Positions 1 through 64,000 of a stretch of DNA of 64,000 nucleotides are shown here, piece by piece. Numbering within the stretch: position 1 is the stretch's first letter; each line of letters starts with the position of its first letter. This DNA is from Marinospirillum alkaliphilum DSM 21637 (GTDB lineage Bacteria; Pseudomonadota; Gammaproteobacteria; Pseudomonadales; Halomonadaceae): positions 1 through 64,000 of the forward strand of contig NZ_FPJW01000009.1 in the NCBI RefSeq assembly GCF_900119735.1, written 5' to 3'. Under the pieces are notes generated by a model. The model saw nothing but the letters and a program-made list of their open reading frames with translations. It ran no database searches and was not told the origin of the DNA. A program made the translations under genes and the position numbers.

Positions 1-333
1 CTCCATTCGTTGCGATAACGGCCCGGAATACGTCAGTGGCAAGCTAGCAGCCTGGGCAGGAGAGCAGGGTATTGCTTTAACCTTTATCCAGCCTGGCAAA
101 CCACAACAGAATGCCTACATTGAGCGCTATAACCGAACCGTACGTTATGACTGGTTGGCACAACACCTGTTCGATAGCATTGAAGAAGTTCAGAACTACG
201 CCACAGGCTGGCTCTGGCATTACAATAATGAACGGCCCAATATGGGGCTTGGAGGGATCACCCCTCAACAAAAACTGGCCATGGTGGCCTGACTCTACTT
301 TTGAACCCCGTTAAAAATGGGGGGATTACCGCA
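1..333 (+). mobile_element. right end of an IS3-family insertion sequence (truncated by window edge)
   Basis: The window opens inside a transposase gene. About 40 bp of non-coding sequence follow its stop, containing a C4/G4 palindromic stretch near 304-325 that is likely part of the right terminal inverted repeat. The exact outer end, near 333, is a guess because the left end and any target duplication lie outside the window. Confidence 0.6.
2..292 (+). CDS. IS3-family transposase, C-terminal part (5' end outside window)
   Basis: Only the last 96 codons are visible. They show the end of an rve/DDE integrase core: a DNGPE motif near the start (second catalytic Asp region), then PGKPQQNAYIERYNR, whose Glu is the third catalytic acidic residue, and a C-terminal YNNERP...TPQQKL motif typical of the OrfB product of IS3-family elements. 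The enzyme cuts and joins element ends during transposition. The reading frame is intact to its stop, so this part shows no decay. The first catalytic Asp and OrfA are outside the window. Family assignment is secure; the IS subgroup is not. Confidence 0.88.
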   Translation, partial: SIRCDNGPEYVSGKLAAWAGEQGIALTFIQPGKPQQNAYIERYNRTVRYDWLAQHLFDSIEEVQNYATGWLWHYNNERPNMGLGGITPQQKLAMVA

Positions 334-336
334 ATA

Positions 337-918
337 TCAAGCCCTTTTTGCAAATGCAGCAACACGCTGCAGCCATTTCTGCCGTTGTTGATCGGTTGAG
401 TTTTTCACCGGCCCGATCAGTAATACTTTTACTGGGCGTACACCGCACAGTTCCAGGGTGGTTTTTTTCATCTGCTGAATAGCCGGTGCGCGATAAAACC
501 AGCGAAAGAACCAGGGCGGGGTATCTGTGGTCACCAGCAGTTGTGCTGTGCGGCCTTTCAACAGCTGCACAGGGAAGGCTTTTCCTTGCTGATATCGAAA
601 TGCAAAACCCGGCAGAAACACCCGATCCAGAAAGCCTTTTAAGACCGCAGGCACACTGCCCCACCAGACTGGATAAACAAACACCAGGTGATCCGCCCAT
701 TGAATGGTTTGCTGGGCAGCGAGCAAATCCGGTTCCAGCGGCTGTTGCTGGTGATAACCCTGATGCAGGATAGGATCAAAAATCAGTTGATCCAGCCACA
801 GGATTTTCACTGTGTGTCCCGCTGCTCGGGCTGTTTCAGCGTAGTGTTCAGCCAGTGCAAGGTTCAGGCTTCCGGCAACGGAGTGGGCAACCAGTAAGGC
901 AATTTTTTTGTGTTTCAT
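337..918 (-). CDS. NAD(P)H-dependent flavin oxidoreductase (quinone reductase-like, Flavodoxin_2 fold)
   Basis: A 193-residue protein starting MKHKKIALLVAHS, with the flavodoxin-like fold used by KefF, MdaB and NQO1-type quinone reductases. The region around VYPVWWGSVPAVLKGFLDRV is the hallmark FMN-binding stretch and follows an N-terminal beta strand and loop (SVAGSLNLALA) that would bind FMN phosphate. The expected reaction is two-electron reduction of quinones or electrophiles with NAD(P)H in the cytoplasm. The frame is open upstream, but the ATG at 918 matches where the family begins. It lies 59 bp downstream of a MerR gene on the same strand, so MerR control in response to an electrophile or oxidant is likely. 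The exact substrate cannot be read from sequence. Confidence 0.85.
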   Translation of the reverse strand: MKHKKIALLVAHSVAGSLNLALAEHYAETARAAGHTVKILWLDQLIFDPILHQGYHQQQPLEPDLLAAQQTIQWADHLVFVYPVWWGSVPAVLKGFLDRVFLPGFAFRYQQGKAFPVQLLKGRTAQLLVTTDTPPWFFRWFYRAPAIQQMKKTTLELCGVRPVKVLLIGPVKNSTDQQRQKWLQRVAAFAKRA

Positions 919-977
919 AACAGGGTTCCTGACAAGGGGTTCAGCTTGCAGTCTGAAGTCTGCCCCTTGGGGCAGAG

Positions 978-1370
978 TCAAGCCTTGTCCTGCACACAAA
1001 CGGCTCGGTTTATTTCTGCCTGTGTTCCGGTGCAGTCCGATATTTCTGCAATCACAAGCTGCAACAGCTGATCCTGCTGTTGCAGGTGAGCCATCTGCCG
1101 CTGAATGTCTGCCCGCCTGCCTTCCAGTTGAATCATCAGCTCTGCACCTGCCAGTTCCCGCCCCGGAACACCCAGCCAATCCTGCAACTCTGCCAGCTTG
1201 AATCCCAGTTGCCGGGCACGTCGAATCAACAACACCTGTTGCAGATGCGCGGCGGTATAAACCCGGTAACGGTTGCTGCGCTCTACCAGCCCCAGCAATC
1301 CCAGTGACTCATAAAGCCGGATTGCCTTGATGCTGGCACCAGTGCGCTTGGCAATTTCACCAATCAACAT
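978..1370 (-). CDS. MerR-family transcriptional regulator
   Basis: A 130-residue protein with an N-terminal winged helix-turn-helix (MLIGEIAKRTGASIKAIRLYESLGLL) and the R-Y-R-x-Y segment of MerR proteins, followed by a coiled-coil dimerisation helix (about residues 80-110). The C-terminus has two separated Cys residues (in ISDCTG and AVCVQ) but not the classic metal site of MerR or CueR, so the inducer is unknown. It precedes the oxidoreductase gene on the same strand and diverges from the triple RidA gene. Both are plausible targets. The start at 1370 places the HTH at residue 3, as usual in the family. Confidence 0.9.
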   Translation of the reverse strand: MLIGEIAKRTGASIKAIRLYESLGLLGLVERSNRYRVYTAAHLQQVLLIRRARQLGFKLAELQDWLGVPGRELAGAELMIQLEGRRADIQRQMAHLQQQDQLLQLVIAEISDCTGTQAEINRAVCVQDKA

Positions 1371-1415
1371 GCTGTTTACCTCTATCTATCCGCTGACGAC
1401 ACCTCGACTGCACCA

Positions 1416-1460
1416 TATTGGGGCAATTCGGCTTCCAATAACCACATAAAAGGGTATAGT
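1416..1460 (+). promoter_or_regulatory. candidate MerR operator and promoter between the MerR and RidA genes
   Basis: A perfect inverted repeat TATTGG-N13-CCAATA lies at 1416-1440 in the 133-bp divergent region. A good -10 hexamer TATAGT lies at 1455-1460, with a weak TTCCAA -35 at 1433-1438 overlapping the right half-site. MerR proteins typically bind symmetric sites between -35 and -10, so the fit is partial. Assignment to this MerR is inferred from proximity. Confidence 0.4.
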
Positions 1461-1503
1461 GGGATGTCCAGGTTTTATTACAAAAATAAAAGAGGTTATA
1501 AAC

Positions 1504-2772
1504 ATGGGCGGTAACAATGCAGTATTAGCAAGAAATACCGAGCTGGCACCACAAAACCCCTTCAGTTCACAAACGGTCGCTTTCTCCCATTACAACAACC
1601 TTTCAGCTCAGCTGCCGATTGATCCAAAATCCGGCCAGCTGGTGGCAGGTGGTGTAAAAGAGCAAGCGGAGCAGTGCTTTAAAAATATTCAGGCCATTGT
1701 AGAAAGCATTGATCATGGCATGACGGATGTTGTTCGTATCACCGTGTTTGTTAAAAATATCATGGATACCGACCGAGTAGATGAAGTGTATAAATCCTTC
1801 TTCAGCGGTTATCTGCCCACACGCACAGTGGTTGCTGTTGCGGCTTTGCCGATAAATGCGCTGGTGCAAGTGGAGGCACTGCTTTCCAACGGCGTTGGTT
1901 CAATCCCCAACGCACCCCAGGCGGGTGATCTGATCAAGCTGACCAACAATACCGCCAAGGCACCCACAGACGCTTTGTCCACTCAAACGGTGGCCTTCTC
2001 ACACTACAACAATCTTTCCGCACAACTGCCGATTGACCCAGCTTCAGGTCAGTTGGTGGTGGGTGGTGTTAAAGAACAGACCGCGCAGTGTCTGAAAAAC
2101 ATTAAGGCGATTCTGGAAAGCATTGATGTTCCTTTTGATGATATCGTCAAAATTAATCTATTCCTCACCGATATTGCCGATATCGAAGCAGTCAACGAGG
2201 TGTATCGCCGTTTTTTCCCGGATTCTGCCATTGCCAGAGCGGTAGCCTACATGCCAGCCAGAACGGTCATTGAGGTTGCAGCCTTACCGATGCATGCCTT
2301 AGTGCAAGTTGAGGCCGTAGTATCCCACGGTGATGGCACACCACCACAAGCTGTTGAGGATCGACACGGAATCATTGTGGAAGCAAACAATACTGCTGAT
2401 GCGCCCTTATGCCCGTTATCGAGTCAGACAGTGGCCTTTTCGCATTACAACAATCTTTCAGCACAACTGCCGATTGATCCCAGAACAGGAAAGCTGGTGG
2501 CAGATGATGTCAAGCAACAGGCTGAGCAGTGTTTACAAAACATTAAAACCATCGTGGAGAGTGTGGGTCACGTCATGGCCGATGTGGTCAAGGTGAATGT
2601 TTTTCTCAAAAACATGGCAGACATTGAAGCGGTAAATGCTGTTTACAGCAGCTTCTTCCCTGATGGCACACCGGCTCGCAGAGTTGTAGGTGTCTCTGCC
2701 CTGCCCAAGGATGCATTGATCCAGATTGATGCAATTGTCTCCAATGCCGAAGGCACACCGCCTCTGGTATAA
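1504..2772 (+). CDS. triple-domain RidA/YjgF/TdcF family protein
   Basis: A 422-residue protein made of three consecutive RidA domains, about 20-130, 158-275 and 305-415. Each opens with a nearly invariant QTVAFSHYNNLSAQLPIDP segment at residues 23, 161 and 308. RidA enzymes hydrolyse reactive enamines and imines released by PLP enzymes, and form trimers of ~130-residue subunits; a three-domain chain could fold as a covalent pseudo-trimer. The key active-site Arg (Arg105 in E. coli) is kept in all three (Arg107, Arg253, Arg392). The position of E. coli Glu120 is Gln in all three (122, 268, 407). An AGAGG ribosome site at 1491-1495 sets the ATG at 1504. There is no signal peptide. It diverges from a MerR gene. 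Family is certain; substrate and activity are unknown. Confidence 0.9.
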   Translation: MGGNNAVLARNTELAPQNPFSSQTVAFSHYNNLSAQLPIDPKSGQLVAGGVKEQAEQCFKNIQAIVESIDHGMTDVVRITVFVKNIMDTDRVDEVYKSFFSGYLPTRTVVAVAALPINALVQVEALLSNGVGSIPNAPQAGDLIKLTNNTAKAPTDALSTQTVAFSHYNNLSAQLPIDPASGQLVVGGVKEQTAQCLKNIKAILESIDVPFDDIVKINLFLTDIADIEAVNEVYRRFFPDSAIARAVAYMPARTVIEVAALPMHALVQVEAVVSHGDGTPPQAVEDRHGIIVEANNTADAPLCPLSSQTVAFSHYNNLSAQLPIDPRTGKLVADDVKQQAEQCLQNIKTIVESVGHVMADVVKVNVFLKNMADIEAVNAVYSSFFPDGTPARRVVGVSALPKDALIQIDAIVSNAEGTPPLV

Positions 2773-2823
2773 AGCCGAAAACAGGGGCAAACCAAAGCAC
2801 AATAGTTTGCCCCTTCCATCCTG

Positions 2824-3144
2824 TCATTCACTCAACACCACCACCCGAATACCACGCAGGTGACGGCCTTTGTTGCGATCCGCCGAGAAGCGCCCCGTCA
2901 CCATCACCGTTTGATCCAAGTAAGTACGGGCGGCACTGGCTGGGTGCAATCCCACTCGGTTGAGCTGTTCATCTTCCAGCCAGTAATGCTCTGGTTCAGC
3001 CAGACCACGCACCACGCCGCTCACCTGTACCTGTCGCCCATCAAAGGATGATGCATGGGTGACCAGAAACATCAACGGTACTTCTTCAACTTTGTTACTG
3101 CAGCCAGTCAGCAGTAACAACAGTATCCATATCAGTATTTTCAT
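2824..3144 (-). CDS. small lipoprotein with a probable OB-like domain
   Basis: About 106 residues with a short hydrophobic signal and lipobox (LLLLLTGCSNK), so exported and lipid-anchored. The mature part contains two stretches resembling strands of an OB fold (GRQVQVSGVVRG and DQTVMVTGRFSAD), the pattern of small periplasmic proteins that test whether a compound 'adds to' a membrane complex; function is unknown. The ATG at 3144 fits the signal peptide. A GTG at 3153 would add VKK and give a more basic N-terminus. It converges with the RidA gene and diverges from the next outer-membrane protein gene, so its promoter overlaps that gene's leader. Confidence 0.7.
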   Translation of the reverse strand: MKILIWILLLLLTGCSNKVEEVPLMFLVTHASSFDGRQVQVSGVVRGLAEPEHYWLEDEQLNRVGLHPASAARTYLDQTVMVTGRFSADRNKGRHLRGIRVVVLSE

Positions 3145-3158
3145 TTTTTTCACGGTTT

Positions 3159-3258
3159 GTATGCCAGCGTACCGACCCATGTGGCAATCCTTGCAACACT
3201 GGATCCTGAAGTCCACTGCAAAACTGCAGCGACCGTTACATCAAAGAAGGCATAAAGT
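3159..3258 (+). promoter_or_regulatory. leader copy A, shared with the next outer-membrane gene
   Basis: The 100 bp before the ATG at 3259 resemble the 98 bp before the ATG at 4022. Both begin gtatgccaRcgYaccgac, share an exact aagtccactgc block about two-thirds along, and end with a purine-rich ribosome site. They look like paralogous promoter or 5'-UTR segments. Which bases are promoter is not clear. Confidence 0.5.
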
Positions 3259-3861
3259 ATGAATATCAGGCATCGGGTACTCGGCAGCTTGTTCACCACC
3301 ACCCTGCTTTTCAGCAGTTTCGCAATTATGGCACAAGATAACCAATCGGCATTTTACACTGGCCTGGGGTTAGGTTTCAGCTCGCTGGAAAACTCATCAG
3401 GAGACGTCAGCGACTTCATTGAAGCGGGCACCAGTGACTTTGATACCAGGGACTCCAAGAATACCTACAAAGTCTTTATTGGTTACCGGATCAACCCCAT
3501 CTTTGCAGTAGAAGCCAATTACACTGATCTGGGCAAGGTCAGGCTGCGAGGCAACAGTGTTGCCAATACAGACATCAAAACCAAAGCCTATGGTGCCAGT
3601 GTGATTGGCCATATTCCGTTCGGCCAGCTCGCTTCTGTCTACGGACGCCTTGGTCTGAACTACTGGGACAGTGATGTACGAGGCAACCTGGGCGACAGCA
3701 GCATCAGCCTGCAAAGCCAAAGTGGTACGGATCCACTTTATGGCATCGGTCTCCAACTCAATTTCTCCTCACTGCTGGTAAGGGCAGAATATGAACGCCT
3801 GGACATGGACAGTAACTACAAGCTGGACAGTTTCACCGTTTCTGCCGGTGTCCACTTCTAA
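3259..3861 (+). CDS. outer-membrane beta-barrel protein (OmpA/OmpW-like, 8-stranded)
   Basis: A 200-residue protein with a Sec signal peptide (cleavage likely after SFAIMAQ, about residue 26) and a mature chain of alternating amphipathic strands: FYTGLGLGFSSL, YKVFIGYRINPIFAVEANYTDLG, YGASVIGHIP, LASVYGRLGLNYWDS, FTVSAGVHF. The C-terminal Phe and final strand pattern match signals recognised by the Bam complex. Size fits a single-domain OmpA-type barrel without a peptidoglycan-binding domain; the next gene supplies an OmpA C-terminal domain on a separate protein. The ATG is preceded by AAGAAGG. A terminator follows at 3892. The specific role (porin, adhesin or stability) is not deducible. Confidence 0.82.
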   Translation: MNIRHRVLGSLFTTTLLFSSFAIMAQDNQSAFYTGLGLGFSSLENSSGDVSDFIEAGTSDFDTRDSKNTYKVFIGYRINPIFAVEANYTDLGKVRLRGNSVANTDIKTKAYGASVIGHIPFGQLASVYGRLGLNYWDSDVRGNLGDSSISLQSQSGTDPLYGIGLQLNFSSLLVRAEYERLDMDSNYKLDSFTVSAGVHF

Positions 3862-3891
3862 AAACCAATATATTCAGCGGCAACTCCCCTT

Positions 3892-3918
3892 AAGGTGCCA
3901 GAAATGGCACTTTTTTTT
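3892..3918 (+). terminator. rho-independent terminator after the beta-barrel gene
   Basis: Stem GTGCCA (3895-3900), GAAA tetraloop, TGGCAC (3905-3910), then a run of eight T. Confidence 0.85.
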
Positions 3919-3923
3919 CCTGT

Positions 3924-4021
3924 GTATGCCAACGCACCGACTCGTCCAATAAGCACTGTAATACTTCACACTAAAGTCCACTGCTGGTGTGCAGAGGATA
4001 TTTCATAAAGAGGCAGACAGC
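3924..4021 (+). promoter_or_regulatory. leader copy B, similar to 3159-3258
   Basis: It starts directly after the preceding terminator and runs to the next ATG, so it must hold the promoter of the OmpA-domain lipoprotein gene. It shares two conserved blocks with leader copy A in the same order and spacing. Confidence 0.5.
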
Positions 4022-4810
4022 ATGAACCAGACAACAAGCGCTTTCTTACGTATAACCGTGGCAGCAGCAGGGCTTTTTACACTGCTTGCCTGCACATCGG
4101 CCCCTCCGGCCCCCACCCATGCCCTGCAAGCAGCCGAAACCGCCATTACTACCGCTGATCAGGCTGGCGTGTCGGACTACGCCGAATCAGACATGAACCG
4201 GGCGCGTACCACCCTTGCTGCCGCTCGCCAAGCAGTTCAGGACAAAGATATGGTGCTTGCCAAGCAACTCGCCGAGCAATCCCAGATCCATGTTGAACTT
4301 GCATCAGCCAAGGCAGAGATGATCAAGGCTGGAAAAATCAACGCTGAAATGCAAAAAGCACGTGCAGAAACGAGCGCGGCACAGCGCCAATCCGCTGAAT
4401 ACCGACAGCAGACCCGTAACCTGAACGCCAGCTCCACTGAACGCGGACTGGTGCTCGCGCGCGATCAAGTACTGTTCACAACCGGCAAGTCTGATCTCTG
4501 GAGCAGCGCCACCGGCAACCTCGACAAACTGACTACATTCCTCAAGAAATACCCGGAACATACCGTGCTCATCGAAGGCCATACTGACACTACCGGTAGC
4601 GCCAGCTTCAACCTTGGCCTGTCACAGCGACGTGCTGATTCGGTGAAAACCTACCTGATGAACCAGGGCATCAACACCAATCGCATCAGCACCAGCGGTA
4701 AAGGCCAGGTTAGCCCGATTGCCAGCAACCAGACCACCCAAGGACGCCAGTTGAACCGCCGTGTCGAGATCATCATCTCGGACAACGTCAAACAATCCGC
4801 AACACGATAA
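4022..4810 (+). CDS. OmpA-domain lipoprotein with an N-terminal DUF4398-like helical region
   Basis: A 262-residue protein. The signal peptide ends in a lipobox (FTLLAC, lipid-modified Cys24), so it is anchored in the outer membrane. Residues ~35-135 are Ala/Gln-rich helices matching the DUF4398 pattern (YAESDMNRARTTLAAARQAV). Residues ~145-255 form an OmpA C-terminal peptidoglycan-binding domain, with VLIEGHTDTTGSASFNLGLS and the LSQRRADSVKTYL...RISTSGKG pattern, including the Asp and Arg that bind diaminopimelate. It would tether the outer membrane to the cell wall. The start is set by AGAGG at 4009-4013; an upstream in-frame ATG at 3989 would spoil the signal peptide. A strong terminator follows. 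Confidence 0.9.
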   Translation: MNQTTSAFLRITVAAAGLFTLLACTSAPPAPTHALQAAETAITTADQAGVSDYAESDMNRARTTLAAARQAVQDKDMVLAKQLAEQSQIHVELASAKAEMIKAGKINAEMQKARAETSAAQRQSAEYRQQTRNLNASSTERGLVLARDQVLFTTGKSDLWSSATGNLDKLTTFLKKYPEHTVLIEGHTDTTGSASFNLGLSQRRADSVKTYLMNQGINTNRISTSGKGQVSPIASNQTTQGRQLNRRVEIIISDNVKQSATR

Positions 4811-4820
4811 ACCACTGATC

Positions 4821-4853
4821 AAAAACGCACAGCACACTGCTGTGCGTTTTTTT
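4821..4853 (+). terminator. rho-independent terminator after the OmpA-domain lipoprotein gene
   Basis: A long stem pairs AACGCACAGCA with TGCTGTGCGTT around a 3-nt loop, with A-run and T-run flanks, so it may work in both directions. Confidence 0.92.
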
Positions 4854-4961
4854 GCACCAGCCAACTGCTCACCTTACCCTGCCGCTGTGATGTCCTCATC
4901 CTCGTCTACCTTTGCTAAGATCAAGCTTCATACTCATGCAGCAAACAGCCGGAAATTGCCA

Positions 4962-6293
4962 ATGAAAGCGCATCTGCAGGATTTTTTTAATGTCCGCAGG
5001 GAGGAAATCCTGCCAGTGCTGCTGGCAGTGCTGTTTTTCTTCTGCATTCTGACGGCACTGATGCTGCTGCGCCCGGCCCGCGAGGCACTGGGCATGCAAC
5101 GTGGCATTGAACTGGTGCGCTGGCTGTTCATTGGCACGGCAGTGGTAACCCTGTTAGTGAACCCCTTGTTCGGACTGCTGGTCAGTCGCCTGAAACGCAT
5201 GCAGTTCATCAGCATCACCTATGTGTTTTTTGCCTTGAGCCTGGTGGGATTTTATCTGGTGATGATGCTGGCTCCCGAAGCCATCGGTGTGACCAGCGGT
5301 CAGGTGTTTTATGTCTGGTTCAGTGTGTTTAACCTGTTTGTCACCATGGTGTTCTGGGCACTGATGGCAGACCGTTTTTCACTGGCACAGAGCAAACGCT
5401 TTTTTGGCCTGATTGCCGTGGGAGGAACCTGTGGTGCCATTTTTGGCCCCTGGCTGGCTTCACAACTGGCAACACCGCTGGGCACTCCGGCACTGTTACT
5501 GATTTCAGCTGGTTTTCTGTTGCTGGCATTACTGCTGGCCTGGATGCTGACCCGACTGCAACCTCGCCCGGTTCATGGTCAGACCGGCAGTGATGAAGCT
5601 GCACCGGCAGTGGATGAAAATGCTTTGATCGGTGGCAGTGCCTGGGAAGGTTTCCGGGCCGTGTTCCGTTCTCGTTACCTGCTGGGCATAGCGGCTTATG
5701 TCATCATTCTGGCGATCATGGCCACCTTCATCTATTTCACCCGCCTACAGATGGTGGCTGCGCTGGGGGATGATCTGGATCTTCGCACCACCTGGTTTGC
5801 CCGCATTGACCTGATCACCCAGATCACCACCCTGGTGTTACAAGGACTGGTTGCCGGTCACCTGATGCGCCGCATTGGTGTACCCATCACTCTGGCACTG
5901 TTGCCCATCACCACCCTGCTGGGTTTTGTTGGTCTGGCACTGGTCGGCTCACTGGCCGCCTTGATTGCCTTTGAAGCGGCTTTCCGGGCCGTACAGCGAG
6001 CCATCATGCGCCCGGCACGGGAAACCCTCTACACCGTCACCAGCCGTGAAGACAAATACAAGTCCAAGGCATTCATTGATACCTTTGTGTATCGCAGTGG
6101 TGATGTGGTGGGTGCCCAGTTGGAAGGCGCGCTGGGACGTCTTGGCATGGGACTGGCGGCAGTGGCCAGTGTGGCCGTCCCCCTGGCTTTGATCTGGGCT
6201 GCACTGGCGTTATGGCTGGGACGCACCCAGCAGCAACTGGCCGAATCCACTCTCTCCAATCCTGACAATCCCTCCAGCCTGAAAGGAGCCTGA
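4962..6293 (+). CDS. MFS / Npt1-Tlc-like nucleotide transporter family permease
   Basis: A 443-residue integral membrane protein with about 12 hydrophobic segments (for example ILPVLLAVLFFFCILTALML and LLGIAAYVIILAIMATFIYF). It resembles the COG3202 ATP/ADP translocase-like group: an early RPAREALG motif, VFWALMADRFSLAQSKRFFG, and late RPARETLYTVTSREDKYKSKAFIDT. In free-living bacteria these are uncharacterised and probably do not exchange ATP. The ATG at 4962 lies just before a normal N-terminus (MKAHLQDFFNVRREE); earlier in-frame starts sit close to the terminator at 4821. The following aldo/keto reductase ATG is 1 bp after its stop, so the two are probably co-translated. Confidence 0.82.
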   Translation: MKAHLQDFFNVRREEILPVLLAVLFFFCILTALMLLRPAREALGMQRGIELVRWLFIGTAVVTLLVNPLFGLLVSRLKRMQFISITYVFFALSLVGFYLVMMLAPEAIGVTSGQVFYVWFSVFNLFVTMVFWALMADRFSLAQSKRFFGLIAVGGTCGAIFGPWLASQLATPLGTPALLLISAGFLLLALLLAWMLTRLQPRPVHGQTGSDEAAPAVDENALIGGSAWEGFRAVFRSRYLLGIAAYVIILAIMATFIYFTRLQMVAALGDDLDLRTTWFARIDLITQITTLVLQGLVAGHLMRRIGVPITLALLPITTLLGFVGLALVGSLAALIAFEAAFRAVQRAIMRPARETLYTVTSREDKYKSKAFIDTFVYRSGDVVGAQLEGALGRLGMGLAAVASVAVPLALIWAALALWLGRTQQQLAESTLSNPDNPSSLKGA

Positions 6294-6294
6294 C

Positions 6295-7242
6295 ATGATC
6301 TCCCGCCGTGATTACCTGAAACTGGCATTGGCCAGTGGTACTGTACTCAGCTTCAAACCCTCGCTGCTCTGGGCCGGGGATCAGAACCTGCCATTGATCA
6401 CCCGCATCATTCCATCCAGTGGCCAGGCATTGCCTGCAGTAGGGCTTGGCAGTTCAGCCACCTTTGCCAGCGTGGCGCGCAGTGAAGACACCAACGCCCT
6501 GCGAGAAGTTTTCAAGGCTTTATTTGAGCACCAGGGCCGGGTGTTTGACACCGCTCCCGGTTATGGTGCATCCGAAGAAGTTGCCAGCGCTCTGGTGCGT
6601 GAACTGGGTCAACAGGAGACCGTCTTCTGGGCCACCAAACTCAATGTAGCCGGTCGCGGTGGTGGTCGGGCAGATCCTGCGGCAGCACGTCGGCAGTTGG
6701 AAACCTCCATCGAACGGATCGGCAAAAAGCCGGTGGACCTGATTCAGGTGCACAACCTGGGCGATGTCCCCACCCAGCTTGGACTGCTGAAAGAAGCGCA
6801 GTCAGCCGGTCGCATTCGTCATGTGGGTGTCACCACCACCTTTCCCAGCCAGTATGCAGAGCTGGAACAGATCATGCGGCGGGAAACGCTGGATTTCATT
6901 GGTGTGGACTACGCCATTGACAACCGCACCATGGAAGAACGCATTCTGCCACTGGCTCAGGATCGCAGCATTGCGGTGCTGGTTTATGCACCCTTCGGCA
7001 GAACCCGCCTGTGGGAAAGGGTTCGTGGTCATCAGGTGCCGGACTGGGCAGCCGAATTTGATGCTCATTCCTGGGGACAGTTTTTCCTCAAGTTTGTACT
7101 GGCTCATCCGGCAGTGACCACCGCCACCCCGGCCACCAGCCGTCCGCATCACATGGTGGACAACATGGGAGCAGCACTGGGGCAGTTGCCTGATGCCGCA
7201 ATGCGCCAGCGCATGATTGAACACCTCAACAATCTGGGTTAA
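6295..7242 (+). CDS. exported aldo/keto reductase with twin-arginine signal
   Basis: A 315-residue protein. The N-terminus MISRRDYLKLALASG followed by a hydrophobic stretch is a Tat signal, implying export folded, possibly with bound cofactor. The body is an AKR TIM barrel: VFDTAPGYGASE holds the catalytic Asp/Tyr, WATKLN the catalytic Lys, and DLIQVHN the His position. C-terminal PATSRPHHMVDN matches the NADP-binding segment. Substrate is unknown. An AAAGGAG site at 6282-6288 lies inside the preceding permease gene. A periplasmic AKR would need a source of reductant, which is odd; the Tat motif may instead be vestigial. Confidence 0.85.
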   Translation: MISRRDYLKLALASGTVLSFKPSLLWAGDQNLPLITRIIPSSGQALPAVGLGSSATFASVARSEDTNALREVFKALFEHQGRVFDTAPGYGASEEVASALVRELGQQETVFWATKLNVAGRGGGRADPAAARRQLETSIERIGKKPVDLIQVHNLGDVPTQLGLLKEAQSAGRIRHVGVTTTFPSQYAELEQIMRRETLDFIGVDYAIDNRTMEERILPLAQDRSIAVLVYAPFGRTRLWERVRGHQVPDWAAEFDAHSWGQFFLKFVLAHPAVTTATPATSRPHHMVDNMGAALGQLPDAAMRQRMIEHLNNLG

Positions 7243-7247
7243 AAAAC

Positions 7248-8150
7248 TCAGAAGGTGGCGGTATTCGGCAAGCGCTCCACCAGCCAATCGATCAGCACCC
7301 GAACGGCCGGTAATAAACCACGGCGATGCTGGTACACCAGATGCAGGTGGTTAACCGGCAGTTGCCAGTCCGGCAGCACCTGCACCAACCGGCCATCAGC
7401 CAGATAACTGCGGCACAGATCCTGCGGCAGCATTGCCAGCCCTTGCTTGCAGGCCGCCGCTTCACGCAGCAACCACAGGTCATCACTCAGCAGGCGGGGT
7501 TGATGACTGAGTGTGACCCGCTCCCCTTGCGGTGAGGTCAGCTCATAAACATAACGTCCACTGGAATAGGGCATCGACAGACTGGCCCAGGTCACCAGAT
7601 CAGAAGGATGATGGGGCTCACCCTGTGCTGCCACATAATCCGGATGCGCCACCAGGGCCTGCAACGAAGGCGCCAGAGGGCGCACAATCAGTGAAGAATC
7701 TTCCAGATTGGCTCGCACCCGCAAGGCGATGTCGACCTGATCGTCCAGCAGGTTCACCGGTTTGTTGGTCACCATCAGGTCCACCACCACCTCCGGGTAC
7801 TGCGCCATGAAGTCCGGGATATGTTTGATTAACATGTGCTGGCTGACAGCATAAGGACAGCTCACCCGAACCCTGCCCCGTGGCCGCTCCTGCACCATCT
7901 GCGTCACCTGCTCCGCAGCCTGGGCAGCCGCCAGCAAGGCTCGGCAGTGCACCAGAAACTCCTTACCAATATCCGTCAGCATCAGTTTGCGAGTGGTTCG
8001 ATGCAGCAGGCGCACGCCCTGTTCCTCTTCCAGATCAGCAATGCGACGGCTCAGGGTCGACTTGGGAATACCCAGCACCCGTGCTGCCTGACTGAAACTA
8101 CCGTGCTCAATGACCTGTGCAAAAAGCGCCAGGTTGGTGATGTCTTTCAT
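7248..8150 (-). CDS. LysR-family transcriptional regulator
   Basis: A 300-residue LysR protein: N-terminal helix-turn-helix (FAQVIEHGSFSQAARVLGIPKSTLSRRIADLE) and a C-terminal periplasmic-binding-protein-like effector domain (about 90-295). It resembles the subgroup that controls oxidoreductases and azoreductases (LHRTTRKLMLTDIG). The ATG at 8150 has GGGAG 7-11 bp upstream; a start further upstream is possible but would be atypical. It diverges from azoR across 160 bp, so azoR is its likely target. It converges with the aldo/keto reductase 5 bp away. Confidence 0.9.
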   Translation of the reverse strand: MKDITNLALFAQVIEHGSFSQAARVLGIPKSTLSRRIADLEEEQGVRLLHRTTRKLMLTDIGKEFLVHCRALLAAAQAAEQVTQMVQERPRGRVRVSCPYAVSQHMLIKHIPDFMAQYPEVVVDLMVTNKPVNLLDDQVDIALRVRANLEDSSLIVRPLAPSLQALVAHPDYVAAQGEPHHPSDLVTWASLSMPYSSGRYVYELTSPQGERVTLSHQPRLLSDDLWLLREAAACKQGLAMLPQDLCRSYLADGRLVQVLPDWQLPVNHLHLVYQHRRGLLPAVRVLIDWLVERLPNTATF

Positions 8151-8310
8151 GACTGCTCCCGAAGCCTTTTGATGCAGCTGATTATGCACATTGTTCCAGA
8201 TATGGGACAGCCATTCTCACTTTACCCATCTAATACTTTGCATCAATCAACCGTAGAATGGCTTCATCGTAAACAAAGCAACCTTCAACCCCTTCTCATG
8301 AGGTGTTTTT
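8151..8310. promoter_or_regulatory. divergent promoter region between the LysR gene and azoR
   Basis: 160 bp with no gene. It contains an imperfect dyad around 8190-8210 (TTGTTCC..GGGACAG) of the T-N11-A style used by LysR proteins, and a TAATAC -10-like hexamer near 8232. The roles are inferred only from layout. Confidence 0.4.
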
Positions 8311-8922
8311 ATGAATATTCTTCAGATTGATGCAGGACTTTTTGCTGAACAATCCGTTAGCCGTAACCTGAGCAAAAAAATTGTCACTCGCCTGCAAGAG
8401 CAAAACCCCGGCGCACAAGTCATCTTGCGTGACCTGATTGCCAGCCCGATCAACCACCTGGATGGTGAAATTCTTATGGCTGGCGGCACTGAAGCAGCTA
8501 ACCGCTCCGAGCGTCAGCAAGCAGAACTGGCCATCACCGAAACTCTGCTGGATGAAGTGTTTAATGCCGACGTGCTGGTCATTGGTGCACCACTGTATAA
8601 CTTCAGTATTCCATCACAACTGAAAGCCTGGGTGGATCGTATTGCACAGGCAGGACGCACTTTCCGTTATACCGAAAACGGCCCGGAAGGTCTGTTAAAA
8701 GGCAAACGTGTTGTTATTGCCTCGGCTCGTGGTGGTGTTTATTCCACAGGCCCAGCCACAGCTATGGAACATCAGGAAAGTTACCTGAAAACCCTGTTGG
8801 GCTTTATTGGCATTACCGACATCACCATCATTCGTGCCGAGGGTGTGAACATGGGTGACGAAAAACGCGCCCAGGCCATTAATGCTGCCGATGTGGAAAT
8901 TGCCGAACTGGCAGAAGCTTAA
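8311..8922 (+). CDS. azoR: FMN-dependent NADH azoreductase
   Basis: A 203-residue flavodoxin-fold protein close to E. coli AzoR in length and motifs: MNILQIDAG start, SVSRNLS phosphate-binding loop, IGAPLYNFSIPSQLKAWVDRI (FMN ring contacts), and ASARGGVYS near the active site. It reduces azo compounds and quinones with NADH in a homodimer and helps against quinone stress. GAGG with suitable spacing (8299-8302) precedes the ATG. It diverges from a LysR gene that likely controls it. It converges with the GTPase gene 6 bp downstream with no obvious terminator. Confidence 0.93.
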   Translation: MNILQIDAGLFAEQSVSRNLSKKIVTRLQEQNPGAQVILRDLIASPINHLDGEILMAGGTEAANRSERQQAELAITETLLDEVFNADVLVIGAPLYNFSIPSQLKAWVDRIAQAGRTFRYTENGPEGLLKGKRVVIASARGGVYSTGPATAMEHQESYLKTLLGFIGITDITIIRAEGVNMGDEKRAQAINAADVEIAELAEA

Positions 8923-8928
8923 TCCGGT

Positions 8929-9978
8929 TTAGTCAAACAGTGTTGCTGGTGCTGGTTTATAAGTCATCGCCAGCAGCTGCTGTTGCAGTGCAGCCGCATC
9001 CAGCGGCTGTTCACTGATCAGCTCCAGCCGGGAATCGCGCCGATAAGCCACCGGCTGCACCACCAGTTCTGACCCTACCTTGCTAAAACTGCGCCAGGTT
9101 TTACTGCCCACCCGGAACACCCCTTTCAGGCGTAACAGGTCTTTTTGTTGATCCACCCACTGATATAAACAATCTTCATCAAAGGCATCATCCCGATGAA
9201 ACACCCAGCCCACTGAATAAGCACCCAGCCCATCACCCTGCTGGCAAACCGGCTGTCCCGGTTGCGGCATAGCCAGAAATGGCAAGGTCACTCCACCCTG
9301 ACGAATCAGGCTGCCTGTTGTTTCATGCCCAATGACCTGTTTCTGTTCCCGGCTGGCAGCAATCAGCTGCACAGCAGAATCCAGCACACTCAAGGGTAAC
9401 TGCCCCTGCTGGCAAGTCAGCACCGCCAGTTTGGGTGGAAACAACTGCCCTGCCTGTTGTACTGCCAATGCGGTTTGTTCCGGTGTCGCCAGATCACTTT
9501 TGTTAAAAACCAGAATATCAGCCAGCGAAATCTGATCCTGAAAGGTTTCATGTGCCATTACACGCGGGTCATCCAGCTGGCGGGCATCCACAAGGGTGAT
9601 CACCGGATGAAGTTCCAGCACTTCGTTAAACTGCTCACCCTGTAACAGATCCAGAATACCTGCTGGATGCCCCAGCCCGGTTGGCTCGATAAACAACCGA
9701 TCCGGTTTAAAACGTTGTAGCAGATTAACCAGTGTTACCGACAGGGTCAGCCCTAGTGCACAACAGATGCATCCACCGGGAATTTCTTTCACCTGAATAC
9801 CATCACCGGCATCCAGCAGGCTGGCATCCACCCCGATCTGCCCGAATTCATTCACCACTAGCGCCCAACGTTCTCCCTCTGGTTTTTGTGCCATCAGGTG
9901 ATTGATTGCGGTGGTTTTACCAACCCCCAGAAAACCGGTGATCAGGTGGACAGGAATCCTTTTTGCGGGGTTACTCAT
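8929..9978 (-). CDS. COG0523/CobW-family G3E GTPase (putative metallochaperone)
   Basis: A 349-residue protein with Walker A GFLGVGKTT (residues 14-22), the metal-binding GGCICC motif (about 68-73) that defines COG0523, a Walker-B-like LFIEPTGLGHP, the G4 motif NKSD, and a C-terminal CobW_C domain. Relatives insert or deliver Zn, Co or Ni in the cytoplasm using GTP. No zinc-regulated site (Zur box) was recognised and the neighbours do not reveal the metal. The ATG overlaps the ogt stop by 4 bp, so the pair is translationally coupled. Confidence 0.9.
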   Translation of the reverse strand: MSNPAKRIPVHLITGFLGVGKTTAINHLMAQKPEGERWALVVNEFGQIGVDASLLDAGDGIQVKEIPGGCICCALGLTLSVTLVNLLQRFKPDRLFIEPTGLGHPAGILDLLQGEQFNEVLELHPVITLVDARQLDDPRVMAHETFQDQISLADILVFNKSDLATPEQTALAVQQAGQLFPPKLAVLTCQQGQLPLSVLDSAVQLIAASREQKQVIGHETTGSLIRQGGVTLPFLAMPQPGQPVCQQGDGLGAYSVGWVFHRDDAFDEDCLYQWVDQQKDLLRLKGVFRVGSKTWRSFSKVGSELVVQPVAYRRDSRLELISEQPLDAAALQQQLLAMTYKPAPATLFD

Positions 9979-10499
9979 AAGGCTTTTTCCCGCTCCAACA
10001 ATTGCTGTTTCATTTTTAATCCAAAAGCATATCCACCCAGACTGCCGTCAGAGCGTAATACCCGGTGGCAAGGCACCAGAAAAGGAATGGGGTTGGCACC
10101 ACAGGCCGTACCCACGGCGCGAATGGCGCGGGGTTTGCCTATACTGGCCGCGATCTGGGCATAACTGCGGGTTTGTCCGCGCGGGATTTGCAGCAAAGCC
10201 TGCCATACCTGCAATTGAAAGGGTGTGCCCTGCAGATCCAACGGCAAGTCGGCAATCAAACGGGGATTCACCCAGGCTTCACTGATCCGCTGCGACCAGC
10301 TGATCCGCTGAGCAGCAGTGAGTGGAGCAACACCTGCAGCAGCAAACCGGGCAAGCTGTTCAGAAAAATCTTCATCACTCAGTACCGGCTCCAGCGCCAC
10401 CAGCCCTAGCTGACTGATCAGAATCACCGAGTTGCAATGTCCCGTCTGATATTCAGTCCAACCCAGCAAAGAACCTTTTAACAACGCTTGATGGATCAT
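9975..10499 (-). CDS. ogt: methylated-DNA--protein-cysteine methyltransferase
   Basis: A 174-residue protein with the C-terminal alkyltransferase domain: RAVGTACGANPIPFLVPCHRV, where the Cys in PCHRV accepts the methyl group from O6-methylguanine or O4-methylthymine, and the helix QVWQALLQIPRGQTRSYAQIA as DNA-recognition helix. Suicide DNA repair in the cytoplasm. The N-terminal ~80 residues resemble the Ada_C N-domain (pseudo-RNase H-like) rather than the Cys-rich Ada regulator, so this is a stand-alone enzyme. It overlaps the GTPase gene by 4 bp. A long spacer separates it from mmsA. Confidence 0.9.
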   Translation of the reverse strand: MIHQALLKGSLLGWTEYQTGHCNSVILISQLGLVALEPVLSDEDFSEQLARFAAAGVAPLTAAQRISWSQRISEAWVNPRLIADLPLDLQGTPFQLQVWQALLQIPRGQTRSYAQIAASIGKPRAIRAVGTACGANPIPFLVPCHRVLRSDGSLGGYAFGLKMKQQLLEREKAL

Positions 10500-10542
10500 T
10501 ACTTAACCCTGTTCAGCAGAAGATGTTGCCGGGATTATAACC

Positions 10543-10569
10543 CACAAAAAACCCCGCCGAGGCGGGGTC
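10543..10569 (-). terminator. rho-independent terminator of mmsA
   Basis: ACCCCGCC/GGCGGGGT stem with a 2-nt loop. On the minus strand it is followed by TTTTTT, just past the mmsA stop. Confidence 0.92.
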
Positions 10570-10612
10570 AAGGATGGCAGAGCGTGAAACTCTTTTGTAC
10601 CTGATGAATTGA

Positions 10613-12112
10613 TTACTTCATCGAGATGGTGGTATTCACACCGGCAGACACGCTGTCCGGCTCAAACCAGCGCTCGGTGACAGTCTTGCTGTGCGTCCAG
10701 AACTTCACCGCCTCTTTACCGTTGGGACCCAATGGACCCAGGCGGGAAGCACGCGAACCAGTGAAGCTGAAGTAGGCCACCGGAACCGGGATCGGCATGT
10801 TGATACCCACCTGACCCACATCAATTTCATTCTGGAACTTGTGTGCGGCCCAACCGGAAGCGGTGAAGATCGAAGTACCATTGCCGTTTTCGTTGGCGTT
10901 GATGAAGGCAATGGCTTCATCCAGGGTATCCACTTCCACCACACACAGCACCGGACCAAAAATCTCCTGGCTGTAGATGTTCATTTCCGGAGTGACCTTG
11001 GTGAATACGGTTGGGCCCACAAAGTTGCCCTTCTCGTACCCTTCCACCACACAGTTGCGGCCATCCAGCGCCAGGGTTGCACCCTGCTCCACACCGGAAT
11101 CGATCAAGCGGATAATGCGCTCTTTGGCCTGAGGAGAAACCACCGGGCATACATCGGCTTTTACATTGGTGCCGGGGCCCACAATCATCTTTTTGGAGCG
11201 TTCAACAATGTCATCCACCCACTGACGTGCTTCACCCACCAGCACCACCACCGGGTTGGCCATGCAACGCTGACCTGCTGCACCAAAGGCTGAGCCGATC
11301 AGGGCATCAATCGCCTGGTTTTTGTTGGCATCCGGCAGGATCACACAGTGGTTTTTGGCACCCATCATGCACTGGGCGCGTTTACCGGCATTGCTGGCCA
11401 TCTGGTAAACCTGTTCACCCACATGGCTGGAACCAATGAAGGACACCGCCTTGATGTGTTCATGCTGACACAGGCGTGCAGCCACTTCCGGACCACCGTG
11501 CACCACGTTCAGCACACCCGGTGGCAGACCGGCTTCGTGGGCCAGCTCAACCAGACGCAGGGTCGAAGTCGGATCTTGCTCAGAAGGCTTGAGTACAAAG
11601 GTGTTACCGGTTGCCACGGCAATCGGGAACATGAAACAGGGCAGCATCACCGGGAAGTTGAATGCTGTGATACCGGCACCCACACCCAGTGGCTGCTTCA
11701 GGGTGTATACGTTAACACCGGTGGCAACGTTTTCAGCCAACTCACTCAGCTGCAGCGTCGGAATGGAGCAGGCATGTTCAATCACTTCCAGACCACGACC
11801 CACTTCACCCTCGGCATCTGGCAGGGTTTTGCCGTGTTCTTCGGTGATCAGTGCTGCCAGCTCTTTCACGTTTTCACGCACCAGTTGCTGGAACTTCAGC
11901 ATGATGCGCATGCGCGCACCCAGTGAGGTGTTGCGCCAGGTTTTGTAAGCTTCGTTGGCATTGTTGATGGCTGCATCCACTTCGTCCAGGGTACAGAAGG
12001 GCACACGAGCAACCACTTCCTGTGTGGCCGGGTTCAGCACATCGCGCCAGTCAGTGGATTTGGAGATGACTTTTTCGCCACCGATGATCATGGGGGTTTG
12101 ACGCACAGTCAT
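10613..12112 (-). CDS. mmsA: methylmalonate-semialdehyde dehydrogenase (CoA-acylating)
   Basis: A 499-residue ALDH-superfamily enzyme that oxidises methylmalonate or malonate semialdehyde to propionyl- or acetyl-CoA with NAD and CoA (valine, thymine and inositol breakdown). It shows the MMSDH signature: active-site Cys in GAAGQRCMAN, NAD-binding AFNFPVMLPCFMFPIAVATGN, and KNHCVILPDAN; the length is normal (about 500). The catalytic Glu of most ALDHs is replaced, as is typical of MMSDH. It stands alone without mmsB, divergent from a LysR gene, with its own terminator. Start ATG at 12112 gives the expected N-terminus. Confidence 0.95.
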   Translation of the reverse strand: MTVRQTPMIIGGEKVISKSTDWRDVLNPATQEVVARVPFCTLDEVDAAINNANEAYKTWRNTSLGARMRIMLKFQQLVRENVKELAALITEEHGKTLPDAEGEVGRGLEVIEHACSIPTLQLSELAENVATGVNVYTLKQPLGVGAGITAFNFPVMLPCFMFPIAVATGNTFVLKPSEQDPTSTLRLVELAHEAGLPPGVLNVVHGGPEVAARLCQHEHIKAVSFIGSSHVGEQVYQMASNAGKRAQCMMGAKNHCVILPDANKNQAIDALIGSAFGAAGQRCMANPVVVLVGEARQWVDDIVERSKKMIVGPGTNVKADVCPVVSPQAKERIIRLIDSGVEQGATLALDGRNCVVEGYEKGNFVGPTVFTKVTPEMNIYSQEIFGPVLCVVEVDTLDEAIAFINANENGNGTSIFTASGWAAHKFQNEIDVGQVGINMPIPVPVAYFSFTGSRASRLGPLGPNGKEAVKFWTHSKTVTERWFEPDSVSAGVNTTISMK

Positions 12113-12183
12113 GGCTTACCTCGTTGTCTGGTGTTGTTGTTATGTTTTGCAGGGTGTTTGCATGTTAGACACCAGACTGCACG

Positions 12184-12229
12184 CTTGACAAGGTGTAAGG
12201 ATGCAAGGCAGCCTTGCAAAAATGCAAGG
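12184..12229 (+). promoter_or_regulatory. palindromic operator candidate between mmsA and its LysR regulator
   Basis: TGCAAGGC-A-GCCTTGCA at 12202-12218 is a perfect 8-bp inverted repeat. A third half-site TGCAAGG lies at 12223-12229 and a related CTTGACAAGG at 12184-12193. Several copies of one half-site in a divergent region are typical of LysR recognition and activation sites. Confidence 0.65.
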
Positions 12230-12258
12230 TATCAGATCAACAGCACAAGGAGGCCGGA

Positions 12259-13164
12259 ATGGACTGGGAAGATGTACGGATTTTTCTGGAAGTGGCACGC
12301 ACCGAAAAACTCAGTGAAGCGGCCAAACGCTTGCGCATCAATGCCTCCACCATTTCTCGTCGTCTGCATCGACTGGAAGCCGGACTGGAAGTACAGCTGT
12401 TTGAGCGTGGACCGGAAGGCCATCAGCTGACCAGTCAGGGCCAGTTATTGCTGGCCACTGCCCGCAAGATGGAGCAACAGGCCTTAACTGCCGGTGAAAT
12501 TCTGCAAGGGCTGGGAGAAGAGCGCATCGGTTCCGTGCGAATCGGCTCCACCGAAGGTTTCGGCAGCTTTTTCATTGCCCCGAAATTGACTGAGTTCTGT
12601 CGTTTGCATCCGCGCCTGGTGGTTGAACTCTTACCCATGCCGCGTTTTGTCAAACTCACTCGCCATGAAGCCGATATGGCCGTCAGTATCGAACGACCGC
12701 GACATACCAGCCTGGTGGTCACCAAGCTCTGTGATTACCGCCTGCAGCTCTACGCCACTCAGGCTTATCTGGATCAGGCACCAGCGCTGGAAACACTGGA
12801 AGACCTCAACCATCATCGGCTGATTGGCTACATTGATGAACTGATGTTCACCGACCAGCTCAACTACATGGATCGGCTGCTGCCGGATGCCCAACCCGCT
12901 TTTCGCAGCACCAGCGTGGTGGCTCAATACACCATGGCTCGCGCCGGGCTGGGTGTTGCCATCCTGCCCTGCTTTCTGGCTCAGGAAGCACCGGAGCTGC
13001 AAGCCCTGCTGCCGGATCAGTTGGGTCTGACCCGCAGCTTCTGGCTGGCAGCCCAACCCGAACGCAAACGCCTGGCGAGGGTAGAAGCGGTATGGCAGGA
13101 ACTCAAACGCCTGGCTGAGGTTCACCGGGGTTTGCTGCTGGGTGAACCCGAATCGCATCAATAA
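12259..13164 (+). CDS. LysR-family regulator, divergent from mmsA
   Basis: A 301-residue LysR protein with winged helix-turn-helix at residues ~5-62 (FLEVARTEKLSEAAKRLRINASTISRRLHRLE) and an effector-binding domain from ~90. AAGGAGG at 12247-12253 decides the ATG at 12259. Position and the palindrome just upstream suggest it controls mmsA, probably by sensing a semialdehyde or acyl-CoA-pathway metabolite. Pseudomonas controls mmsAB with an AraC-type MmsR, so a LysR here would be a different arrangement. Its last 7 bp overlap the end of the convergent TpsB gene. Confidence 0.88.
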   Translation: MDWEDVRIFLEVARTEKLSEAAKRLRINASTISRRLHRLEAGLEVQLFERGPEGHQLTSQGQLLLATARKMEQQALTAGEILQGLGEERIGSVRIGSTEGFGSFFIAPKLTEFCRLHPRLVVELLPMPRFVKLTRHEADMAVSIERPRHTSLVVTKLCDYRLQLYATQAYLDQAPALETLEDLNHHRLIGYIDELMFTDQLNYMDRLLPDAQPAFRSTSVVAQYTMARAGLGVAILPCFLAQEAPELQALLPDQLGLTRSFWLAAQPERKRLARVEAVWQELKRLAEVHRGLLLGEPESHQ

Positions 13165-15302
13165 CGCGCCAGAATTCGCTCGGAGACGATCAACCAGCCA
13201 GCATAAGGGTTATGTTCCAATACCAGCTCCTTACGCACGCGGCTGGAATAGCGATTGGATTCATAACCTTGGTCAAATGTTGCAATCGCCCGCTGATCAC
13301 CTTCAAACACCACTTCCAGGTTCTTCAATTCCAGCTCGATAAAATCGGGTTGAGACAGGCGCACATAACGTTGCCTTTCCCATCGAGCAGGATCCAAACC
13401 GTCAGCAGAGCGAAAGGTCTCTGCATAAAGGATCAGATAACCAGCGGGGTCACGGTCACGCCAGGCATTGGCCCAGGCATCCAGTGAAAACAACACACCC
13501 GCCAGAAGAACAGCCTGCTGATCCATCTCTGGTCGATCAGCATCCGCCACCTCAATCGCATCAACTGCAGGAGCAGAGACAACTTCAGGCAATAACGGCC
13601 GCTCCGTCATACGCTCCTGCCAGGGCGTCACAGGTGCTGCAAACTGGTAAGTGGTCGAAAACCAGAAGTGGGGGTTTCGGTCCTTGCCCTCAGCCTCTGC
13701 CTCTCCGCCGCTGATACGCCAGGCCAGTGAGGTATCAAAGCTCCAGCGCCCCTGACTGAAACGTACACCCGGACCAGCTCCAGACAAATGACGACTCGGA
13801 TCACCCGAACTGGCTGTAGGACTTGCATTCACACGCACACCACCGGCATCAACAAACAGGTAGGGTGTCCATTGTTCAGTCAGGCTGTAACGCAGCTCGG
13901 ACTGAACGAACCAACCCAGATCACCGGCGGCCTCACCCGAAGGGTAAGCACGCACAGCGTTGGCGCCGCCCAGAGAGAAGCCTTCCGAGGAGTCCAGATT
14001 AGCACTGGTCCATTGGCTGGCCAGACGTCCAAACAGGCTATAACGCTCATCAATACGTTGCAGCCTGGCCAATTCCAGATTGACCTTGTGAAACAAACCA
14101 GCAGTATTCAGTGAGTCCACATCAGCAGCATCCAGCATCAGATAACCAGGCGTCCAACTCAGACTGCCATAAAACAGGCCTCCTCCACCCCAGGCATCAC
14201 GGCGATCAAACTGTAACGTCAGTGGCAAGGCATGGCTGCTTTTTTCATCATTTCCCAGCGAGGGAATATAAGTGTCCAGCGCCTTGTACTGATAACCACC
14301 CGACAACAGCAAGTTGGATTGCTGACTGCGATGCAGTGGATAAGTCAGTGTCACCCCAAACACATCCGCCTGACCACGGATGCCGCTGGAAGCCAGCTCA
14401 CGCCCCAGCTCATAATCTGTTCGCACTGCACTGACCTGGCCACGCAAACCGGACACCCCCAGCGGCCTTGACCAACTCAGGCGACCCAGCCACAAGCCCT
14501 CTTCGGTGTACATGCCTCGCAAGGCCAGCTCATCACCCATCACCAACAGACGATTGGTGCGTATCTCTGCATGAGTTCGCCAGTTACCGGTATAACGGTT
14601 ACCATGGTTATCCAGCCCCAGCTCCAGATGATACCGAGGCTCATCCAGCGCCCTCACTACCAGATCACCTTCACCACGCTGCTGCCCCGGCCGCATGATT
14701 GGAGCCACACGACTGCCCGGCAGATCACTCATCAACAGTATGGATCGTTCCATCTGTGCTGCATCAATCAGTTCGCCCGGCTGCAGCGGTGCAAGATAGG
14801 GTGTTAAACCTTCCACCTGTTCCGGATCACCTTCTACCTTGACTTGCCCATAACGCCCTTCCAGCACATGGATCTGCAATACACCACCATCAGCCACTTC
14901 CTGAGGCGGCAAATAAGCACGTGCAAAGGGGTAGCCCTGACGACGGTAATGCTCACTGATCCGATTCGCCAGGGACTGCAAACCAGCCAGATCCAGAGAC
15001 TGCCCCAAGGCATTCGCCAGCAGAACCAACAACTCCTCATCACTGAAACGCGTGTTACCTGAAAAAGCCACACCGCCGAGTAACAGTTGATCACCACCCG
15101 GCGGAAACTCGGTCAGGGGTGCCGCTTCAATAGCCAGGCCGGTATCATGCTCTGGCAGAGGAGTCACCACCGGTGCAGGCAACTGCTGCAATACACGGCC
15201 GGTATCCGGTGTCGTCTGTGCCTGCGCAATACCTGCTGCCAACAAGGTCAAAGGGAAAAAGCTGACAACCAGCGGTTTGATGCAAGCATTCAACTTATTC
15301 AT
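13158..15302 (-). CDS. TpsB outer-membrane transporter (ShlB/FhaC family) with an extra C-terminal domain
   Basis: A 714-residue two-partner-secretion transporter. Signal peptide 1-29, then a POTRA_2 domain (~62-140, QLLLGGVAFSGNTRFSDEELLVLL), then a 16-strand ShlB-type barrel (~190-560) ending FWFSTTYQF. It would translocate the adjacent TpsA protein across the outer membrane. Family members normally end at the barrel; here ~147 more residues follow. The last ~115 (DAWANAWRDRDPAGYLILYA through GWLIVSERILARY) resemble an NTF2-like/Cds6 C-terminal fold and should sit in the periplasm. The ATG at 15302 (second of ATGATG) overlaps the TpsA stop, with AGG nearby; 15305 is the alternative start. 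It ends 7 bp inside the convergent LysR gene. Confidence 0.9.
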   Translation of the reverse strand: MNKLNACIKPLVVSFFPLTLLAAGIAQAQTTPDTGRVLQQLPAPVVTPLPEHDTGLAIEAAPLTEFPPGGDQLLLGGVAFSGNTRFSDEELLVLLANALGQSLDLAGLQSLANRISEHYRRQGYPFARAYLPPQEVADGGVLQIHVLEGRYGQVKVEGDPEQVEGLTPYLAPLQPGELIDAAQMERSILLMSDLPGSRVAPIMRPGQQRGEGDLVVRALDEPRYHLELGLDNHGNRYTGNWRTHAEIRTNRLLVMGDELALRGMYTEEGLWLGRLSWSRPLGVSGLRGQVSAVRTDYELGRELASSGIRGQADVFGVTLTYPLHRSQQSNLLLSGGYQYKALDTYIPSLGNDEKSSHALPLTLQFDRRDAWGGGGLFYGSLSWTPGYLMLDAADVDSLNTAGLFHKVNLELARLQRIDERYSLFGRLASQWTSANLDSSEGFSLGGANAVRAYPSGEAAGDLGWFVQSELRYSLTEQWTPYLFVDAGGVRVNASPTASSGDPSRHLSGAGPGVRFSQGRWSFDTSLAWRISGGEAEAEGKDRNPHFWFSTTYQFAAPVTPWQERMTERPLLPEVVSAPAVDAIEVADADRPEMDQQAVLLAGVLFSLDAWANAWRDRDPAGYLILYAETFRSADGLDPARWERQRYVRLSQPDFIELELKNLEVVFEGDQRAIATFDQGYESNRYSSRVRKELVLEHNPYAGWLIVSERILARY

Positions 15303-18300
15303 CATCACCGCCTTCTGCTGCATTCACACCACCATCAACCAGAAAAACGCGCTGCTGACCAGGCTGACGCGCCTGAGCCAGCAAAATACGATCCAGATCC
15401 GCACTGCTGATTTCTTCAGCAACCAGCTCGCGAGTATTCACCTCCACCACTTCCATGGTGCCGACGCGTTGATCCACCACGCGGCGAATACCAGCTGGCA
15501 TTTCACCACCACGTTGAGTGGTCAGCATCACAGCCTGATCCAGACCTGATCCACCTGGATTTAACTGAAGACGCTGATCAGAGGAAAGGGTGCCAGCAGG
15601 CTGGTTCACCTGACTGACCAAGGTACGCGTGGTTTCAAGCGGTTGCGTTGGCACTTCAACGGCTGATGTTTCTGGTTCAGAGGGTGTTGTTTCTGGTTCA
15701 GAAGGTGGTGATGGCGGCGGTGTCACCGGTGGAGCTGCGATAATCTGCAAAGTGCCATCTGCAAATGCAACAGCATATCCCAGCCCATTGCTCAAACCGC
15801 CTGGCGTCAAGACATAACTGCCTTCTTCTGTAGCTCCCTGGCTGTCACCCGAATACACCAGCGCACCCGTCAGAACCGACTCAGCATCACCATTAACCAA
15901 CCCGGTTATATCAACACCATTGCCGCCTGAATAAGGTGTTGCGTCTGTGATTTTGTTGTCATCCCGGGCCGTAACCGTAACAGTCGGCTGTTCACGGTAA
16001 ATGGCATAAAGGCCCGAGCTGCCCAGGGCTGTAGTGTATTGAGTCGTTGTAGCATTACTGTTATAGCGGAAATTGCCCGAACCAGAACCCACCAGATCCG
16101 TGACACCACTGCTGCCAGCCACACTGCCGGTATAAAGCACAGCGCGTCCGCCAGCACCGGTGGTGATGTTGCCACTCTGATGGATGATATTACCGTCGCT
16201 GGCTGCTCCAGCTGCAACACTCCGCCCTGCATTCAGGATAATGGCGTCACTGGCTGTAGAACCAGACAAGAGATTGCCTTTAATGGTCAGATCACCGGTT
16301 TGAGTCGCAATATCCATTTTCCCGCTGGTGGTGATATCACCTAACTCAAGAGCGCCACTGTTCGTGAAACTCACACTGCCTGTGTTTGCAGCCAGTAGTC
16401 TGACATTATTTTCGGTGCTTTGAAGGGTATAGTTAACGCCAGAACCGAGCAAATTCAGCGTATTGGCGGTGATAGCCCCTTCAAAATTTATGAAAGTATT
16501 GGAATTGAGTGTAATGTCACCCGTAAAAGCATTGATACCATCATAACCAATACTATTGGTGCTATTACCTGGGTGGACATTAATCCCCGCAACATTAGGA
16601 TTCGCTGAAAATCCATTCAGAAAAATATTTCCGCTTTGCGAGACGATGTTTTCCTGACTTTCACCAAAAAAATAGATACCGCCATACTGCCCATCATAGC
16701 CTGTGCTATTCAGGCGTCCGGTGATATTGATATCACCAGAATCAGAACGTATTTCCAATAAACTATCTGGATTATTCCAACCATAAAGCCCGACGCCGGC
16801 TCCATGCGTATCTTTTGCAAAAGCGGTTTCGCCGATAATAATAATATTGCCACCCGTTGACGCAATGGAAGATGTCAGATTATTCTGACGAGTGATCATC
16901 AATAGCCCATAATTCCAACTGGCATTGGTACTACTACCCTCCTGAATAGCCGATATATGGATGTCACCATCACCTGAGCTGATTTCAGACTTACTGAACA
17001 GTATGCCGACATACCCCTGCATGCCGGTGGCGCTCTGGTTCAAGCTCTTACCGTAGAGCGCAACATCGCCCCCTGCTGTAACCAGTGTTGCGTCGGAAAG
17101 GGTAATACCATTCTTGAGCTGACGTGCAGCATCGGTATAAACATGGTGTGTTGTGCCCGCCATGGCATAACCATCACCTACTGTCAGTCCGTTCCAGGTA
17201 ATAGAGCCAGAACCACCGCCCATCCAGAGATGGCCACCATGGGTGGTGATGGAGGAGCCATTCATCAGATAAATCGAGCCTGCCCCTGAACCATCCGCAT
17301 CGGCCCAGAAAACCAGTGAAGCATCTTCACCGGATGCACCGGTCAGGCTGGAGCTGGCATTCATGGTGATATCACCAGCGGTTTTTAATGTCAGATTGTC
17401 ACGATAGGTCGTCGAACCGCCAACCGTGATATTACCGGCTGTTTCACTACCAATAATGATATTGGAGAAGCCGTTAACAAAGTTGGTATCAAGATAGCTG
17501 GATGCCAACTGCAAGCTCCCCGCTGCACCACCGATACCAATGCCCGTGGACGTGCTCAGTGGTTTAACCACCAGATGTCCTGTCGAGGCAAGTCTTTGAT
17601 TGCTGGATATAGTGAGGGTATCAGCGATGATTGTTATATCACCACCTTCTGTACTTTGGATCAGGTTGTTTACATTTCCTGAGTTTAGATTCACGCCCTC
17701 CGAGCTTCCATGCAAACCTGCCGTACCCTGCAGGGTGATTTCACCACTGGCTGTAGTCAACCTGCCACCGTCGAGCCTGATACCATCGTTATCTGTATTA
17801 GCAGTTATAGCACTGTTGCCCCCACCTATACCTATCAGGGTGATATTGCCAGCTCCACTTGCATTGAGATGAGAGTTTGCATCCATGCGAATGCCATGAT
17901 TCCCACCTCCATTATCCCCCGCACTTTGTCCACCACCTTGACCTTCAATATGGATATCACCTGTTGCATTCATGGTGGTATTTTCAATCCCAACGCCCCA
18001 GTTACCACGATTGGTATCCCCTGCTGTCGCAGCGTTTGACGAGCCGATACCATGAATGGTGATGTTATTGGCGGTGATGGTGTTACCACCATTAAAGCGA
18101 GTCCCTATTCCAAATCGATAATTGGTTTGGGCACTTTTTCCTGACATATAAAGGTCACCACCACCGGTGCTGATAGTAGATCCTAATATATTAATACCCG
18201 AATATCGCTCCGTAATAACTGGACTAAGTGTGGCTGGAGTATTTAAAAATGCGGCATAAGAATTTCCCACATTCAAACCATTCCATACAGTACTCCCACT

Positions 18301-20994
18301 ACCCCCACCCATCCAGAGGTGTCCGCCGTTGGTTAAAACAGCTGCATTAGGGTTAAACAACACTCCACCTACTTCATTGCCATCACTATCTGCCCAAAGT
18401 ACAGTATTGAGTTTGCCACCACTTGAACGGATCGATATACCAGGATTTAAGACAATATCGTTTTGCGACTTGAGCGTGAGTGTTGAAGATCCCAAAACAC
18501 TCACGGTATTGATATTTTGATTAAGTATGAGATTGTCATTTTGAGTGATGGTAAGTTGGCCATTTAGCATCAATGCATCACTGCCCTGGGCTTTAAGGAA
18601 AGGGGTCGCATAACCTTCAAGCATGACCCAGTTAGACCCAAAGTCGCTGAAACCATAACTTGAAGCGTGAGTCTCATTGCTCGTTATTTGTGTGCCGCCA
18701 GCACTTGTGGATAAACCATTAACCCAATAGCTGGTTACAACATTAGAGCCATCACCTTGAGCATTTTTTCCAATCAGACCACCTTTCGGGTCGCCTGTGC
18801 CTGTTGTGGTAACGGTTCCGCTGGCATAGCTGTTGGTGACAGTGGCATCGTTGGTGCGGATTTCACCAACCAGGCCACCAACACCACTCAAGTCAGCATT
18901 GTTGGCCTGAGCTGAGACCACGCCTGCCGCGTAGCTGTTAGCAATAACCCCACCTGCCCGAAAGGCTCCGACTAACCCGCCCACATTGCCTTCCGCCCCG
19001 GTGATGGTGACATTACCAAGGGCAAAAGAATTGCGAATGGTCGACACGCGGCCCGAGGCCAGATGGTTGGTTGCATCACCGACCAGACCGCCAACATTGC
19101 GGTTATTAGCGGTCACGGCCACATCGGTACTGCTCCACTCTATCGTGCTACCAACTGAATAGCCGACCAGCCCCCCTGCATCAGCAGCTCCTGCACCTGT
19201 GCGCGTCGATGTAACGCTTCCCTGCGCATGGACATTGAAAATATGGCTATTAGTGGTATTACCAACAAGCGCGCCCACGCCACCACCTGAATTGGTAACG
19301 TTTACACCCACCAGCCTAAGATTAGAAAGGGTCGCCCCTTCGGTATTACCAAACAGCCCGGCTCCGGACGCATTGTGGCTGACAGTCAGGTTCCGTATCT
19401 GGTTACCAAGACCGTCAAATTCACCTGAAAAACGCTGGCCCGTTGTGTTGGTTCCAATCGGTGTCCAGTTGACGGAGAAGTCCAGGTTGCCACCCAATAC
19501 ATAGCGGCCATTCAAACCACTGCTCATGCTTGCCACTTCTGACTGACTACGCAGGATGGTGTGATCCTGGCCATTGATGGCAAGGGTATTTGCAGAAGTT
19601 TCAGAAAGGTCAACGCGCCCATGCACGATCAAATGGCTGTTGTTATTGCCGTAGGTCGGACTGGCAGCATTGCCATTCCAACCATGATTCAGAGCAAGCT
19701 CAGCTGAGCCAGCTACAGTGAGCGTGGCGTTGATCAAAATATCGCCATGCGCTGTCAGGGTCAGCGTATTCTGATCCCATTCCACATCGGCATCTACATT
19801 GATATTTCCGCGCTCGGAACCTGCTGCTACGGTCTGAATTTCAACAGAAGTCGTTGCAAGGTTGTTTTGCAGTGTTGTTGCACCTATGCCAGAAGCACTC
19901 TGAGTACCATCCCCCTTGCTGATGGTGAAGTCAGTCGGATCAATCAACCAGGTACCTGTCTGCCCCTGCTCAGCACGAGTGGTTATTTGCACGTCTGCAG
20001 CTATTTGTACTTTCGCAGCACTGGTCTCGATAAACCCGCCATCGCCGCCATTGGGTGCGCTGGCATCCAGACGACCGGCCACATCAATTCGGTCATGGTC
20101 CATGCCGCCCAGGAGCTTGATGGTGCCCGTGCCGTGATCCCGGCTGAGGGTTCGTGCTTCAGTGGTACCGGTATGATTGATCACTGTGCGGGTCAGTTCT
20201 CCAACTGCCTGAGCAGTCAGCAGAACTGTACCGCTATCAGCGCGAATGGCACCGCCCTGTTCGATCAGGGCATCAATGGCAGCCTCTTCAATTTCCAGCT
20301 TGACCGGGCCTCCCATATCCAGGAGCACCCTTCGACCAGCACCCAACAACACATCACCCTGACTGGCGGTAATGCTGCCCGTGTTTTCAATGCGTGCAGC
20401 AATCAGCGCAACATAACCACCTTCGCCTGCTTGAATCTGTCCCTGATTAATTATTGCTGCATTGCTATCACCTTCAAACCGGTACCGACCGGCAGCAAAA
20501 TCTTCATTGCTGATGTTGAGGGTGGAGGCAACCAATCCACCCACATTAATCTGTGCCGTGGTGGAAAAAACCACACCGTTTGGATTGATCAGAAATATCT
20601 GGCCATTGGCATTTAATGCACCCTGGATACTGGATACATCAGAACCAATGACCCGATTCAGTGCTACAGCATCTCGCCCTGGTTGATTGAATGTAACGCT
20701 ATTGCCTTTTCCGATGGAAAAGCGCTGCCAATCGATGGCCATTTTATTGCTGGACTGATCAATCACCATATGACCGGATTGCTGGTTGATCTGCCCCTGA
20801 CCCAGAGTGACCTGCCCACCCGATGGCAGGCTATTGGCAAATAACTGACTACTCACCAGTAACAAACTACCTGCAGCCAGGAGAGTGTGCCCCGAACGTC
20901 TGATTTTCTGCCGTGTTCGACTGCTGCTCAGCTCACTGGTTACCTGCCACATCCCTTTGGATGCATTCCAGACAAGACGAAAAATGGTGTTCAT
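15295..20994 (-). CDS. TpsA filamentous-haemagglutinin-type exoprotein
   Basis: A 1899-residue secreted protein. Residues 1-53 are an extended signal peptide (MNTIFRLVWNASKGMW start, ESPR type). The TPS domain (~54-300) carries the NPNG motif (NPNGVVF near 137-143) that targets TpsB. A GLUG-repeat region (~515-760, GGLVGYS, GGLVGDA, GGLVGAF, GGLVGEI) follows, then long beta-helix repeats with two near copies of GGHLWMGGGSGS about 363 residues apart. Near the C-terminus is an MBG-like domain (GLVNGDAESVLTGALVYSGD) and an acidic tail. Likely an adhesin or surface fibre. No toxin domain, VENN motif or immunity gene was seen. The neighbouring kinase and regulator are likely controllers. The gene is intact. 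Confidence 0.92.
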   Translation of the reverse strand: MNTIFRLVWNASKGMWQVTSELSSSRTRQKIRRSGHTLLAAGSLLLVSSQLFANSLPSGGQVTLGQGQINQQSGHMVIDQSSNKMAIDWQRFSIGKGNSVTFNQPGRDAVALNRVIGSDVSSIQGALNANGQIFLINPNGVVFSTTAQINVGGLVASTLNISNEDFAAGRYRFEGDSNAAIINQGQIQAGEGGYVALIAARIENTGSITASQGDVLLGAGRRVLLDMGGPVKLEIEEAAIDALIEQGGAIRADSGTVLLTAQAVGELTRTVINHTGTTEARTLSRDHGTGTIKLLGGMDHDRIDVAGRLDASAPNGGDGGFIETSAAKVQIAADVQITTRAEQGQTGTWLIDPTDFTISKGDGTQSASGIGATTLQNNLATTSVEIQTVAAGSERGNINVDADVEWDQNTLTLTAHGDILINATLTVAGSAELALNHGWNGNAASPTYGNNNSHLIVHGRVDLSETSANTLAINGQDHTILRSQSEVASMSSGLNGRYVLGGNLDFSVNWTPIGTNTTGQRFSGEFDGLGNQIRNLTVSHNASGAGLFGNTEGATLSNLRLVGVNVTNSGGGVGALVGNTTNSHIFNVHAQGSVTSTRTGAGAADAGGLVGYSVGSTIEWSSTDVAVTANNRNVGGLVGDATNHLASGRVSTIRNSFALGNVTITGAEGNVGGLVGAFRAGGVIANSYAAGVVSAQANNADLSGVGGLVGEIRTNDATVTNSYASGTVTTTGTGDPKGGLIGKNAQGDGSNVVTSYWVNGLSTSAGGTQITSNETHASSYGFSDFGSNWVMLEGYATPFLKAQGSDALMLNGQLTITQNDNLILNQNINTVSVLGSSTLTLKSQNDIVLNPGISIRSSGGKLNTVLWADSDGNEVGGVLFNPNAAVLTNGGHLWMGGGSGSTVWNGLNVGNSYAAFLNTPATLSPVITERYSGINILGSTISTGGGDLYMSGKSAQTNYRFGIGTRFNGGNTITANNITIHGIGSSNAATAGDTNRGNWGVGIENTTMNATGDIHIEGQGGGQSAGDNGGGNHGIRMDANSHLNASGAGNITLIGIGGGNSAITANTDNDGIRLDGGRLTTASGEITLQGTAGLHGSSEGVNLNSGNVNNLIQSTEGGDITIIADTLTISSNQRLASTGHLVVKPLSTSTGIGIGGAAGSLQLASSYLDTNFVNGFSNIIIGSETAGNITVGGSTTYRDNLTLKTAGDITMNASSSLTGASGEDASLVFWADADGSGAGSIYLMNGSSITTHGGHLWMGGGSGSITWNGLTVGDGYAMAGTTHHVYTDAARQLKNGITLSDATLVTAGGDVALYGKSLNQSATGMQGYVGILFSKSEISSGDGDIHISAIQEGSSTNASWNYGLLMITRQNNLTSSIASTGGNIIIIGETAFAKDTHGAGVGLYGWNNPDSLLEIRSDSGDINITGRLNSTGYDGQYGGIYFFGESQENIVSQSGNIFLNGFSANPNVAGINVHPGNSTNSIGYDGINAFTGDITLNSNTFINFEGAITANTLNLLGSGVNYTLQSTENNVRLLAANTGSVSFTNSGALELGDITTSGKMDIATQTGDLTIKGNLLSGSTASDAIILNAGRSVAAGAASDGNIIHQSGNITTGAGGRAVLYTGSVAGSSGVTDLVGSGSGNFRYNSNATTTQYTTALGSSGLYAIYREQPTVTVTARDDNKITDATPYSGGNGVDITGLVNGDAESVLTGALVYSGDSQGATEEGSYVLTPGGLSNGLGYAVAFADGTLQIIAAPPVTPPPSPPSEPETTPSEPETSAVEVPTQPLETTRTLVSQVNQPAGTLSSDQRLQLNPGGSGLDQAVMLTTQRGGEMPAGIRRVVDQRVGTMEVVEVNTRELVAEEISSADLDRILLAQARQPGQQRVFLVDGGVNAAEGGDDE

Positions 20995-21002
20995 GGTGTT
21001 CT

Positions 21003-21045
21003 CCCCACAACAATGTGGTAGCTGGCAGGTGCAACACCTGCAGCC
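21003..21045 (-). promoter_or_regulatory. two hairpins in the tpsA 5' leader
   Basis: Read on the minus strand, a 10-bp stem with one bulge (GCTG-CAGGTG / CACCTGCCAGC, 21021-21045) is followed by a CCACA-TTGT-TGTGG hairpin (21004-21018) adjoining the GGGGAG ribosome site. They could influence translation or RNA stability. No known riboswitch class was recognised. Confidence 0.5.
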
Positions 21046-21146
21046 AGAAAAGTGCTTTGGGGAGATATGTTAAGCAGTTACAAATAGACAAGTCCTGAAG
21101 TAAAACTGAACAAAAAATGGATAAGGTGCTTTTTTATGGTTTTTGT

Positions 21147-21827
21147 TCAGTTTTTATCCAGCAAAATGCGATACCCGACACCTGACTGAGTAATGATGGG
21201 GTTGTTATCTTTATTGCAACCCATTTTACGGCGCAGGCGATAGATCAGCGAGGTGATGGTTTCCAGACTATTAACACCTGCTTCGCGCTCCAACTGGTGA
21301 AACAATTCATCACGAGGCACCAGTGAGCCACCGGCAGCCACCAGCAGTTTCAACAGGGTAAACTCTGCTTTAGTCAGGTGCTCCTGACGCCCATCATGAT
21401 GTGTCATGCAAAAACTCTCAGCATTCAGTGTCCAGCCCGTGAAACAGGATGTCTGAGTAGCTGTATTACGGCGCAGGGTATTACGTACCCTCAGCTCCAG
21501 CTCTCTGGCACTGAAGGGTTTAACGATATAGTCATCGGCACCCAGCTCCAATCCGCGAATACGGCTGGGTTCATCCATTCGGGCCGATACGATGAACACA
21601 GGCACATCACTCTGCTTGCGCAACTCAGCCAGTAACTCCAAACCGTCCACGTCTGGCAGGTTCAGGTCCAGCAGGATCAGATCAAACCGGTGTGTAGCCA
21701 ACTGCTGGCGGAAGGTTTCACCACTTTCAGCCACACTGATCTGATGCCCGTAGACCTGCAGGTACTCTCGGATCAGTTCACGCAGGTGAAAATCATCTTC
21801 CACCACCAACAGGTGTGTTGCGTTCAT
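21147..21827 (-). CDS. OmpR/PhoB-family response regulator
   Basis: A 226-residue protein: receiver domain (1-120) with acidic pocket VVEDD, phospho-Asp in LILLDLNLPD, Thr/Ser switch (IVSAR) and Lys in IVKPFS; then a winged-helix trans_reg_C domain (~130-226, ending TQSGVGYRIL). It would bind DNA as a dimer when phosphorylated by the adjacent kinase. Its ATG overlaps the kinase stop by 4 bp. The TpsA gene follows on the same strand after a 152-bp spacer, making it the likely target. Confidence 0.93.
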   Translation of the reverse strand: MNATHLLVVEDDFHLRELIREYLQVYGHQISVAESGETFRQQLATHRFDLILLDLNLPDVDGLELLAELRKQSDVPVFIVSARMDEPSRIRGLELGADDYIVKPFSARELELRVRNTLRRNTATQTSCFTGWTLNAESFCMTHHDGRQEHLTKAEFTLLKLLVAAGGSLVPRDELFHQLEREAGVNSLETITSLIYRLRRKMGCNKDNNPIITQSGVGYRILLDKN

Positions 21828-23761
21828 GCTTCGCTCCGTTTCTTCTGCTGTTCCGGCGGCACATCCGGCAATTCAACAATAAAACAACTGCCTTGCCCTG
21901 GCTCACTCTCCAAAAGTAACTGGCCGCCATGCAGACGTGCAATGCGCTCGGCAACATACAGCCCCATACCCAAACCAGGTTCGGTCACTTCAACGCCGCG
22001 CTGGAACTTACCGAAAATACGCTGTTGATCAGTCACCGGAATACCTACCCCGTTATCCCAGACCATCAGGCGATAAAGACCGGGCAGAGCCTGACCATCA
22101 ATTCGCAGGGTTCTACCCGGTGGATTGTGACGCAAGGCATTGTCGAGCAATTGCAACAGCAGGGTTTCCAGCAGTTGAGGATCACCAGCCAGACGACCGC
22201 TGACCTCCTGCTCAACCTGCGCCTGGCGTTGCTGAATCAGAGGTTGCAGCTGGGCCAACACCTTCTGCACCAGTGGGCGGCATTCAACCTGTGCCGCATC
22301 CCGCCGCCACTGCAGGCGCTCAAAGTTCTCCAACTGAAGCGCCTTGTCGACCAGTTGCATGAGTTTGTCCAGCGACTGGCGCTGATGTTCCAGGCTTTTG
22401 GCCTGCAACTCAGGGTTTTTGCCACCCGTAACACTCAGCAACTCATTGGCCGAAAGAATGGCTGCCAGCGGTGTACGAAACTCATGGGCCACACGCCGCA
22501 GGAACTGCTGCTGATCCAGACCAGCCTTTTGCTCCTCTTCCAGTGCAAGATTCAAGGCTTGGTCACGGGCTTTTTCATAAGCCCGTTTTGCAGCGTAAAC
22601 CCGATCATTAACGGTCAACTGCATCAACACCATATGCACCAGGCTACCGGCAATCGATAAGGCATTGTTCCAGAACTTCAGCTGGATCAGCCCCAGCAGC
22701 CCAAAAATGGTCACCAGTGCAGCCAGCATCAGCGGGCCAAACGCCAGCAGGTAAAAACGGGCTGCACGATTGCCGCGAACCGCCAACCAGATGGCCAGCA
22801 ACAGGTTAAAAAACACCTGCAGCACAAACACCTGCCACAACCAGGGCTTCAACCAGGCATCCCAGCCACCCAGAATCGCCAACACTCCCAACGTCAGCAA
22901 CAAACCGTGAAACAGCCACAAAAAGCGATCCAGTCGCGGGTGATGCCGCTGTAGCTGCACCAGATCACGCAGTAACCACCAAGTCAGTAGAATCAACAGA
23001 CTGTGCAACAAACTGATCCAGGGTTCTGCACGTAGCGGCTGATCCCAGGCCAGTAAAAAGTGGGCAATGCCTTCGGTCATTGAAAGGAACAGAGCCAAAG
23101 CCATCAGGTAGGCAGCATAAATGCCATAAATGCGTTCCCTCATTACCACTGACTGCATCGCATTAATCAGCGCCAACAACAGGGCCGCCATCAGAAAACC
23201 ACCCATCATGAGCATTTCACGTCCAAGGTGACGGGTCATGGCTTCCGGTTCCCAGATTCTCAGACTCGCCGCCAGGTTACTGGTGGTTTGAATCTGCAGG
23301 TACCAGGTACGCGTCTCGCCGGCCTCCAGACGCAACTCAAACACTGAAGTACGATGTTGCACACTGCGATGAGCCCAGCGGCTATTGTCACCTTGAACCT
23401 CAACTCGCCACTGGTCTTTGCCCACAGGTTGATAAAGCGTTACATGATCCAGGTGCGCAGGACGCACTTCCAGCCAGCCTTCATAGGCTCGGTCGTATTG
23501 GTTGGTCAGTGTGAATTTTAACCAGGCAGTACCGGGCTGGTACCCCAGGTTCAGATCACCATCCAGAGGGATAAATGCCTGCTCTTTGGCCAGCAAGTCA
23601 TTCAGTGTCAAGCGGTTATCAGCATCATAAAAAAACAACAACTGGCCGGCCAGGTCATGCACAGGGCGCACCAGGGTTTGTGCTTGCAGTAGAGTGCTGA
23701 ACAGCAGCAATACCAGCAGCAGTGTTTTGGGTATCAGTTTCGAGGCAGATGGTCCATTCAT
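21824..23761 (-). CDS. 7TMR-DISM sensor histidine kinase
   Basis: A 645-residue membrane kinase. After a signal peptide (~1-26) there is a periplasmic 7TMR-DISM extracellular domain (~30-160, jelly-roll carbohydrate-binding-like), seven hydrophobic segments (~175-390), a short coiled coil, HisKA (phospho-His in AHEFRTPLAAILSANELL, about 435) and HATPase_c (N, G1 DNGVGIP and G2 GLGMGLYVAERIARLHGG boxes). It probably senses a sugar or carboxylate outside and phosphorylates the overlapping response regulator. GGGGAAG at 23766-23772 decides ATG 23761; longer frames extend into murB's tail. Confidence 0.92.
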   Translation of the reverse strand: MNGPSASKLIPKTLLLVLLLFSTLLQAQTLVRPVHDLAGQLLFFYDADNRLTLNDLLAKEQAFIPLDGDLNLGYQPGTAWLKFTLTNQYDRAYEGWLEVRPAHLDHVTLYQPVGKDQWRVEVQGDNSRWAHRSVQHRTSVFELRLEAGETRTWYLQIQTTSNLAASLRIWEPEAMTRHLGREMLMMGGFLMAALLLALINAMQSVVMRERIYGIYAAYLMALALFLSMTEGIAHFLLAWDQPLRAEPWISLLHSLLILLTWWLLRDLVQLQRHHPRLDRFLWLFHGLLLTLGVLAILGGWDAWLKPWLWQVFVLQVFFNLLLAIWLAVRGNRAARFYLLAFGPLMLAALVTIFGLLGLIQLKFWNNALSIAGSLVHMVLMQLTVNDRVYAAKRAYEKARDQALNLALEEEQKAGLDQQQFLRRVAHEFRTPLAAILSANELLSVTGGKNPELQAKSLEHQRQSLDKLMQLVDKALQLENFERLQWRRDAAQVECRPLVQKVLAQLQPLIQQRQAQVEQEVSGRLAGDPQLLETLLLQLLDNALRHNPPGRTLRIDGQALPGLYRLMVWDNGVGIPVTDQQRIFGKFQRGVEVTEPGLGMGLYVAERIARLHGGQLLLESEPGQGSCFIVELPDVPPEQQKKRSEA

Positions 23762-23793
23762 TGATGCTTCCCCATGCAAGTCACCACAGCGGG

Positions 23794-24843
23794 TCACTGA
23801 CAACCCACCACTTCCGGTTCACGCTCCAGCGACACGGCAAAACGCTTTTGCACCTCAGCACGGATTTTCTCTGCCAGCGCCAGCAGCTGTTCGGCATCAC
23901 CACCACCCTGATGCACCAACACCAGCGCCTGGCGGTCATGCACACCCACAGCACCCTGTTGAAAGCCTTTGAATCCACACTGGTCAATCAACCAGCCTGC
24001 AGCCAGTTTAACCCCCTGCTCAGCGCGGTAGGTTGGCAGTTGCGGCCAGTCGGCCTTGAGTTGCTCCGCCTGCTGATGACTGACCAGCGGATTCTTGAAA
24101 AAGCTGCCAACATTGCCAATCACTGCCGGGTCAGGCAGTTTTTCCCGGCGAATGTCCGCCACGGTTTCAGCAATCAGCTGTGGCAAAGGCAGGTCATCCA
24201 CCTGCTGTTGTAAACGCCGCTGCAGGCGTTCTGCCAGATCACCGTAACCCAGCCGAGGTTCGGCCTGGCGCTTTAACTGCAGCTGCAAGGCCGTGATGAC
24301 AAAACGTCCTTTCCAGTCTCGCTTGAAACGGCTGTCACGGTAAGCCAGCGCGCAGTCTGCCGCAGGAATCACCTCAAAACGGGCAGCCTGTCCATTCCGG
24401 GGCAACCACCAGCCTTCCACAGCCAGCAGGCAATCAGCCACTTCAGCGCCATAAGCACCGATATTCTGGATCGGGGCGGCACCGGCCTGACCGGGAATCA
24501 GCGCCAGATTTTCCAGCCCGTGATACCCCCAGGCGGTGGTTTCCATCACCAGTTGGTGCCAGTTGTTTCCGGCAGGCACACGCAGGCACAGCTGATCCGG
24601 TAACTGTTGCGGCCACTCCAGTGGCCGGGCTTGTTGCTGCAATACCAGCGCATTCAGGGTTGAACGCAAAATGACATTACTGCCACCACCCAGCGGAAAC
24701 ACTGGCAAGTTCAGGCTCAGTGCAAAATCGAAAATTTCTGGCAGCTCATCCGGATGATCAGCACGCACCAACCAGGGCGCATGGCAGGTGAAACCCAGCG
24801 TATTAAGGCCGGTCAGGTCTGCCTGTGGTTGCTTGAAGATCAT
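23794..24843 (-). CDS. murB: UDP-N-acetylenolpyruvoylglucosamine reductase
   Basis: A 349-residue type I (E. coli-like) MurB that makes UDP-N-acetylmuramic acid with NADPH and FAD, an essential cytoplasmic step of peptidoglycan synthesis. It has FAD-binding FPLGGGSNVIL and ALIPGQAGAAPIQNIGAYGAEV, the catalytic Ser in GNVGSFFKNP and the Glu in LEREPEVVG. Length and start (MIFKQPQADLTGLNTLG) are normal. It abuts the phosphatase stop directly, extending the kdsB operon; a 32-bp gap separates it from the sensor kinase. Confidence 0.96.
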   Translation of the reverse strand: MIFKQPQADLTGLNTLGFTCHAPWLVRADHPDELPEIFDFALSLNLPVFPLGGGSNVILRSTLNALVLQQQARPLEWPQQLPDQLCLRVPAGNNWHQLVMETTAWGYHGLENLALIPGQAGAAPIQNIGAYGAEVADCLLAVEGWWLPRNGQAARFEVIPAADCALAYRDSRFKRDWKGRFVITALQLQLKRQAEPRLGYGDLAERLQRRLQQQVDDLPLPQLIAETVADIRREKLPDPAVIGNVGSFFKNPLVSHQQAEQLKADWPQLPTYRAEQGVKLAAGWLIDQCGFKGFQQGAVGVHDRQALVLVHQGGGDAEQLLALAEKIRAEVQKRFAVSLEREPEVVGCQ

Positions 24844-25335
24844 TCAAAGACCGTGGTGTTTGCGAATCTGGATCAGCAGGCGTTTGCAGGCCGACTCCAC
24901 CAGGTCAATCACCTGATGAAAACCGGCTTCACCGCCGTAATAAGGATCGGGCACTTCACTGATGGCCGAAGGGTTGTAACTCAGCAGCAAACGGATTTTG
25001 TCCAGCTGCTCCAGCTCTGTGACCAGATCTTCCAGCGCAGCCTGGTTCTGGCGATCCATTGGCAGAATGTAATCAAAACGATCCAGATCCCCGGCCTCTA
25101 CCTGACGCGCCCGCTGTGCTGACAGATCATACCCCCGATCCAGTGCCGCCTTCTGCATGCGGGCATCCGGTGCCTTGCCAACGTGCCAGTCACCGGTACC
25201 TGCTGAATCAATGTGAATCCGATCCTGCAAACCGGCAGTTTCCACCAGACTGCGAAACACACCTTCCGCCGTTGGTGAGCGACAAATATTGCCCAGACAC
25301 ACAAACAACACACTGACTTGAGGTTGACTGCTCAT
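24844..25335 (-). CDS. low-molecular-weight protein tyrosine phosphatase
   Basis: A 163-residue protein with the LMW-PTP catalytic loop [16 protein letters not shown] (C-x5-R-S) near the N-terminus and the general acid loop DPYYGG (Asp in VPDPYYGG) near the C-terminus. It dephosphorylates Tyr-phosphoproteins, in some bacteria linked to capsule synthesis. It overlaps kdsB by 4 bp and ends 1 bp before murB, so it is part of the kdsB-murB operon, an arrangement also seen in Pseudomonas relatives. Confidence 0.94.
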
Positions 25336-26117
25336 TCAGCATTGTCCTTCAACAAGGTTTTCAGACGCAGGTAATCTTCCGGGGTATCCACACCATGAGG
25401 ATGGTGTTCACAGGCTTCAGCCACATGAATCCGGTGCCCCTGCCAGAGTGCTCGCAACTGTTCCAGCTGCTCAGCCTGCTCCAAAGGTGCCGGTGGCCAG
25501 GTGACATACTGGTTCAGGAAAGCCACCCGATAGGCATAAATGCCGATGTGGCGTTGAAAGTTCACACCCGCAGGCAAGGCATCCGGCTGAAAATGGCCAG
25601 TACCCTGATTAATGAAATGATCCCTGACCCAGGGTTGTGGGCTGCGACTGAAATAAAGTGCCAACCCACGGCAATCACTCACCACCTTGACAATATTCGG
25701 GTTAAACACTGCCGCCACTTCATGAATGGTTTCACTCAGCGTGGCCATGCTGGCTTCAGAACAGGCCGCCAGGTTGTTCGCCACCTGGTTGATCAGTGCC
25801 GGAGGAATCAGTGGTTCATCACCCTGCACATTCACCACCAGTGCTTCATCCGGCAACTGCAGCAGCCGGGCCACTTCCTGCAGACGATCCGTGCCACTGG
25901 GATGTTCCGCCGAGGTCATGCAAACCTCAGCACCAAAGGCCTGCGCCGCATCGCGGATGCGTTCATCATCAGTGGCAATCACCACCCGGCTGGCATGGCT
26001 GGCACAAGCCCGCTCCCAGACATGCTGAATCATGGGTTTGCCGCCCATCATCAACAGGGGTTTACCGGGTAACCGCGAAGAAGCGTAACGCGCAGGAATA
26101 ATGGCCGTGAAACTCAT
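25332..26117 (-). CDS. kdsB: 3-deoxy-manno-octulosonate cytidylyltransferase (CMP-Kdo synthetase)
   Basis: A 261-residue KdsB that activates Kdo as CMP-Kdo for lipid A-Kdo assembly, an essential LPS step. N-terminal nucleotide-binding motif [23 protein letters not shown] and [11 protein letters not shown] are diagnostic. Normal length. It overlaps the Trm112-like gene upstream by 4 bp and the phosphatase downstream by 4 bp, so the operon order is Trm112-like, kdsB, phosphatase, murB. Confidence 0.96.
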
Positions 26118-26302
26118 TTTTTATCCAGCTTCTCTTCAGCTGTGAGTACACGTGCCTCACTTTCCAGCATCACCGGCAGGCCATCACGAATCGGATAAGC
26201 CAGACCACTGGCCCGGCAAATCAGCTCCTGCGCTTCCTTGTCATAGGTCAGCGGGGCATGGGAAACCGGGCACACCAACAGTGCCAATAACTGTTTATCC
26301 AT
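26114..26302 (-). CDS. Trm112/YcaR-family small protein
   Basis: A 62-residue protein with a Trm112-like zinc-ribbon-derived fold: [25 protein letters not shown]...[11 protein letters not shown]. Only single Cys residues remain at each end of the domain, as is common in bacterial YcaR. Bacterial relatives are usually next to kdsB or lpxK and may support methyltransferase or LPS functions; the role is not established. First gene of the kdsB-murB operon. Confidence 0.9.
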
Positions 26303-26365
26303 TGCAGACTCCAGTTCTTGAAGATGAATCAGGTAGAATGTCCGGCTGGATTGTACACCAGTTTA

Positions 26366-26818
26366 ATGGAGGCTTTGTTGAAATCCCCCTGTGTCGGTTT
26401 CTGTTCCACCACCTTTGGTGATCCCATCTGTCGTGGTTGCAAGCGCACCATTCGCGAAGTTGATCAGTGGAATACCCTGACCGGTGGTGAACAGCGCCAG
26501 GTCTGGCAGCGCCTTTGGCAACAAACCACCGAAGTGGTGTGTCGTTATCTGGCGGTCAAAGACTCCACACTGCTGCGCCAGCAATTGCAGCGCTTTGCCG
26601 TGCGCCATCATCTGGGCGCACCACCAGAGGTCTGGGCACTGGATTTATTGCGTGCTGGCAGTGAACAAATCCGTGATCTTTCCGCCTACGGCCTGGAACT
26701 GTTGCCCAGTTGGAAGCGTCTAACTCCTGCTGAACTGTTTAATCGCATCAATGCCCAACTCTGGCTGGAAGCCGCACAGGCTGCTCGTGACAGCCACCCT
26801 GACAACGACCAAAGTTGA
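26366..26818 (+). CDS. DUF1289 domain protein with a helical C-terminal extension
   Basis: A 150-residue protein. The N-terminal DUF1289 segment (KSPCVGFCSTTFGDPICRGCKRTIREVDQWNTL) has four conserved Cys suggesting a metal site. The C-terminal ~100 residues are helical and not recognised. Function of the family is unknown. Earlier in-frame ATGs (26318, 26324) exist; 26366 fits the family N-terminus, but no strong ribosome site marks any of them. It diverges from the Trm112-like gene. Confidence 0.8.
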   Translation: MEALLKSPCVGFCSTTFGDPICRGCKRTIREVDQWNTLTGGEQRQVWQRLWQQTTEVVCRYLAVKDSTLLRQQLQRFAVRHHLGAPPEVWALDLLRAGSEQIRDLSAYGLELLPSWKRLTPAELFNRINAQLWLEAAQAARDSHPDNDQS

Positions 26819-26840
26819 AGCCTTGCTGCGCTTGCTCAAC

Positions 26841-26869
26841 TTAACTTTGTCGACACTTTAAACTACAAT
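26841..26869 (+). promoter_or_regulatory. candidate acnB promoter
   Basis: TTAACT (26841-26846), 17-bp spacer, TACAAT (26864-26869). Just downstream, ATCGATG-TCAC-CATCGAT forms a perfect 7-bp hairpin in the untranslated leader. Both are plausible from sequence only. Confidence 0.45.
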
Positions 26870-26974
26870 GCCAGCGCCTTTTAAAGGGATCGATGTCACC
26901 ATCGATTGCTTTGATTCAAAGAAACAGGATTTTTTGCTGTCGATCGAAGCGCTAACAGATGAGGGTATAAAACC

Positions 26975-29575
26975 GTGCTAGAAGCTTACCGCAAACATGT
27001 TGAAGAACGCGCTCAGGAAGGCGTGCCACCAAAACCCCTTGATGCAGACCAGACCGCCGCTTTGGTTGACCTGCTGAAGAATCCGCCAAAGGGTGAAGAA
27101 GCATTCCTGGTCGACCTGATCACCAACCGTGTTCCTCCGGGGGTTGATGAAGCTGCCTATGTCAAGGCTGGTTTCCTGGCTGCCATCGCCAAGGGTGAAA
27201 CCACCTCCCCACTGATTTCTGCCGAACTGGCTGTCAAACTGCTGGGCACCATGCAGGGCGGTTACAACATCGTCACGCTGGTTGACCTGCTGGACAGCGA
27301 TGACCTGGGCGCTCTGGCTGCCGAAGAGCTGAAATCCACCCTGCTGATGTTCGATGCTTTCCACGATGTGGCTGACAAGGCCAAAGAAGGCAACCAACAC
27401 GCCAAGGCAGTACTCCAATCCTGGGCCGACGCCGAGTGGTTCACCAACAAGCCTGCACTGGCTGAAAAAATCTCCCTGACCGTCTTCAAGGTACCGGGCG
27501 AAACCAACACTGACGACCTGTCTCCGGCTCCGGATGCCTGGTCCCGTCCTGATATCCCGGTTCATGCCAACGCCATGCTGAAAATGGCTCGTGACGGTAT
27601 TGAGCCAGTTGAGCCAGGTGCCATTGGTCCGCTGAAACAGATCGAAGCAGTGAAAGCCAAGGGCTTCCCGGTTGCTTACGTGGGTGACGTGGTCGGTACC
27701 GGTTCTTCCCGTAAGTCTGCCACCAACTCGGTGCTGTGGTTCTTCGGTGACGACATTCCTTACGTTCCGAACAAGCGCGCCGGTGGTTTCTGTTTCGGTT
27801 CCAAAATTGCTCCGATCTTCTACAACACCATGGAAGATGCCGGTGCACTGCCGATCGAAATGCCGGTCGACAACCTGAACATGGGCGACGTGATTGACGT
27901 TTACCCCTACGAAGGCAAGGTGTGCAAGCACGGCACCAATGAAGTGATCTCCACCTTCGAACTGAAAACTCAGGTACTGCTGGACGAAGTACGTGCCGGT
28001 GGCCGTATTCCGCTGATCATTGGTCGCGGTCTGACTGAAAAAGCACGTGCGGAACTGGGCATGGGCCCATCCACCGTATTCAAACAGCCTGACCAGCCTG
28101 TTGATACCGGCAAGGGTTACACCCTGGCCCAGAAGATGGTTGGTAAAGCTTGTGGTGTGGCCGGTGTTCGCCCCGGTACTTACTGTGAGCCGAAGATGAC
28201 CACCGTTGGCTCTCAGGACACCACTGGTCCGATGACCCGTGACGAGCTGAAAGACCTGGCCTGTCTGGGCTTCTCTGCCGACCTGGTGATGCAGTCTTTC
28301 TGTCACACTGCGGCTTATCCGAAGCCGGTTGACGTGGTGACTCACCACACCCTGCCTGACTTCATCATGAACCGTGGCGGTGTTTCCCTGCGTCCCGGTG
28401 ACGGTATCATCCACTCCTGGCTGAACCGCATGCTGCTGCCAGACACCGTGGGTACTGGTGGTGACTCCCACACCCGTTTCCCGCTGGGCATTTCTTTCCC
28501 GGCCGGTTCTGGTCTGGTGGCTTTTGCCGCTGCCACTGGCGTCATGCCGCTGGACATGCCGGAATCCGTACTGGTGCGCTTCAAAGGTGAAATGCAGCCT
28601 GGCATCACTCTGCGCGACCTGGTTCATGCCATTCCTCACCAGGCCATCAAAGACGGTCTGCTGACTGTTGAGAAGAAAGGCAAGAAGAACATCTTCTCAG
28701 GCCGCGTACTGGAAATCGAAGGTCTGGAGCACCTGACCGCTGAACAGGCATTCGAACTGTCTGATGCTTCTGCCGAGCGCTCTGCTGCTGGCTGTACCAT
28801 CACCCTGTCTGAAGCGTCCGTGGCTGAGTACCTGAAGTCCAACATCACCCTGCTGCGCTGGATGATTGCCAACGGTTACGGTGATCCCCGTACCCTGGAG
28901 CGTCGCGCCAAAGCCATGGAAGACTGGCTGGCCAACCCGCAGCTGCTGCGTGCTGACAAAGATGCTGAATACGCTGCCGTGATCGAAATCGATCTGAACC
29001 AGATCAAAGAGCCCATCCTGTGTGCTCCGAACGATCCGGACGATGCCCGCACCCTGTCTGAAGTGGCTGGCACCAAGATCGACGAAGTATTCATCGGCTC
29101 CTGTATGACCAACATCGGTCACTTCCGCGCCGCTGGTAAGCTGCTCGAGAAGTTCAAGGGTGCCATCCCGACCCGTCTGTGGCTGGCTCCGCCCACCAAG
29201 ATGGATCAGCACCAACTGACCGAAGAAGGCTACTACGGTATTTACGGCAAGGCCGGTGCCCGCATGGAAATGCCCGGTTGCTCCCTGTGCATGGGTAACC
29301 AGGCACGTATTGCAGCCAAGTCCACTGCAGTATCCACCTCAACCCGTAACTTCCCGAACCGTCTGGGTGATGGCGCTGACGTGTTCCTGGCCTCTGCCGA
29401 GCTGGCTGCGGTTGCTTCCATTCTGGGCAAACTGCCAACCACTGCCGAGTACATGGAATTTGCTGCCACCATCAACACCATGGCCAGCGATGTGTACCGC
29501 TACCTGAACTTCGATCAGATTGCCGAGTACCAGAAAGCAGCCTCTTCAGTGATTCCGGTTGCTCAGGAATCCTGA
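26975..29575 (+). CDS. acnB: bifunctional aconitate hydratase B / 2-methylisocitrate dehydratase
   Basis: An 866-residue AcnB, matching the usual ~865. It interconverts citrate and isocitrate via cis-aconitate in the TCA cycle. Domain order is typical of AcnB: N-terminal HEAT-like domain (~1-160), swivel domain with [18 protein letters not shown], then domains 1-3. The 4Fe-4S ligands are Cys in [11 protein letters not shown] and the two Cys in [12 protein letters not shown]. Codon use is strongly biased, as expected for high expression. The start is a GTG; the N-terminus [22 protein letters not shown] matches the family. A strong terminator follows. Confidence 0.97.
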
Positions 29576-29595
29576 AACCAGTCATCAGACTGACC

Positions 29596-29623
29596 AAAAC
29601 CCCGCCAACGGCGGGGTTTTTTT
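29596..29623 (+). terminator. rho-independent terminator after acnB
   Basis: CCCCGCC-AAC-GGCGGGG followed by seven T, 20 bp past the stop. Confidence 0.93.
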
Positions 29624-29706
29624 ATGCTTGCATCCCTTGCGCGACTGATGCAGATTACTGGGTCTTACGGTTCATGTGCACTGCAATAAAGAATAGGTCA
29701 TCCATC

Positions 29707-30681
29707 ATGTCTCAAGTCCATCGTGTCACTCTGGATCACCTGGCGGTACTCGAACTCAAGGGTGGTCAGCCGGATCAGTTACTGCAAGGCCAGGTCACCT
29801 GCGACCTGCGACTGCTCAAGGAAGATCAGGCACTGCCGGGGTTGCTGTGCAATCTGAAAGGTCGGGTGGTGACCAGCTTTGAGCTGCTGCGCCTGGCCAG
29901 TGATCACCTGCTGCTGGTACTGCCCGCCGACAATCTGCCAGCCCTGACCGATCACCTGAAAAAATTTCTGCCGTTTTTTCGCTGCACCCTGCAAGAGGTC
30001 ACCGAACAGTGGCAACTGCTGGGGTTATCTGGCAAAGAAGCACCCGCACTGATCAGCAGCCTGATTACCCCCTGGCCTGAAGGCAAGTATGGCGCTTCCA
30101 TCAGTGAAACCGGCATTGCCCTGCGTTTACCGGCGACCCTGCCGCGGGCACTGGTGTTACTGAAACGCGAACAGAGTGAGCACAGCAATCTGCTGCAACG
30201 CCTGAACAGTCTGACCGAAGCCACTCCAGCCAGCTGCTGGCAGATGCTGGATATTCAGGCCGGACGTGTGGAGGTGACGGCTCAACTGACCGACAGCTAC
30301 CTGCCGCAGATGCTCAACCTTCAAGCGGTGGGCGCCATCAGTTTCAAAAAAGGCTGTTATATCGGGCAGGAAATTGTGGCCCGCGCGCAATACCGGGGTC
30401 AGGTCAAAAAACGCCTGTACCGGGTGCACCTGCCCTGCAGCGAACTGAATGAGCTGCCTGCCAACGTGCTGGACAGCGACAACAAAGTGGTGGGAGACAT
30501 CATTCTGTCGGCTCCGGACCGCCGTAGCGAAACCGAAGCGCTGGCGGTTCTCAGCATCACGGCCGTGGAAGAAGCCACCCCCCTGTTTGTGCAGGTTGAT
30601 GGACAAAGCGTTAAACTGAACCTGTTGCAGCTGCCCTATGATGCACAGGGGCGGCTGAATGCCCCTTTTGAAACAACCTGA
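29707..30681 (+). CDS. ygfZ: tRNA-modifying / Fe-S cluster repair protein YgfZ
   Basis: A 324-residue GcvT-like folate-binding protein with the YgfZ signature K-G-C-Y-x-G-Q-E (here KKGCYIGQEIVAR) in the C-terminal half; the Cys is essential in E. coli YgfZ, which helps assemble or repair Fe-S enzymes using tetrahydrofolate. The N-terminal half LLQGQVTCDLRLLKEDQALPGLLCNLKGRV is also typical. The ATG at 29707 is favoured over an upstream in-frame ATG (29674) by family length. The neighbourhood (acnB) is a Fe-S enzyme gene, but separate transcription is likely given the terminator. Confidence 0.93.
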   Translation: MSQVHRVTLDHLAVLELKGGQPDQLLQGQVTCDLRLLKEDQALPGLLCNLKGRVVTSFELLRLASDHLLLVLPADNLPALTDHLKKFLPFFRCTLQEVTEQWQLLGLSGKEAPALISSLITPWPEGKYGASISETGIALRLPATLPRALVLLKREQSEHSNLLQRLNSLTEATPASCWQMLDIQAGRVEVTAQLTDSYLPQMLNLQAVGAISFKKGCYIGQEIVARAQYRGQVKKRLYRVHLPCSELNELPANVLDSDNKVVGDIILSAPDRRSETEALAVLSITAVEEATPLFVQVDGQSVKLNLLQLPYDAQGRLNAPFETT

Positions 30682-30714
30682 TCAATCGATTCTTTTATTT
30701 TCGGAGTGAACACC

Positions 30715-30912
30715 ATGCCTGCATTTGAATTGAAACTGATGGGACTGACCTGTGGTGGTTGTGTCAATAAGGTCACCCAGGCCCTGATGACTCTGGAAAG
30801 CGTGAATCAGGTGGAGGTTACCCAGACTGCTGCACGTGTGGAAGGCAACCTCAGCCCTGAACAAGCCATCGAAGTGATTGAAAACCTCGGCTTTGAAGCC
30901 GAATCAGTCTGA
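30715..30912 (+). CDS. small heavy-metal-associated (CopZ-like) copper chaperone
   Basis: A 65-residue HMA domain: [16 protein letters not shown] holds the CxxC metal ligands (the usual M-x-C-x-x-C has Leu-Thr here), with beta-alpha-beta-beta-alpha-beta pattern ending GFEAESV. CGGAG at 30702-30706 gives correct spacing to ATG 30715. It is 18 bp upstream of copA and would carry Cu(I) in the cytoplasm to that pump. Confidence 0.88.
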
Positions 30913-30929
30913 TTCAACCGGGAGTAACC

Positions 30930-33158
30930 ATGACCACCACCCGCCTGGCACTGCGCGGCATGCGCTGTGCCGCCTGCGTTTCAAGTATTGATGAAGCATT
31001 GAACAAGGTTCCTGGAGTGGAACAGGTCAGTGTCAACCTGCCCGATCGCAGCGCAGAAGTCAGTGGTGATGTGGATGCTGCCGTGTTGGTCAAGGCGGTT
31101 GAATCCGCCGGTTTTAATGCCACCCCGATGGGGGCTGATTATGGTGAAGATGAACGTCAGGCCGAAGAAGCCCTGGCATTGAAAAAAGCCTGGCAACGCA
31201 CCTGGGTGGCACTGGTGGTAGGTGTTCCCCAGATGCTGTTCATGTTCACCGGGCATCTGCCAATGGTTGAAGAGGCACGGCTGGCCTGGGGTTTGATTGG
31301 TCTGGCCACCCTGTTTGCGATGGTCTATTCCGGCAGCCATTTTTTCACTGGTGCCTGGTCGGCTTTAAAAAACCGCCATGCCACCATGGACACACTGATT
31401 GCCATCGGTACTGCCTCGGCCTGGATTTATTCCACCCTGATTGTGCTCTGGCCTGAGCTGGTTCCGGCAGAAGGACGCCACGTTTATTACGAAGCAGCCG
31501 CGTTTATCATTGGCCTGGTGAATCTGGGACATGCACTGGAAACCCGCGCACGCGGCCAGGCCAGTCAGGCCATTCGCAGCCTGATGCAATTACAGCCGGA
31601 CACCGCCTGGCTGATCTCACCGGACGGTGAAGAAAAGGAAATGCGGCTGGCCTCCATTCAACCCAGTGACCTGCTGCGGGTACGCCCCGGTGAACGCATT
31701 CCAGTGGATGGCATCGTTGCTGAAGGTGAAACACGGGTGGATGAATCCATGCTCACGGGTGAACCGATACCGGTCAGCAAAAGCAAGGGCGACTGGTTGT
31801 CTGCCGGAACGGTGAACCAGGGTGCCAGCATCAAGATGCGGGTGCGCAAGGTCGGGGAAGACACTGCGCTGGCTCAGATCATTCAACAGGTGCGTCAGGC
31901 ACAAAACGCCAAACCCGCCATCGGGCGACTGGCCGACAAAATCAGTGGTGTATTTGTACCGGTGGTGATCCTGATTGCCATCCTGACCGCCACTGTCTGG
32001 TGGCTTTATGGCCCGGAACCCAGCTCAGCTTATGCACTGGTCACTGCCATGACTGTGTTGGTGATTGCCTGCCCCTGTGCACTGGGACTGGCCACACCCA
32101 TGTCCATCATGGTGGGTGTGGGACGTGCCGCAGAAAAAGGTGTGTTAATCCGCCGGGGTGATGCCCTGCAGGAGTCCTCGCGCCTGGATGCCGTAATCCT
32201 CGACAAGACCGGCACCATCACCGAAGGCAAACCCTCGCTGGTGGCGCTGGAACGACGCCATACATCCGCAGCAGGCCAGCTCAGTGATGATGAACTGCTG
32301 GCTCAGCTGGCCTCGCTGGAGCAGGCCTCGGAACATCCACTGGCAACCGCGATCCTGCAGGCCGCCAAAGACAGAAATCTGACTTTGCCAGCCACGGCAA
32401 CCCCTGAAATCCTTTCCGGTCAGGGCCTTCGCGGGCAGGTCAATAACCAGACCTGGCTGATTGGTAACCTGTCCCTGATGCAGGAACAGGGCGTTGCACT
32501 GGATGCCGCCAGCGAACAACTGCGCCTGCAAATGGCGGATCAGGGGCATACTGCGGTACTGCTGGCCGTGGATGGCCAGGTGGAAGCCCTACTGGGCATT
32601 GCCGACCCGATCAAAAATGATTCGGCAGCAGCCATCCTGCGCCTGCAACAGGCCGGTGTGCGGGTGGTGATGCTGACCGGTGACAGCCAGCGCACCGCTG
32701 CAGCGGTGGCAAAACAGGTGGGCATCACTGAGATTTTTGCCGAAGTGCGCCCGGATCAGAAAGCCGACAAGGTGCGCGAACTGCAGGATCAGGGCTTGCG
32801 GGTGGGCATGGTGGGCGATGGTATTAATGATGCCCCGGCACTGGCCCAGGCCAACGTCGGTTTTGCCATCGGCACCGGCACCGACATCGCCATCGAAAGC
32901 GCTGACCTCACCCTGATGCGGGGTTCACTGCACGGTGTGGCCGATGCCATGCTGATTTCCCGCGCCACCCTGCGCAACATTTACCAGAACCTGTTTGGTG
33001 CCTTTATCTACAATACCCTAGGCATCCCGCTGGCGGCCGGGGTGCTTTTCCCACTCACCGGCTGGTTGATGAATCCGGCTTTTGCCGCTGCAGCCATGGC
33101 ACTGTCCTCCGTGACCGTGGTCAGTAATGCCAACCGCCTGCGTTTCCAGAAAATCTGA
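30930..33158 (+). CDS. copA: Cu(I)-exporting P1B-type ATPase
   Basis: A 742-residue P-type ATPase. One N-terminal HMA domain (GMRCAACV, ~1-70), six to eight TM helices, the CPC metal site in [13 protein letters not shown], phospho-Asp in DKTGTITEG, actuator TGEP, nucleotide-binding SEHPLA and [11 protein letters not shown]-terminal TM motifs [11 protein letters not shown] and [12 protein letters not shown] match the Cu(I) subtype. It pumps Cu(I) to the periplasm with ATP and follows its chaperone. A CueR-like site was not seen nearby. Confidence 0.95.
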
Positions 33159-33173
33159 TCAGGAGTTTTGTCC

Positions 33174-34049
33174 ATGCCACGTACTGTCACTGTTGCTGCC
33201 ACCCAGATGGCCTGCTCCACCGATCGTCAGAGCAATATTCAAAAGGCTGAACAGCTGGTGCGTCAGGCGGCAGCTCAGGGTGCCCAGATCATCCTGCTGC
33301 AGGAACTGTTTGAAACCCCCTACTTCTGCCAGAAACAGAAATACGACTACCTGAAACTGGCCACTCCACTGGAGCAGAATCCGGCAGTGGCACATTTCCA
33401 GAAGCTGGCGGCAGAACTTCAGGTGGTGCTGCCGATCTGCTTTTATGAACTGGCCGGACAGGTGCGCTTTAACACCGTGGTGATGATTGATGCGGATGGC
33501 AGCCTGCATCCCAATCGCTACCGCAAGACCCACATTCCCGACGGTCCCGGTTACAGCGAAAAATTCTACTTTTCACCGGGCGATACCGGCTTTCAGATCT
33601 GGGATACCCGTTATGCCCGCATCGGGCTGGGCATCTGCTGGGATCAGTGGTTCCCGGAAACGGCGCGTGCACTGGCGCTGCAGGGCGCTGAAATCATCTT
33701 CTACCCCACCGCCATCGGCAGTGAACCCCATGACCCCACCCTCGACAGCCGTGACCACTGGCAACGCACCCAGCAGGGCCATGCCGCAGCCAACCTCACC
33801 CCGGTGGTGGTCTCCAACCGGGTGGGTGTGGAACAGGAAGATGACTGGCAAATCACCTTCTACGGCTCATCCTTCATCACCGATGGTTTTGGTGCCAAGG
33901 TGGCTGAGCTGGATCGCCAACAAGAAGGGGTACTGATCCAGACCTTTGACCTGGACCAACTGGCGTTCACCCGCCAGAGCTGGGGTGTATTTCGCGACCG
34001 CCGACCGGATCGTTACACCACCCTGCTGAGCAAGGATGGTTTGAGATAA
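33174..34049 (+). CDS. aguB: N-carbamoylputrescine amidase
   Basis: A 291-residue nitrilase-fold amidohydrolase (Glu in LLQELFETPYF, Lys in YRKTHIPDG, Cys in GLGICWDQWFPE). It hydrolyses N-carbamoylputrescine to putrescine, CO2 and ammonia. Length and motifs match AguB, and the facing aguA gene makes the substrate. AGGAG (33161-33165) sets the ATG at 33174; an upstream TTG (33168) is less likely. It directly follows copA by 15 bp and may be read through. It converges with the small gene at 34069. Confidence 0.94.
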   Translation: MPRTVTVAATQMACSTDRQSNIQKAEQLVRQAAAQGAQIILLQELFETPYFCQKQKYDYLKLATPLEQNPAVAHFQKLAAELQVVLPICFYELAGQVRFNTVVMIDADGSLHPNRYRKTHIPDGPGYSEKFYFSPGDTGFQIWDTRYARIGLGICWDQWFPETARALALQGAEIIFYPTAIGSEPHDPTLDSRDHWQRTQQGHAAANLTPVVVSNRVGVEQEDDWQITFYGSSFITDGFGAKVAELDRQQEGVLIQTFDLDQLAFTRQSWGVFRDRRPDRYTTLLSKDGLR

Positions 34050-34068
34050 GCATCAGCAACTTGGCTGA

Positions 34069-34287
34069 TCAGGGTGTTTTTCCATAAGGGGCATTGGGTT
34101 CCTGCAGTACGCCAGCTGAATCCGGCTTGGGGTGAAGATGCACAATAACCCCCTTTTGGCTGACCACAAGTGCTGTCCCTGTCTGTATCGCCAGTTCACG
34201 TGCACGCTGAGCTGCCCGTTGCAGAGCAGACATGGAACCACGTAAATCTGCATTGCTGGCTTGTTCTATCGGCTTGAGGTGCTTCAT
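34069..34287 (-). CDS. small protein, possible antitoxin or partner of the zeta-like kinase
   Basis: A 72-residue protein with one helical segment (LRGSMSALQRAAQRARELAIQTGTALVV) and a short basic tail (VHLHPKP). I do not recognise a named family. Its ATG overlaps the zeta-like gene stop by 4 bp, so it is made with that protein. Size, position and helical nature fit an antitoxin, but antitoxin activity is inferred only. It is the last gene of the aguA operon and ends 19 bp from aguB. Confidence 0.6.
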   Translation of the reverse strand: MKHLKPIEQASNADLRGSMSALQRAAQRARELAIQTGTALVVSQKGVIVHLHPKPDSAGVLQEPNAPYGKTP

Positions 34288-34808
34288 GTTTTTTCACTCC
34301 AATCCAGTAGCTCTGGCATTTCAGCAGAATTATCATAAAGTGCCCAGGCATCAACAGCTGGCGCATAATAATTTGTAAAGTTTTTAATGCCCGCATCAAA
34401 GCGACGGCGAATCACAGGCTCAGGAATATTGTGTCCACCCTGTTTGACCCGCTGGACTACGCGGGCAACAGCTTCATCGGCACTTTGAAGTCGTAGAAAG
34501 ATCAACTCCACCTGATAGCCTGCCTTCTGCCATGTATTGATATGGCGCAAGTATCCCTTGCCTGAAAGAGTAGTTTCAAAGGCAAAACTCTCTCCAGAAA
34601 GGAAATGGCGTCTTAGCGCGTCAAGCATCAAGCGACCTGCCTGAACTGCGGCAGTTTCAGGTGCAAAAGGTGCAAGACCCGCAGCAATCAAATCAGCATT
34701 AACAAAAACCGGGCAGCTTGCCTCATTCGGCAAAAACTCCCGTGCAAAAGTCGTTTTACCTGCACCATTGGGGCCCGCAATAATGATGACTTTACGTTCA
34801 TCTCTCAT
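34284..34808 (-). CDS. zeta-toxin-like AAA kinase (COG4185)
   Basis: A 174-residue P-loop protein: Walker A IIIAGPNGAGKTTFAREFLP, then FVNADLIAAGL, FAFETTLSG and LIFLRLQSADEAVARVVQRVKQGGHNI. The motif pattern is that of zeta toxins and relatives (COG4185), some of which phosphorylate UDP-GlcNAc and kill, while others phosphorylate nucleosides or small molecules. Its start overlaps the aguA stop (TGATG) and it is followed by a small overlapping gene. The upstream epsilon antitoxin found in many zeta systems is absent. Whether it is toxic is open. Confidence 0.8.
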   Translation of the reverse strand: MRDERKVIIIAGPNGAGKTTFAREFLPNEASCPVFVNADLIAAGLAPFAPETAAVQAGRLMLDALRRHFLSGESFAFETTLSGKGYLRHINTWQKAGYQVELIFLRLQSADEAVARVVQRVKQGGHNIPEPVIRRRFDAGIKNFTNYYAPAVDAWALYDNSAEMPELLDWSEKT

Positions 34809-35911
34809 CAGGCAAAACGCCCAGCGGTGATGGGTGCAGGCTGTTGCTGGGTGATGCAGTGGATGTTGCCGCCGCCCAGCAGGATTTCCCGTCCCGGCAG
34901 CATGACCACACGGCGATCCGGGAACAACTGACGCAGGATTTCTTCTGCCGCAAGGTCTTCCGGTACATCAAAAGCAGGAGCAATGATGCCACCGTTAACG
35001 ATCAGAAAATTGATGTAGCTGCCTGCCAGACGAATACCGGGATCACGCGGTTGGCTGCCATCGACCGCATCCACACCCTCACATTCTTCCGCTGTGGCAT
35101 AAATGGGTGATGGAATCGGCATCAGGTGAATCACCAGACTGCGCCCTCTGGCATCACGGCTTTCACTCAGTACCTTGTAAGCTGCCTGGCAACGACGGTA
35201 ATTGGGGTCCTGCTCATCATCGGTCCAGGCCAGCAGCACCTCACCGGGACGGATAAAACAACAGAAGTTATCCACATGCCCATCGGTTTCATCATTGTAT
35301 AAACCTTCCGGCAACCAGATGATGCAGGACACACCTAAGTGGTGACACAACTCGGCTTCTATGGCCGAGCGATCCAGATGTGGATTGCGATTGGGGTTCA
35401 GCAGGCATTCTTCAGTGGTGATCAGGGTGCCTTCACCATCCACATGAATGGCACCGCCTTCCAGTATAAAACCTTCGGTGCGGATGCGGCGCAGCTTTTC
35501 GATCTGCAAAATCTTGCGGGCCACCTGATCATCCCGCTGCCAGGGAAAATACAGGCCACCGTTCAGCCCCCCCCAGGCATTGAACTGCCAGTCCATGCCC
35601 GCCACTTCACCCTCATGGTTCACCACAAAGGTTGGCCCGGTATCACGCACCCAGGCATCATCAGAAGCCATTTCCACCACGCGGATGTTGTCATGCTCCA
35701 GACGGTTGCAGGCATTTTCATACTGGTCAGCATTGACCCCCACGGTCACCGGCTCAAACTCGGCAATGGCTCTTGCCACACGGGCGAAAGCTGCCTGTGC
35801 AGGTTTACCACCCAGACGCCAGTTATCCGGGCGCTGCGGCCAGAGCATCCAGGTCTGGTGATGTTCAGCCCATTCGGCCGGCATGAAAAAATGCTTGTGC
35901 GGCATGGTCAT
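34808..35911 (-). CDS. aguA: agmatine deiminase
   Basis: A 367-residue guanidino-group-modifying enzyme converting agmatine to N-carbamoylputrescine and ammonia. Motifs: [16 protein letters not shown] near the N-terminus, [13 protein letters not shown], and the active-site Cys in [11 protein letters not shown]. Length and similarity match AguA. It overlaps the upstream membrane gene by 4 bp (ATGA), and two starts are close (35911 and 35905); GGGG just upstream favours the second slightly. Together with aguB it makes putrescine. Confidence 0.96.
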
Positions 35912-36711
35912 CCCCGCTGGCTGCGTGCCTTGGCTTTACTGGCCATCACTGCACGCTGCACATCCGACATGAAGTTTTCTTCTTCCTCCAGCTCATCCAT
36001 GCCTTCCGCCAGCATGTTCGGACCACTTTTGAGCTCCTGTTGTGCAAGAGGTTTGATGCGCTCCATGGCAGTGCGCACTTCATTAAAGACATTGCTGAAT
36101 TGGGCCTGATCAGTACCTCGGTATTTTTTCAGTTCCTTCAGAATGTTCTGGTAATAAATGATGGCGGCGCGGTATTTCTTGTTCTGCAACTGCTCCTCGG
36201 CCATGGATTTATTCATTTCCACCACCACCTGGGTAGCAGCATGACGAAGTGCGCTCAGAAACTCCTGTCCTTTGGTTTCACTCAGCTTGCCTTCACGAAA
36301 TTCCTTCATGATCAGGAATTGCACATTTTTCAGCTGGTTCATGGCCTCCTGGCCCTTTTGCTGATTCTCAATGGGTTGAGGGGTGGGATTGGGATTGGCT
36401 TTAACTTCACGCACCTTGGTTTCTGCTTCACTGACATAAGCAAGAAACTCTTCCCGTTTGTCCCCAGCATCCTGCTGGGCATGCAGAATACTGATCCAGC
36501 GCTCCGCCAGAGCGGATCGCAGATCATAAGGCAGGAGGTGAGGACGGATACGAGTGACCAGCGGCTCAATGCGCTTGGCTTGGGTTTCGAATTCGCGGAT
36601 CTTGCGCTCCATCTGTACCCTTTTTTCTTCCTGAACCTTGCGGTGGTGAACCATAAACAAGGTAGCAAAAGCCAGCGTAACCACTACACCCAGTACAATC
36701 AGAGCAGTCAT
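35908..36711 (-). CDS. membrane-anchored coiled-coil protein of unknown function
   Basis: About 267 residues. One N-terminal TM helix ([21 protein letters not shown]) is followed by long charged helices with coiled-coil character and a Pro-rich break ([16 protein letters not shown]). I do not recognise it. It overlaps aguA by 4 bp and is the first gene of that operon. ATG 36711 has GGA upstream and puts the TM helix at the start; an upstream TTG (36798) would add 29 residues. No enzyme motif was found. Confidence 0.65.
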
Positions 36712-36843
36712 GAGTTTTTCCGTATTATGAACAACTTTATTGATGACATGAGAATACACCGAATATACCCCGTCAACCGCCGCCTTTCCACTTTGCAATG
36801 TAAGCAGCGACCAACCTTTTTTTCAGTTCGCTTCTTCTAACAA

Positions 36844-36864
36844 AAGATTCTAAGCAGCAATCTT
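36844..36864. promoter_or_regulatory. inverted repeat upstream of sbp
   Basis: AAGATT-N9-AATCTT, followed by TTGTTA (36863-36868), 17 bp, TAGGCT (36886-36891), a weak promoter fit. It could involve CysB, but no clear CysB site was seen. Confidence 0.3.
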
Positions 36865-36927
36865 GTTATAACCCATATCAAGCGTTAGGCTTGTCACCAT
36901 TCTAAGCCTCCATTCAGGAACACCATC

Positions 36928-37950
36928 ATGCCGCTGAATCTGAAACAACTGAAACGCACCCTGGCCGTCACTGGCCTGTCACTGGCACTGGGCGCCACTC
37001 CGGCACTGGCCAGCAATGCCAGCCTGCTGAATTCTTCTTACGACATTGCCCGCGAACTCTTCGCCAGCTACAACGAACTCTTTGCTGCCCACTGGCAAGA
37101 ACAAACCGGCCAGACCGTGGAAGTGCGTCAGTCACACGGCGGTTCATCCCGCCAGGCGCAGGCCATCATCCAGGGCTTGCGGGCTGATGTGGTGACTTTT
37201 AACCAGGTCACCGACATTGACATCCTGCACCAACGCGGCAACCTGCTGCCGGCCAACTGGAATGAACAGTTCCCCAATGCCAGCTCGCCCTACTACTCCA
37301 CCATGGCGTTTCTGGTGCGCAAGGACAACCCCAAAAACATCCGTGACTGGGATGATCTGGCTCGTGCCGATGTTTCACTGGTGCTGCCCAATCCGAAAAC
37401 ATCCGGCAATGGCCGTTACACCTACCTGGCCGCACTGGGTTATGCGCAGCTGAAATGGGGCAAGGACCAGCAGGCCATTGACAACTTCATGCGTGGCTGG
37501 CTGAACCGTGTGGCGGTGTTTGATACCGGCGGACGTGGTGCCACCAACACCTTTGTGGATCGTGGTATCGGCGATGCCCTGCTGACTTTTGAGTCCGAAC
37601 TGCATGGCATTCGTGCCGCCTACCCGGATCAGGCTTTTGAAATTGTGGTGCCTTCCGCCAGCTTCCTGGCAGAGTTCCCGGTGGCCGTGGTGGAGCGTCA
37701 TGCCCAGCGCAACGGTAATCTGGAACTGGCCCGTGCCTATCTGGAACACCTCTACAGCGAAGATGCCCAGCGCCTGCTGGCCCGTGACTTCAGCTACCGG
37801 GTGCACCATGAACAGGTGAAGGCCGAAACCGCAGCCAACTTCCCGGAACTGCGCCTGCTGACCATTCAGGACATCGCCGGCAGTTGGGAAAAAGCCATGG
37901 AAGACCATTTTGCCAATGGTGGCAAACTGGACCAGTACCAGCGTCGGTAA
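36928..37950 (+). CDS. sbp: sulfate-binding periplasmic protein of an ABC importer
   Basis: A 340-residue protein with a Sec signal peptide (cleavage near ALA-SNAS, residue ~29) and the SBP_bac type II fold. YNELFAAHWQEQTGQTVEVRQSHGGSSRQAQAI matches Sbp and CysP. The sulfate-binding SGGSS-type loop (SHGGSSRQ) and TSGNGRYTYLAALGYA are diagnostic. It delivers sulfate (or thiosulfate) to CysT/CysW. It is 6 bp upstream of cysT. Confidence 0.95.
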   Translation: MPLNLKQLKRTLAVTGLSLALGATPALASNASLLNSSYDIARELFASYNELFAAHWQEQTGQTVEVRQSHGGSSRQAQAIIQGLRADVVTFNQVTDIDILHQRGNLLPANWNEQFPNASSPYYSTMAFLVRKDNPKNIRDWDDLARADVSLVLPNPKTSGNGRYTYLAALGYAQLKWGKDQQAIDNFMRGWLNRVAVFDTGGRGATNTFVDRGIGDALLTFESELHGIRAAYPDQAFEIVVPSASFLAEFPVAVVERHAQRNGNLELARAYLEHLYSEDAQRLLARDFSYRVHHEQVKAETAANFPELRLLTIQDIAGSWEKAMEDHFANGGKLDQYQRR

Positions 37951-37956
37951 GCCAGC

Positions 37957-38817
37957 ATGTCCAGCATCAGTCTGATTCGTCACTCCTTTCGTGTCACCGG
38001 CAGACAGGTTCTGCCGGGATTTGCCCTGAGCCTGGGCATTTCCCTGCTGTTTGTCAGCCTGGTGCTGTTGCTGCCGCTCAGCGGCCTGCTGATGCAATCA
38101 GCAGGTATGGGTTGGCAACAATACTGGTCGGTGATCAGTGATCCACGCGTGGTGGCTTCTTACCGTGTCACGCTGTTGATGGCACTGGGGGCCTCGCTGC
38201 TGAACGGCGTGATCGGTCTGCTGCTGGCCTGGGTACTGGTGCGCTACACCTTCCCCGGCAAGCGCCTGATTGATGCACTGGTGGACCTGCCTTTTGCCCT
38301 GCCCACCGCGGTGGCGGGCATCACCCTGGCAACCCTGTTTGCCAGTGGTGGCTGGTACGGTCAGTGGCTGGCTCAGATCGGCATTCAAGTGGCCTATGCA
38401 CCCATCGGCATTATGGTGGCGATGCTGTTCACCAGCCTGCCGTTTGTGGTGCGTAATGTTCAACCGGTGATGGAAGACCTGAATGCCGGTGATGAAGAAG
38501 CTGCATTAAGCCTGGGCGCCTCTGACTGGACCGTGTTCTGGCGGGTGATTTTCCCCAGCCTGTGGCCCGCCCTGGTGATGGGGGTGATGCTGTCTTTCAT
38601 TCGCAGTCTGGGTGAGTTTGGCGCCATCATTTTTATTGCCGGCAACATGCCCTACATCAGCGAAGTCACCAGCCTGATGATTTTCATTCGCCTGCAGGAG
38701 TTTGATTACGCTGCCGCCAGCGCCATTGCCTCGGTGATCCTGCTGGCCTCACTGCTGCTGCTGTTTGCCGTCAACGTCTGGCAAACCCGTTACCTGAAAC
38801 GCTTGAAAGGCAACTGA
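37957..38817 (+). CDS. cysT: sulfate ABC transporter permease CysT (CysU)
   Basis: A 286-residue permease with about six TM helices and the ABC permease EAA loop (EEAALSLGASDWTVFWRVIFPSLWPALVMG), which contacts the ATPase. FALPTAVAGITLATLF and FIRSLGEFGAIIFIAGN are typical of CysT. It forms the channel with CysW; 3 bp before cysW. Confidence 0.96.
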   Translation: MSSISLIRHSFRVTGRQVLPGFALSLGISLLFVSLVLLLPLSGLLMQSAGMGWQQYWSVISDPRVVASYRVTLLMALGASLLNGVIGLLLAWVLVRYTFPGKRLIDALVDLPFALPTAVAGITLATLFASGGWYGQWLAQIGIQVAYAPIGIMVAMLFTSLPFVVRNVQPVMEDLNAGDEEAALSLGASDWTVFWRVIFPSLWPALVMGVMLSFIRSLGEFGAIIFIAGNMPYISEVTSLMIFIRLQEFDYAAASAIASVILLASLLLLFAVNVWQTRYLKRLKGN

Positions 38818-38820
38818 GTC

Positions 38821-39666
38821 ATGGCACATTCAAAAAGCAGCCATCAACAACGCATCGGTGACCAGCCCTGGCTGCGTCGCCTGCTGATTCTGCTGGCACT
38901 GGGTGTGATCACCCTGCTGTTGCTGGTGCCTTTGCTGGCCATTTTTGCTCAGGCCCTCAGTGCCGGTTCCGGTGTATTTTTCAGCAACCTCACTGATCAG
39001 TACACCCTGCATGCCATCGGCCTGACCCTGCTGGTGGCAGCCCTGACAGTACCATTGAATCTGGTGTTTGGTGTGCTGCTGGCCTGGCTGGTGACACGCT
39101 TTGAATTTCCCGGTCGCAAACTGCTGATGACCCTGATCGACATTCCCTTTGCAGTATCCCCGGTGGTGGCCGGTTTGATGTACCTGCTGCTGTATGGCAG
39201 CAACGGCTGGATCGGCAGCTGGCTGATGGATCAGGATGTGCAACTGATGTTTGCCTGGCCGGGCATTGTGATGGTCACTGTGTTCATCACCTGCCCTTTT
39301 GTGGCACGGGAACTGATTCCACTGATGCAGCAACAGGGTTCATCCGAAGAAGAAGCGGCACTGAGCCTGGGTGCCAGCGGCTGGCAGATGTTCCGCCGCG
39401 TGACCCTGCCGAACATTCAATGGGCACTGCTGTATGGCGTGGTACTGACCAATGCCAGAGCGGTGGGAGAATTCGGTGCTGTGGCCGTGGTGTCCGGCAA
39501 CATCCGCGGAGAAACCAACACCCTGCCGCTGCATGTTGAACTGCTGTATCAGGATTACAACCTGGTGGGTGCCTTCACCAGCGCGTCGCTACTGGCCAGC
39601 ATTGCACTGCTGACACTGGTCATCAAAACCTTTCTGGAATGGCGACAACACCAGGCGGCCAGATGA
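38821..39666 (+). CDS. cysW: sulfate ABC transporter permease CysW
   Basis: A 281-residue permease with six TM helices and an EAA loop (EEEAALSLGASGWQMFRRVTLPNIQ) and NARAVGEFGAVAVVSGNIRGETNTLPL, typical of CysW. It pairs with CysT. cysA follows but only after a 307-bp stretch holding a palindromic repeat. Confidence 0.96.
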   Translation: MAHSKSSHQQRIGDQPWLRRLLILLALGVITLLLLVPLLAIFAQALSAGSGVFFSNLTDQYTLHAIGLTLLVAALTVPLNLVFGVLLAWLVTRFEFPGRKLLMTLIDIPFAVSPVVAGLMYLLLYGSNGWIGSWLMDQDVQLMFAWPGIVMVTVFITCPFVARELIPLMQQQGSSEEEAALSLGASGWQMFRRVTLPNIQWALLYGVVLTNARAVGEFGAVAVVSGNIRGETNTLPLHVELLYQDYNLVGAFTSASLLASIALLTLVIKTFLEWRQHQAAR

Positions 39667-39973
39667 AAACCAGCACAGGTTACTTTGGGTGGGCATGCTT
39701 TGAGTGGGAAGGAGCAGCAGTTGTTTTTTTCGGCTGGCCAGTAGCACTTTAAGAGTAGGATCAGGTTGCTGCTTTTCAGGCTGTCTGCAACAGGGATGTT
39801 GCAGCAGAGCTTACAGGGATGTATTCACGCGTACTGAAAAAGCAGCAACCAGATCCTGCGAGCTGAAGCATCAGTATGCGACAGTTACGCACCCGGAAAA
39901 ATCCTGATTGAACCAGAGCCACCTGGCTCAGAACCAAAAAGCTCGGAATCAGTTAATACGCACAGGATCAGAA
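39667..39973. other. 307-bp non-coding spacer between cysW and cysA
   Basis: The only gene-free stretch above 300 bp. The central 101 bp (39757-39857) are a palindromic element, described separately. The rest (39667-39756 and 39858-39973) shows no gene and no clear promoter. Confidence 0.75.
39757..39857. repeat. MITE- or REP-like palindromic element inside the cys operon
   Basis: Outer arms AGGATCAGGTTGCTGCTTTT-CAG (39757-39779) and, inverted, CTGAAAAAGCAGCAACCAGATCCT (39834-39857) agree except for one mismatch and one indel. Inside is a second hairpin (TGCAACA-GGGA-TGTTGCA) and a TTACAGGGATGTATTCACGCGTA stretch like those of dispersed repeats in related bacteria. No second copy was noticed in this window. 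Confidence 0.7.
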
Positions 39974-41125
39974 ATGAGCATTCATATTCGAAACGTCAGC
40001 AAAACCTTCGGTGACTTTCAGGCGCTCAAGCCGCTGGATCTGACCATTCAGGAAGGTGAAATGGTCGGTTTGCTGGGCCCGTCCGGCTCCGGCAAAACCA
40101 CCCTGCTGCGGATCATTGCCGGGCTGGAAACCTGTGATTCAGGTCAGATCCTGTTCAGCGACAAGGATGTGACCCGCCTGCATGTGCGGGATCGCAAGGT
40201 GGGTTTTGTGTTCCAGCACTATGCCCTGTTTCGCCACATGACCGTGGCCGAAAACGTGGCTTTTGGTCTGGATGTACTGCCGCGTGACCAACGCCCGGAC
40301 AAGCAGGAAATCCGCCGTCGGGTGCAAGAGCTGCTGGAGCGGGTGCAACTGGCCCATCTCGCCAGCCGTTACCCCGGGCAGTTGTCCGGTGGCCAGAAAC
40401 AACGGGTGGCACTGGCAAGAGCACTGGCCATGCAGCCTCGGGTACTGCTGCTGGATGAACCCTTTGGTGCCCTGGATGCCAGGGTACGCAAGGAACTGCG
40501 CCGCTGGCTGCGCAACCTGCACGATGAACTGGGCTTCACCAGTGTATTTGTGACCCATGATCAGGAAGAAGCCCTGGAAGTTTCTGACCGGGTGGTGGTG
40601 ATGAGCCAGGGCCAGATCGAACAGCAGGCCACCCCTCAGGATCTGTATCACCAGCCTGCCAGCCGCTTTGTGTATGACTTTCTGGGCCAGGTGAATGTAT
40701 TCCACGGTGAAGCCAATGGTCAGCGTCTGCAACAGGGTGATGCCTGGGTGGCCTTCCCGGAAGCTCAGTCACCTCAGGCCGGTCAGCTGTACCTGCGTTC
40801 CCATGAACTGCAACTGCAGGAACTGCCTTCGGATCAGGCCAACCTGCCGCTGGAAGTGAAAGCCATCAACCTGATTGGTGCAGAAGTGCGACTGGAGCTG
40901 GAACCCATCGGCTGGCAGAGTGATGAACCCTGGGAAGTGGCGATCAGTCACAGCCAGTACAATGCCTGGCAACCCCAGCGCGGCGACCGTTGCCATGCCA
41001 TTCCGCTGGCGGCCCAGTTGTTTGTCAGTGGTCAGGACAGCCAACCACGTCCCTTGCAGTGGTCGGCCTCTGGCAAGCGCCAGCCGATCAGTGAACCGCT
41101 GAAGCTGGCAGCCAACTGCCATTAA
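39974..41125 (+). CDS. cysA: sulfate ABC transporter ATP-binding protein CysA
   Basis: A 383-residue ATPase: Walker [11 protein letters not shown]-loop, signature LSGGQKQR, Walker B LLLDEPFG, and switch His in FVTHDQEEA; a C-terminal TOBE-like regulatory domain (about 240-350) is present. It energises sulfate import through CysT/CysW. ATG 39974 ([14 protein letters not shown]) fits the family; in-frame sequence upstream (39908) is coding-open but belongs to the spacer. No strong ribosome site is seen. Confidence 0.95.
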
Positions 41126-41180
41126 GCACCTGACTCAATCATCCAGATCCTGCTGATCCAGAACTTCTGACAGGAGAGCT

Positions 41181-43907
41181 TCAGGCGAGGATCAGACCCT
41201 TCCAACCCGCCTGCCAGGCTGAAATCTGGTCGGCGGGCATCGGGCGGGCAATGCCATAACCCTGTGCCAGACGGCAATCCATTTGCAACAAGGCCCGGGC
41301 ATGCGCCGGTGTCTCAACACCTTCCGCAATCACTTCACGGCGAAAAGCACGGGCCAACCGCACCACACTATCCACAATATTACGATCCTCCGGATCATCC
41401 AGCATGTCACATACAAAACTGCGATCAATTTTCAATTGATCCACCGGCAGGTTGCGGAAATAAGCCAGCGATGAATAACCGGTACCAAAATCATCCAACG
41501 ACAGCAGCACACCCAGTTCGTGACATTCATCCAGTACCTTGCGCCCCTGATCAAGACTCGATAAGGCGGCAGTTTCCAGCACCTCGATCTCCAGCATGCC
41601 CGGTGTGACCTGAGGATATTCATTGAGCAGTGTCTGCAGGTGTTGAATGAAACCTGGATGCAGCAAGTGGCTGGCACTGATGTTCACGCTGATCGGCAGC
41701 TGCAGGCCCATACGCAACCAGGCCGCCATCTGCTCCACTGCCTTGCGCAACACCCACTGCCCTATCGGCACCTCCAGATCACTGCCCTCCAGATCCGGCA
41801 GGAAAGCAGCCGGTGGCAATAAGCCCTGCTCAGGGTGTTGCCAGCGAATCAGCGCCTCAACCCCGATGACTGCTTGTGTCGCAAGGTTGACCTTGGGCTG
41901 GTAGTGCAACACAAACTCACTTGCCGTTAATGCCTGACGCAGGCGTTGCACCTGAGCCTGCAGGTTAATCTGCTCGCGTGCCAGTTCCGGATCAAACCGG
42001 TGATAACGATTTTTACCCAACCCCTTGGCTCGATACATGGCTTGATCAGCATGACGCAGCAAGGTATCCGGGTCTGCTGAATCCATCGGATAAAGTGTCA
42101 ACCCCATACTGGCCGAAACCCGCACACTGGCATCACCCAGTTGTACAGGTTGCACCACAGCCTCCAGCAAGCGCTGCACGGTGGCATCCAGACGATTTTC
42201 CGGTAAATCGGTCAGCAAGAGTACAAACTCGTCACCCCCCAACCGGGCCAGGGTGTCGTCTTCACGCATCACCCGCTGCAGGCGCTGCGCCACTTTCAAT
42301 AACAACTGGTCACCCATTTCATGACCATACTGGTCATTCACCGGTTTGAAGTCGTCCAGGTCCAGATAACAAACCACCAAGGGCAAACGGCTGCGATTGG
42401 CATGCGCCACGGCATGGTTGAGTCGATCCGTCAGCAGGCGGCGATTGGGCAAACCCGTTAACAGATCATAATTGGCAATGTGATACAACTCGGCTTCATG
42501 GGCCTTGGTCTGGGTGATGTCATTAAAAACCGCCACATACTGGCGCGCCCGTCCCAGCTCATCCTTCACCGCTGAAATGGACAGAAACTCCGGATAAACC
42601 TCGCCCGACTTGCGGCGATTCCAGATTTCACCCTGCCAGGAACCCCGAGCCTCCAGCGCAGACCAGAGGCCTTCATAAAAACCACCCTGCTGCCTACCAG
42701 AAGCCCGGATATTTGGTCGCTGACCCAGCATTTCTGCTCGACTGTAACCGGTGATGCGCTCAAAGGCCGGATTCACATCCACCACCCGATTGTTCGCATC
42801 GGTGATGTAAATGGCCTCGTTGGTGTTGGCAAACACACTGGCTGCCAGCTGCAATTGCTGCCGTGATGAAGCCAGCTTGCGGTTCATAACAGCCAACAGC
42901 AGGGCCAGCATACTGATCAGGATCAGGGCACCCAACAACAGCATCAATGGCCATTGCCAGGCCCACCAAACCTCTTGCAGGGTCACCCGCCGCTCCACAT
43001 CAAAGGGGGCTAAACGCAGCTTCCGCATGACTCGCTCAACCACGGTGTAATCTGCAGGAATGGTGAAACCGGCTATCCCGGCAGCCTGAGCTGCAGGGTG
43101 CAGGGCATCCAGTGCCAGCAAACTGGAAGCGACCTTCCTTGCCACTGCAGCATCCACCTGTGGCAAGGCCACTAATGGCCATTCAGGGTACAGGCGGGTT
43201 GAAAGTACATAAGGAAAACCGGGCAGATACTGAGCATTGATCACTCTCAAAGCATCCACCTCTGTACGCCCTTCCTTACGCATGGCCTCTAAAATGCCGG
43301 TACGAATAAAACCTGCATCTGCCTGCCCGGACAACACCGCATCCACCACCTGCTCATGCGGCTGCCCCACCTCAAGCCACCGCAGCTGTCTGGCATGAAT
43401 GCCGACCTCTTCCAGCTCCATCATTGGTGCCAGAAAACTGCCCAGATACTGCTGACCGGTAATGGCGATCCGCTTGCCAGCCAGATCACTCAACTGGTAC
43501 AACGGACCATCACTGCGACGCTGAATGATCACACCTCCCAGTGCCGCAATGGTGGTATCCGCTTCCTGCCTGACCAGAGTGGCCAAAGCACCCGACAGGG
43601 CATTGTGTTCTCTCAGACTGATAAAGTGCACCGGATTGGTCAGCACAAAATCCAGTTCATGGCGCTGCACTGCCAGCCAGAAACCCGGCTGATCCAGCAA
43701 ACGCAACTCAACCTGATATTCCGGCAACACGTCGGTGAGGTAGTCCACCAGGGGTTGATAACGCAACTGCATCAAGGTTTCATCACGATAGGCAAACACA
43801 CCCAACACCAAGGATTCCCGATGTTCCGGCAAGTGCTCTGCATAAAGTGGCGGTGAAGGGAAAGCCATCACCAGCAACCAGCAAGAATAAAGCAACAGGC
43901 CACGCAT
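41181..43907 (-). CDS. PhnD-like binding domain - PAS - GGDEF - EAL membrane signalling protein
   Basis: 908 residues. A signal peptide, then a periplasmic PhnD-type phosphate/phosphonate-binding domain (~30-300), a TM helix (~320-342), PAS (~352-470), GGDEF (~475-640) and EAL (~655-895). GGDEF is intact at 557-561, and a likely I-site RxxD (548-551) precedes it by five residues. EAL is intact (684-686), with DDFGTGYSS and KIDRSF. It could both make and degrade c-di-GMP in response to a periplasmic ligand. It overlaps the upstream lipoprotein stop (TGATG). ATG 43907 is favoured over a TTG one codon earlier. Confidence 0.94.
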   Translation of the reverse strand: MRGLLLYSCWLLVMAFPSPPLYAEHLPEHRESLVLGVFAYRDETLMQLRYQPLVDYLTDVLPEYQVELRLLDQPGFWLAVQRHELDFVLTNPVHFISLREHNALSGALATLVRQEADTTIAALGGVIIQRRSDGPLYQLSDLAGKRIAITGQQYLGSFLAPMMELEEVGIHARQLRWLEVGQPHEQVVDAVLSGQADAGFIRTGILEAMRKEGRTEVDALRVINAQYLPGFPYVLSTRLYPEWPLVALPQVDAAVARKVASSLLALDALHPAAQAAGIAGFTIPADYTVVERVMRKLRLAPFDVERRVTLQEVWWAWQWPLMLLLGALILISMLALLLAVMNRKLASSRQQLQLAASVFANTNEAIYITDANNRVVDVNPAFERITGYSRAEMLGQRPNIRASGRQQGGFYEGLWSALEARGSWQGEIWNRRKSGEVYPEFLSISAVKDELGRARQYVAVFNDITQTKAHEAELYHIANYDLLTGLPNRRLLTDRLNHAVAHANRSRLPLVVCYLDLDDFKPVNDQYGHEMGDQLLLKVAQRLQRVMREDDTLARLGGDEFVLLLTDLPENRLDATVQRLLEAVVQPVQLGDASVRVSASMGLTLYPMDSADPDTLLRHADQAMYRAKGLGKNRYHRFDPELAREQINLQAQVQRLRQALTASEFVLHYQPKVNLATQAVIGVEALIRWQHPEQGLLPPAAFLPDLEGSDLEVPIGQWVLRKAVEQMAAWLRMGLQLPISVNISASHLLHPGFIQHLQTLLNEYPQVTPGMLEIEVLETAALSSLDQGRKVLDECHELGVLLSLDDFGTGYSSLAYFRNLPVDQLKIDRSFVCDMLDDPEDRNIVDSVVRLARAFRREVIAEGVETPAHARALLQMDCRLAQGYGIARPMPADQISAWQAGWKGLILA

Positions 43908-44878
43908 CAACGCTCTCCAGGTGGCAGATAAGCCGCTGTAAACAACACTTCAGGATCTGGCATCAAGTGCAACTGGCCATTTTTGATCATCAGGTCAGCC
44001 AGAGTTCGGGTTGCTTCTGCCAGGCGGGTACTGGGTGGGGTCAGATAAATCCGGTTGGCAGCTACATCTGGCAGTTGTAATCCCCGGTATAGCTCCGGCA
44101 CCTGCTGCCCGGTCACTTCAAGCCTTCGGGCCAGGCGATAGGCGGTATCCACGGGATTGGTCTGAAATGCAGACAAGGCACGAAAATGACCGGCGACCAG
44201 ATGACGTATCGCTGCATCCTGTTGTTTCAGACGATCAGCGCGAACAGTCAGCAGATCAAAAATGCTATCCGGGAAATAACGACTGGAATAAAGCTCAATA
44301 CCACCCTCACGCAGCAAACGTCCTGCAAGAGGCTCAAAAGTGATCATGGCATCCAGTTCACCGGCATGCCAGGGCCCGGAATCAGTGGCATCAACCGGGA
44401 TAACCTTCACTTCATCAGCATTCAAACCGGCTGCTGCCAGGGTTTTATTCAGTATCAACTGCCCCAGTGCCGTTGTTTCAACCCCAATGCGTTGCCCGCG
44501 CAAATCTTGCAGTTTTCTGGCTGTACGGCTGATCACCTTGTCTGCCCCCACCGAGATATTGCAGACCAGCACAGCCACCAGCGGAATGCCCTGTTCACGT
44601 GCCAGCAACATTTCATCCAGCGTCAAGGCTGCAGCATCCACCTGACCGGTGGATAAAAGTTGCAAACTGGCAGAAGCACTGCTGGTTTCGAACAGATTGA
44701 CCAGACGCTCATCCAGCCAGCCCTCATCACGGGCCAGAAACATGAACTCGTAACCTGGCCAGACATGGCCCGCAATACGCAAGCCGGGTGGACGGCTGCA
44801 GGCAGGTAATCCTGCCAGAAGGGAAGAGGCTGCAAGAAAACGCAGGAACTGCCGACGCGGGGCATCCATTTGAAACAT
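43907..44878 (-). CDS. NMT1/THI5-like (nitrate/sulfonate-type) solute-binding lipoprotein
   Basis: A 323-residue protein. The N-terminus has a twin-arginine-like RRQFLRF and then a lipobox ending in Cys27 (AGLPAC). The mature part is a type II solute-binding fold of the SsuA/TauA/ThiY group (WPGYEFMFLARDEGWL..., then LRGQRIGVETTALGQLILNKTL). No ABC permease or ATPase is adjacent; instead the next gene encodes a PhnD-GGDEF-EAL protein, with overlapping stop and start. It may present a ligand to that sensor. Ligand unknown. Confidence 0.85.
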   Translation of the reverse strand: MFQMDAPRRQFLRFLAASSLLAGLPACSRPPGLRIAGHVWPGYEFMFLARDEGWLDERLVNLFETSSASASLQLLSTGQVDAAALTLDEMLLAREQGIPLVAVLVCNISVGADKVISRTARKLQDLRGQRIGVETTALGQLILNKTLAAAGLNADEVKVIPVDATDSGPWHAGELDAMITFEPLAGRLLREGGIELYSSRYFPDSIFDLLTVRADRLKQQDAAIRHLVAGHFRALSAFQTNPVDTAYRLARRLEVTGQQVPELYRGLQLPDVAANRIYLTPPSTRLAEATRTLADLMIKNGQLHLMPDPEVLFTAAYLPPGER

Positions 44879-44937
44879 AGCCTATACATTTTTTACATGA
44901 TGCAACACTAACCAAATACAACGGCTACTGCAAGGCT

Positions 44938-46269
44938 TCAGGATAAACGTGCCAGCTTGCGATAGAGCGTACGTTCACTGATTCCCAGCCGGGCCGCCAG
45001 TGCCCGCCGATCACCATCGAAAGCATGCAACAACCGGGTCAGATAATGCTGTTCCAACTGATCCAGGGGTAATACCTGCTTCACCACCTGATTCAACAGC
45101 TGGCCAGCATCCGGCGTGGTTTCATGGATCTGGCAGTGTTGTGGCAGGTGCTCAACTTCAATCACGCCCTCATCAGCCAGCAGGATGCCACGCTCCAGGA
45201 GGTTTCTCAGTTCACGGATATTGCCGGGAAAAGCATAGGCCTGAAGGCAAGCCAGGGCGGTTGATCCCAGGCGAACCGTCTCACCACCCGGCAATCGGCG
45301 CAGCAAGGTTTCCGCCAGCAACGGCAGGTCTTCACGACGCTCGGCAAGACTGGGCAGATGAATCGGAAAAGCGGAAATGCGGTAATAGAGATCAGCCCGG
45401 AAGTAACCCTCTTTCACCAGATCCGGCAAGTCACGATGGGTGGCACAGATCAACCGGAAGCTTGCGTGTTGTGGTTCCGTACCGCCGACACTGCGGTAGG
45501 TTCCCGTTTCAATCAGTCGCAGTAATTTGACCTGCTGCGGCAAGGGAATCTCACCGATTTCATCCAGAAACAGGGTGCCGCCGTGTGCCGCCTCCACCAA
45601 CCCCTTTTTGCGACCCACCGCACCGGTGAATGCACCCTTTTCATGGCCAAACAGCTCACTTTCAAACAGGGTTTCCGGCAAGCCGGAACATTCCACAGTA
45701 ACAAACGGCTTGCGGCCACGGGCACTGGCATCATGCAGGGCTCGCGCAACCAGCTCCTTGCCAGTACCGGTTTCTCCGAGCAACAACACTGAAATGTCAC
45801 TGGGAGCCGCCCGCCGCATCAGGGCCAGCATCTGCTGAAAAGCCGGTGAACGTCCCACCAGCCCTTCATCAGCACCGGCACTGGCCGCTGCCTCCCTGAC
45901 GCGATGCAGGATTTCAAGATAGGCCTGGGTTTCCCCCGATGCAGAACAAACCGGTGTTAACTCCACATCCACATGTTCTTCACCTCTGGGCGTCTGGTGC
46001 AGGTGCAAAACCCGCTGGCGCTGACCGGTTTCCTGACAACGGCGTAACGGGCAGGCTTCACCGGCCAGATCACAGGGACGGTCATAACCATGAGAAACGG
46101 CATAACAGGTTTTTTGCAGCAGTTGTTGTGGTGAGCAGTCTTCACTGACATAGATGCTGCGATAGGCCCGATTGGTGGCCAGAATCCGGTAATCCAGACT
46201 GATCAGGGTCGCCGGTTCCGGAATGGCATCCAGCAGCGCCTGCAGTTCACTCAATCGGTCTGAAATCAT
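44938..46269 (-). CDS. sigma-54-dependent activator with Cys/His-rich PAS domain
   Basis: 443 residues. An N-terminal PAS domain (~5-120) carries a cluster Cys45, Cys55, His60, Cys66, Cys73, Cys78, Cys108, suggesting a metal or redox sensor. The AAA+ domain (~135-365) has Walker A GETGTGKE (165-172), the sigma-54-contact GAFTGA (212-217), Walker B and Arg fingers; the C-terminal Fis-type HTH ([17 protein letters not shown]) binds DNA. Start at 46269 is chosen because an ATG at 46299 lies inside a perfect palindrome and a TTG at 46317 is poorer. It is 59 bp upstream of the solute-binding lipoprotein, so the three genes probably form an operon. Confidence 0.9.
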
Positions 46270-46283
46270 GCCTGAATGTCCAG

Positions 46284-46299
46284 ATGACAAAAATGTCAT
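46284..46299. promoter_or_regulatory. palindromic operator candidate before the sigma-54 activator gene
   Basis: ATGACA-AAAA-TGTCAT, a perfect 6-bp inverted repeat. The same half-sites (TGTCA) recur upstream of the sigma-54 promoter, so it may be an autoregulatory site of this activator. Confidence 0.55.
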
Positions 46300-46318
46300 T
46301 AAAACCGATTGATCCAAT

Positions 46319-46355
46319 AAAAAAAAGCCCGAAACTGAAGAATCCAGTTTCGAGC
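46319..46355 (-). terminator. rho-independent terminator downstream of the 39-residue gene
   Basis: On the minus strand, CGAAACTG-N7-CAGTTTCG (46330-46352) is followed by GGGC and a T-run. It separates the small gene from the activator gene. Confidence 0.85.
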
Positions 46356-46393
46356 AAGGCAGGTGGCAGTAAGCACTGTCACCGGAGAAGGCT

Positions 46394-46459
46394 AAGAAGC
46401 CTCCGATTAACCATTACACTTGCCCATACTGCGCTAATCACGTTAATCAGAGGCTTCTT
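46394..46459. repeat. 18-bp inverted repeat with 30-nt loop downstream of the small gene
   Basis: AAGAAGCCTCCGATTAAC (46394-46411) pairs with GTTAATCAGAGGCTTCTT (46442-46459) with one mismatch. It lies in the 3' untranslated region of the small-gene transcript and would fold into a long stem-loop. Confidence 0.75.
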
Positions 46460-46464
46460 GATAA

Positions 46465-46584
46465 TCAGCCAGCCAGAAGGCCCAGCTGCACCAGTGCCGG
46501 GAAAATCCCCATCACCAGGCTGATCACCAGCAGCAGCAAAGAAATCACCGGGCTCATTTGTTCAAAATCTGTGGCTTCACTCAT
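46465..46584 (-). CDS. 39-residue small membrane protein
   Basis: A short gene encoding MSEATDFEQMSPVISLLLLV followed by ISLVMGIFPALVQLGLLAG. A negatively charged soluble head (about 9 residues) precedes a hydrophobic stretch of ~27 residues, enough for one membrane helix. AAGGAG at 46593-46598 sits eight bases from the ATG, and a consensus sigma-54 promoter lies 40-56 bp upstream of that ATG; a terminator follows. Such signals on so short a frame argue it is real. I do not recognise the family. It may modulate a membrane enzyme or transporter. Confidence 0.72.
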   Translation of the reverse strand: MSEATDFEQMSPVISLLLLVISLVMGIFPALVQLGLLAG

Positions 46585-46624
46585 GGTCTTGCTCCTTGGT
46601 TCAGGTCAGTTTCATTTCAGATAT

Positions 46625-46640
46625 CGCAATACCTGTGCCA
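46625..46640 (-). promoter_or_regulatory. sigma-54 promoter of the small membrane protein gene
   Basis: On the minus strand: TGGCAC-N5-TTGCG, matching the -24/-12 consensus TGGCAC-N5-TTGCW with the conserved GG and GC dinucleotides at correct spacing. It predicts transcription starting near 46614, about 30 nt before the small gene's ATG. Confidence 0.85.
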
Positions 46641-46726
46641 GAAGCATAAAAAGAAATATCATATTGATTTTAAACAATAAAAATTAAAGCAGCCACGCCA
46701 CTCACTGATCACAGCGGAAAAACACC

Positions 46727-46762
46727 TGTCATATATGTCAGATGAGCAGCCATAAATGACAT
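46727..46762. promoter_or_regulatory. upstream activator half-sites
   Basis: TGTCA at 46727-46731 and 46736-46740, and TGACA at 46757-46761, lie about 90-130 bp upstream of the sigma-54 promoter, the usual range for enhancer sites. They match the arms of the palindrome at 46284-46299. Confidence 0.55.
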
Positions 46763-46783
46763 GCTAACCAGACGGTTCAATAT

Positions 46784-46812
46784 TTGTCCTGCAGCACTTT
46801 TCGCAGGATAAT
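46784..46812 (+). promoter_or_regulatory. upp promoter (sigma-70 type)
   Basis: TTGTCC, a 17-bp spacer, and GATAAT lie 43 bp before the upp ATG; a CCTGC/GCAGG dyad spans part of the spacer. Confidence 0.6.
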
Positions 46813-46854
46813 GCCGCTACTCCAGTCCAATTCATCCAAGCGTACGAGGTTTTC

Positions 46855-47484
46855 ATGGGTCTTCACGTCATCCAACACCCCCTGGTTCAGCACAAGCTGG
46901 GCCTGATGCGCGCTGAGCACATCAGCACCAAAAGTTTTCGCGAGCTGGCCAATGAACTGGGCAACCTGCTGACTTACGAAGCCACCAAGGACATGGAACT
47001 GGAACCGGAAACCATCACCAGCTGGAGTGGTGCCTCCATTCAGGTGCAGCGGCTGAAGGGTAAAAAAATCACTGCCGTACCGATCCTGCGAGCCGGCATC
47101 GGCATGCTGGATGGCATGCTGCAACTCATTCCCAGCGCCAAGGTCAGTGTGGTGGGCCTTTACCGCAATGAAGAAACCCTGGAACCGATGCCCTATTTTG
47201 AAAAGTTTGCCGGTGACATGGCTGAACGCATGGCGCTGGTACTGGACCCGATGCTGGCAACTGGTGGCTCCATGGTCGCCACCCTGGACATGCTCAAGAA
47301 GAAAGGCTGCAACAGTATTCGTGTGCTGGTGCTGGTGGCGGCACCGGAAGGCGTAAAACGTGTACTGGATGCCCACCCCGAAGTTGAAATTTATACCGCA
47401 TCCCTGGATGAGCGCCTCAATGAACATGGCTACATCCTGCCCGGACTGGGTGATGCCGGTGACAAGATTTTTGGTACCCGTTGA
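46855..47484 (+). CDS. upp: uracil phosphoribosyltransferase
   Basis: A 209-residue PRTase that makes UMP from uracil and PRPP (pyrimidine salvage, cytoplasm). PRPP-binding motif [15 protein letters not shown] and uracil-contact [17 protein letters not shown] at the C-terminus; normal length. GAGG precedes the ATG. It is 29 bp upstream of the uracil permease gene, a common pair. Confidence 0.97.
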
Positions 47485-47513
47485 TTCCTCCCCAACCTGA
47501 TGGAGCACTGAGC

Positions 47514-48803
47514 ATGGCCTCAGCCACCCCTGCCGAAACCGGTTTTCTGCATCCGAAAACGGTTATTTCCGGCGCCCAGATGTTGTTTGTTGCCTTTGGC
47601 GCACTGGTCCTGGTCCCGCTGCTGACCGGGCTGGATCCCAGTGTTGCCCTGTTCACAGCCGGTCTTGGCACCCTGGTGTTTCATGGCATCACCCGCAAGA
47701 GTGTGCCAGTGTTTCTGGCCAGTTCTTTTGCCTTTATTGCTCCCATTCACGTCAGTGTGCAACAGTGGGGCGTGGAAGCCACGCTGGGCGGCCTGATGGC
47801 TGCCGGTGTCGCCTACATCCTGCTGAGCCTGCTGGTGAAAATTTACGGCGCCAACATCCTGCACCGCATCCTGCCACCCATCGTGGTCGGCCCGGTGATC
47901 ATGGTGATTGGTCTGGCACTGGCACCAGTGGCAGTCAACATGGCACTGGGTAAAACCGGAGACGGCAGTGCCGAACTCTTCCCTTACGGACAGGCGATTG
48001 CCGTGTCCATGCTGGCGCTGCTGGTGACACTGGGACTGGCGGTGTTCGGGCGGGGTTTTTATAAACTCCTGTCCATCCTGGGTGGTGTAGTGGCCGGTTA
48101 CCTGCTGGCGCTGCTGCTGGGCATGGTGGACTTTGGTGCAGTGACTCAGTCGGCCTGGGTCGCAGTGCCCAACTTCACCTTCCCCCAGTTCCACTGGGCC
48201 GCCATTTTGTTCATGATTCCAGTGGCCATCGCACCTGCCATTGAACACCTGGGTGACATGATTGCCATCGGCCAGATCACCGGGAAAAACTACATCAAAA
48301 AACCCGGCCTGCATCGCACCCTGCTGGGTGATGGTCTGGCCACGTCCACGGCCGCATTGTTCGGTGGTCCACCCAATACCACCTACTCGGAAGTCACCGG
48401 CGCAGTAATGATCACCCGCAGCTTCAACCCGATGATCATGATCTGGGCAGCCATCATTGCCATTCTGCTGGCTTTTGCAGGTAAACTCGGCGGCGTACTG
48501 CAAACCATCCCGACACCGGTGATGGGCGGTATCATGACGCTGCTGTTCGGCTCCATTGCGGTGGTGGGCATGAACACCCTGACTCGCGCGCATCTGGACC
48601 TGACCGCACCGCGCAACCTGTGTATTGCTTCACTGATTCTGGTATTTGGTATCGGTGGCATGCAAATGGGTGGTGGCATGTTCATGCTGCAGGGTGTTGG
48701 CCTGGCTGCCATTGTGGGTATTCTGCTGAATCTGATTCTACCCGGCGCACCGGCAATCCCTGGTGCAACACCTGCCGAAGCAACCGCTGACAACCAGCAC
48801 TGA
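47514..48803 (+). CDS. uraA: uracil permease (UraA/NCS2 family)
   Basis: A 429-residue NCS2 transporter with about 14 TM segments. The motif FMIPVAIAPAIEHLGDMIAIGQITG contains the substrate-binding Glu and NCS2 signature; GGPPNTTYSEVTGAVMITRSFNP holds the second binding Glu. It imports uracil with protons for Upp. TGGAG at 47501-47505 sets the ATG 47514. It is followed by a terminator. Confidence 0.94.
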   Translation: MASATPAETGFLHPKTVISGAQMLFVAFGALVLVPLLTGLDPSVALFTAGLGTLVFHGITRKSVPVFLASSFAFIAPIHVSVQQWGVEATLGGLMAAGVAYILLSLLVKIYGANILHRILPPIVVGPVIMVIGLALAPVAVNMALGKTGDGSAELFPYGQAIAVSMLALLVTLGLAVFGRGFYKLLSILGGVVAGYLLALLLGMVDFGAVTQSAWVAVPNFTFPQFHWAAILFMIPVAIAPAIEHLGDMIAIGQITGKNYIKKPGLHRTLLGDGLATSTAALFGGPPNTTYSEVTGAVMITRSFNPMIMIWAAIIAILLAFAGKLGGVLQTIPTPVMGGIMTLLFGSIAVVGMNTLTRAHLDLTAPRNLCIASLILVFGIGGMQMGGGMFMLQGVGLAAIVGILLNLILPGAPAIPGATPAEATADNQH

Positions 48804-48823
48804 GCATTCATTGATGCGCGATC

Positions 48824-48847
48824 AAGGCCACCTGCAGGTGGCCTTTT
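48824..48847 (+). terminator. terminator after uraA
   Basis: AAGGCCACCTGCAGGTGGCCTTTT, a perfect stem with a short T-run. Confidence 0.8.
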
Positions 48848-48970
48848 GCCGCAGGCTTCTTTCATCCCCCATTAGTCTTACTCCCTTCATATTCATGTCA
48901 CAAGGTGGCATATTGTGGACAGCTGGTCACAATCCTTGAACAACACCTATAAGAAGGGGCAAAGCTGACC

Positions 48971-50752
48971 ATGAGCTTATACCGCAGTATTGAAAAAGCC
49001 TTCTGGTACACCCTCACCCGCAAGATCATTGGTAACGTTGTAGCCCTGCTGCTGCCACAAGCCATTCTGGTCGGACTGGCCATTTATTACCTGAAACGCC
49101 TGGAAATACAGGTTACAGCGGTTGGTCAGCAGGAAGCCCTCTACCCGATGTTGATGAATTTCTGGTGGCTACTGGGAATATCCAGCCTGGTGGCACTGGC
49201 CTTTGGTATTTTCACGGTGTTTTTCATGCGCCATCTGTTTGTGCGCCCCATCCGTGATATCACCCAGGTGTTGCAAGCCATCCGTGACAAAAATGGTGAT
49301 ATCTCTGCCACACTACCGGATTACACCCACGATGAAATCTCTGAGATGGCGCGCAGCTACAATGAGTTTTCCGGCCAGTTAAAACAGATGATCAGCGAGG
49401 CCCGCCATCACTCGGTGAGTGTTGCCCTGAATGCTGCACGGGTGCAGAAGATGGTCACCAAGGCCAGTGCATCCTCCACCCAGCAGGAGCAACAAGCCCA
49501 GCAGATTCTGGAGTCCAGTCAGCAAGCCACCCTGGCTGTTGAAGAAATTGCATCCAACACCACCCACATCAGCACCCAGACGCATCACAATCTGGAAGAA
49601 ATCCACCAGTCAAACAATGAACTGCGTGATGTCACCGCACAAATCAAGCGTGTTGCACAACTGGCCCAGGGATTCCAGGAAACAGTACAGACCCTCAGCC
49701 GCAACTCAGATAACATCCGCAAGATCCTCACTCTGGTGGAAGATTTTTCCGAACAGACCAACCTGCTGGCGCTGAATGCCTCCATCGAAGCAGCAAGAGC
49801 CGGTGATGCCGGACGGGGATTTGCGGTAGTGGCTGATGAAGTTCGCAGCCTCGCCCAGAAGGTTGGCCAGGCCACCCAACAGATTCACACCAACATCAGT
49901 GAAATGACCGGGCTGGTCAGCAAAACTGAAACCGGGGCAGTATCGATCCTTGAGCATGTGCAGGAAACCGAAAGCTTCATGATCCGCACCAGTGATCAAT
50001 TCACTGATATGGTGGCAGGCTTTGAACAAATGAGTCAGCAACTGACCACCATTTCTGCCGCCATTGAAGAACTGTCCAACACCAATCAGGACACCCACCA
50101 ACACGTTGAAAGTATTGCCGGGCTATCAATGGCCGTAAAACAGGACATGGAGCAGTCTCGTGACAACTCCTTTGAACTGGAAATGGCCACCGAGCGCACC
50201 CAGGAGTTGCTGTCCCGCTTTATCATCGGTTTTGGTGGTTTTGAAAAGATGACCCAGTTGGGTTATCGCTGGGCTGCGGCAGTCACTGAAACCATGGAAG
50301 GTTTCCAGCGTCAGGGACTGAACCTGTTTGATCAAAACTACCGACCCATCAATCCAGGGCAGCGCCCAGCCCAGTTTCTGACCAGTTACACCGAAAAGGT
50401 CGAGCCGGTGTTGCAGCCTTTGTTTGATGGTTTCCTGCAGGAACACCCGGAATTTATCTATGCTGTAGCAGTGGATGTGAAGGGTTACCTGCCGGTGCAC
50501 CATAGCAAGGTGTCAAAAGCCTTGAGTGGCAACTTTGACGTGGATAACGCCCAGTGCCGCAACCGCAGGATTTTCTTTGACAGCCGACCGGAGCAACGCC
50601 GCTGCACCCATGAAAACCCCTTCCTGCTGCAAACCTTCATCCGCGATACCGGTGAGATCCTCAATGACCTCTCCATTCCGCTCTACATTGATGGCAAACA
50701 CTGGGGTTCACTGATCATGGGCTTTGAAACCAAACACCTGCTGGAAGACTGA
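48971..50752 (+). CDS. methyl-accepting chemotaxis protein with a cytoplasmic C-terminal domain
   Basis: 593 residues. Two close TM helices (~20-42 and 64-86) leave only a ~20-residue periplasmic loop. HAMP (~87-140) and a signalling domain follow, with the hairpin-tip motif around [26 protein letters not shown]. After the coiled coil a ~150-residue domain ([20 protein letters not shown] onwards) contains conserved His/Cys ([29 protein letters not shown]) and ends [15 protein letters not shown]. This resembles cytosolic sensory tails of other MCPs; ligand unknown. Adjacent to pyk, convergent. Confidence 0.9.
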
Positions 50753-50756
50753 GCAG

Positions 50757-50784
50757 ACCCATCCGGGTACTGGTCCGGATGGGT
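50757..50784. terminator. hairpin between the convergent chemoreceptor and pyk genes
   Basis: ACCCATCCGG-N8-CCGGATGGGT, a perfect 10-bp stem with no good T-run, possibly a bidirectional terminator. Confidence 0.5.
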
Positions 50785-50800
50785 TCACCTGCGACTCAGG

Positions 50801-52216
50801 TTAAACCCGGGCAATGTGCAGCAGATTGGTGCTGCCCACCTGCCCGAAAGGAATACCACCGATCACCACCAGAGTGGCTCCAGTATCGGCCAACCCTTGC
50901 TGACGGGCCACCTCACAGGCGCAGTGGATCATGTGATCAACACTGTCCAGCGGCTCGGAAACCACCGGGTGCACACCCCAGACCAGTGCCAACCGCCGCG
51001 CAATGGCCGGATCAGGCGTCAGCCCCAGCACCGGTGTGCGTGGCCGTTCGCGCGCCGCACGCAGCACACTGAAACCGGAAACACTGAAGGCAACGGTGGC
51101 TGCACAACCACTGTATTCAGCCACATCCCACATGGCACTGCAGATGGCATCCGGTGTGCTTTGCCGCTGGGCATTGCGCGAACCGTGCCAGTTGCTGCGC
51201 CAGCCCGGATCAGCCTCCACCTCATGAATGATGCTGTGCATCATCGCCACCGCTTCACAGGGATAATCCCCTGCCGCTGACTCGGCTGATAACATCACGG
51301 CATCTACACCGTCGTAAATGGCAGTGGCCACATCGGAAGCCTCGGCACGGGTTGGCACCGGCGCTTTAATCATGGATTCCAGCATCTGAGTGGCCACTAC
51401 CACCGGTTTACCGGCACGCCGTGAGGCCGCCACTATGCGTTTCTGCAATACCGGCACCTGGGGTGCAGGAAGCTCCACGCCCAGATCACCCCGCGCCACC
51501 ATGATGCCATCCGCTGCCGCCACGATGGCATTCAGGTGCTCAATGGCGGAAGGTTTTTCCAGCTTGGCCATCACCCAGGCACGATCACCCACCAGTGCCT
51601 TGGCTTCCGTAACATCTTCCGGGCGCTGCACAAAAGACAACGCCACCCAGTCCACACCCAGTTGCAGGCCAAAATCCAGATCACGTCGGTCTTTTTCAGT
51701 CAGTGCTGAAATCGGCAGCAGCACACCCGGCACATTCACACCCTTGCGATCTGACAGCACACCACCGACCAGCACTTCTGTCTCGGCAAAGTCAGCACCA
51801 CAACGCTTCACTTTCAAGCGCAGCTTGCCATCATCCAGCAGCAGATCCGTTTCCGGCTCCAGCGCGGCAAAAATTTCCGGGTGCGGCAAACAAACCCGCT
51901 GCTCGTCACCGGCCTGCGGATTCATGTCCAGTCGAAAAGCGGTGCCAGCCACCAGCGTGACACGACCGGCAGCAAAAGTGCCCACACGCAGCTTGGGCCC
52001 CTGTAAATCCATCAACACACCCAGCGGACGACCAATTTTTTGTTCCACACGACGAATGCAGGCATAACGCTCGGCATGATCTTCATGAGAACCATGGCTG
52101 AAATTCAGGCGAAACACATCCGCTCCGGCAGCAACCAGTGCTTCAATCTGTGTTTCAGTGGAACTGGCTGGGCCCAGAGTGGCAAGGATTCGGGCACGAC
52201 GCTGACGCAATGACAT
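50801..52216 (-). CDS. pyk: pyruvate kinase
   Basis: A 471-residue pyruvate kinase making pyruvate and ATP from PEP and ADP in glycolysis. Motifs: RARILATLGPASS start, NFSHGSHEDH, metal-binding DGIMVARGDLGVELP, and VVATQMLESMI. A and C domains are complete; the length is normal. It is monocistronic between the chemoreceptor and the ParA gene. Confidence 0.96.
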   Translation of the reverse strand: MSLRQRRARILATLGPASSTETQIEALVAAGADVFRLNFSHGSHEDHAERYACIRRVEQKIGRPLGVLMDLQGPKLRVGTFAAGRVTLVAGTAFRLDMNPQAGDEQRVCLPHPEIFAALEPETDLLLDDGKLRLKVKRCGADFAETEVLVGGVLSDRKGVNVPGVLLPISALTEKDRRDLDFGLQLGVDWVALSFVQRPEDVTEAKALVGDRAWVMAKLEKPSAIEHLNAIVAAADGIMVARGDLGVELPAPQVPVLQKRIVAASRRAGKPVVVATQMLESMIKAPVPTRAEASDVATAIYDGVDAVMLSAESAAGDYPCEAVAMMHSIIHEVEADPGWRSNWHGSRNAQRQSTPDAICSAMWDVAEYSGCAATVAFSVSGFSVLRAARERPRTPVLGLTPDPAIARRLALVWGVHPVVSEPLDSVDHMIHCACEVARQQGLADTGATLVVIGGIPFGQVGSTNLLHIARV

Positions 52217-52243
52217 AAATGGCTCCGCTGCAATAAAGAAAAC

Positions 52244-52984
52244 TCAGAGCCGGGATTCTACTTCCTGCCAGAGCTGACGGTAAGCCTGATTAGCCGGTTT
52301 ACTGCGGGCAAACTGATCCAGCGGCGCTCGGTGTTCACCCATGTTTTCCACATCAGCAGAAAAAGGGATGCTGGTTTCCAGAAAACGCACCTTGCCATTT
52401 GTCAGGTTGGACTGGGTATTACGATGCATGGATTTCTGCTGCTGCACCATGGAAAAAAACGGCAGCAGTTTCTTGCGTGAATAATCCTCAGCTTCAAAAA
52501 AATCCAGCAACTGATGAAAGGTGCGTTCAGACAGGGTGGTTGGAATCACCGGCACCAGCAGCCGGTCAGCAGCATTGAATACTGACTCCGACAGTTTGCC
52601 GATGCTGGGGGGGCAATCCAGAATCACCAGGTCATACTCCCCTTTCATGCCCCGCAGGATCTTTTTCAGTCGACTGCGGCGCTTTTCCAGGCTGTTAAGC
52701 AGTACATCAAAATGGCGAAAGCTCAGGTGAGCCGGAATCACATCCAGGTGCTCATAATCACTGGCCTTGATGTGTTGCAGCAGTTCTTCATAAGCCTTGA
52801 AAAAACGCTTGCCCCAGCTTTTACGTGAAGGTTTGATGCGAAAATAAAAGGATGAAGCCCCCTGCGGATCAAGATCAATCAGCAGCGTTCGCCGTCCTGA
52901 GCGGGCTGCCCAGTAAGCCAGATTCACGGCAGATGCCGTTTTACCGACCCCACCTTTCATGCTGTAAACCGCCAGAATTTTCAT
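52244..52984 (-). CDS. ParA-like ATPase adjacent to a CHAD protein
   Basis: A 246-residue ParA/MinD-type ATPase: deviant Walker A KGGVGKTA near the N-terminus with the signature Lys, LLIDLDPQGASSF, and Walker B VILDCPPS. ParA-type proteins position chromosomes, plasmids or other cargo on the nucleoid. No ParB is adjacent; the start codon is 1 bp after the CHAD gene stop, so it may position a CHAD-associated structure. ATG 52984 fits the family; upstream frame is open into CHAD. Confidence 0.88.
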   Translation of the reverse strand: MKILAVYSMKGGVGKTASAVNLAYWAARSGRRTLLIDLDPQGASSFYFRIKPSRKSWGKRFFKAYEELLQHIKASDYEHLDVIPAHLSFRHFDVLLNSLEKRRSRLKKILRGMKGEYDLVILDCPPSIGKLSESVFNAADRLLVPVIPTTLSERTFHQLLDFFEAEDYSRKKLLPFFSMVQQQKSMHRNTQSNLTNGKVRFLETSIPFSADVENMGEHRAPLDQFARSKPANQAYRQLWQEVESRL

Positions 52985-52985
52985 T

Positions 52986-54740
52986 TCAAGCCTCTGTCTG
53001 TTTGAAGGGGGGCTGGTTGAAGGGCCGGGGCAAATTAAAAGGTTGAGCAGCATAGTCACTCAAGGCCTGCATCACCTGGCTGCGCGCCTGGCGCTGTTGC
53101 TGGTGAAGCAGTGCCACCAGACCATGCACAGCAGCCTGCTGGCCTTCTGGTGCATCTGGCTGCAACTGTTGCAACAAAAAAGCCTGCTGTACGGCAAAGT
53201 CATTGAAGTTGCCCAGAATCCCCTGCAGGCGCTTGAGGGAACGCAACTGCTGCTGTACCAGTGCATCGGGCAACAGGGATGCAAAAAAATCCAGCAGGTA
53301 ACGCAGTTTCTTGCACTCGATCCGCAATTGGTGCACTTCTTCGTCCGGTGTTGCATCAGTGATGCGACGCCCCTTGCGCAGCACCCGGCGATGGCAGCGC
53401 TGCATTCGAGCCAGCACCTGTTGCTGCAAGGGTTCATGAAAAGGCTCGTGAAAGGTTTCATGAAAAGGCTCGTGAAATGCCACAAGCTGGTTTTCAGATG
53501 CGGGCACAGGCTGCAAGGCTGCTTCCAGTGCCTGGCAGAAGCGGCTGTATTCCTGCCCCATCAAGTGCGCCACCAGCGCCTGATGGGCTTTGCGCCGCTG
53601 CTGCTCAACACTGCGCAGCAGCGACTGAAAACCGGCCTGAAATGCTTCAGGCAACATCTGCAGGTAACGCACCTTTTCCAGCAACAGCACATCCAGATCC
53701 CGCAAACGACCCGTCGGGCGTGCCAGATCAGCCAGCAAGCCACGTAACAGGCGACCCTGTTCATCAGGCAGGGTCTGTTTCATCAGGGACAAGAGGGATC
53801 GGATCCGGCGCAGGTTCACCCGGTACTGATGCAGGAATTCAGTGTCTGTATCCGCCAGCATGCCCGACTCGTAGCGACGTGCCTGCTGCCAGTAGAGAGA
53901 AGCCATGCGCAATATTGCGGCACCAGCCGCTTCATCGGGTTGCAGGGGCAAGGGATTGGGCAGCAACTCATTTGCCGGTTGCAGGCCACAGATGGCCAGC
54001 CAGTCACATGATTCATTTAAGCTTTTTTTGCCTGGACTCTTTATTCCCGGCTTGGTTCTTTCTTGTTCTGTTCTTGCTTGCTCTGTTCTTTCCTGTTCTG
54101 TTGCTTCCAGTTCTGCTGTTGGCAAACCCGCTACTTCCTGCGAAGTGACATCGGCTTTCAGTGGCAGCAATCGCTGCTGTAATAACAGTGCTTCAGACTC
54201 ATAACCCCGCAACGGATGGAAATGCAATAACACCCGGTGATGACGCGGCATTTCTTCACAGCGCAGGCTACTCAGTTGCTGCTCCACCAGTTCAATGCGC
54301 AACAGGATTTTGCCTTCATCATCACGACAGGCCAGCAGTTGATGCTGTTGCTCCACCTGCAGTACCGGACGCAGTGAATAAAGCCCCAGCACTCCCGCCA
54401 GCTTTTTCTGCAGCGGCCCTTCGGGAAGGTCCCACCAGAACACCGGCGGGCCAGGTAAGGCGGCCTGCTCCAGCAAGCCCTTGATGCCCTTGCCCTGCAA
54501 ACGGCAACAACCTTCCCTGGCCTTGCCCTTGATGGATGAGTCACACTCGGCACTGGCCTGCTGATAGATAAGGGTCAGGCCTTTCTGCCACAACTGCCAG
54601 TCAACGTCATCGAGTAATAAACGGGTATCAGCCCAGTCATCCTCTCGTGTCAGCCGGACATCCTTGCCCAGCAGCTTTTTTAACCTGTTCCTGTCTGGTG
54701 CTGTATTCAGCAGCCAGCCGGTTGTTTCCTCTGGCGTCAT
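52986..54740 (-). CDS. CHAD domain protein with divergent N-terminal CYTH-like region
   Basis: 584 residues. The C-terminal half (~290-560) is a CHAD domain: pairs of conserved His/Arg/Lys in helices such as LHQYRVNLRRIRSLLSLMKQ and VHQLRIECKKLRYLLDFFASLL. CHAD binds polyphosphate and often marks polyphosphate granules. The N-terminal part (~100-200) vaguely resembles a CYTH domain. Between them is a low-complexity Glu/Thr/Gln-rich linker (EQERTEQARTEQERTKP), and the CHAD domain contains a repeated FHEPFHETFHEPFHEP insertion. ATG 54740 chosen by position of normal protein sequence; ParA follows by 1 bp. Confidence 0.85.
   Translation of the reverse strand: MTPEETTGWLLNTAPDRNRLKKLLGKDVRLTREDDWADTRLLLDDVDWQLWQKGLTLIYQQASAECDSSIKGKAREGCCRLQGKGIKGLLEQAALPGPPVFWWDLPEGPLQKKLAGVLGLYSLRPVLQVEQQHQLLACRDDEGKILLRIELVEQQLSSLRCEEMPRHHRVLLHFHPLRGYESEALLLQQRLLPLKADVTSQEVAGLPTAELEATEQERTEQARTEQERTKPGIKSPGKKSLNESCDWLAICGLQPANELLPNPLPLQPDEAAGAAILRMASLYWQQARRYESGMLADTDTEFLHQYRVNLRRIRSLLSLMKQTLPDEQGRLLRGLLADLARPTGRLRDLDVLLLEKVRYLQMLPEAFQAGFQSLLRSVEQQRRKAHQALVAHLMGQEYSRFCQALEAALQPVPASENQLVAFHEPFHETFHEPFHEPLQQQVLARMQRCHRRVLRKGRRITDATPDEEVHQLRIECKKLRYLLDFFASLLPDALVQQQLRSLKRLQGILGNFNDFAVQQAFLLQQLQPDAPEGQQAAVHGLVALLHQQQRQARSQVMQALSDYAAQPFNLPRPFNQPPFKQTEA
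53433..53480. repeat. 24-bp tandem repeat in the CHAD gene
   Basis: Two copies of a 24-bp unit (53433-53456 and 53457-53480), differing by two bases near the end, encode the FHEP-FHET repeat. In frame. Confidence 0.8.
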
Positions 54741-54750
54741 GGCTTGTCCA

Positions 54751-57700
54751 TCAGTTCTGGTTGTTGTTTTCCCCCGGCAACAGGGCCATATACAGCACCG
54801 GTACTGCAATCAGGGTCAGTAGCGTGGCAAACGCCAGACCACCCATGATGGTAATAGCCATACTGGCAAAAAGGGCATCTGACAGCAAGGGTAGCATTCC
54901 CAGTATGGTGGTGCCAGCCGCCAGGAATACCGGTCGCAAACGACTGACACTGGCCTCGATGACCTGATCCAGCATTCGGCCACCTTCAGCAATGCGCAGG
55001 TCCATTTCTTCAACCAGTACAATGGCATTTTTCATCAGCATGCCGGACAGACTCAGGAAACCCAACAGGGCGGTGAACCCAAAAGGCAGGCCACTCAACA
55101 ACAGGCCGGCCACCACACCCACTGCAGACATGGGCACCACCAGCCAGATCACCAGCGGCTGACGCACCCGCCCGAACAACAGCACTGAAACCACCAGCAT
55201 CACAATGAAGCTCAGTGGCAGCTGGGCTGCCAGCGATGCCTGGGCATCACGGGAGTTTTCATACTCGCCACCCCATTCCAGCCGATAACCTTCCGGCAAC
55301 GGCAGGGCTTCCACCTGTTGACGTAACAACCTGAAAGCCTGGTCAGCGGTATAACCTGCTGCCGGTTCGGCCAGTACCGTCAGGGTGCGAACCCGGTCAC
55401 GGCGATGAATCACTGCCTCTTCAGGCACCAGTTCAAAACGCTCCACCACCTGAGTCAACGGCACGTAAGCACGCTCGACTGAACTCCAGATCAACCGATC
55501 CTGCAGACGACTGGCATCCAGCCGCTCCTGGTCCGGTGGACGGGCAATGATCGGCAGCCGCTCAACCCCTTCACGGTAGGTGCCAGCCTTAACACCCTCG
55601 GTTGAAAACTTCAGGGTTTCAGCCAGATCATGTCGACTGATACCGGCATAGCGTGCCCTTTCTTCATTAAAAACCGGTGACAGCGTCAGCTGTTTTTCGC
55701 GCCAGTCATGACGTATATCCGTCAGGCTGGATTGCTGCTCCATCAGATTCCGGGCCTGCTCACCCAGCTCACGCAATACCTGCATGTCCGGGCCGGAAAA
55801 ACGTGCCTGAATCCGTGCACCACCACCGGGACCGAACACCAGTCGTTCGGTGTAGATGCGGGCATCCGGGAATTGCTCGCCCAGTTCATTCCGCAGACGT
55901 TGTGCCAGTGCATCAATCCGATCGCGGTCAGCTACCCGCACAATCAGTTGCCCGTAAGAAGAATCGGGCTGGCGAGGTTCATAAGTGAGCATGAATCGGC
56001 TGGCACCCTGACCAATGAAACTGGCCACACTCACCACTTCCGGTTGCTGCAGGACATAAGCCTCCATTTGTGCCAGATCTCTTGCCGTGGCGCGGATGTC
56101 AGTGCCCAGCGGCAGCTCATAATTGACATAAAACAGCGGGGTGTTGGAGTCCGGGAAAAACGCCTGCTTGACCCAGCCAAAACCGGCGTAACTGCCCAGC
56201 GTCAGCACCACCAGCAAGGTCAGCGTGGTTTTGCGGGCCGCCAGTGCCTGCCGCAGCACCTTGCGGTAGTGACCATAAACCGCACCGGCATAAAGATCTT
56301 CCTGCTGCTGACCGGTTTTCACCCGGAACAGGTAATGACCCAGCAACGGTGTGACCGTCACTGCCAGCACCCAACTGAGCAACAGTGAAATACCGATCAC
56401 CGCAAATAGTGAGAACATGAACTCACCGGTGGCATCCGGTGACAGGCCAATGCCGGCAAACGCCATGATGCCAATGACCGTGGCCCCCAGCAGCGGCAAC
56501 TGGGTGCGCTGTACGGCATCACTGGCCGCCTGACGGGAATCCATGCGTTTCTGCATGTTGATCAGCATGCCTTCCGCCACCACAATGGCATTATCCACCA
56601 GCATGCCCATGGCAATGATCAGGGCGCCCAGTGAAATCCGTTCCATCTCAATGTGCAGCACCCGCATGAAGAAGGTGGTACCCAGTACCGTCAGTAGCAA
56701 GGTCAGACCCACCACCACACCCACTCGCCAGCCCATGAACAGACACAACACACCAATCACGATGGCCACGGACATGGCCAGGTTCAGCATAAAGCTGTTG
56801 ATGGCTTCATCCACCACCCGGTGTTGTTCATAAATCGGATGCAGTTCCACACCCAATGGGATCATCGCTTGCAGGCTGGCCAGATGAGCATCCACCGCCT
56901 GCCCCACCTTGACGATGTTGGTATCAGCCACACCGGCCACGGCCAGGGTGAAGGCCGGGGTGCCATTAAAACGGATCAGTTGTTCCGGCCGCTCGGTGGT
57001 CTTGCGCTCAATTCGGGCAATATCAATCAGGCTGAGCTGTTCAGTGGTTCCCGGTCGCCCGACCCGCAAGGCTTCCAGGCTGCCCAGTGAATCCAGACCC
57101 GGACGGGTGACCAGACGCACCCGCTGATCACCAATGCGCAACTCACCGGCATCCTCCACCGAGTTTTCGGTTTGCAGGGTATTTAATACCTGCTCCACCG
57201 GCAGACCCAGGCGTGTCAGCTTTTCGTGGGACACTTCGATATAGATGCTTTCTTCCGGTTCACCAGCGGTGCTGACCTTGGCAACACCCGGCACCGTCAA
57301 CAGCTCACGGCGCAGGAAACGAGCCAGCTCACGGATTTCATGATCACTGAAACCCTCCGCCGTCACGGCATAAAAAATACCAAACACATCACCGAAATCA
57401 TCCACCACCCGCGAGTTGGCTGCACCGGGAGGCAACTGCCCCTGGGCATCACTGACCTTGCGGCGCAGTTCATCCCAGATCTGGGGCATGTCCCGGCTGT
57501 TGTAGGTGTCTTTGATTTCAACAGTGATTTCGGAAAGGCCCGGCAGTGAACGGGACTGAATCCGACGCAACTGGGGCAACTGCTGAATGGCTGATTCCAT
57601 CAGCTCGGTCACTTCCTCCTCCACTTCCAGGGCAGTGGCACCGGGATAAGCCGTGACCACTATCGCCTGTTTAATGGTGAAGGCTGGATCTTCCAACCTG

Positions 57701-57798
57701 CCCAGCGTCATCAGTGCCCAGATGCCACCCAGCAGGCATAAGAGCATCAACAGCCAGGTGTTCATCGGCCGGTCTATCGAAAGACGTGCAATGTCCAT
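54751..57798 (-). CDS. RND efflux transporter inner-membrane subunit
   Basis: 1015 residues, typical of AcrB-type pumps. Twelve TM helices in the 1+5+1+5 pattern, two large periplasmic loops, and TM4 with the proton-relay acidic residues in LGALIIAMGMLVDNAIVVAEGM. It exports hydrophobic compounds with proton influx. It lies 12 bp downstream of the adaptor gene. No outer-membrane channel gene follows. The substrate is unknown; the N-terminal MDIARLSIDRP and shorter loops place it in the subgroup with metal- or sterol-unrelated, multidrug-like pumps. Confidence 0.93.
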   Translation of the reverse strand: MDIARLSIDRPMNTWLLMLLCLLGGIWALMTLGRLEDPAFTIKQAIVVTAYPGATALEVEEEVTELMESAIQQLPQLRRIQSRSLPGLSEITVEIKDTYNSRDMPQIWDELRRKVSDAQGQLPPGAANSRVVDDFGDVFGIFYAVTAEGFSDHEIRELARFLRRELLTVPGVAKVSTAGEPEESIYIEVSHEKLTRLGLPVEQVLNTLQTENSVEDAGELRIGDQRVRLVTRPGLDSLGSLEALRVGRPGTTEQLSLIDIARIERKTTERPEQLIRFNGTPAFTLAVAGVADTNIVKVGQAVDAHLASLQAMIPLGVELHPIYEQHRVVDEAINSFMLNLAMSVAIVIGVLCLFMGWRVGVVVGLTLLLTVLGTTFFMRVLHIEMERISLGALIIAMGMLVDNAIVVAEGMLINMQKRMDSRQAASDAVQRTQLPLLGATVIGIMAFAGIGLSPDATGEFMFSLFAVIGISLLLSWVLAVTVTPLLGHYLFRVKTGQQQEDLYAGAVYGHYRKVLRQALAARKTTLTLLVVLTLGSYAGFGWVKQAFFPDSNTPLFYVNYELPLGTDIRATARDLAQMEAYVLQQPEVVSVASFIGQGASRFMLTYEPRQPDSSYGQLIVRVADRDRIDALAQRLRNELGEQFPDARIYTERLVFGPGGGARIQARFSGPDMQVLRELGEQARNLMEQQSSLTDIRHDWREKQLTLSPVFNEERARYAGISRHDLAETLKFSTEGVKAGTYREGVERLPIIARPPDQERLDASRLQDRLIWSSVERAYVPLTQVVERFELVPEEAVIHRRDRVRTLTVLAEPAAGYTADQAFRLLRQQVEALPLPEGYRLEWGGEYENSRDAQASLAAQLPLSFIVMLVVSVLLFGRVRQPLVIWLVVPMSAVGVVAGLLLSGLPFGFTALLGFLSLSGMLMKNAIVLVEEMDLRIAEGGRMLDQVIEASVSRLRPVFLAAGTTILGMLPLLSDALFASMAITIMGGLAFATLLTLIAVPVLYMALLPGENNNQN

Positions 57799-57810
57799 GA
57801 TTCAATGACC

Positions 57811-58890
57811 TCAGAACTGGCTGAAAGGACGAACGCGCATGCCTTCACGCAAGCGTGAAGTACCTGCCGTGATGATCTGTTCACCAGCCAGCAAGCCACT
57901 GTGCACGGCAACCCGATCACCACTGACATCACCAACCTGGATCTGACGGCGACGCACTTCACCGGACTCAGGATCAAAGATCCAGACAAAGTGGCGACCA
58001 TCGGGGGTACTGCTCAGGGCAGCAACCGGAATATCCAGCTGATCCCTGGCGAGCAATTGAGGACCGGCAGTCACCAGCACGGTGGCCGTCATGCCCGGCA
58101 GCAGGTTGAGACCTTCCGGCCGCTGAAAACCATAGGTGACCTGATAGGTCTGCACCACCTGATCCGGTTCGGTGGCATGCTCCCGGTATTCCAGCAACAG
58201 GCGCTGCTGTTCATTGCCCGGCAACAGCAGTTCTGCACGCACCTGATCCGGATTGCTGACCAACCGCACCAGATCCTCCGGTACACTGATGTGTACCCGG
58301 TACTCAGTCACATCCTGCACCCGCACCACGGGTGTTCCGGCCTGCAGATTGACAAAACGATCCACCAGACGACGGGTCACCAGCAGATCATAAGGTGCTT
58401 CAATGCGGGTGTAAGAAAGGTTGCGCCCCGCCGAATCAACATTCAGCTGAGCCAGACGCAACTGGTCTTCCGCTTCTTCAACCACAGCGCGAGAAACCGA
58501 ATTGTTTTCCAGCAGTGAGCGCTTGCGCTCCAGATCACGCCGCGCCTGAGCCAGTTGCACTTCTGCCTGACTCAGTGCCAGTTGGTAATCGGCCGGATCC
58601 AGCGCTGCCAACAGGCTGCCTTTGGGCAACAAACGGCCTTGCTGTACCGGTAGCTCGGTCAGACGGCCACCCACCTGAAACGACAGATCCACACTGCTGA
58701 CCGCATCCACCCGCCCGACAAAACGGCGATTCACGGAAGGTGCCAGTTCGCCCAACGTTTCCACCCGCACACTGGTCAGTGATGCTGCCTGGCCCATTTG
58801 TGCTTCGCTGGGGCTGCAACCCACCAGCAAACTGGCCAGCAACAGGCTGGCCAGCAACAGGCTGGCCGGCAACAGCAGCAACGCCTTCAT
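57811..58890 (-). CDS. RND periplasmic adaptor (membrane fusion protein), lipoprotein
   Basis: A 359-residue adaptor. A signal peptide made of LLLAS repeats ends in a lipobox (SLLVGC, Cys ~25). The mature protein has barrel-sandwich (FQVGGRLTELPVQQGRLLPKGSLLAALDPADYQ), alpha hairpin (~100-150) and beta-barrel domains. It links the RND pump to an outer-membrane channel. Its ATG overlaps the TetR gene stop by 4 bp. The pump gene follows. Confidence 0.92.
   Translation of the reverse strand: MKALLLLPASLLLASLLLASLLVGCSPSEAQMGQAASLTSVRVETLGELAPSVNRRFVGRVDAVSSVDLSFQVGGRLTELPVQQGRLLPKGSLLAALDPADYQLALSQAEVQLAQARRDLERKRSLLENNSVSRAVVEEAEDQLRLAQLNVDSAGRNLSYTRIEAPYDLLVTRRLVDRFVNLQAGTPVVRVQDVTEYRVHISVPEDLVRLVSNPDQVRAELLLPGNEQQRLLLEYREHATEPDQVVQTYQVTYGFQRPEGLNLLPGMTATVLVTAGPQLLARDQLDIPVAALSSTPDGRHFVWIFDPESGEVRRRQIQVGDVSGDRVAVHSGLLAGEQIITAGTSRLREGMRVRPFSQF
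58832..58876. repeat. 15-bp tandem repeat in the adaptor signal peptide
   Basis: Three tandem copies of a CTGGCCAGCAACAGG-like unit encode repeated LLLAS. Third copy is slightly different. In frame, so copy-number change would alter signal length by five residues. Confidence 0.8.
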
Positions 58891-59450
58891 GCGCCCAGCT
58901 CCCGTGCCTGCTGTTGCAATTCATCCAGTAAGCGATTTTTTTGGTCAGAACCAAAAGGCAGGAGTTTCAGCATGCCCAGCAGCATCAAGCCTTCGCCGGC
59001 AGCCCACAACAGGGTTGCCTGATCGAGATCGCTGCTTTTGTTTTCTGCCGTGATCTGCTGAAAGCGCTCAGCCATTTCTTCACGCAGTGGTTGCAATAAT
59101 TCAAGGTTCTGGGCAGCTGCAGCCAGAATGGCCATGGCAATGTTGTTATCCACCTGCTCCAGTTCACGGATCACATGGAAGATCGACTGCAAGGTAGGAT
59201 TGGACTGTTCAGCACGTTGATGGCGCTGCTCGTCCACCAGTGGGCAATGGGTTGCCACCAGACGTTCCAGCATACCGCTGATCAGCGCTTCTTTACTGGG
59301 AAAGTTATAAAGCACCCCGCCCTTGGTGAGACCTGCTTCTTTGGCAACCGAGTCCAGACTGACTTTTGCGGCTCCCTTCTCCACAGCCACCTTCTGGGCA
59401 GCATCGAGGATGTCTTCACGGGAATTGTTGCTGCGTCTTGCTTTTGGCAT
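58887..59450 (-). CDS. TetR-family regulator of the RND operon
   Basis: A 187-residue TetR/AcrR protein: N-terminal HTH (~12-58, ILDAAQKVAVEKGAAKVSLDSVAKEAGLTKGGVLYNFPSKEALI), then a helical ligand-binding domain. A C-terminal pattern like that of other efflux regulators. It is the first gene of the operon with adaptor and pump, and a perfect 12-bp inverted repeat just upstream is the likely operator, so autorepression with ligand release is expected. Confidence 0.92.
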   Translation of the reverse strand: MPKARRSNNSREDILDAAQKVAVEKGAAKVSLDSVAKEAGLTKGGVLYNFPSKEALISGMLERLVATHCPLVDEQRHQRAEQSNPTLQSIFHVIRELEQVDNNIAMAILAAAAQNLELLQPLREEMAERFQQITAENKSSDLDQATLLWAAGEGLMLLGMLKLLPFGSDQKNRLLDELQQQARELGA

Positions 59451-59472
59451 GATCCTGACCCCACAAATAAAA

Positions 59473-59505
59473 ATACCATTCGGTACAGTGAAAACCGAAT
59501 GGTAT
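59473..59505. promoter_or_regulatory. TetR operator candidate
   Basis: ATACCATTCGGT-N9-ACCGAATGGTAT, a perfect 12-bp inverted repeat in the promoter region of the TetR-adaptor-RND operon. Confidence 0.8.
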
Positions 59506-59557
59506 AGTTAAATGCAAAGCCAGGCAAGACTGACCAGTCTATTTTTTAATAAAAGGT

Positions 59558-60946
59558 TTATCCGGTAGTATTGAACCATGCAAGCTGCTGCTGCAAGGCC
59601 ACCACCTCACCCACAATAATCAGTGCCGGTGCCTGCAACTGGGCCTGCGCCTGTTTTTCCACAATGTCCGCCAGGGTGCCAGTGAGTACCCGCTGCTGTG
59701 GTGTGCTGCCCTGAGACACCAGCGCTATCAGGGTATCTGCCGGTTTGCCATGTTGCAGCAGGCCTTCCACAAGCAGCTCCAGCGTATGCAGCCCCATGTA
59801 AAACACCAGTGTTTGATTAGGCTGCACCATTTCAGCAAAATTCAGGTCACTGGTGCGGTTTTTCAGCTGACCGGTGATGAGTTTCACCGACTGGGCATAA
59901 TCACGGTGAGTCAGCGGAATACCGGCATAAGCCGAACAGGCATTGGCGGACGTGATACCCGGTACCACCTGGAAAGGCACACCGGCTGCTTTCAGCTCTT
60001 CCAGTTCTTCACCACCACGCCCGAATACAAAAGGATCACCCCCCTTCAGGCGCACCACCCGATGCCCAGCCCGGGCTTTTTCAACCAGCAGGCGGTTGAT
60101 GTCCGGCTGAGGCACGGAATGGTTATCACGCTTTTTGCCGACATAAATCATTTCGGCATCACGGCGACACAGGTCCAGCACCGCCGGTGACACCAGCCGG
60201 TCATACAACACCACATCGGCCTGCTGCATCAGCCGCAGTGCCTTGAACGTCAAAAGTTCGGGATCACCCGGCCCAGCGCCGACCAGATACACCTCACCTG
60301 CCGGAGCCGCACCATCAGCCTGATCCAGTTGTTGCTGCAGCAAGGTTTCAGCTTCCTGCATCTGACCGTTGAACACCCGCTCGGCTACCGTACCTTCAAA
60401 GGTGTTTTCCCAGAACTTGCGCCGCTGATTGATATCACTGAAGCGCTGTTTAACGGCGTCACGAAAACGCCCGGCCAGTTGCCCCAGGTCGCTGTAACGG
60501 GTTGGAATCAGGCTTTCCAGTTTGGCTCTGAGCAAACGCGCCAGCACCGGTGCCTTGCCACCGGAAGAAATACCAATCACCAACGGAGAACGATCCAGAA
60601 TGGCAGGAAACACAAAGGTGCACAGCGGCGGATTATCCACCACATTCACCGGCAGATTCTGCGCCACACAATCCTCGTGGACACGACGATTCAATGCTTC
60701 GTCATCAGTGGCCGCAATCACCAGTGCCACACCCTGCAGTTGATCCTGCTGATACTCACTGCCCAGCACTTGTCCCTGATGTTCAGCCAGCAGTTGCTGC
60801 AGTTCCGGGTGCACCTCACGGGACACCAGTTGTACTCGGGCACCGGCACGCACCAGTAGTCGCGCCTTGCGCAAACCCACATCACCGCCACCAATCAACA
60901 ATACCGGGCGATCCTGAAGGTTAAAAAACAGCGGCAGATAATCCAA
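59558..60946 (-). CDS. cysG: siroheme synthase (trifunctional CysG)
   Basis: 462 residues, normal for CysG. An N-terminal Rossmann precorrin-2 dehydrogenase/ferrochelatase ([24 protein letters not shown], ~1-150), dimerisation region, and a C-terminal SAM uroporphyrinogen-III methyltransferase ([22 protein letters not shown] and [14 protein letters not shown]). It makes siroheme for sulfite reductase. The start is a TTG at 60946 with AAGGAAG eight bases upstream; an in-frame ATG at 60982 would add 12 residues without a ribosome site. It ends the sulfur gene cluster. Confidence 0.94.
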
Positions 60947-61027
60947 GTCAACTTCCTTCGAAAAAGTATCAAAACCAGCCAAGCTGATTCATGTGATAAC
61001 AAGATCAGGATGACTGAGCGCAGGTTA

Positions 61028-61774
61028 TCAACGCTTGTGAAGACCACACTCACGGTTTTCGGGGTTTTCCCACCACCAGCGACCGGAACGGGGATCATCA
61101 CCGGGGTTGACCGCGCGGGTACAGGGCGCACAACCAATGCTGGGGTAACCCTGATCATGCAGGCGATTGTAAGGTAATTTTAATGCCCGCAGTGCAGCCC
61201 AGACCTCGGCCTCACTCCAGTCAAACAGAGGACTGAGTTTCTGCAGGCCATTGGCTGCATCGCGCTCACTGTATTGCAACTGATCGCGGGTCACCGACTG
61301 TTCGCGGCGCAGTCCGGTGATCCAGGCAGCACGACCCGCCAATGCACGTCGCAGTGGCTCCAGCTTGCGCACACCACAGCAGGCCTTGCGCAAGGCTTCG
61401 GAGCGATAAAAGGCATTCACACCCTGTTCACTGACCCAGCCCTGCAACTGGGCTGCATCCGGGTAATAGACCTGCAAACGGATCTGCGGCCATTTCTGAC
61501 GCACCCGATCCAGCAGCGTCAGGGTTTCTTCCGGCAAACGCCCGGTATCCAGCACAAATTGCTGAATATCTGGCTGGTATTCAGCCATCAGGCCGGTCAG
61601 CAAGGCATCTTCGGCGCCCAGGCTGTTGGCAAAGGTCAGGCCATCGCCATAATCCGCTGCGGCCTGTTGCAGCCGCTCAACCACCGTCAGCAGCTTTTGT
61701 TTCAGGGCTGCATCCGTCACCCCATCCAGCAGATCGGCAGCAGCCGGTTCCAGAAAGGCATCAAGCGACATCAA
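61028..61774 (-). CDS. cysH: adenylylsulfate (APS) reductase, assimilatory
   Basis: A 248-residue PAPS-reductase-fold protein. It has both Cys pairs (KACCGVRK and CAPCTRAV) that bind a 4Fe-4S cluster, so it is expected to reduce APS rather than PAPS, and the catalytic Cys in the C-terminal ECGLHKR. It reduces APS to sulfite with thioredoxin. SLGAEDALLT is the PP-motif region. It overlaps the DUF934 gene by 14 bp. Confidence 0.94.
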   Translation of the reverse strand: MMSLDAFLEPAAADLLDGVTDAALKQKLLTVVERLQQAAADYGDGLTFANSLGAEDALLTGLMAEYQPDIQQFVLDTGRLPEETLTLLDRVRQKWPQIRLQVYYPDAAQLQGWVSEQGVNAFYRSEALRKACCGVRKLEPLRRALAGRAAWITGLRREQSVTRDQLQYSERDAANGLQKLSPLFDWSEAEVWAALRALKLPYNRLHDQGYPSIGCAPCTRAVNPGDDPRSGRWWWENPENRECGLHKR

Positions 61775-62249
61775 CAGCCTCCTGACGGGACAAGAGTTTC
61801 AGATACGCCACACCAATTTCATCAAATGCCTGCAGATCCTGTTCACTGAAACGAGCTTCCGGCACTTCAAAGGCATCAAAACCACAGCTTTCCAGATAAG
61901 CCAGACGATCCCGCGCCACCGCACCCACCGCACGTAACTCACCTTTAAAACCGGCACGGCGCAACAAACGGGCCTGACTGAACCCGCGACCATCACGGAA
62001 CACCGGGAACTCGATGGCAATCAGTTGCAGACGATCCAGCCAGGGCAACAACAACGCGTGATCCTGCTCAGTGGTCAGCAATGCGCCCAGTTGTGGAATG
62101 GCTTGACCATCAACCTCGGCCAGCAAGGTTGCAGGCACCACCACCGCCTCACCCCAGGGTTGCGGTGGCAGCTCGGGTTGTTCTTCGGAGGTTCGCAGAA
62201 ACTGCCAGGCATCAGTAGTGGTCAACTGGCGATTTTTAATCAGGGGCAT
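61761..62249 (-). CDS. DUF934 domain protein of the sulfite-reduction cluster
   Basis: A 162-residue protein of the DUF934 family (FPVFRDGRGFSQARLLRRAGFKGELRAVGAVARDRLAYLESCGFDAF), regularly found next to sulfite reductase and APS reductase genes in proteobacteria. It may be an accessory of sulfite reduction but has no established function. Its 3' end overlaps cysH by 14 bp, and an AT-rich 123-bp region separates it from the EamA transporter gene. Confidence 0.9.
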   Translation of the reverse strand: MPLIKNRQLTTTDAWQFLRTSEEQPELPPQPWGEAVVVPATLLAEVDGQAIPQLGALLTTEQDHALLLPWLDRLQLIAIEFPVFRDGRGFSQARLLRRAGFKGELRAVGAVARDRLAYLESCGFDAFEVPEARFSEQDLQAFDEIGVAYLKLLSRQEAVDVA

Positions 62250-62372
62250 GAATCATTTCCTCAAATCAGGTGCTGGATCAGGCAAAAGCCTTTTTACAAT
62301 CCACGCAGTCTATACCCCTGCAGAGAAATCAAAAAATAATAACTGGAGCTTTTTATATCATTAAAAAGAATA

Positions 62373-63323
62373 TCAACCCGCTTTCTGCCGGGTGGCCAGC
62401 AGCACGGAAACCACCAGCACAGCGGTGCCGATCAACCCGAGTGTGCCCAGCCACTCCCCCAGCCACAACCAGGCCAGCAGCGCCACAAACATCGGCTCCA
62501 GTGTCATGATGATGCTCGAAGTGGTGGCTGAGGTGGTTTTCATGCCAGTGAAAAAACACAGGTAACCCAGGCAGGTGGGCACCAGTCCGATATAAACCAC
62601 CAGCAACCAGCCGGTCACCCCCAGTTGACCCAACCCGGCAAAACCACCCTGCAACCAGACCACCGGCAAAAGCACCAGTGCCCCAGTCAGAAAACAAATA
62701 AAAGCGGTGGTGAATACCGGTGCACCACCAGCCGCAAAACGGCTGGTCAGGGTAAAACCGGCATAAATCAGTGCCGCCAGCAATGCCACCAGTATACCGG
62801 TCAGCCGCAACTGACCCGACACTTCCAGATCTCCGGCCACCAGCAGCAGGGTGCCGGTTAATGCGCCCAGTAATGCCAGTACCGTGATCCAGCCGGGCTT
62901 TTCACCCAGCAGTGGTGCTGCCAGCAACAACACCAGCACCGGCGAAACACACAGCGCAATCAGCGTGGCAATACCGGCACTGGTCAGATCCACTGCCAGC
63001 ATGTAGGTACCCTGATAAGCACCCTGAAACACACCCAGTGCCAGCAAGGCCAGCAGGATACTACGGCTCAGACGCGGTTGTTGGTCAGCAGGCAGACGAC
63101 GCAGTTCACGGCGCATCAACAGATAAAAACAGGGGAAAGCAATGCATAAACGCAACAGCGCCAGCGTCAGCGGCTGCAAGTCAGTTTCAGTGAACAGGTA
63201 GCGTGCGGTGACACCAGTGGTGCCCCAGAGCAGTGCTGCCAGTACAATCAGCAGTACACCCCGCAGGGCCGCTGAGTCTCTGGATATGAATCGTGTGGTT
63301 ACAAGGGAAGGTATAAAACGCAT
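62373..63323 (-). CDS. EamA/DMT-family transporter
   Basis: 316 residues with ten predicted TM helices in two EamA repeats (LLIVLAALLWGTTGVTARYLF and LLAALIYAGFTLTSRFAAGG). DMT carriers export amino acids, sugars or other metabolites. It lies between cysI and DUF934 on the same strand; a thiol or cysteine-related substrate is a possibility (some relatives export cysteine), but unproven. The start at 63323 follows a weak ribosome site. Confidence 0.88.
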   Translation of the reverse strand: MRFIPSLVTTRFISRDSAALRGVLLIVLAALLWGTTGVTARYLFTETDLQPLTLALLRLCIAFPCFYLLMRRELRRLPADQQPRLSRSILLALLALGVFQGAYQGTYMLAVDLTSAGIATLIALCVSPVLVLLLAAPLLGEKPGWITVLALLGALTGTLLLVAGDLEVSGQLRLTGILVALLAALIYAGFTLTSRFAAGGAPVFTTAFICFLTGALVLLPVVWLQGGFAGLGQLGVTGWLLVVYIGLVPTCLGYLCFFTGMKTTSATTSSIIMTLEPMFVALLAWLWLGEWLGTLGLIGTAVLVVSVLLATRQKAG

Positions 63324-63388
63324 AAATCACCCGGATCATTGATCCGGGGATTCTAACCTGAATGGCGTGACAAAAGCCGAACAGTCGT

Positions 63389-64000
63389 TCAAACCGGCTC
63401 GTAAACCGCTGCCTTGAAAGGCTCAATGCCAACCCGGTCCAGGGCTTCCACAAAACTTTCGCCTTCCTGACGCAGGGACAGGTAGGTATCCAGAATCACT
63501 TTCAGCGTACCGGCCACTTCATCCGCAGCCACCGCCTTGCCCAGCACCTTGCCGAGGCGGGCATTTTCCGTGGCTGAACCACCCAGGGTGATCTGATACC
63601 AGTCTTCCCCTTTTTTATCCACGCCCAGAATACCGATATGGCCGATGTGGTGGTGGGCACAGGCATTAATGCAACCGGACATGTTCAACTGGATATCACC
63701 CAGATCATGCAGGTAATCCAGGTCATCAAACAGCTGGTTGATCTGATCGGCAATGTTCAGGGTTCTGGCATTGGCCAGACTGCAAAAATCAAAACCGGGG
63801 CAGACAATCATGTCCGTCAGGGTGTTGATGTTGGCGCGAGCCAGATTGTTATCCCGCAGGCGTTGCCAGACCGCAAACAAATCCTTCTGCTGCACATCGG
63901 TCAGCACCAGATTCTGATCCTGGGTGGCACGAATTTCACCGAAACTGAACGCCTCTGCCAGATCCGCCACCACATCCATCTGTAAATGGGTGATGTCACC
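63389..64000 (-). CDS. cysI: sulfite/nitrite reductase hemoprotein, C-terminal part (continues beyond window)
   Basis: The visible 203 codons are open to the window end. They carry the 4Fe-4S/siroheme ligands in the C-terminal half: CPGFDFCSLANA and MSGCINACAHHHIGHIGILG, typical of NirA/CysI-type siroheme reductases. With APS reductase, DUF934 and CysG downstream, it most likely reduces sulfite to sulfide, with siroheme from CysG; the ferredoxin-type form cannot be excluded. No terminator or promoter within the 65-bp gap to the EamA gene. Confidence 0.9.
   Translation of the reverse strand, partial: GDITHLQMDVVADLAEAFSFGEIRATQDQNLVLTDVQQKDLFAVWQRLRDNNLARANINTLTDMIVCPGFDFCSLANARTLNIADQINQLFDDLDYLHDLGDIQLNMSGCINACAHHHIGHIGILGVDKKGEDWYQITLGGSATENARLGKVLGKAVAADEVAGTLKVILDTYLSLRQEGESFVEALDRVGIEPFKAAVYEPV

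Follow-up and report, generated by a model that had tools for sequence, protein, structure and literature searches.

A conserved single-span membrane microprotein as the predicted sigma-54 output of a neighbouring FisR-type activator in Marinospirillum alkaliphilum

In the window, which is the whole 64,000-nucleotide stretch analysed from Marinospirillum alkaliphilum DSM 21637 (contig NZ_FPJW01000009.1, positions 1 to 64,000), a short ORF lies on the minus strand between the gene of a FisR-type sigma-54 activator (fisR) and a divergent upp gene. The features of the locus are as follows.

41181-43910, minus strand: gene for a Phosphonate-bd/PAS/GGDEF/EAL protein
43907-44878, minus strand: gene for an NMT1/SsuA-like substrate-binding protein, downstream of fisR
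44938-46269, minus strand: fisR, a FisR-type sigma-54 activator with PAS, AAA+ and Fis HTH parts and sensor cysteines C55, C66 and C73 (plus C78)
46285-46298, no strand assigned: palindrome TGACAAAAATGTCA resembling the enhancer sites, 15 nt ahead of the fisR start codon
46327-46355, minus strand: intrinsic terminator that separates the small ORF from fisR
46394-46459, no strand assigned: 18-nt inverted repeat with a 30-nt loop, 3' of the small ORF
46465-46584, minus strand: 39-codon ORF for a single-span membrane protein (homologues, pN/pS, helix model), predicted FisR/sigma-54 target
46592-46597, minus strand: Shine-Dalgarno AAGGAG, 7 nt before the ATG (read off the sequence)
46626-46640, minus strand: sigma-54 -24/-12 element TGGCACAGGTATTGC
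46727-46740, no strand assigned: enhancer-like site 86 bp ahead of the -24 element; minus-strand sequence TGACATATATGACA
46748-46761, no strand assigned: a further enhancer-like site, weaker than the first; minus-strand sequence TGTCATTTATGGCT
46855-47484, plus strand: uracil phosphoribosyltransferase gene (upp), divergent neighbour

The ATG at 46584, the AAGGAG ahead of it and the hydrophobic 39-residue product (MSEATDFEQMSPVISLLLLVISLVMGIFPALVQLGLLAG*, the translation of minus-strand positions 46584-46465) are all present as the initial annotation described them, and the TGGCAC-N5-TTGCG that it placed upstream of the ATG was found at 46640-46626, with 41 bp between the end of the element and the ATG. 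From the usual sigma-54 spacing, transcription is predicted to start near 46614. The terminator said to follow the ORF does exist (46355-46327), but about 110 nt separate it from the stop codon; the inverted repeat, whose arms match at 94%, sits between the two. Rfam gave no match within 44000-49000, inverted repeat included. A half-site of the repeat, GTTAATCAGAGGC, recurs singly in genome G001, in the interval between upp and the small-ORF promoter (L111:7255-7267).

As stand-alone evidence, the promoter string was set aside because it occurs at chance level within the window (one match to TGGCACN5TTGC in 64 kb against a shuffle average of 0.66), and the strict form TGGCAYN5TTGC has 61 matches in the 3.14 Mb genome. 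The case for a promoter beyond chance comes from the presence of the element before all 18 closely examined homologues, together with the enhancer pattern. Fifteen of the 18 carry the strict TGGCAY-N5-TTGC and three (G522, G607, G558) have variant -12 halves; the end of the element and the ATG are 37-93 bp apart in the 17 homologues measured and about 101 bp apart in G189. A pattern search at 23 further loci from family f37, including one each from G445 and G591, which are in the count above, recovered 17 ORFs, 15 of them with a -24/-12 element, and at L291 and L293 no such element was found within 140 bp. Positions 46626-46640 are best described as a predicted sigma-54 promoter, conserved before homologues.

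Selection on the small ORF was estimated by comparing 35 coding sequences. The pN/pS ratio was 0.04-0.26 in 22 of the 25 closest pairs, which are not mutually independent; among the remaining three, two compare the same genome twice and one contains a single synonymous change. Judged by its homologues and these substitution ratios, the small ORF is a genuine gene under purifying selection. Across 18 small-protein sequences, M1, E8, I27, P29 and Q33 are invariant, and lysine and arginine are absent from 16. The structure model consists of one helix (residues 12-38, mean pLDDT 87). None of the 18 members had a Pfam match above cut-off, CydX-type families included, NCBIfam held no fitting model, and a PDB search returned two matches at E ~0.6 (PsaM), which are not credible. 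The product is a one-span membrane microprotein of a family without a name.

The distribution of the small protein was estimated at several taxonomic depths. A search of 275 genomes of f1, the family of the source organism (E<=0.01), matched 11, with clear homologues in 8 of the 275, in two genera (g1, g4); the matches in G150 and G063 lie inside frames of more than 900 aa and were set aside as chance, as were matches in G007 and G031 from another search. In the eleventh genome, G004, which has neither a FisR match nor a -24/-12 element, the last 32 residues of an 87-aa protein (L023, G004:C8:72738-72836) resemble the family. The order search (390 genomes) matched 11 genomes besides the source genome, of which 10, all from family f37, were kept, while a match in G542 was a frame with stops and was discarded as chance; within family f37 itself, the small ORF was found in 60 of 116 genomes (E<=1e-4). 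The class sample (369 genomes) gave six weak segment matches and nothing stronger, and the phylum sample (398 genomes) gave four, one of them in the source organism's own family (G263). A wider family beyond the order was rejected, the weak matches being short segments, large frames or frames with stops. A plasmid search with one f37 small protein gave no match. Loss of the reading frame in related genomes had been named initially as the finding that would count against the gene; the frame, its promoter and its enhancer sites do recur in related genomes.

The enhancer-like sites upstream of the promoter follow a recognisable pattern. A palindrome resembling TGTCA-N4-TGACA, matching in at least 8 of 10 positions, lies upstream of 17 of 17 scored promoters (at least 9 in 10 of the 17) and begins 80-137 bp ahead of the -24 element. 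The average score of mononucleotide shuffles is about 6.6 of 10, and the shuffle fractions of 0.000-0.103 per promoter make single promoters only suggestive. G189, which is not among the 17, reached a score of 8 in a separate scan. Among the 60 other strict sigma-54-like sites of the source genome, which were scored over a narrower search range than the 17 promoters, six reach a score of 8 and one of these reaches 9 (L232, with no convincing ORF behind it), so the small-ORF promoter has the top enhancer score among the strict sites of its genome that precede a convincing ORF. Five sites (L001, L208, L215, L242, L246) combine a score of 8 with an open frame of 150 codons or more after the sigma-54-like site, and thus further FisR targets are possible. 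The pattern TGWCAWNNWTGWCA occurs twice in the 64-kb window against 0.13 expected (none of 100 shuffles had two) and at 10 places in the genome against one for the reversed control. Two of the 10 flank the small-ORF/fisR circuit, and only the one at 46727 is accompanied by a -24/-12 element in position ahead of a gene. The weak -24/-12 elements seen near L315 and on the upp side fall within coding frames. The palindrome at 46285-46298 could be an autoregulatory site of the activator gene; comparable sites occur just before fisR in G1066 and, by eye, in G558 and G522.

The sigma-54 activator that had been noted next door is indeed encoded on the same strand, beyond the terminator (44938-46269), and consists of a PAS-type sensor, a sigma-54 AAA+ domain and a Fis HTH. 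Its C-x10-C-x6-C arrangement (C55/C66/C73) is kept in 25 of 25 activator relatives examined. The third cysteine of Cupriavidus FisR is presumably at position 71. Cupriavidus FisR forms a Cys53-Cys64 tetrasulfide (PMC9495516) and acts through three conserved cysteines (PMC9774590). Since the spacing fits the Cupriavidus Cys53-Cys64 pair, the identity of the activator can be refined to a FisR-type protein, a predicted sulfane-sulfur sensor. The Acinetobacter FisR is without these cysteines, yet controls the sulfide response and sqr-pdo-tauE via sigma-54 (PMC7315123). When the activator was searched against the genome collection, 3 of 80 loci (L026-L028) matched nearly the whole protein and the others mainly its AAA+ part. 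A Phosphonate-bd protein is also found 3' of fisR in G1066 (L308), which suggests a linked signalling module of fisR and the two genes after it; an NMT1 protein also adjoins the small ORF in G607. Six f37 genomes (G558, G522, G607, G1061, G1063, G1072) have two FisR-type sensor matches each, and where the duplicates were inspected by eye, one copy has sox genes as neighbours (L173-L175) and another (G558, L179) is divergent from cydAB.

Activator and small protein occur together. The FisR sensor domain was found in 18 of 18 carriers versus 2 of 20 non-carriers (G037, G309). Among the 116 genomes of f37, 57 have both, three the small ORF only (G1014, G1048, G1080), three FisR only (G465, G623, G1042) and 53 neither (pooled Fisher 2e-25); the excess persists within six genera (P ~1e-6 among the listed genomes, 36 others per search being outside the tally). 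In 18 of the 60 FisR-positive f37 genomes the best FisR match is only 35-42% identical, so orthology is less sure there. The small ORF is adjacent to fisR in G000, G001, G003 and G1066. The 18-genome set includes 15 g4/f37 carriers, and in these the genes are on separate contigs or, as in G445, 1.3 Mb from each other, which indicates that the co-occurrence goes beyond mere linkage. With the frame, promoter and enhancers recurring and the co-occurrence holding even where the genes are unlinked, the comparisons support the proposal of the initial annotation that the adjacent activator has the small protein as its regulated output.

In 10 of the 15 g4/f37 carriers, fisR is divergent from cydAB (named by eye; the identities of CydA and CydB in G425 were confirmed by search), and a Pseudoalteromonas relative of the activator is annotated as divergent from CydP, CydB and CydX. 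SoxC and SoxZ genes follow fisR in G445, with similar genes by eye in G522, G558 and G607. At L026, SQR-like and persulfide-dioxygenase-like genes (both matches below NCBIfam's own cut-offs), a TauE gene and cydAB lie near the fisR relative, and G037 has an SQR-like gene beside fisR that is 60% identical to that of L026; both L026 and G037 lie outside the small-protein carrier set. Sulfide-oxidation genes are linked to fisR in the relatives L026, G037 and L168, and not within the window itself. Inspected by eye, most of 14 gaps upstream of fisR relatives contain the same half-sites, and -24/-12-like elements, not all equally good, occur in many of them; in the strict scan of fisR neighbourhoods, only one fisR-cyd gap (G192) scored, plus the G037 gap. 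In G192 (L171:6088-6402), a short CydP-like ORF (by eye; no Pfam match) is divergent from fisR and has a strict -24/-12 element and UAS, with no cydAB in the examined stretch.

None of these neighbours is a constant partner of the small protein. CydA (PF01654) was not found in the carriers G000, G001 and G003, the last of which is 77% complete, so cytochrome bd is not a universal partner. In the source genome no cytochrome bd was found. SQR was rejected as a constant partner because 4 of 14 carriers (G010, G189, G192, G591) had no match to the query; in G003 only the N-terminal part matched. The source genome's own SQR-like/persulfide-dioxygenase-like cluster was dropped as a FisR target, no FisR-type promoter site having been found there. 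Among the predicted FisR targets that we found, none is as constant as the small protein.

We consider it probable that the FisR-type activator next door responds to sulfane sulfur and that the microprotein is its main sigma-54 output. When sulfide or its oxidation products (sulfane sulfur) build up, the sensor cysteines of FisR would be modified; FisR bound at the TGTCA-N4-TGACA-like sites (80-137 bp ahead of the -24 element) would then remodel the sigma-54 RNA polymerase, and the remodelled polymerase would allow the microprotein to be made. From the ORF and its selection, the conserved promoter and enhancers, the co-occurrence, the cysteine spacing and the cyd and sulfur neighbours of activator orthologues, all of which are observed, we infer the signal, the binding of FisR and the transcription of the small ORF. 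The circuit resembles the FisR regulon of Cupriavidus pinatubonensis and Acinetobacter baumannii in having a sigma-54 activator with the same kind of domains, in sharing the cysteine spacing of the Cupriavidus protein, and in the sulfur-oxidation genes beside some relatives. FisR circuits are described as turning on sulfide-oxidising enzymes, the known targets being sqr/pdo/tauE enzymes (PMC7315123), whereas the predicted target here is a microprotein; searches of the open-licence literature turned up no small membrane protein among FisR targets.

An incidental ORF, with the sigma-54 transcript acting as a leader or small RNA for fisR, would make sense of the strong inverted repeat and terminator 3' of the ORF, but is highly improbable given the low pN/pS and the persistence of the ORF where fisR sits elsewhere. 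The same circuit might instead read another oxidase-blocking or redox signal, with the PAS-cysteine sensor responding to NO, cyanide, oxygen or a metal. The cydAB neighbours are compatible with several oxidase inhibitors, and a cofactor might be held by a PAS domain in which Cys and His are clustered; the FisR cysteine spacing in 25 of 25 relatives and the persulfide-dioxygenase-like, SQR-like, TauE or sox genes adjoining relatives make such a signal unlikely.

What the microprotein does is a separate question, and here the candidates stand nearer together. Our favoured role, put forward tentatively, is that of an accessory subunit, or a protective one, in a respiratory membrane complex at times when haem-copper oxidases are inhibited by sulfide; a general membrane-stress role would come close behind. 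In the latter, a YohP- or Psp-like modulator would alter membrane potential and would not be a subunit of one complex. Such a role, somewhat doubtful in our view, agrees with the inconstancy of cytochrome bd and SQR across carriers, and there is precedent for such a small hydrophobic stress protein (PMC12719787), but the invariant E8, I27, P29 and Q33 suggest a specific contact. YohP and other stress-induced membrane microproteins are comparable in size, hydrophobicity and apparent stress control, while their regulator differs (PMC12719787), and the likeness is one of general features with no sequence relation claimed. The microprotein could also be a CydX-like dedicated subunit of cytochrome bd, co-induced with cydAB: like CydX and CydP (~40-50 aa, one span), it is of similar size with a single span, and these proteins occur near the fisR-cydAB unit in relatives, where the cydAB-divergent arrangement shares UAS half-sites and -24/-12-like elements by eye. 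Unlike them, it is without a Pfam match, has a separate locus and occurs in genomes where CydA was not found; moreover, a CydX-like MWYF ORF already follows cydB at all 10 of the 15 loci scanned in which cydB was recognised, and eight of these 10 belong to f37 or g4. A CydX identity is largely refuted for the source genome and very unlikely in general.

The microprotein is a candidate for a missing part of how some bacteria cope with toxic sulfide; if the circuit works as predicted, sulfide tolerance would gain a small component that lends itself to direct experiment, and the composite of TGTCA-N4-TGACA and -24/-12 would be a marker for finding the rest of the regulon. The broadest form of the proposal, in which the family is a core FisR sulfane-sulfur output in two bacterial families and makes a respiratory complex other than bd tolerant to sulfide, is speculative and rather unlikely to hold as a whole; in that case, defence against sulfide would also work through changes to the membrane machinery, beyond the oxidation of sulfide. 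Elsewhere in the source genome (contigs C13, C14, C19 and C21; L214, L216, L220, L246, L251), strict sigma-54 elements precede nifB-, rpoN-, glnA-, nifH- and amtB-like ORFs (by eye), and the organism is probably a nitrogen fixer.
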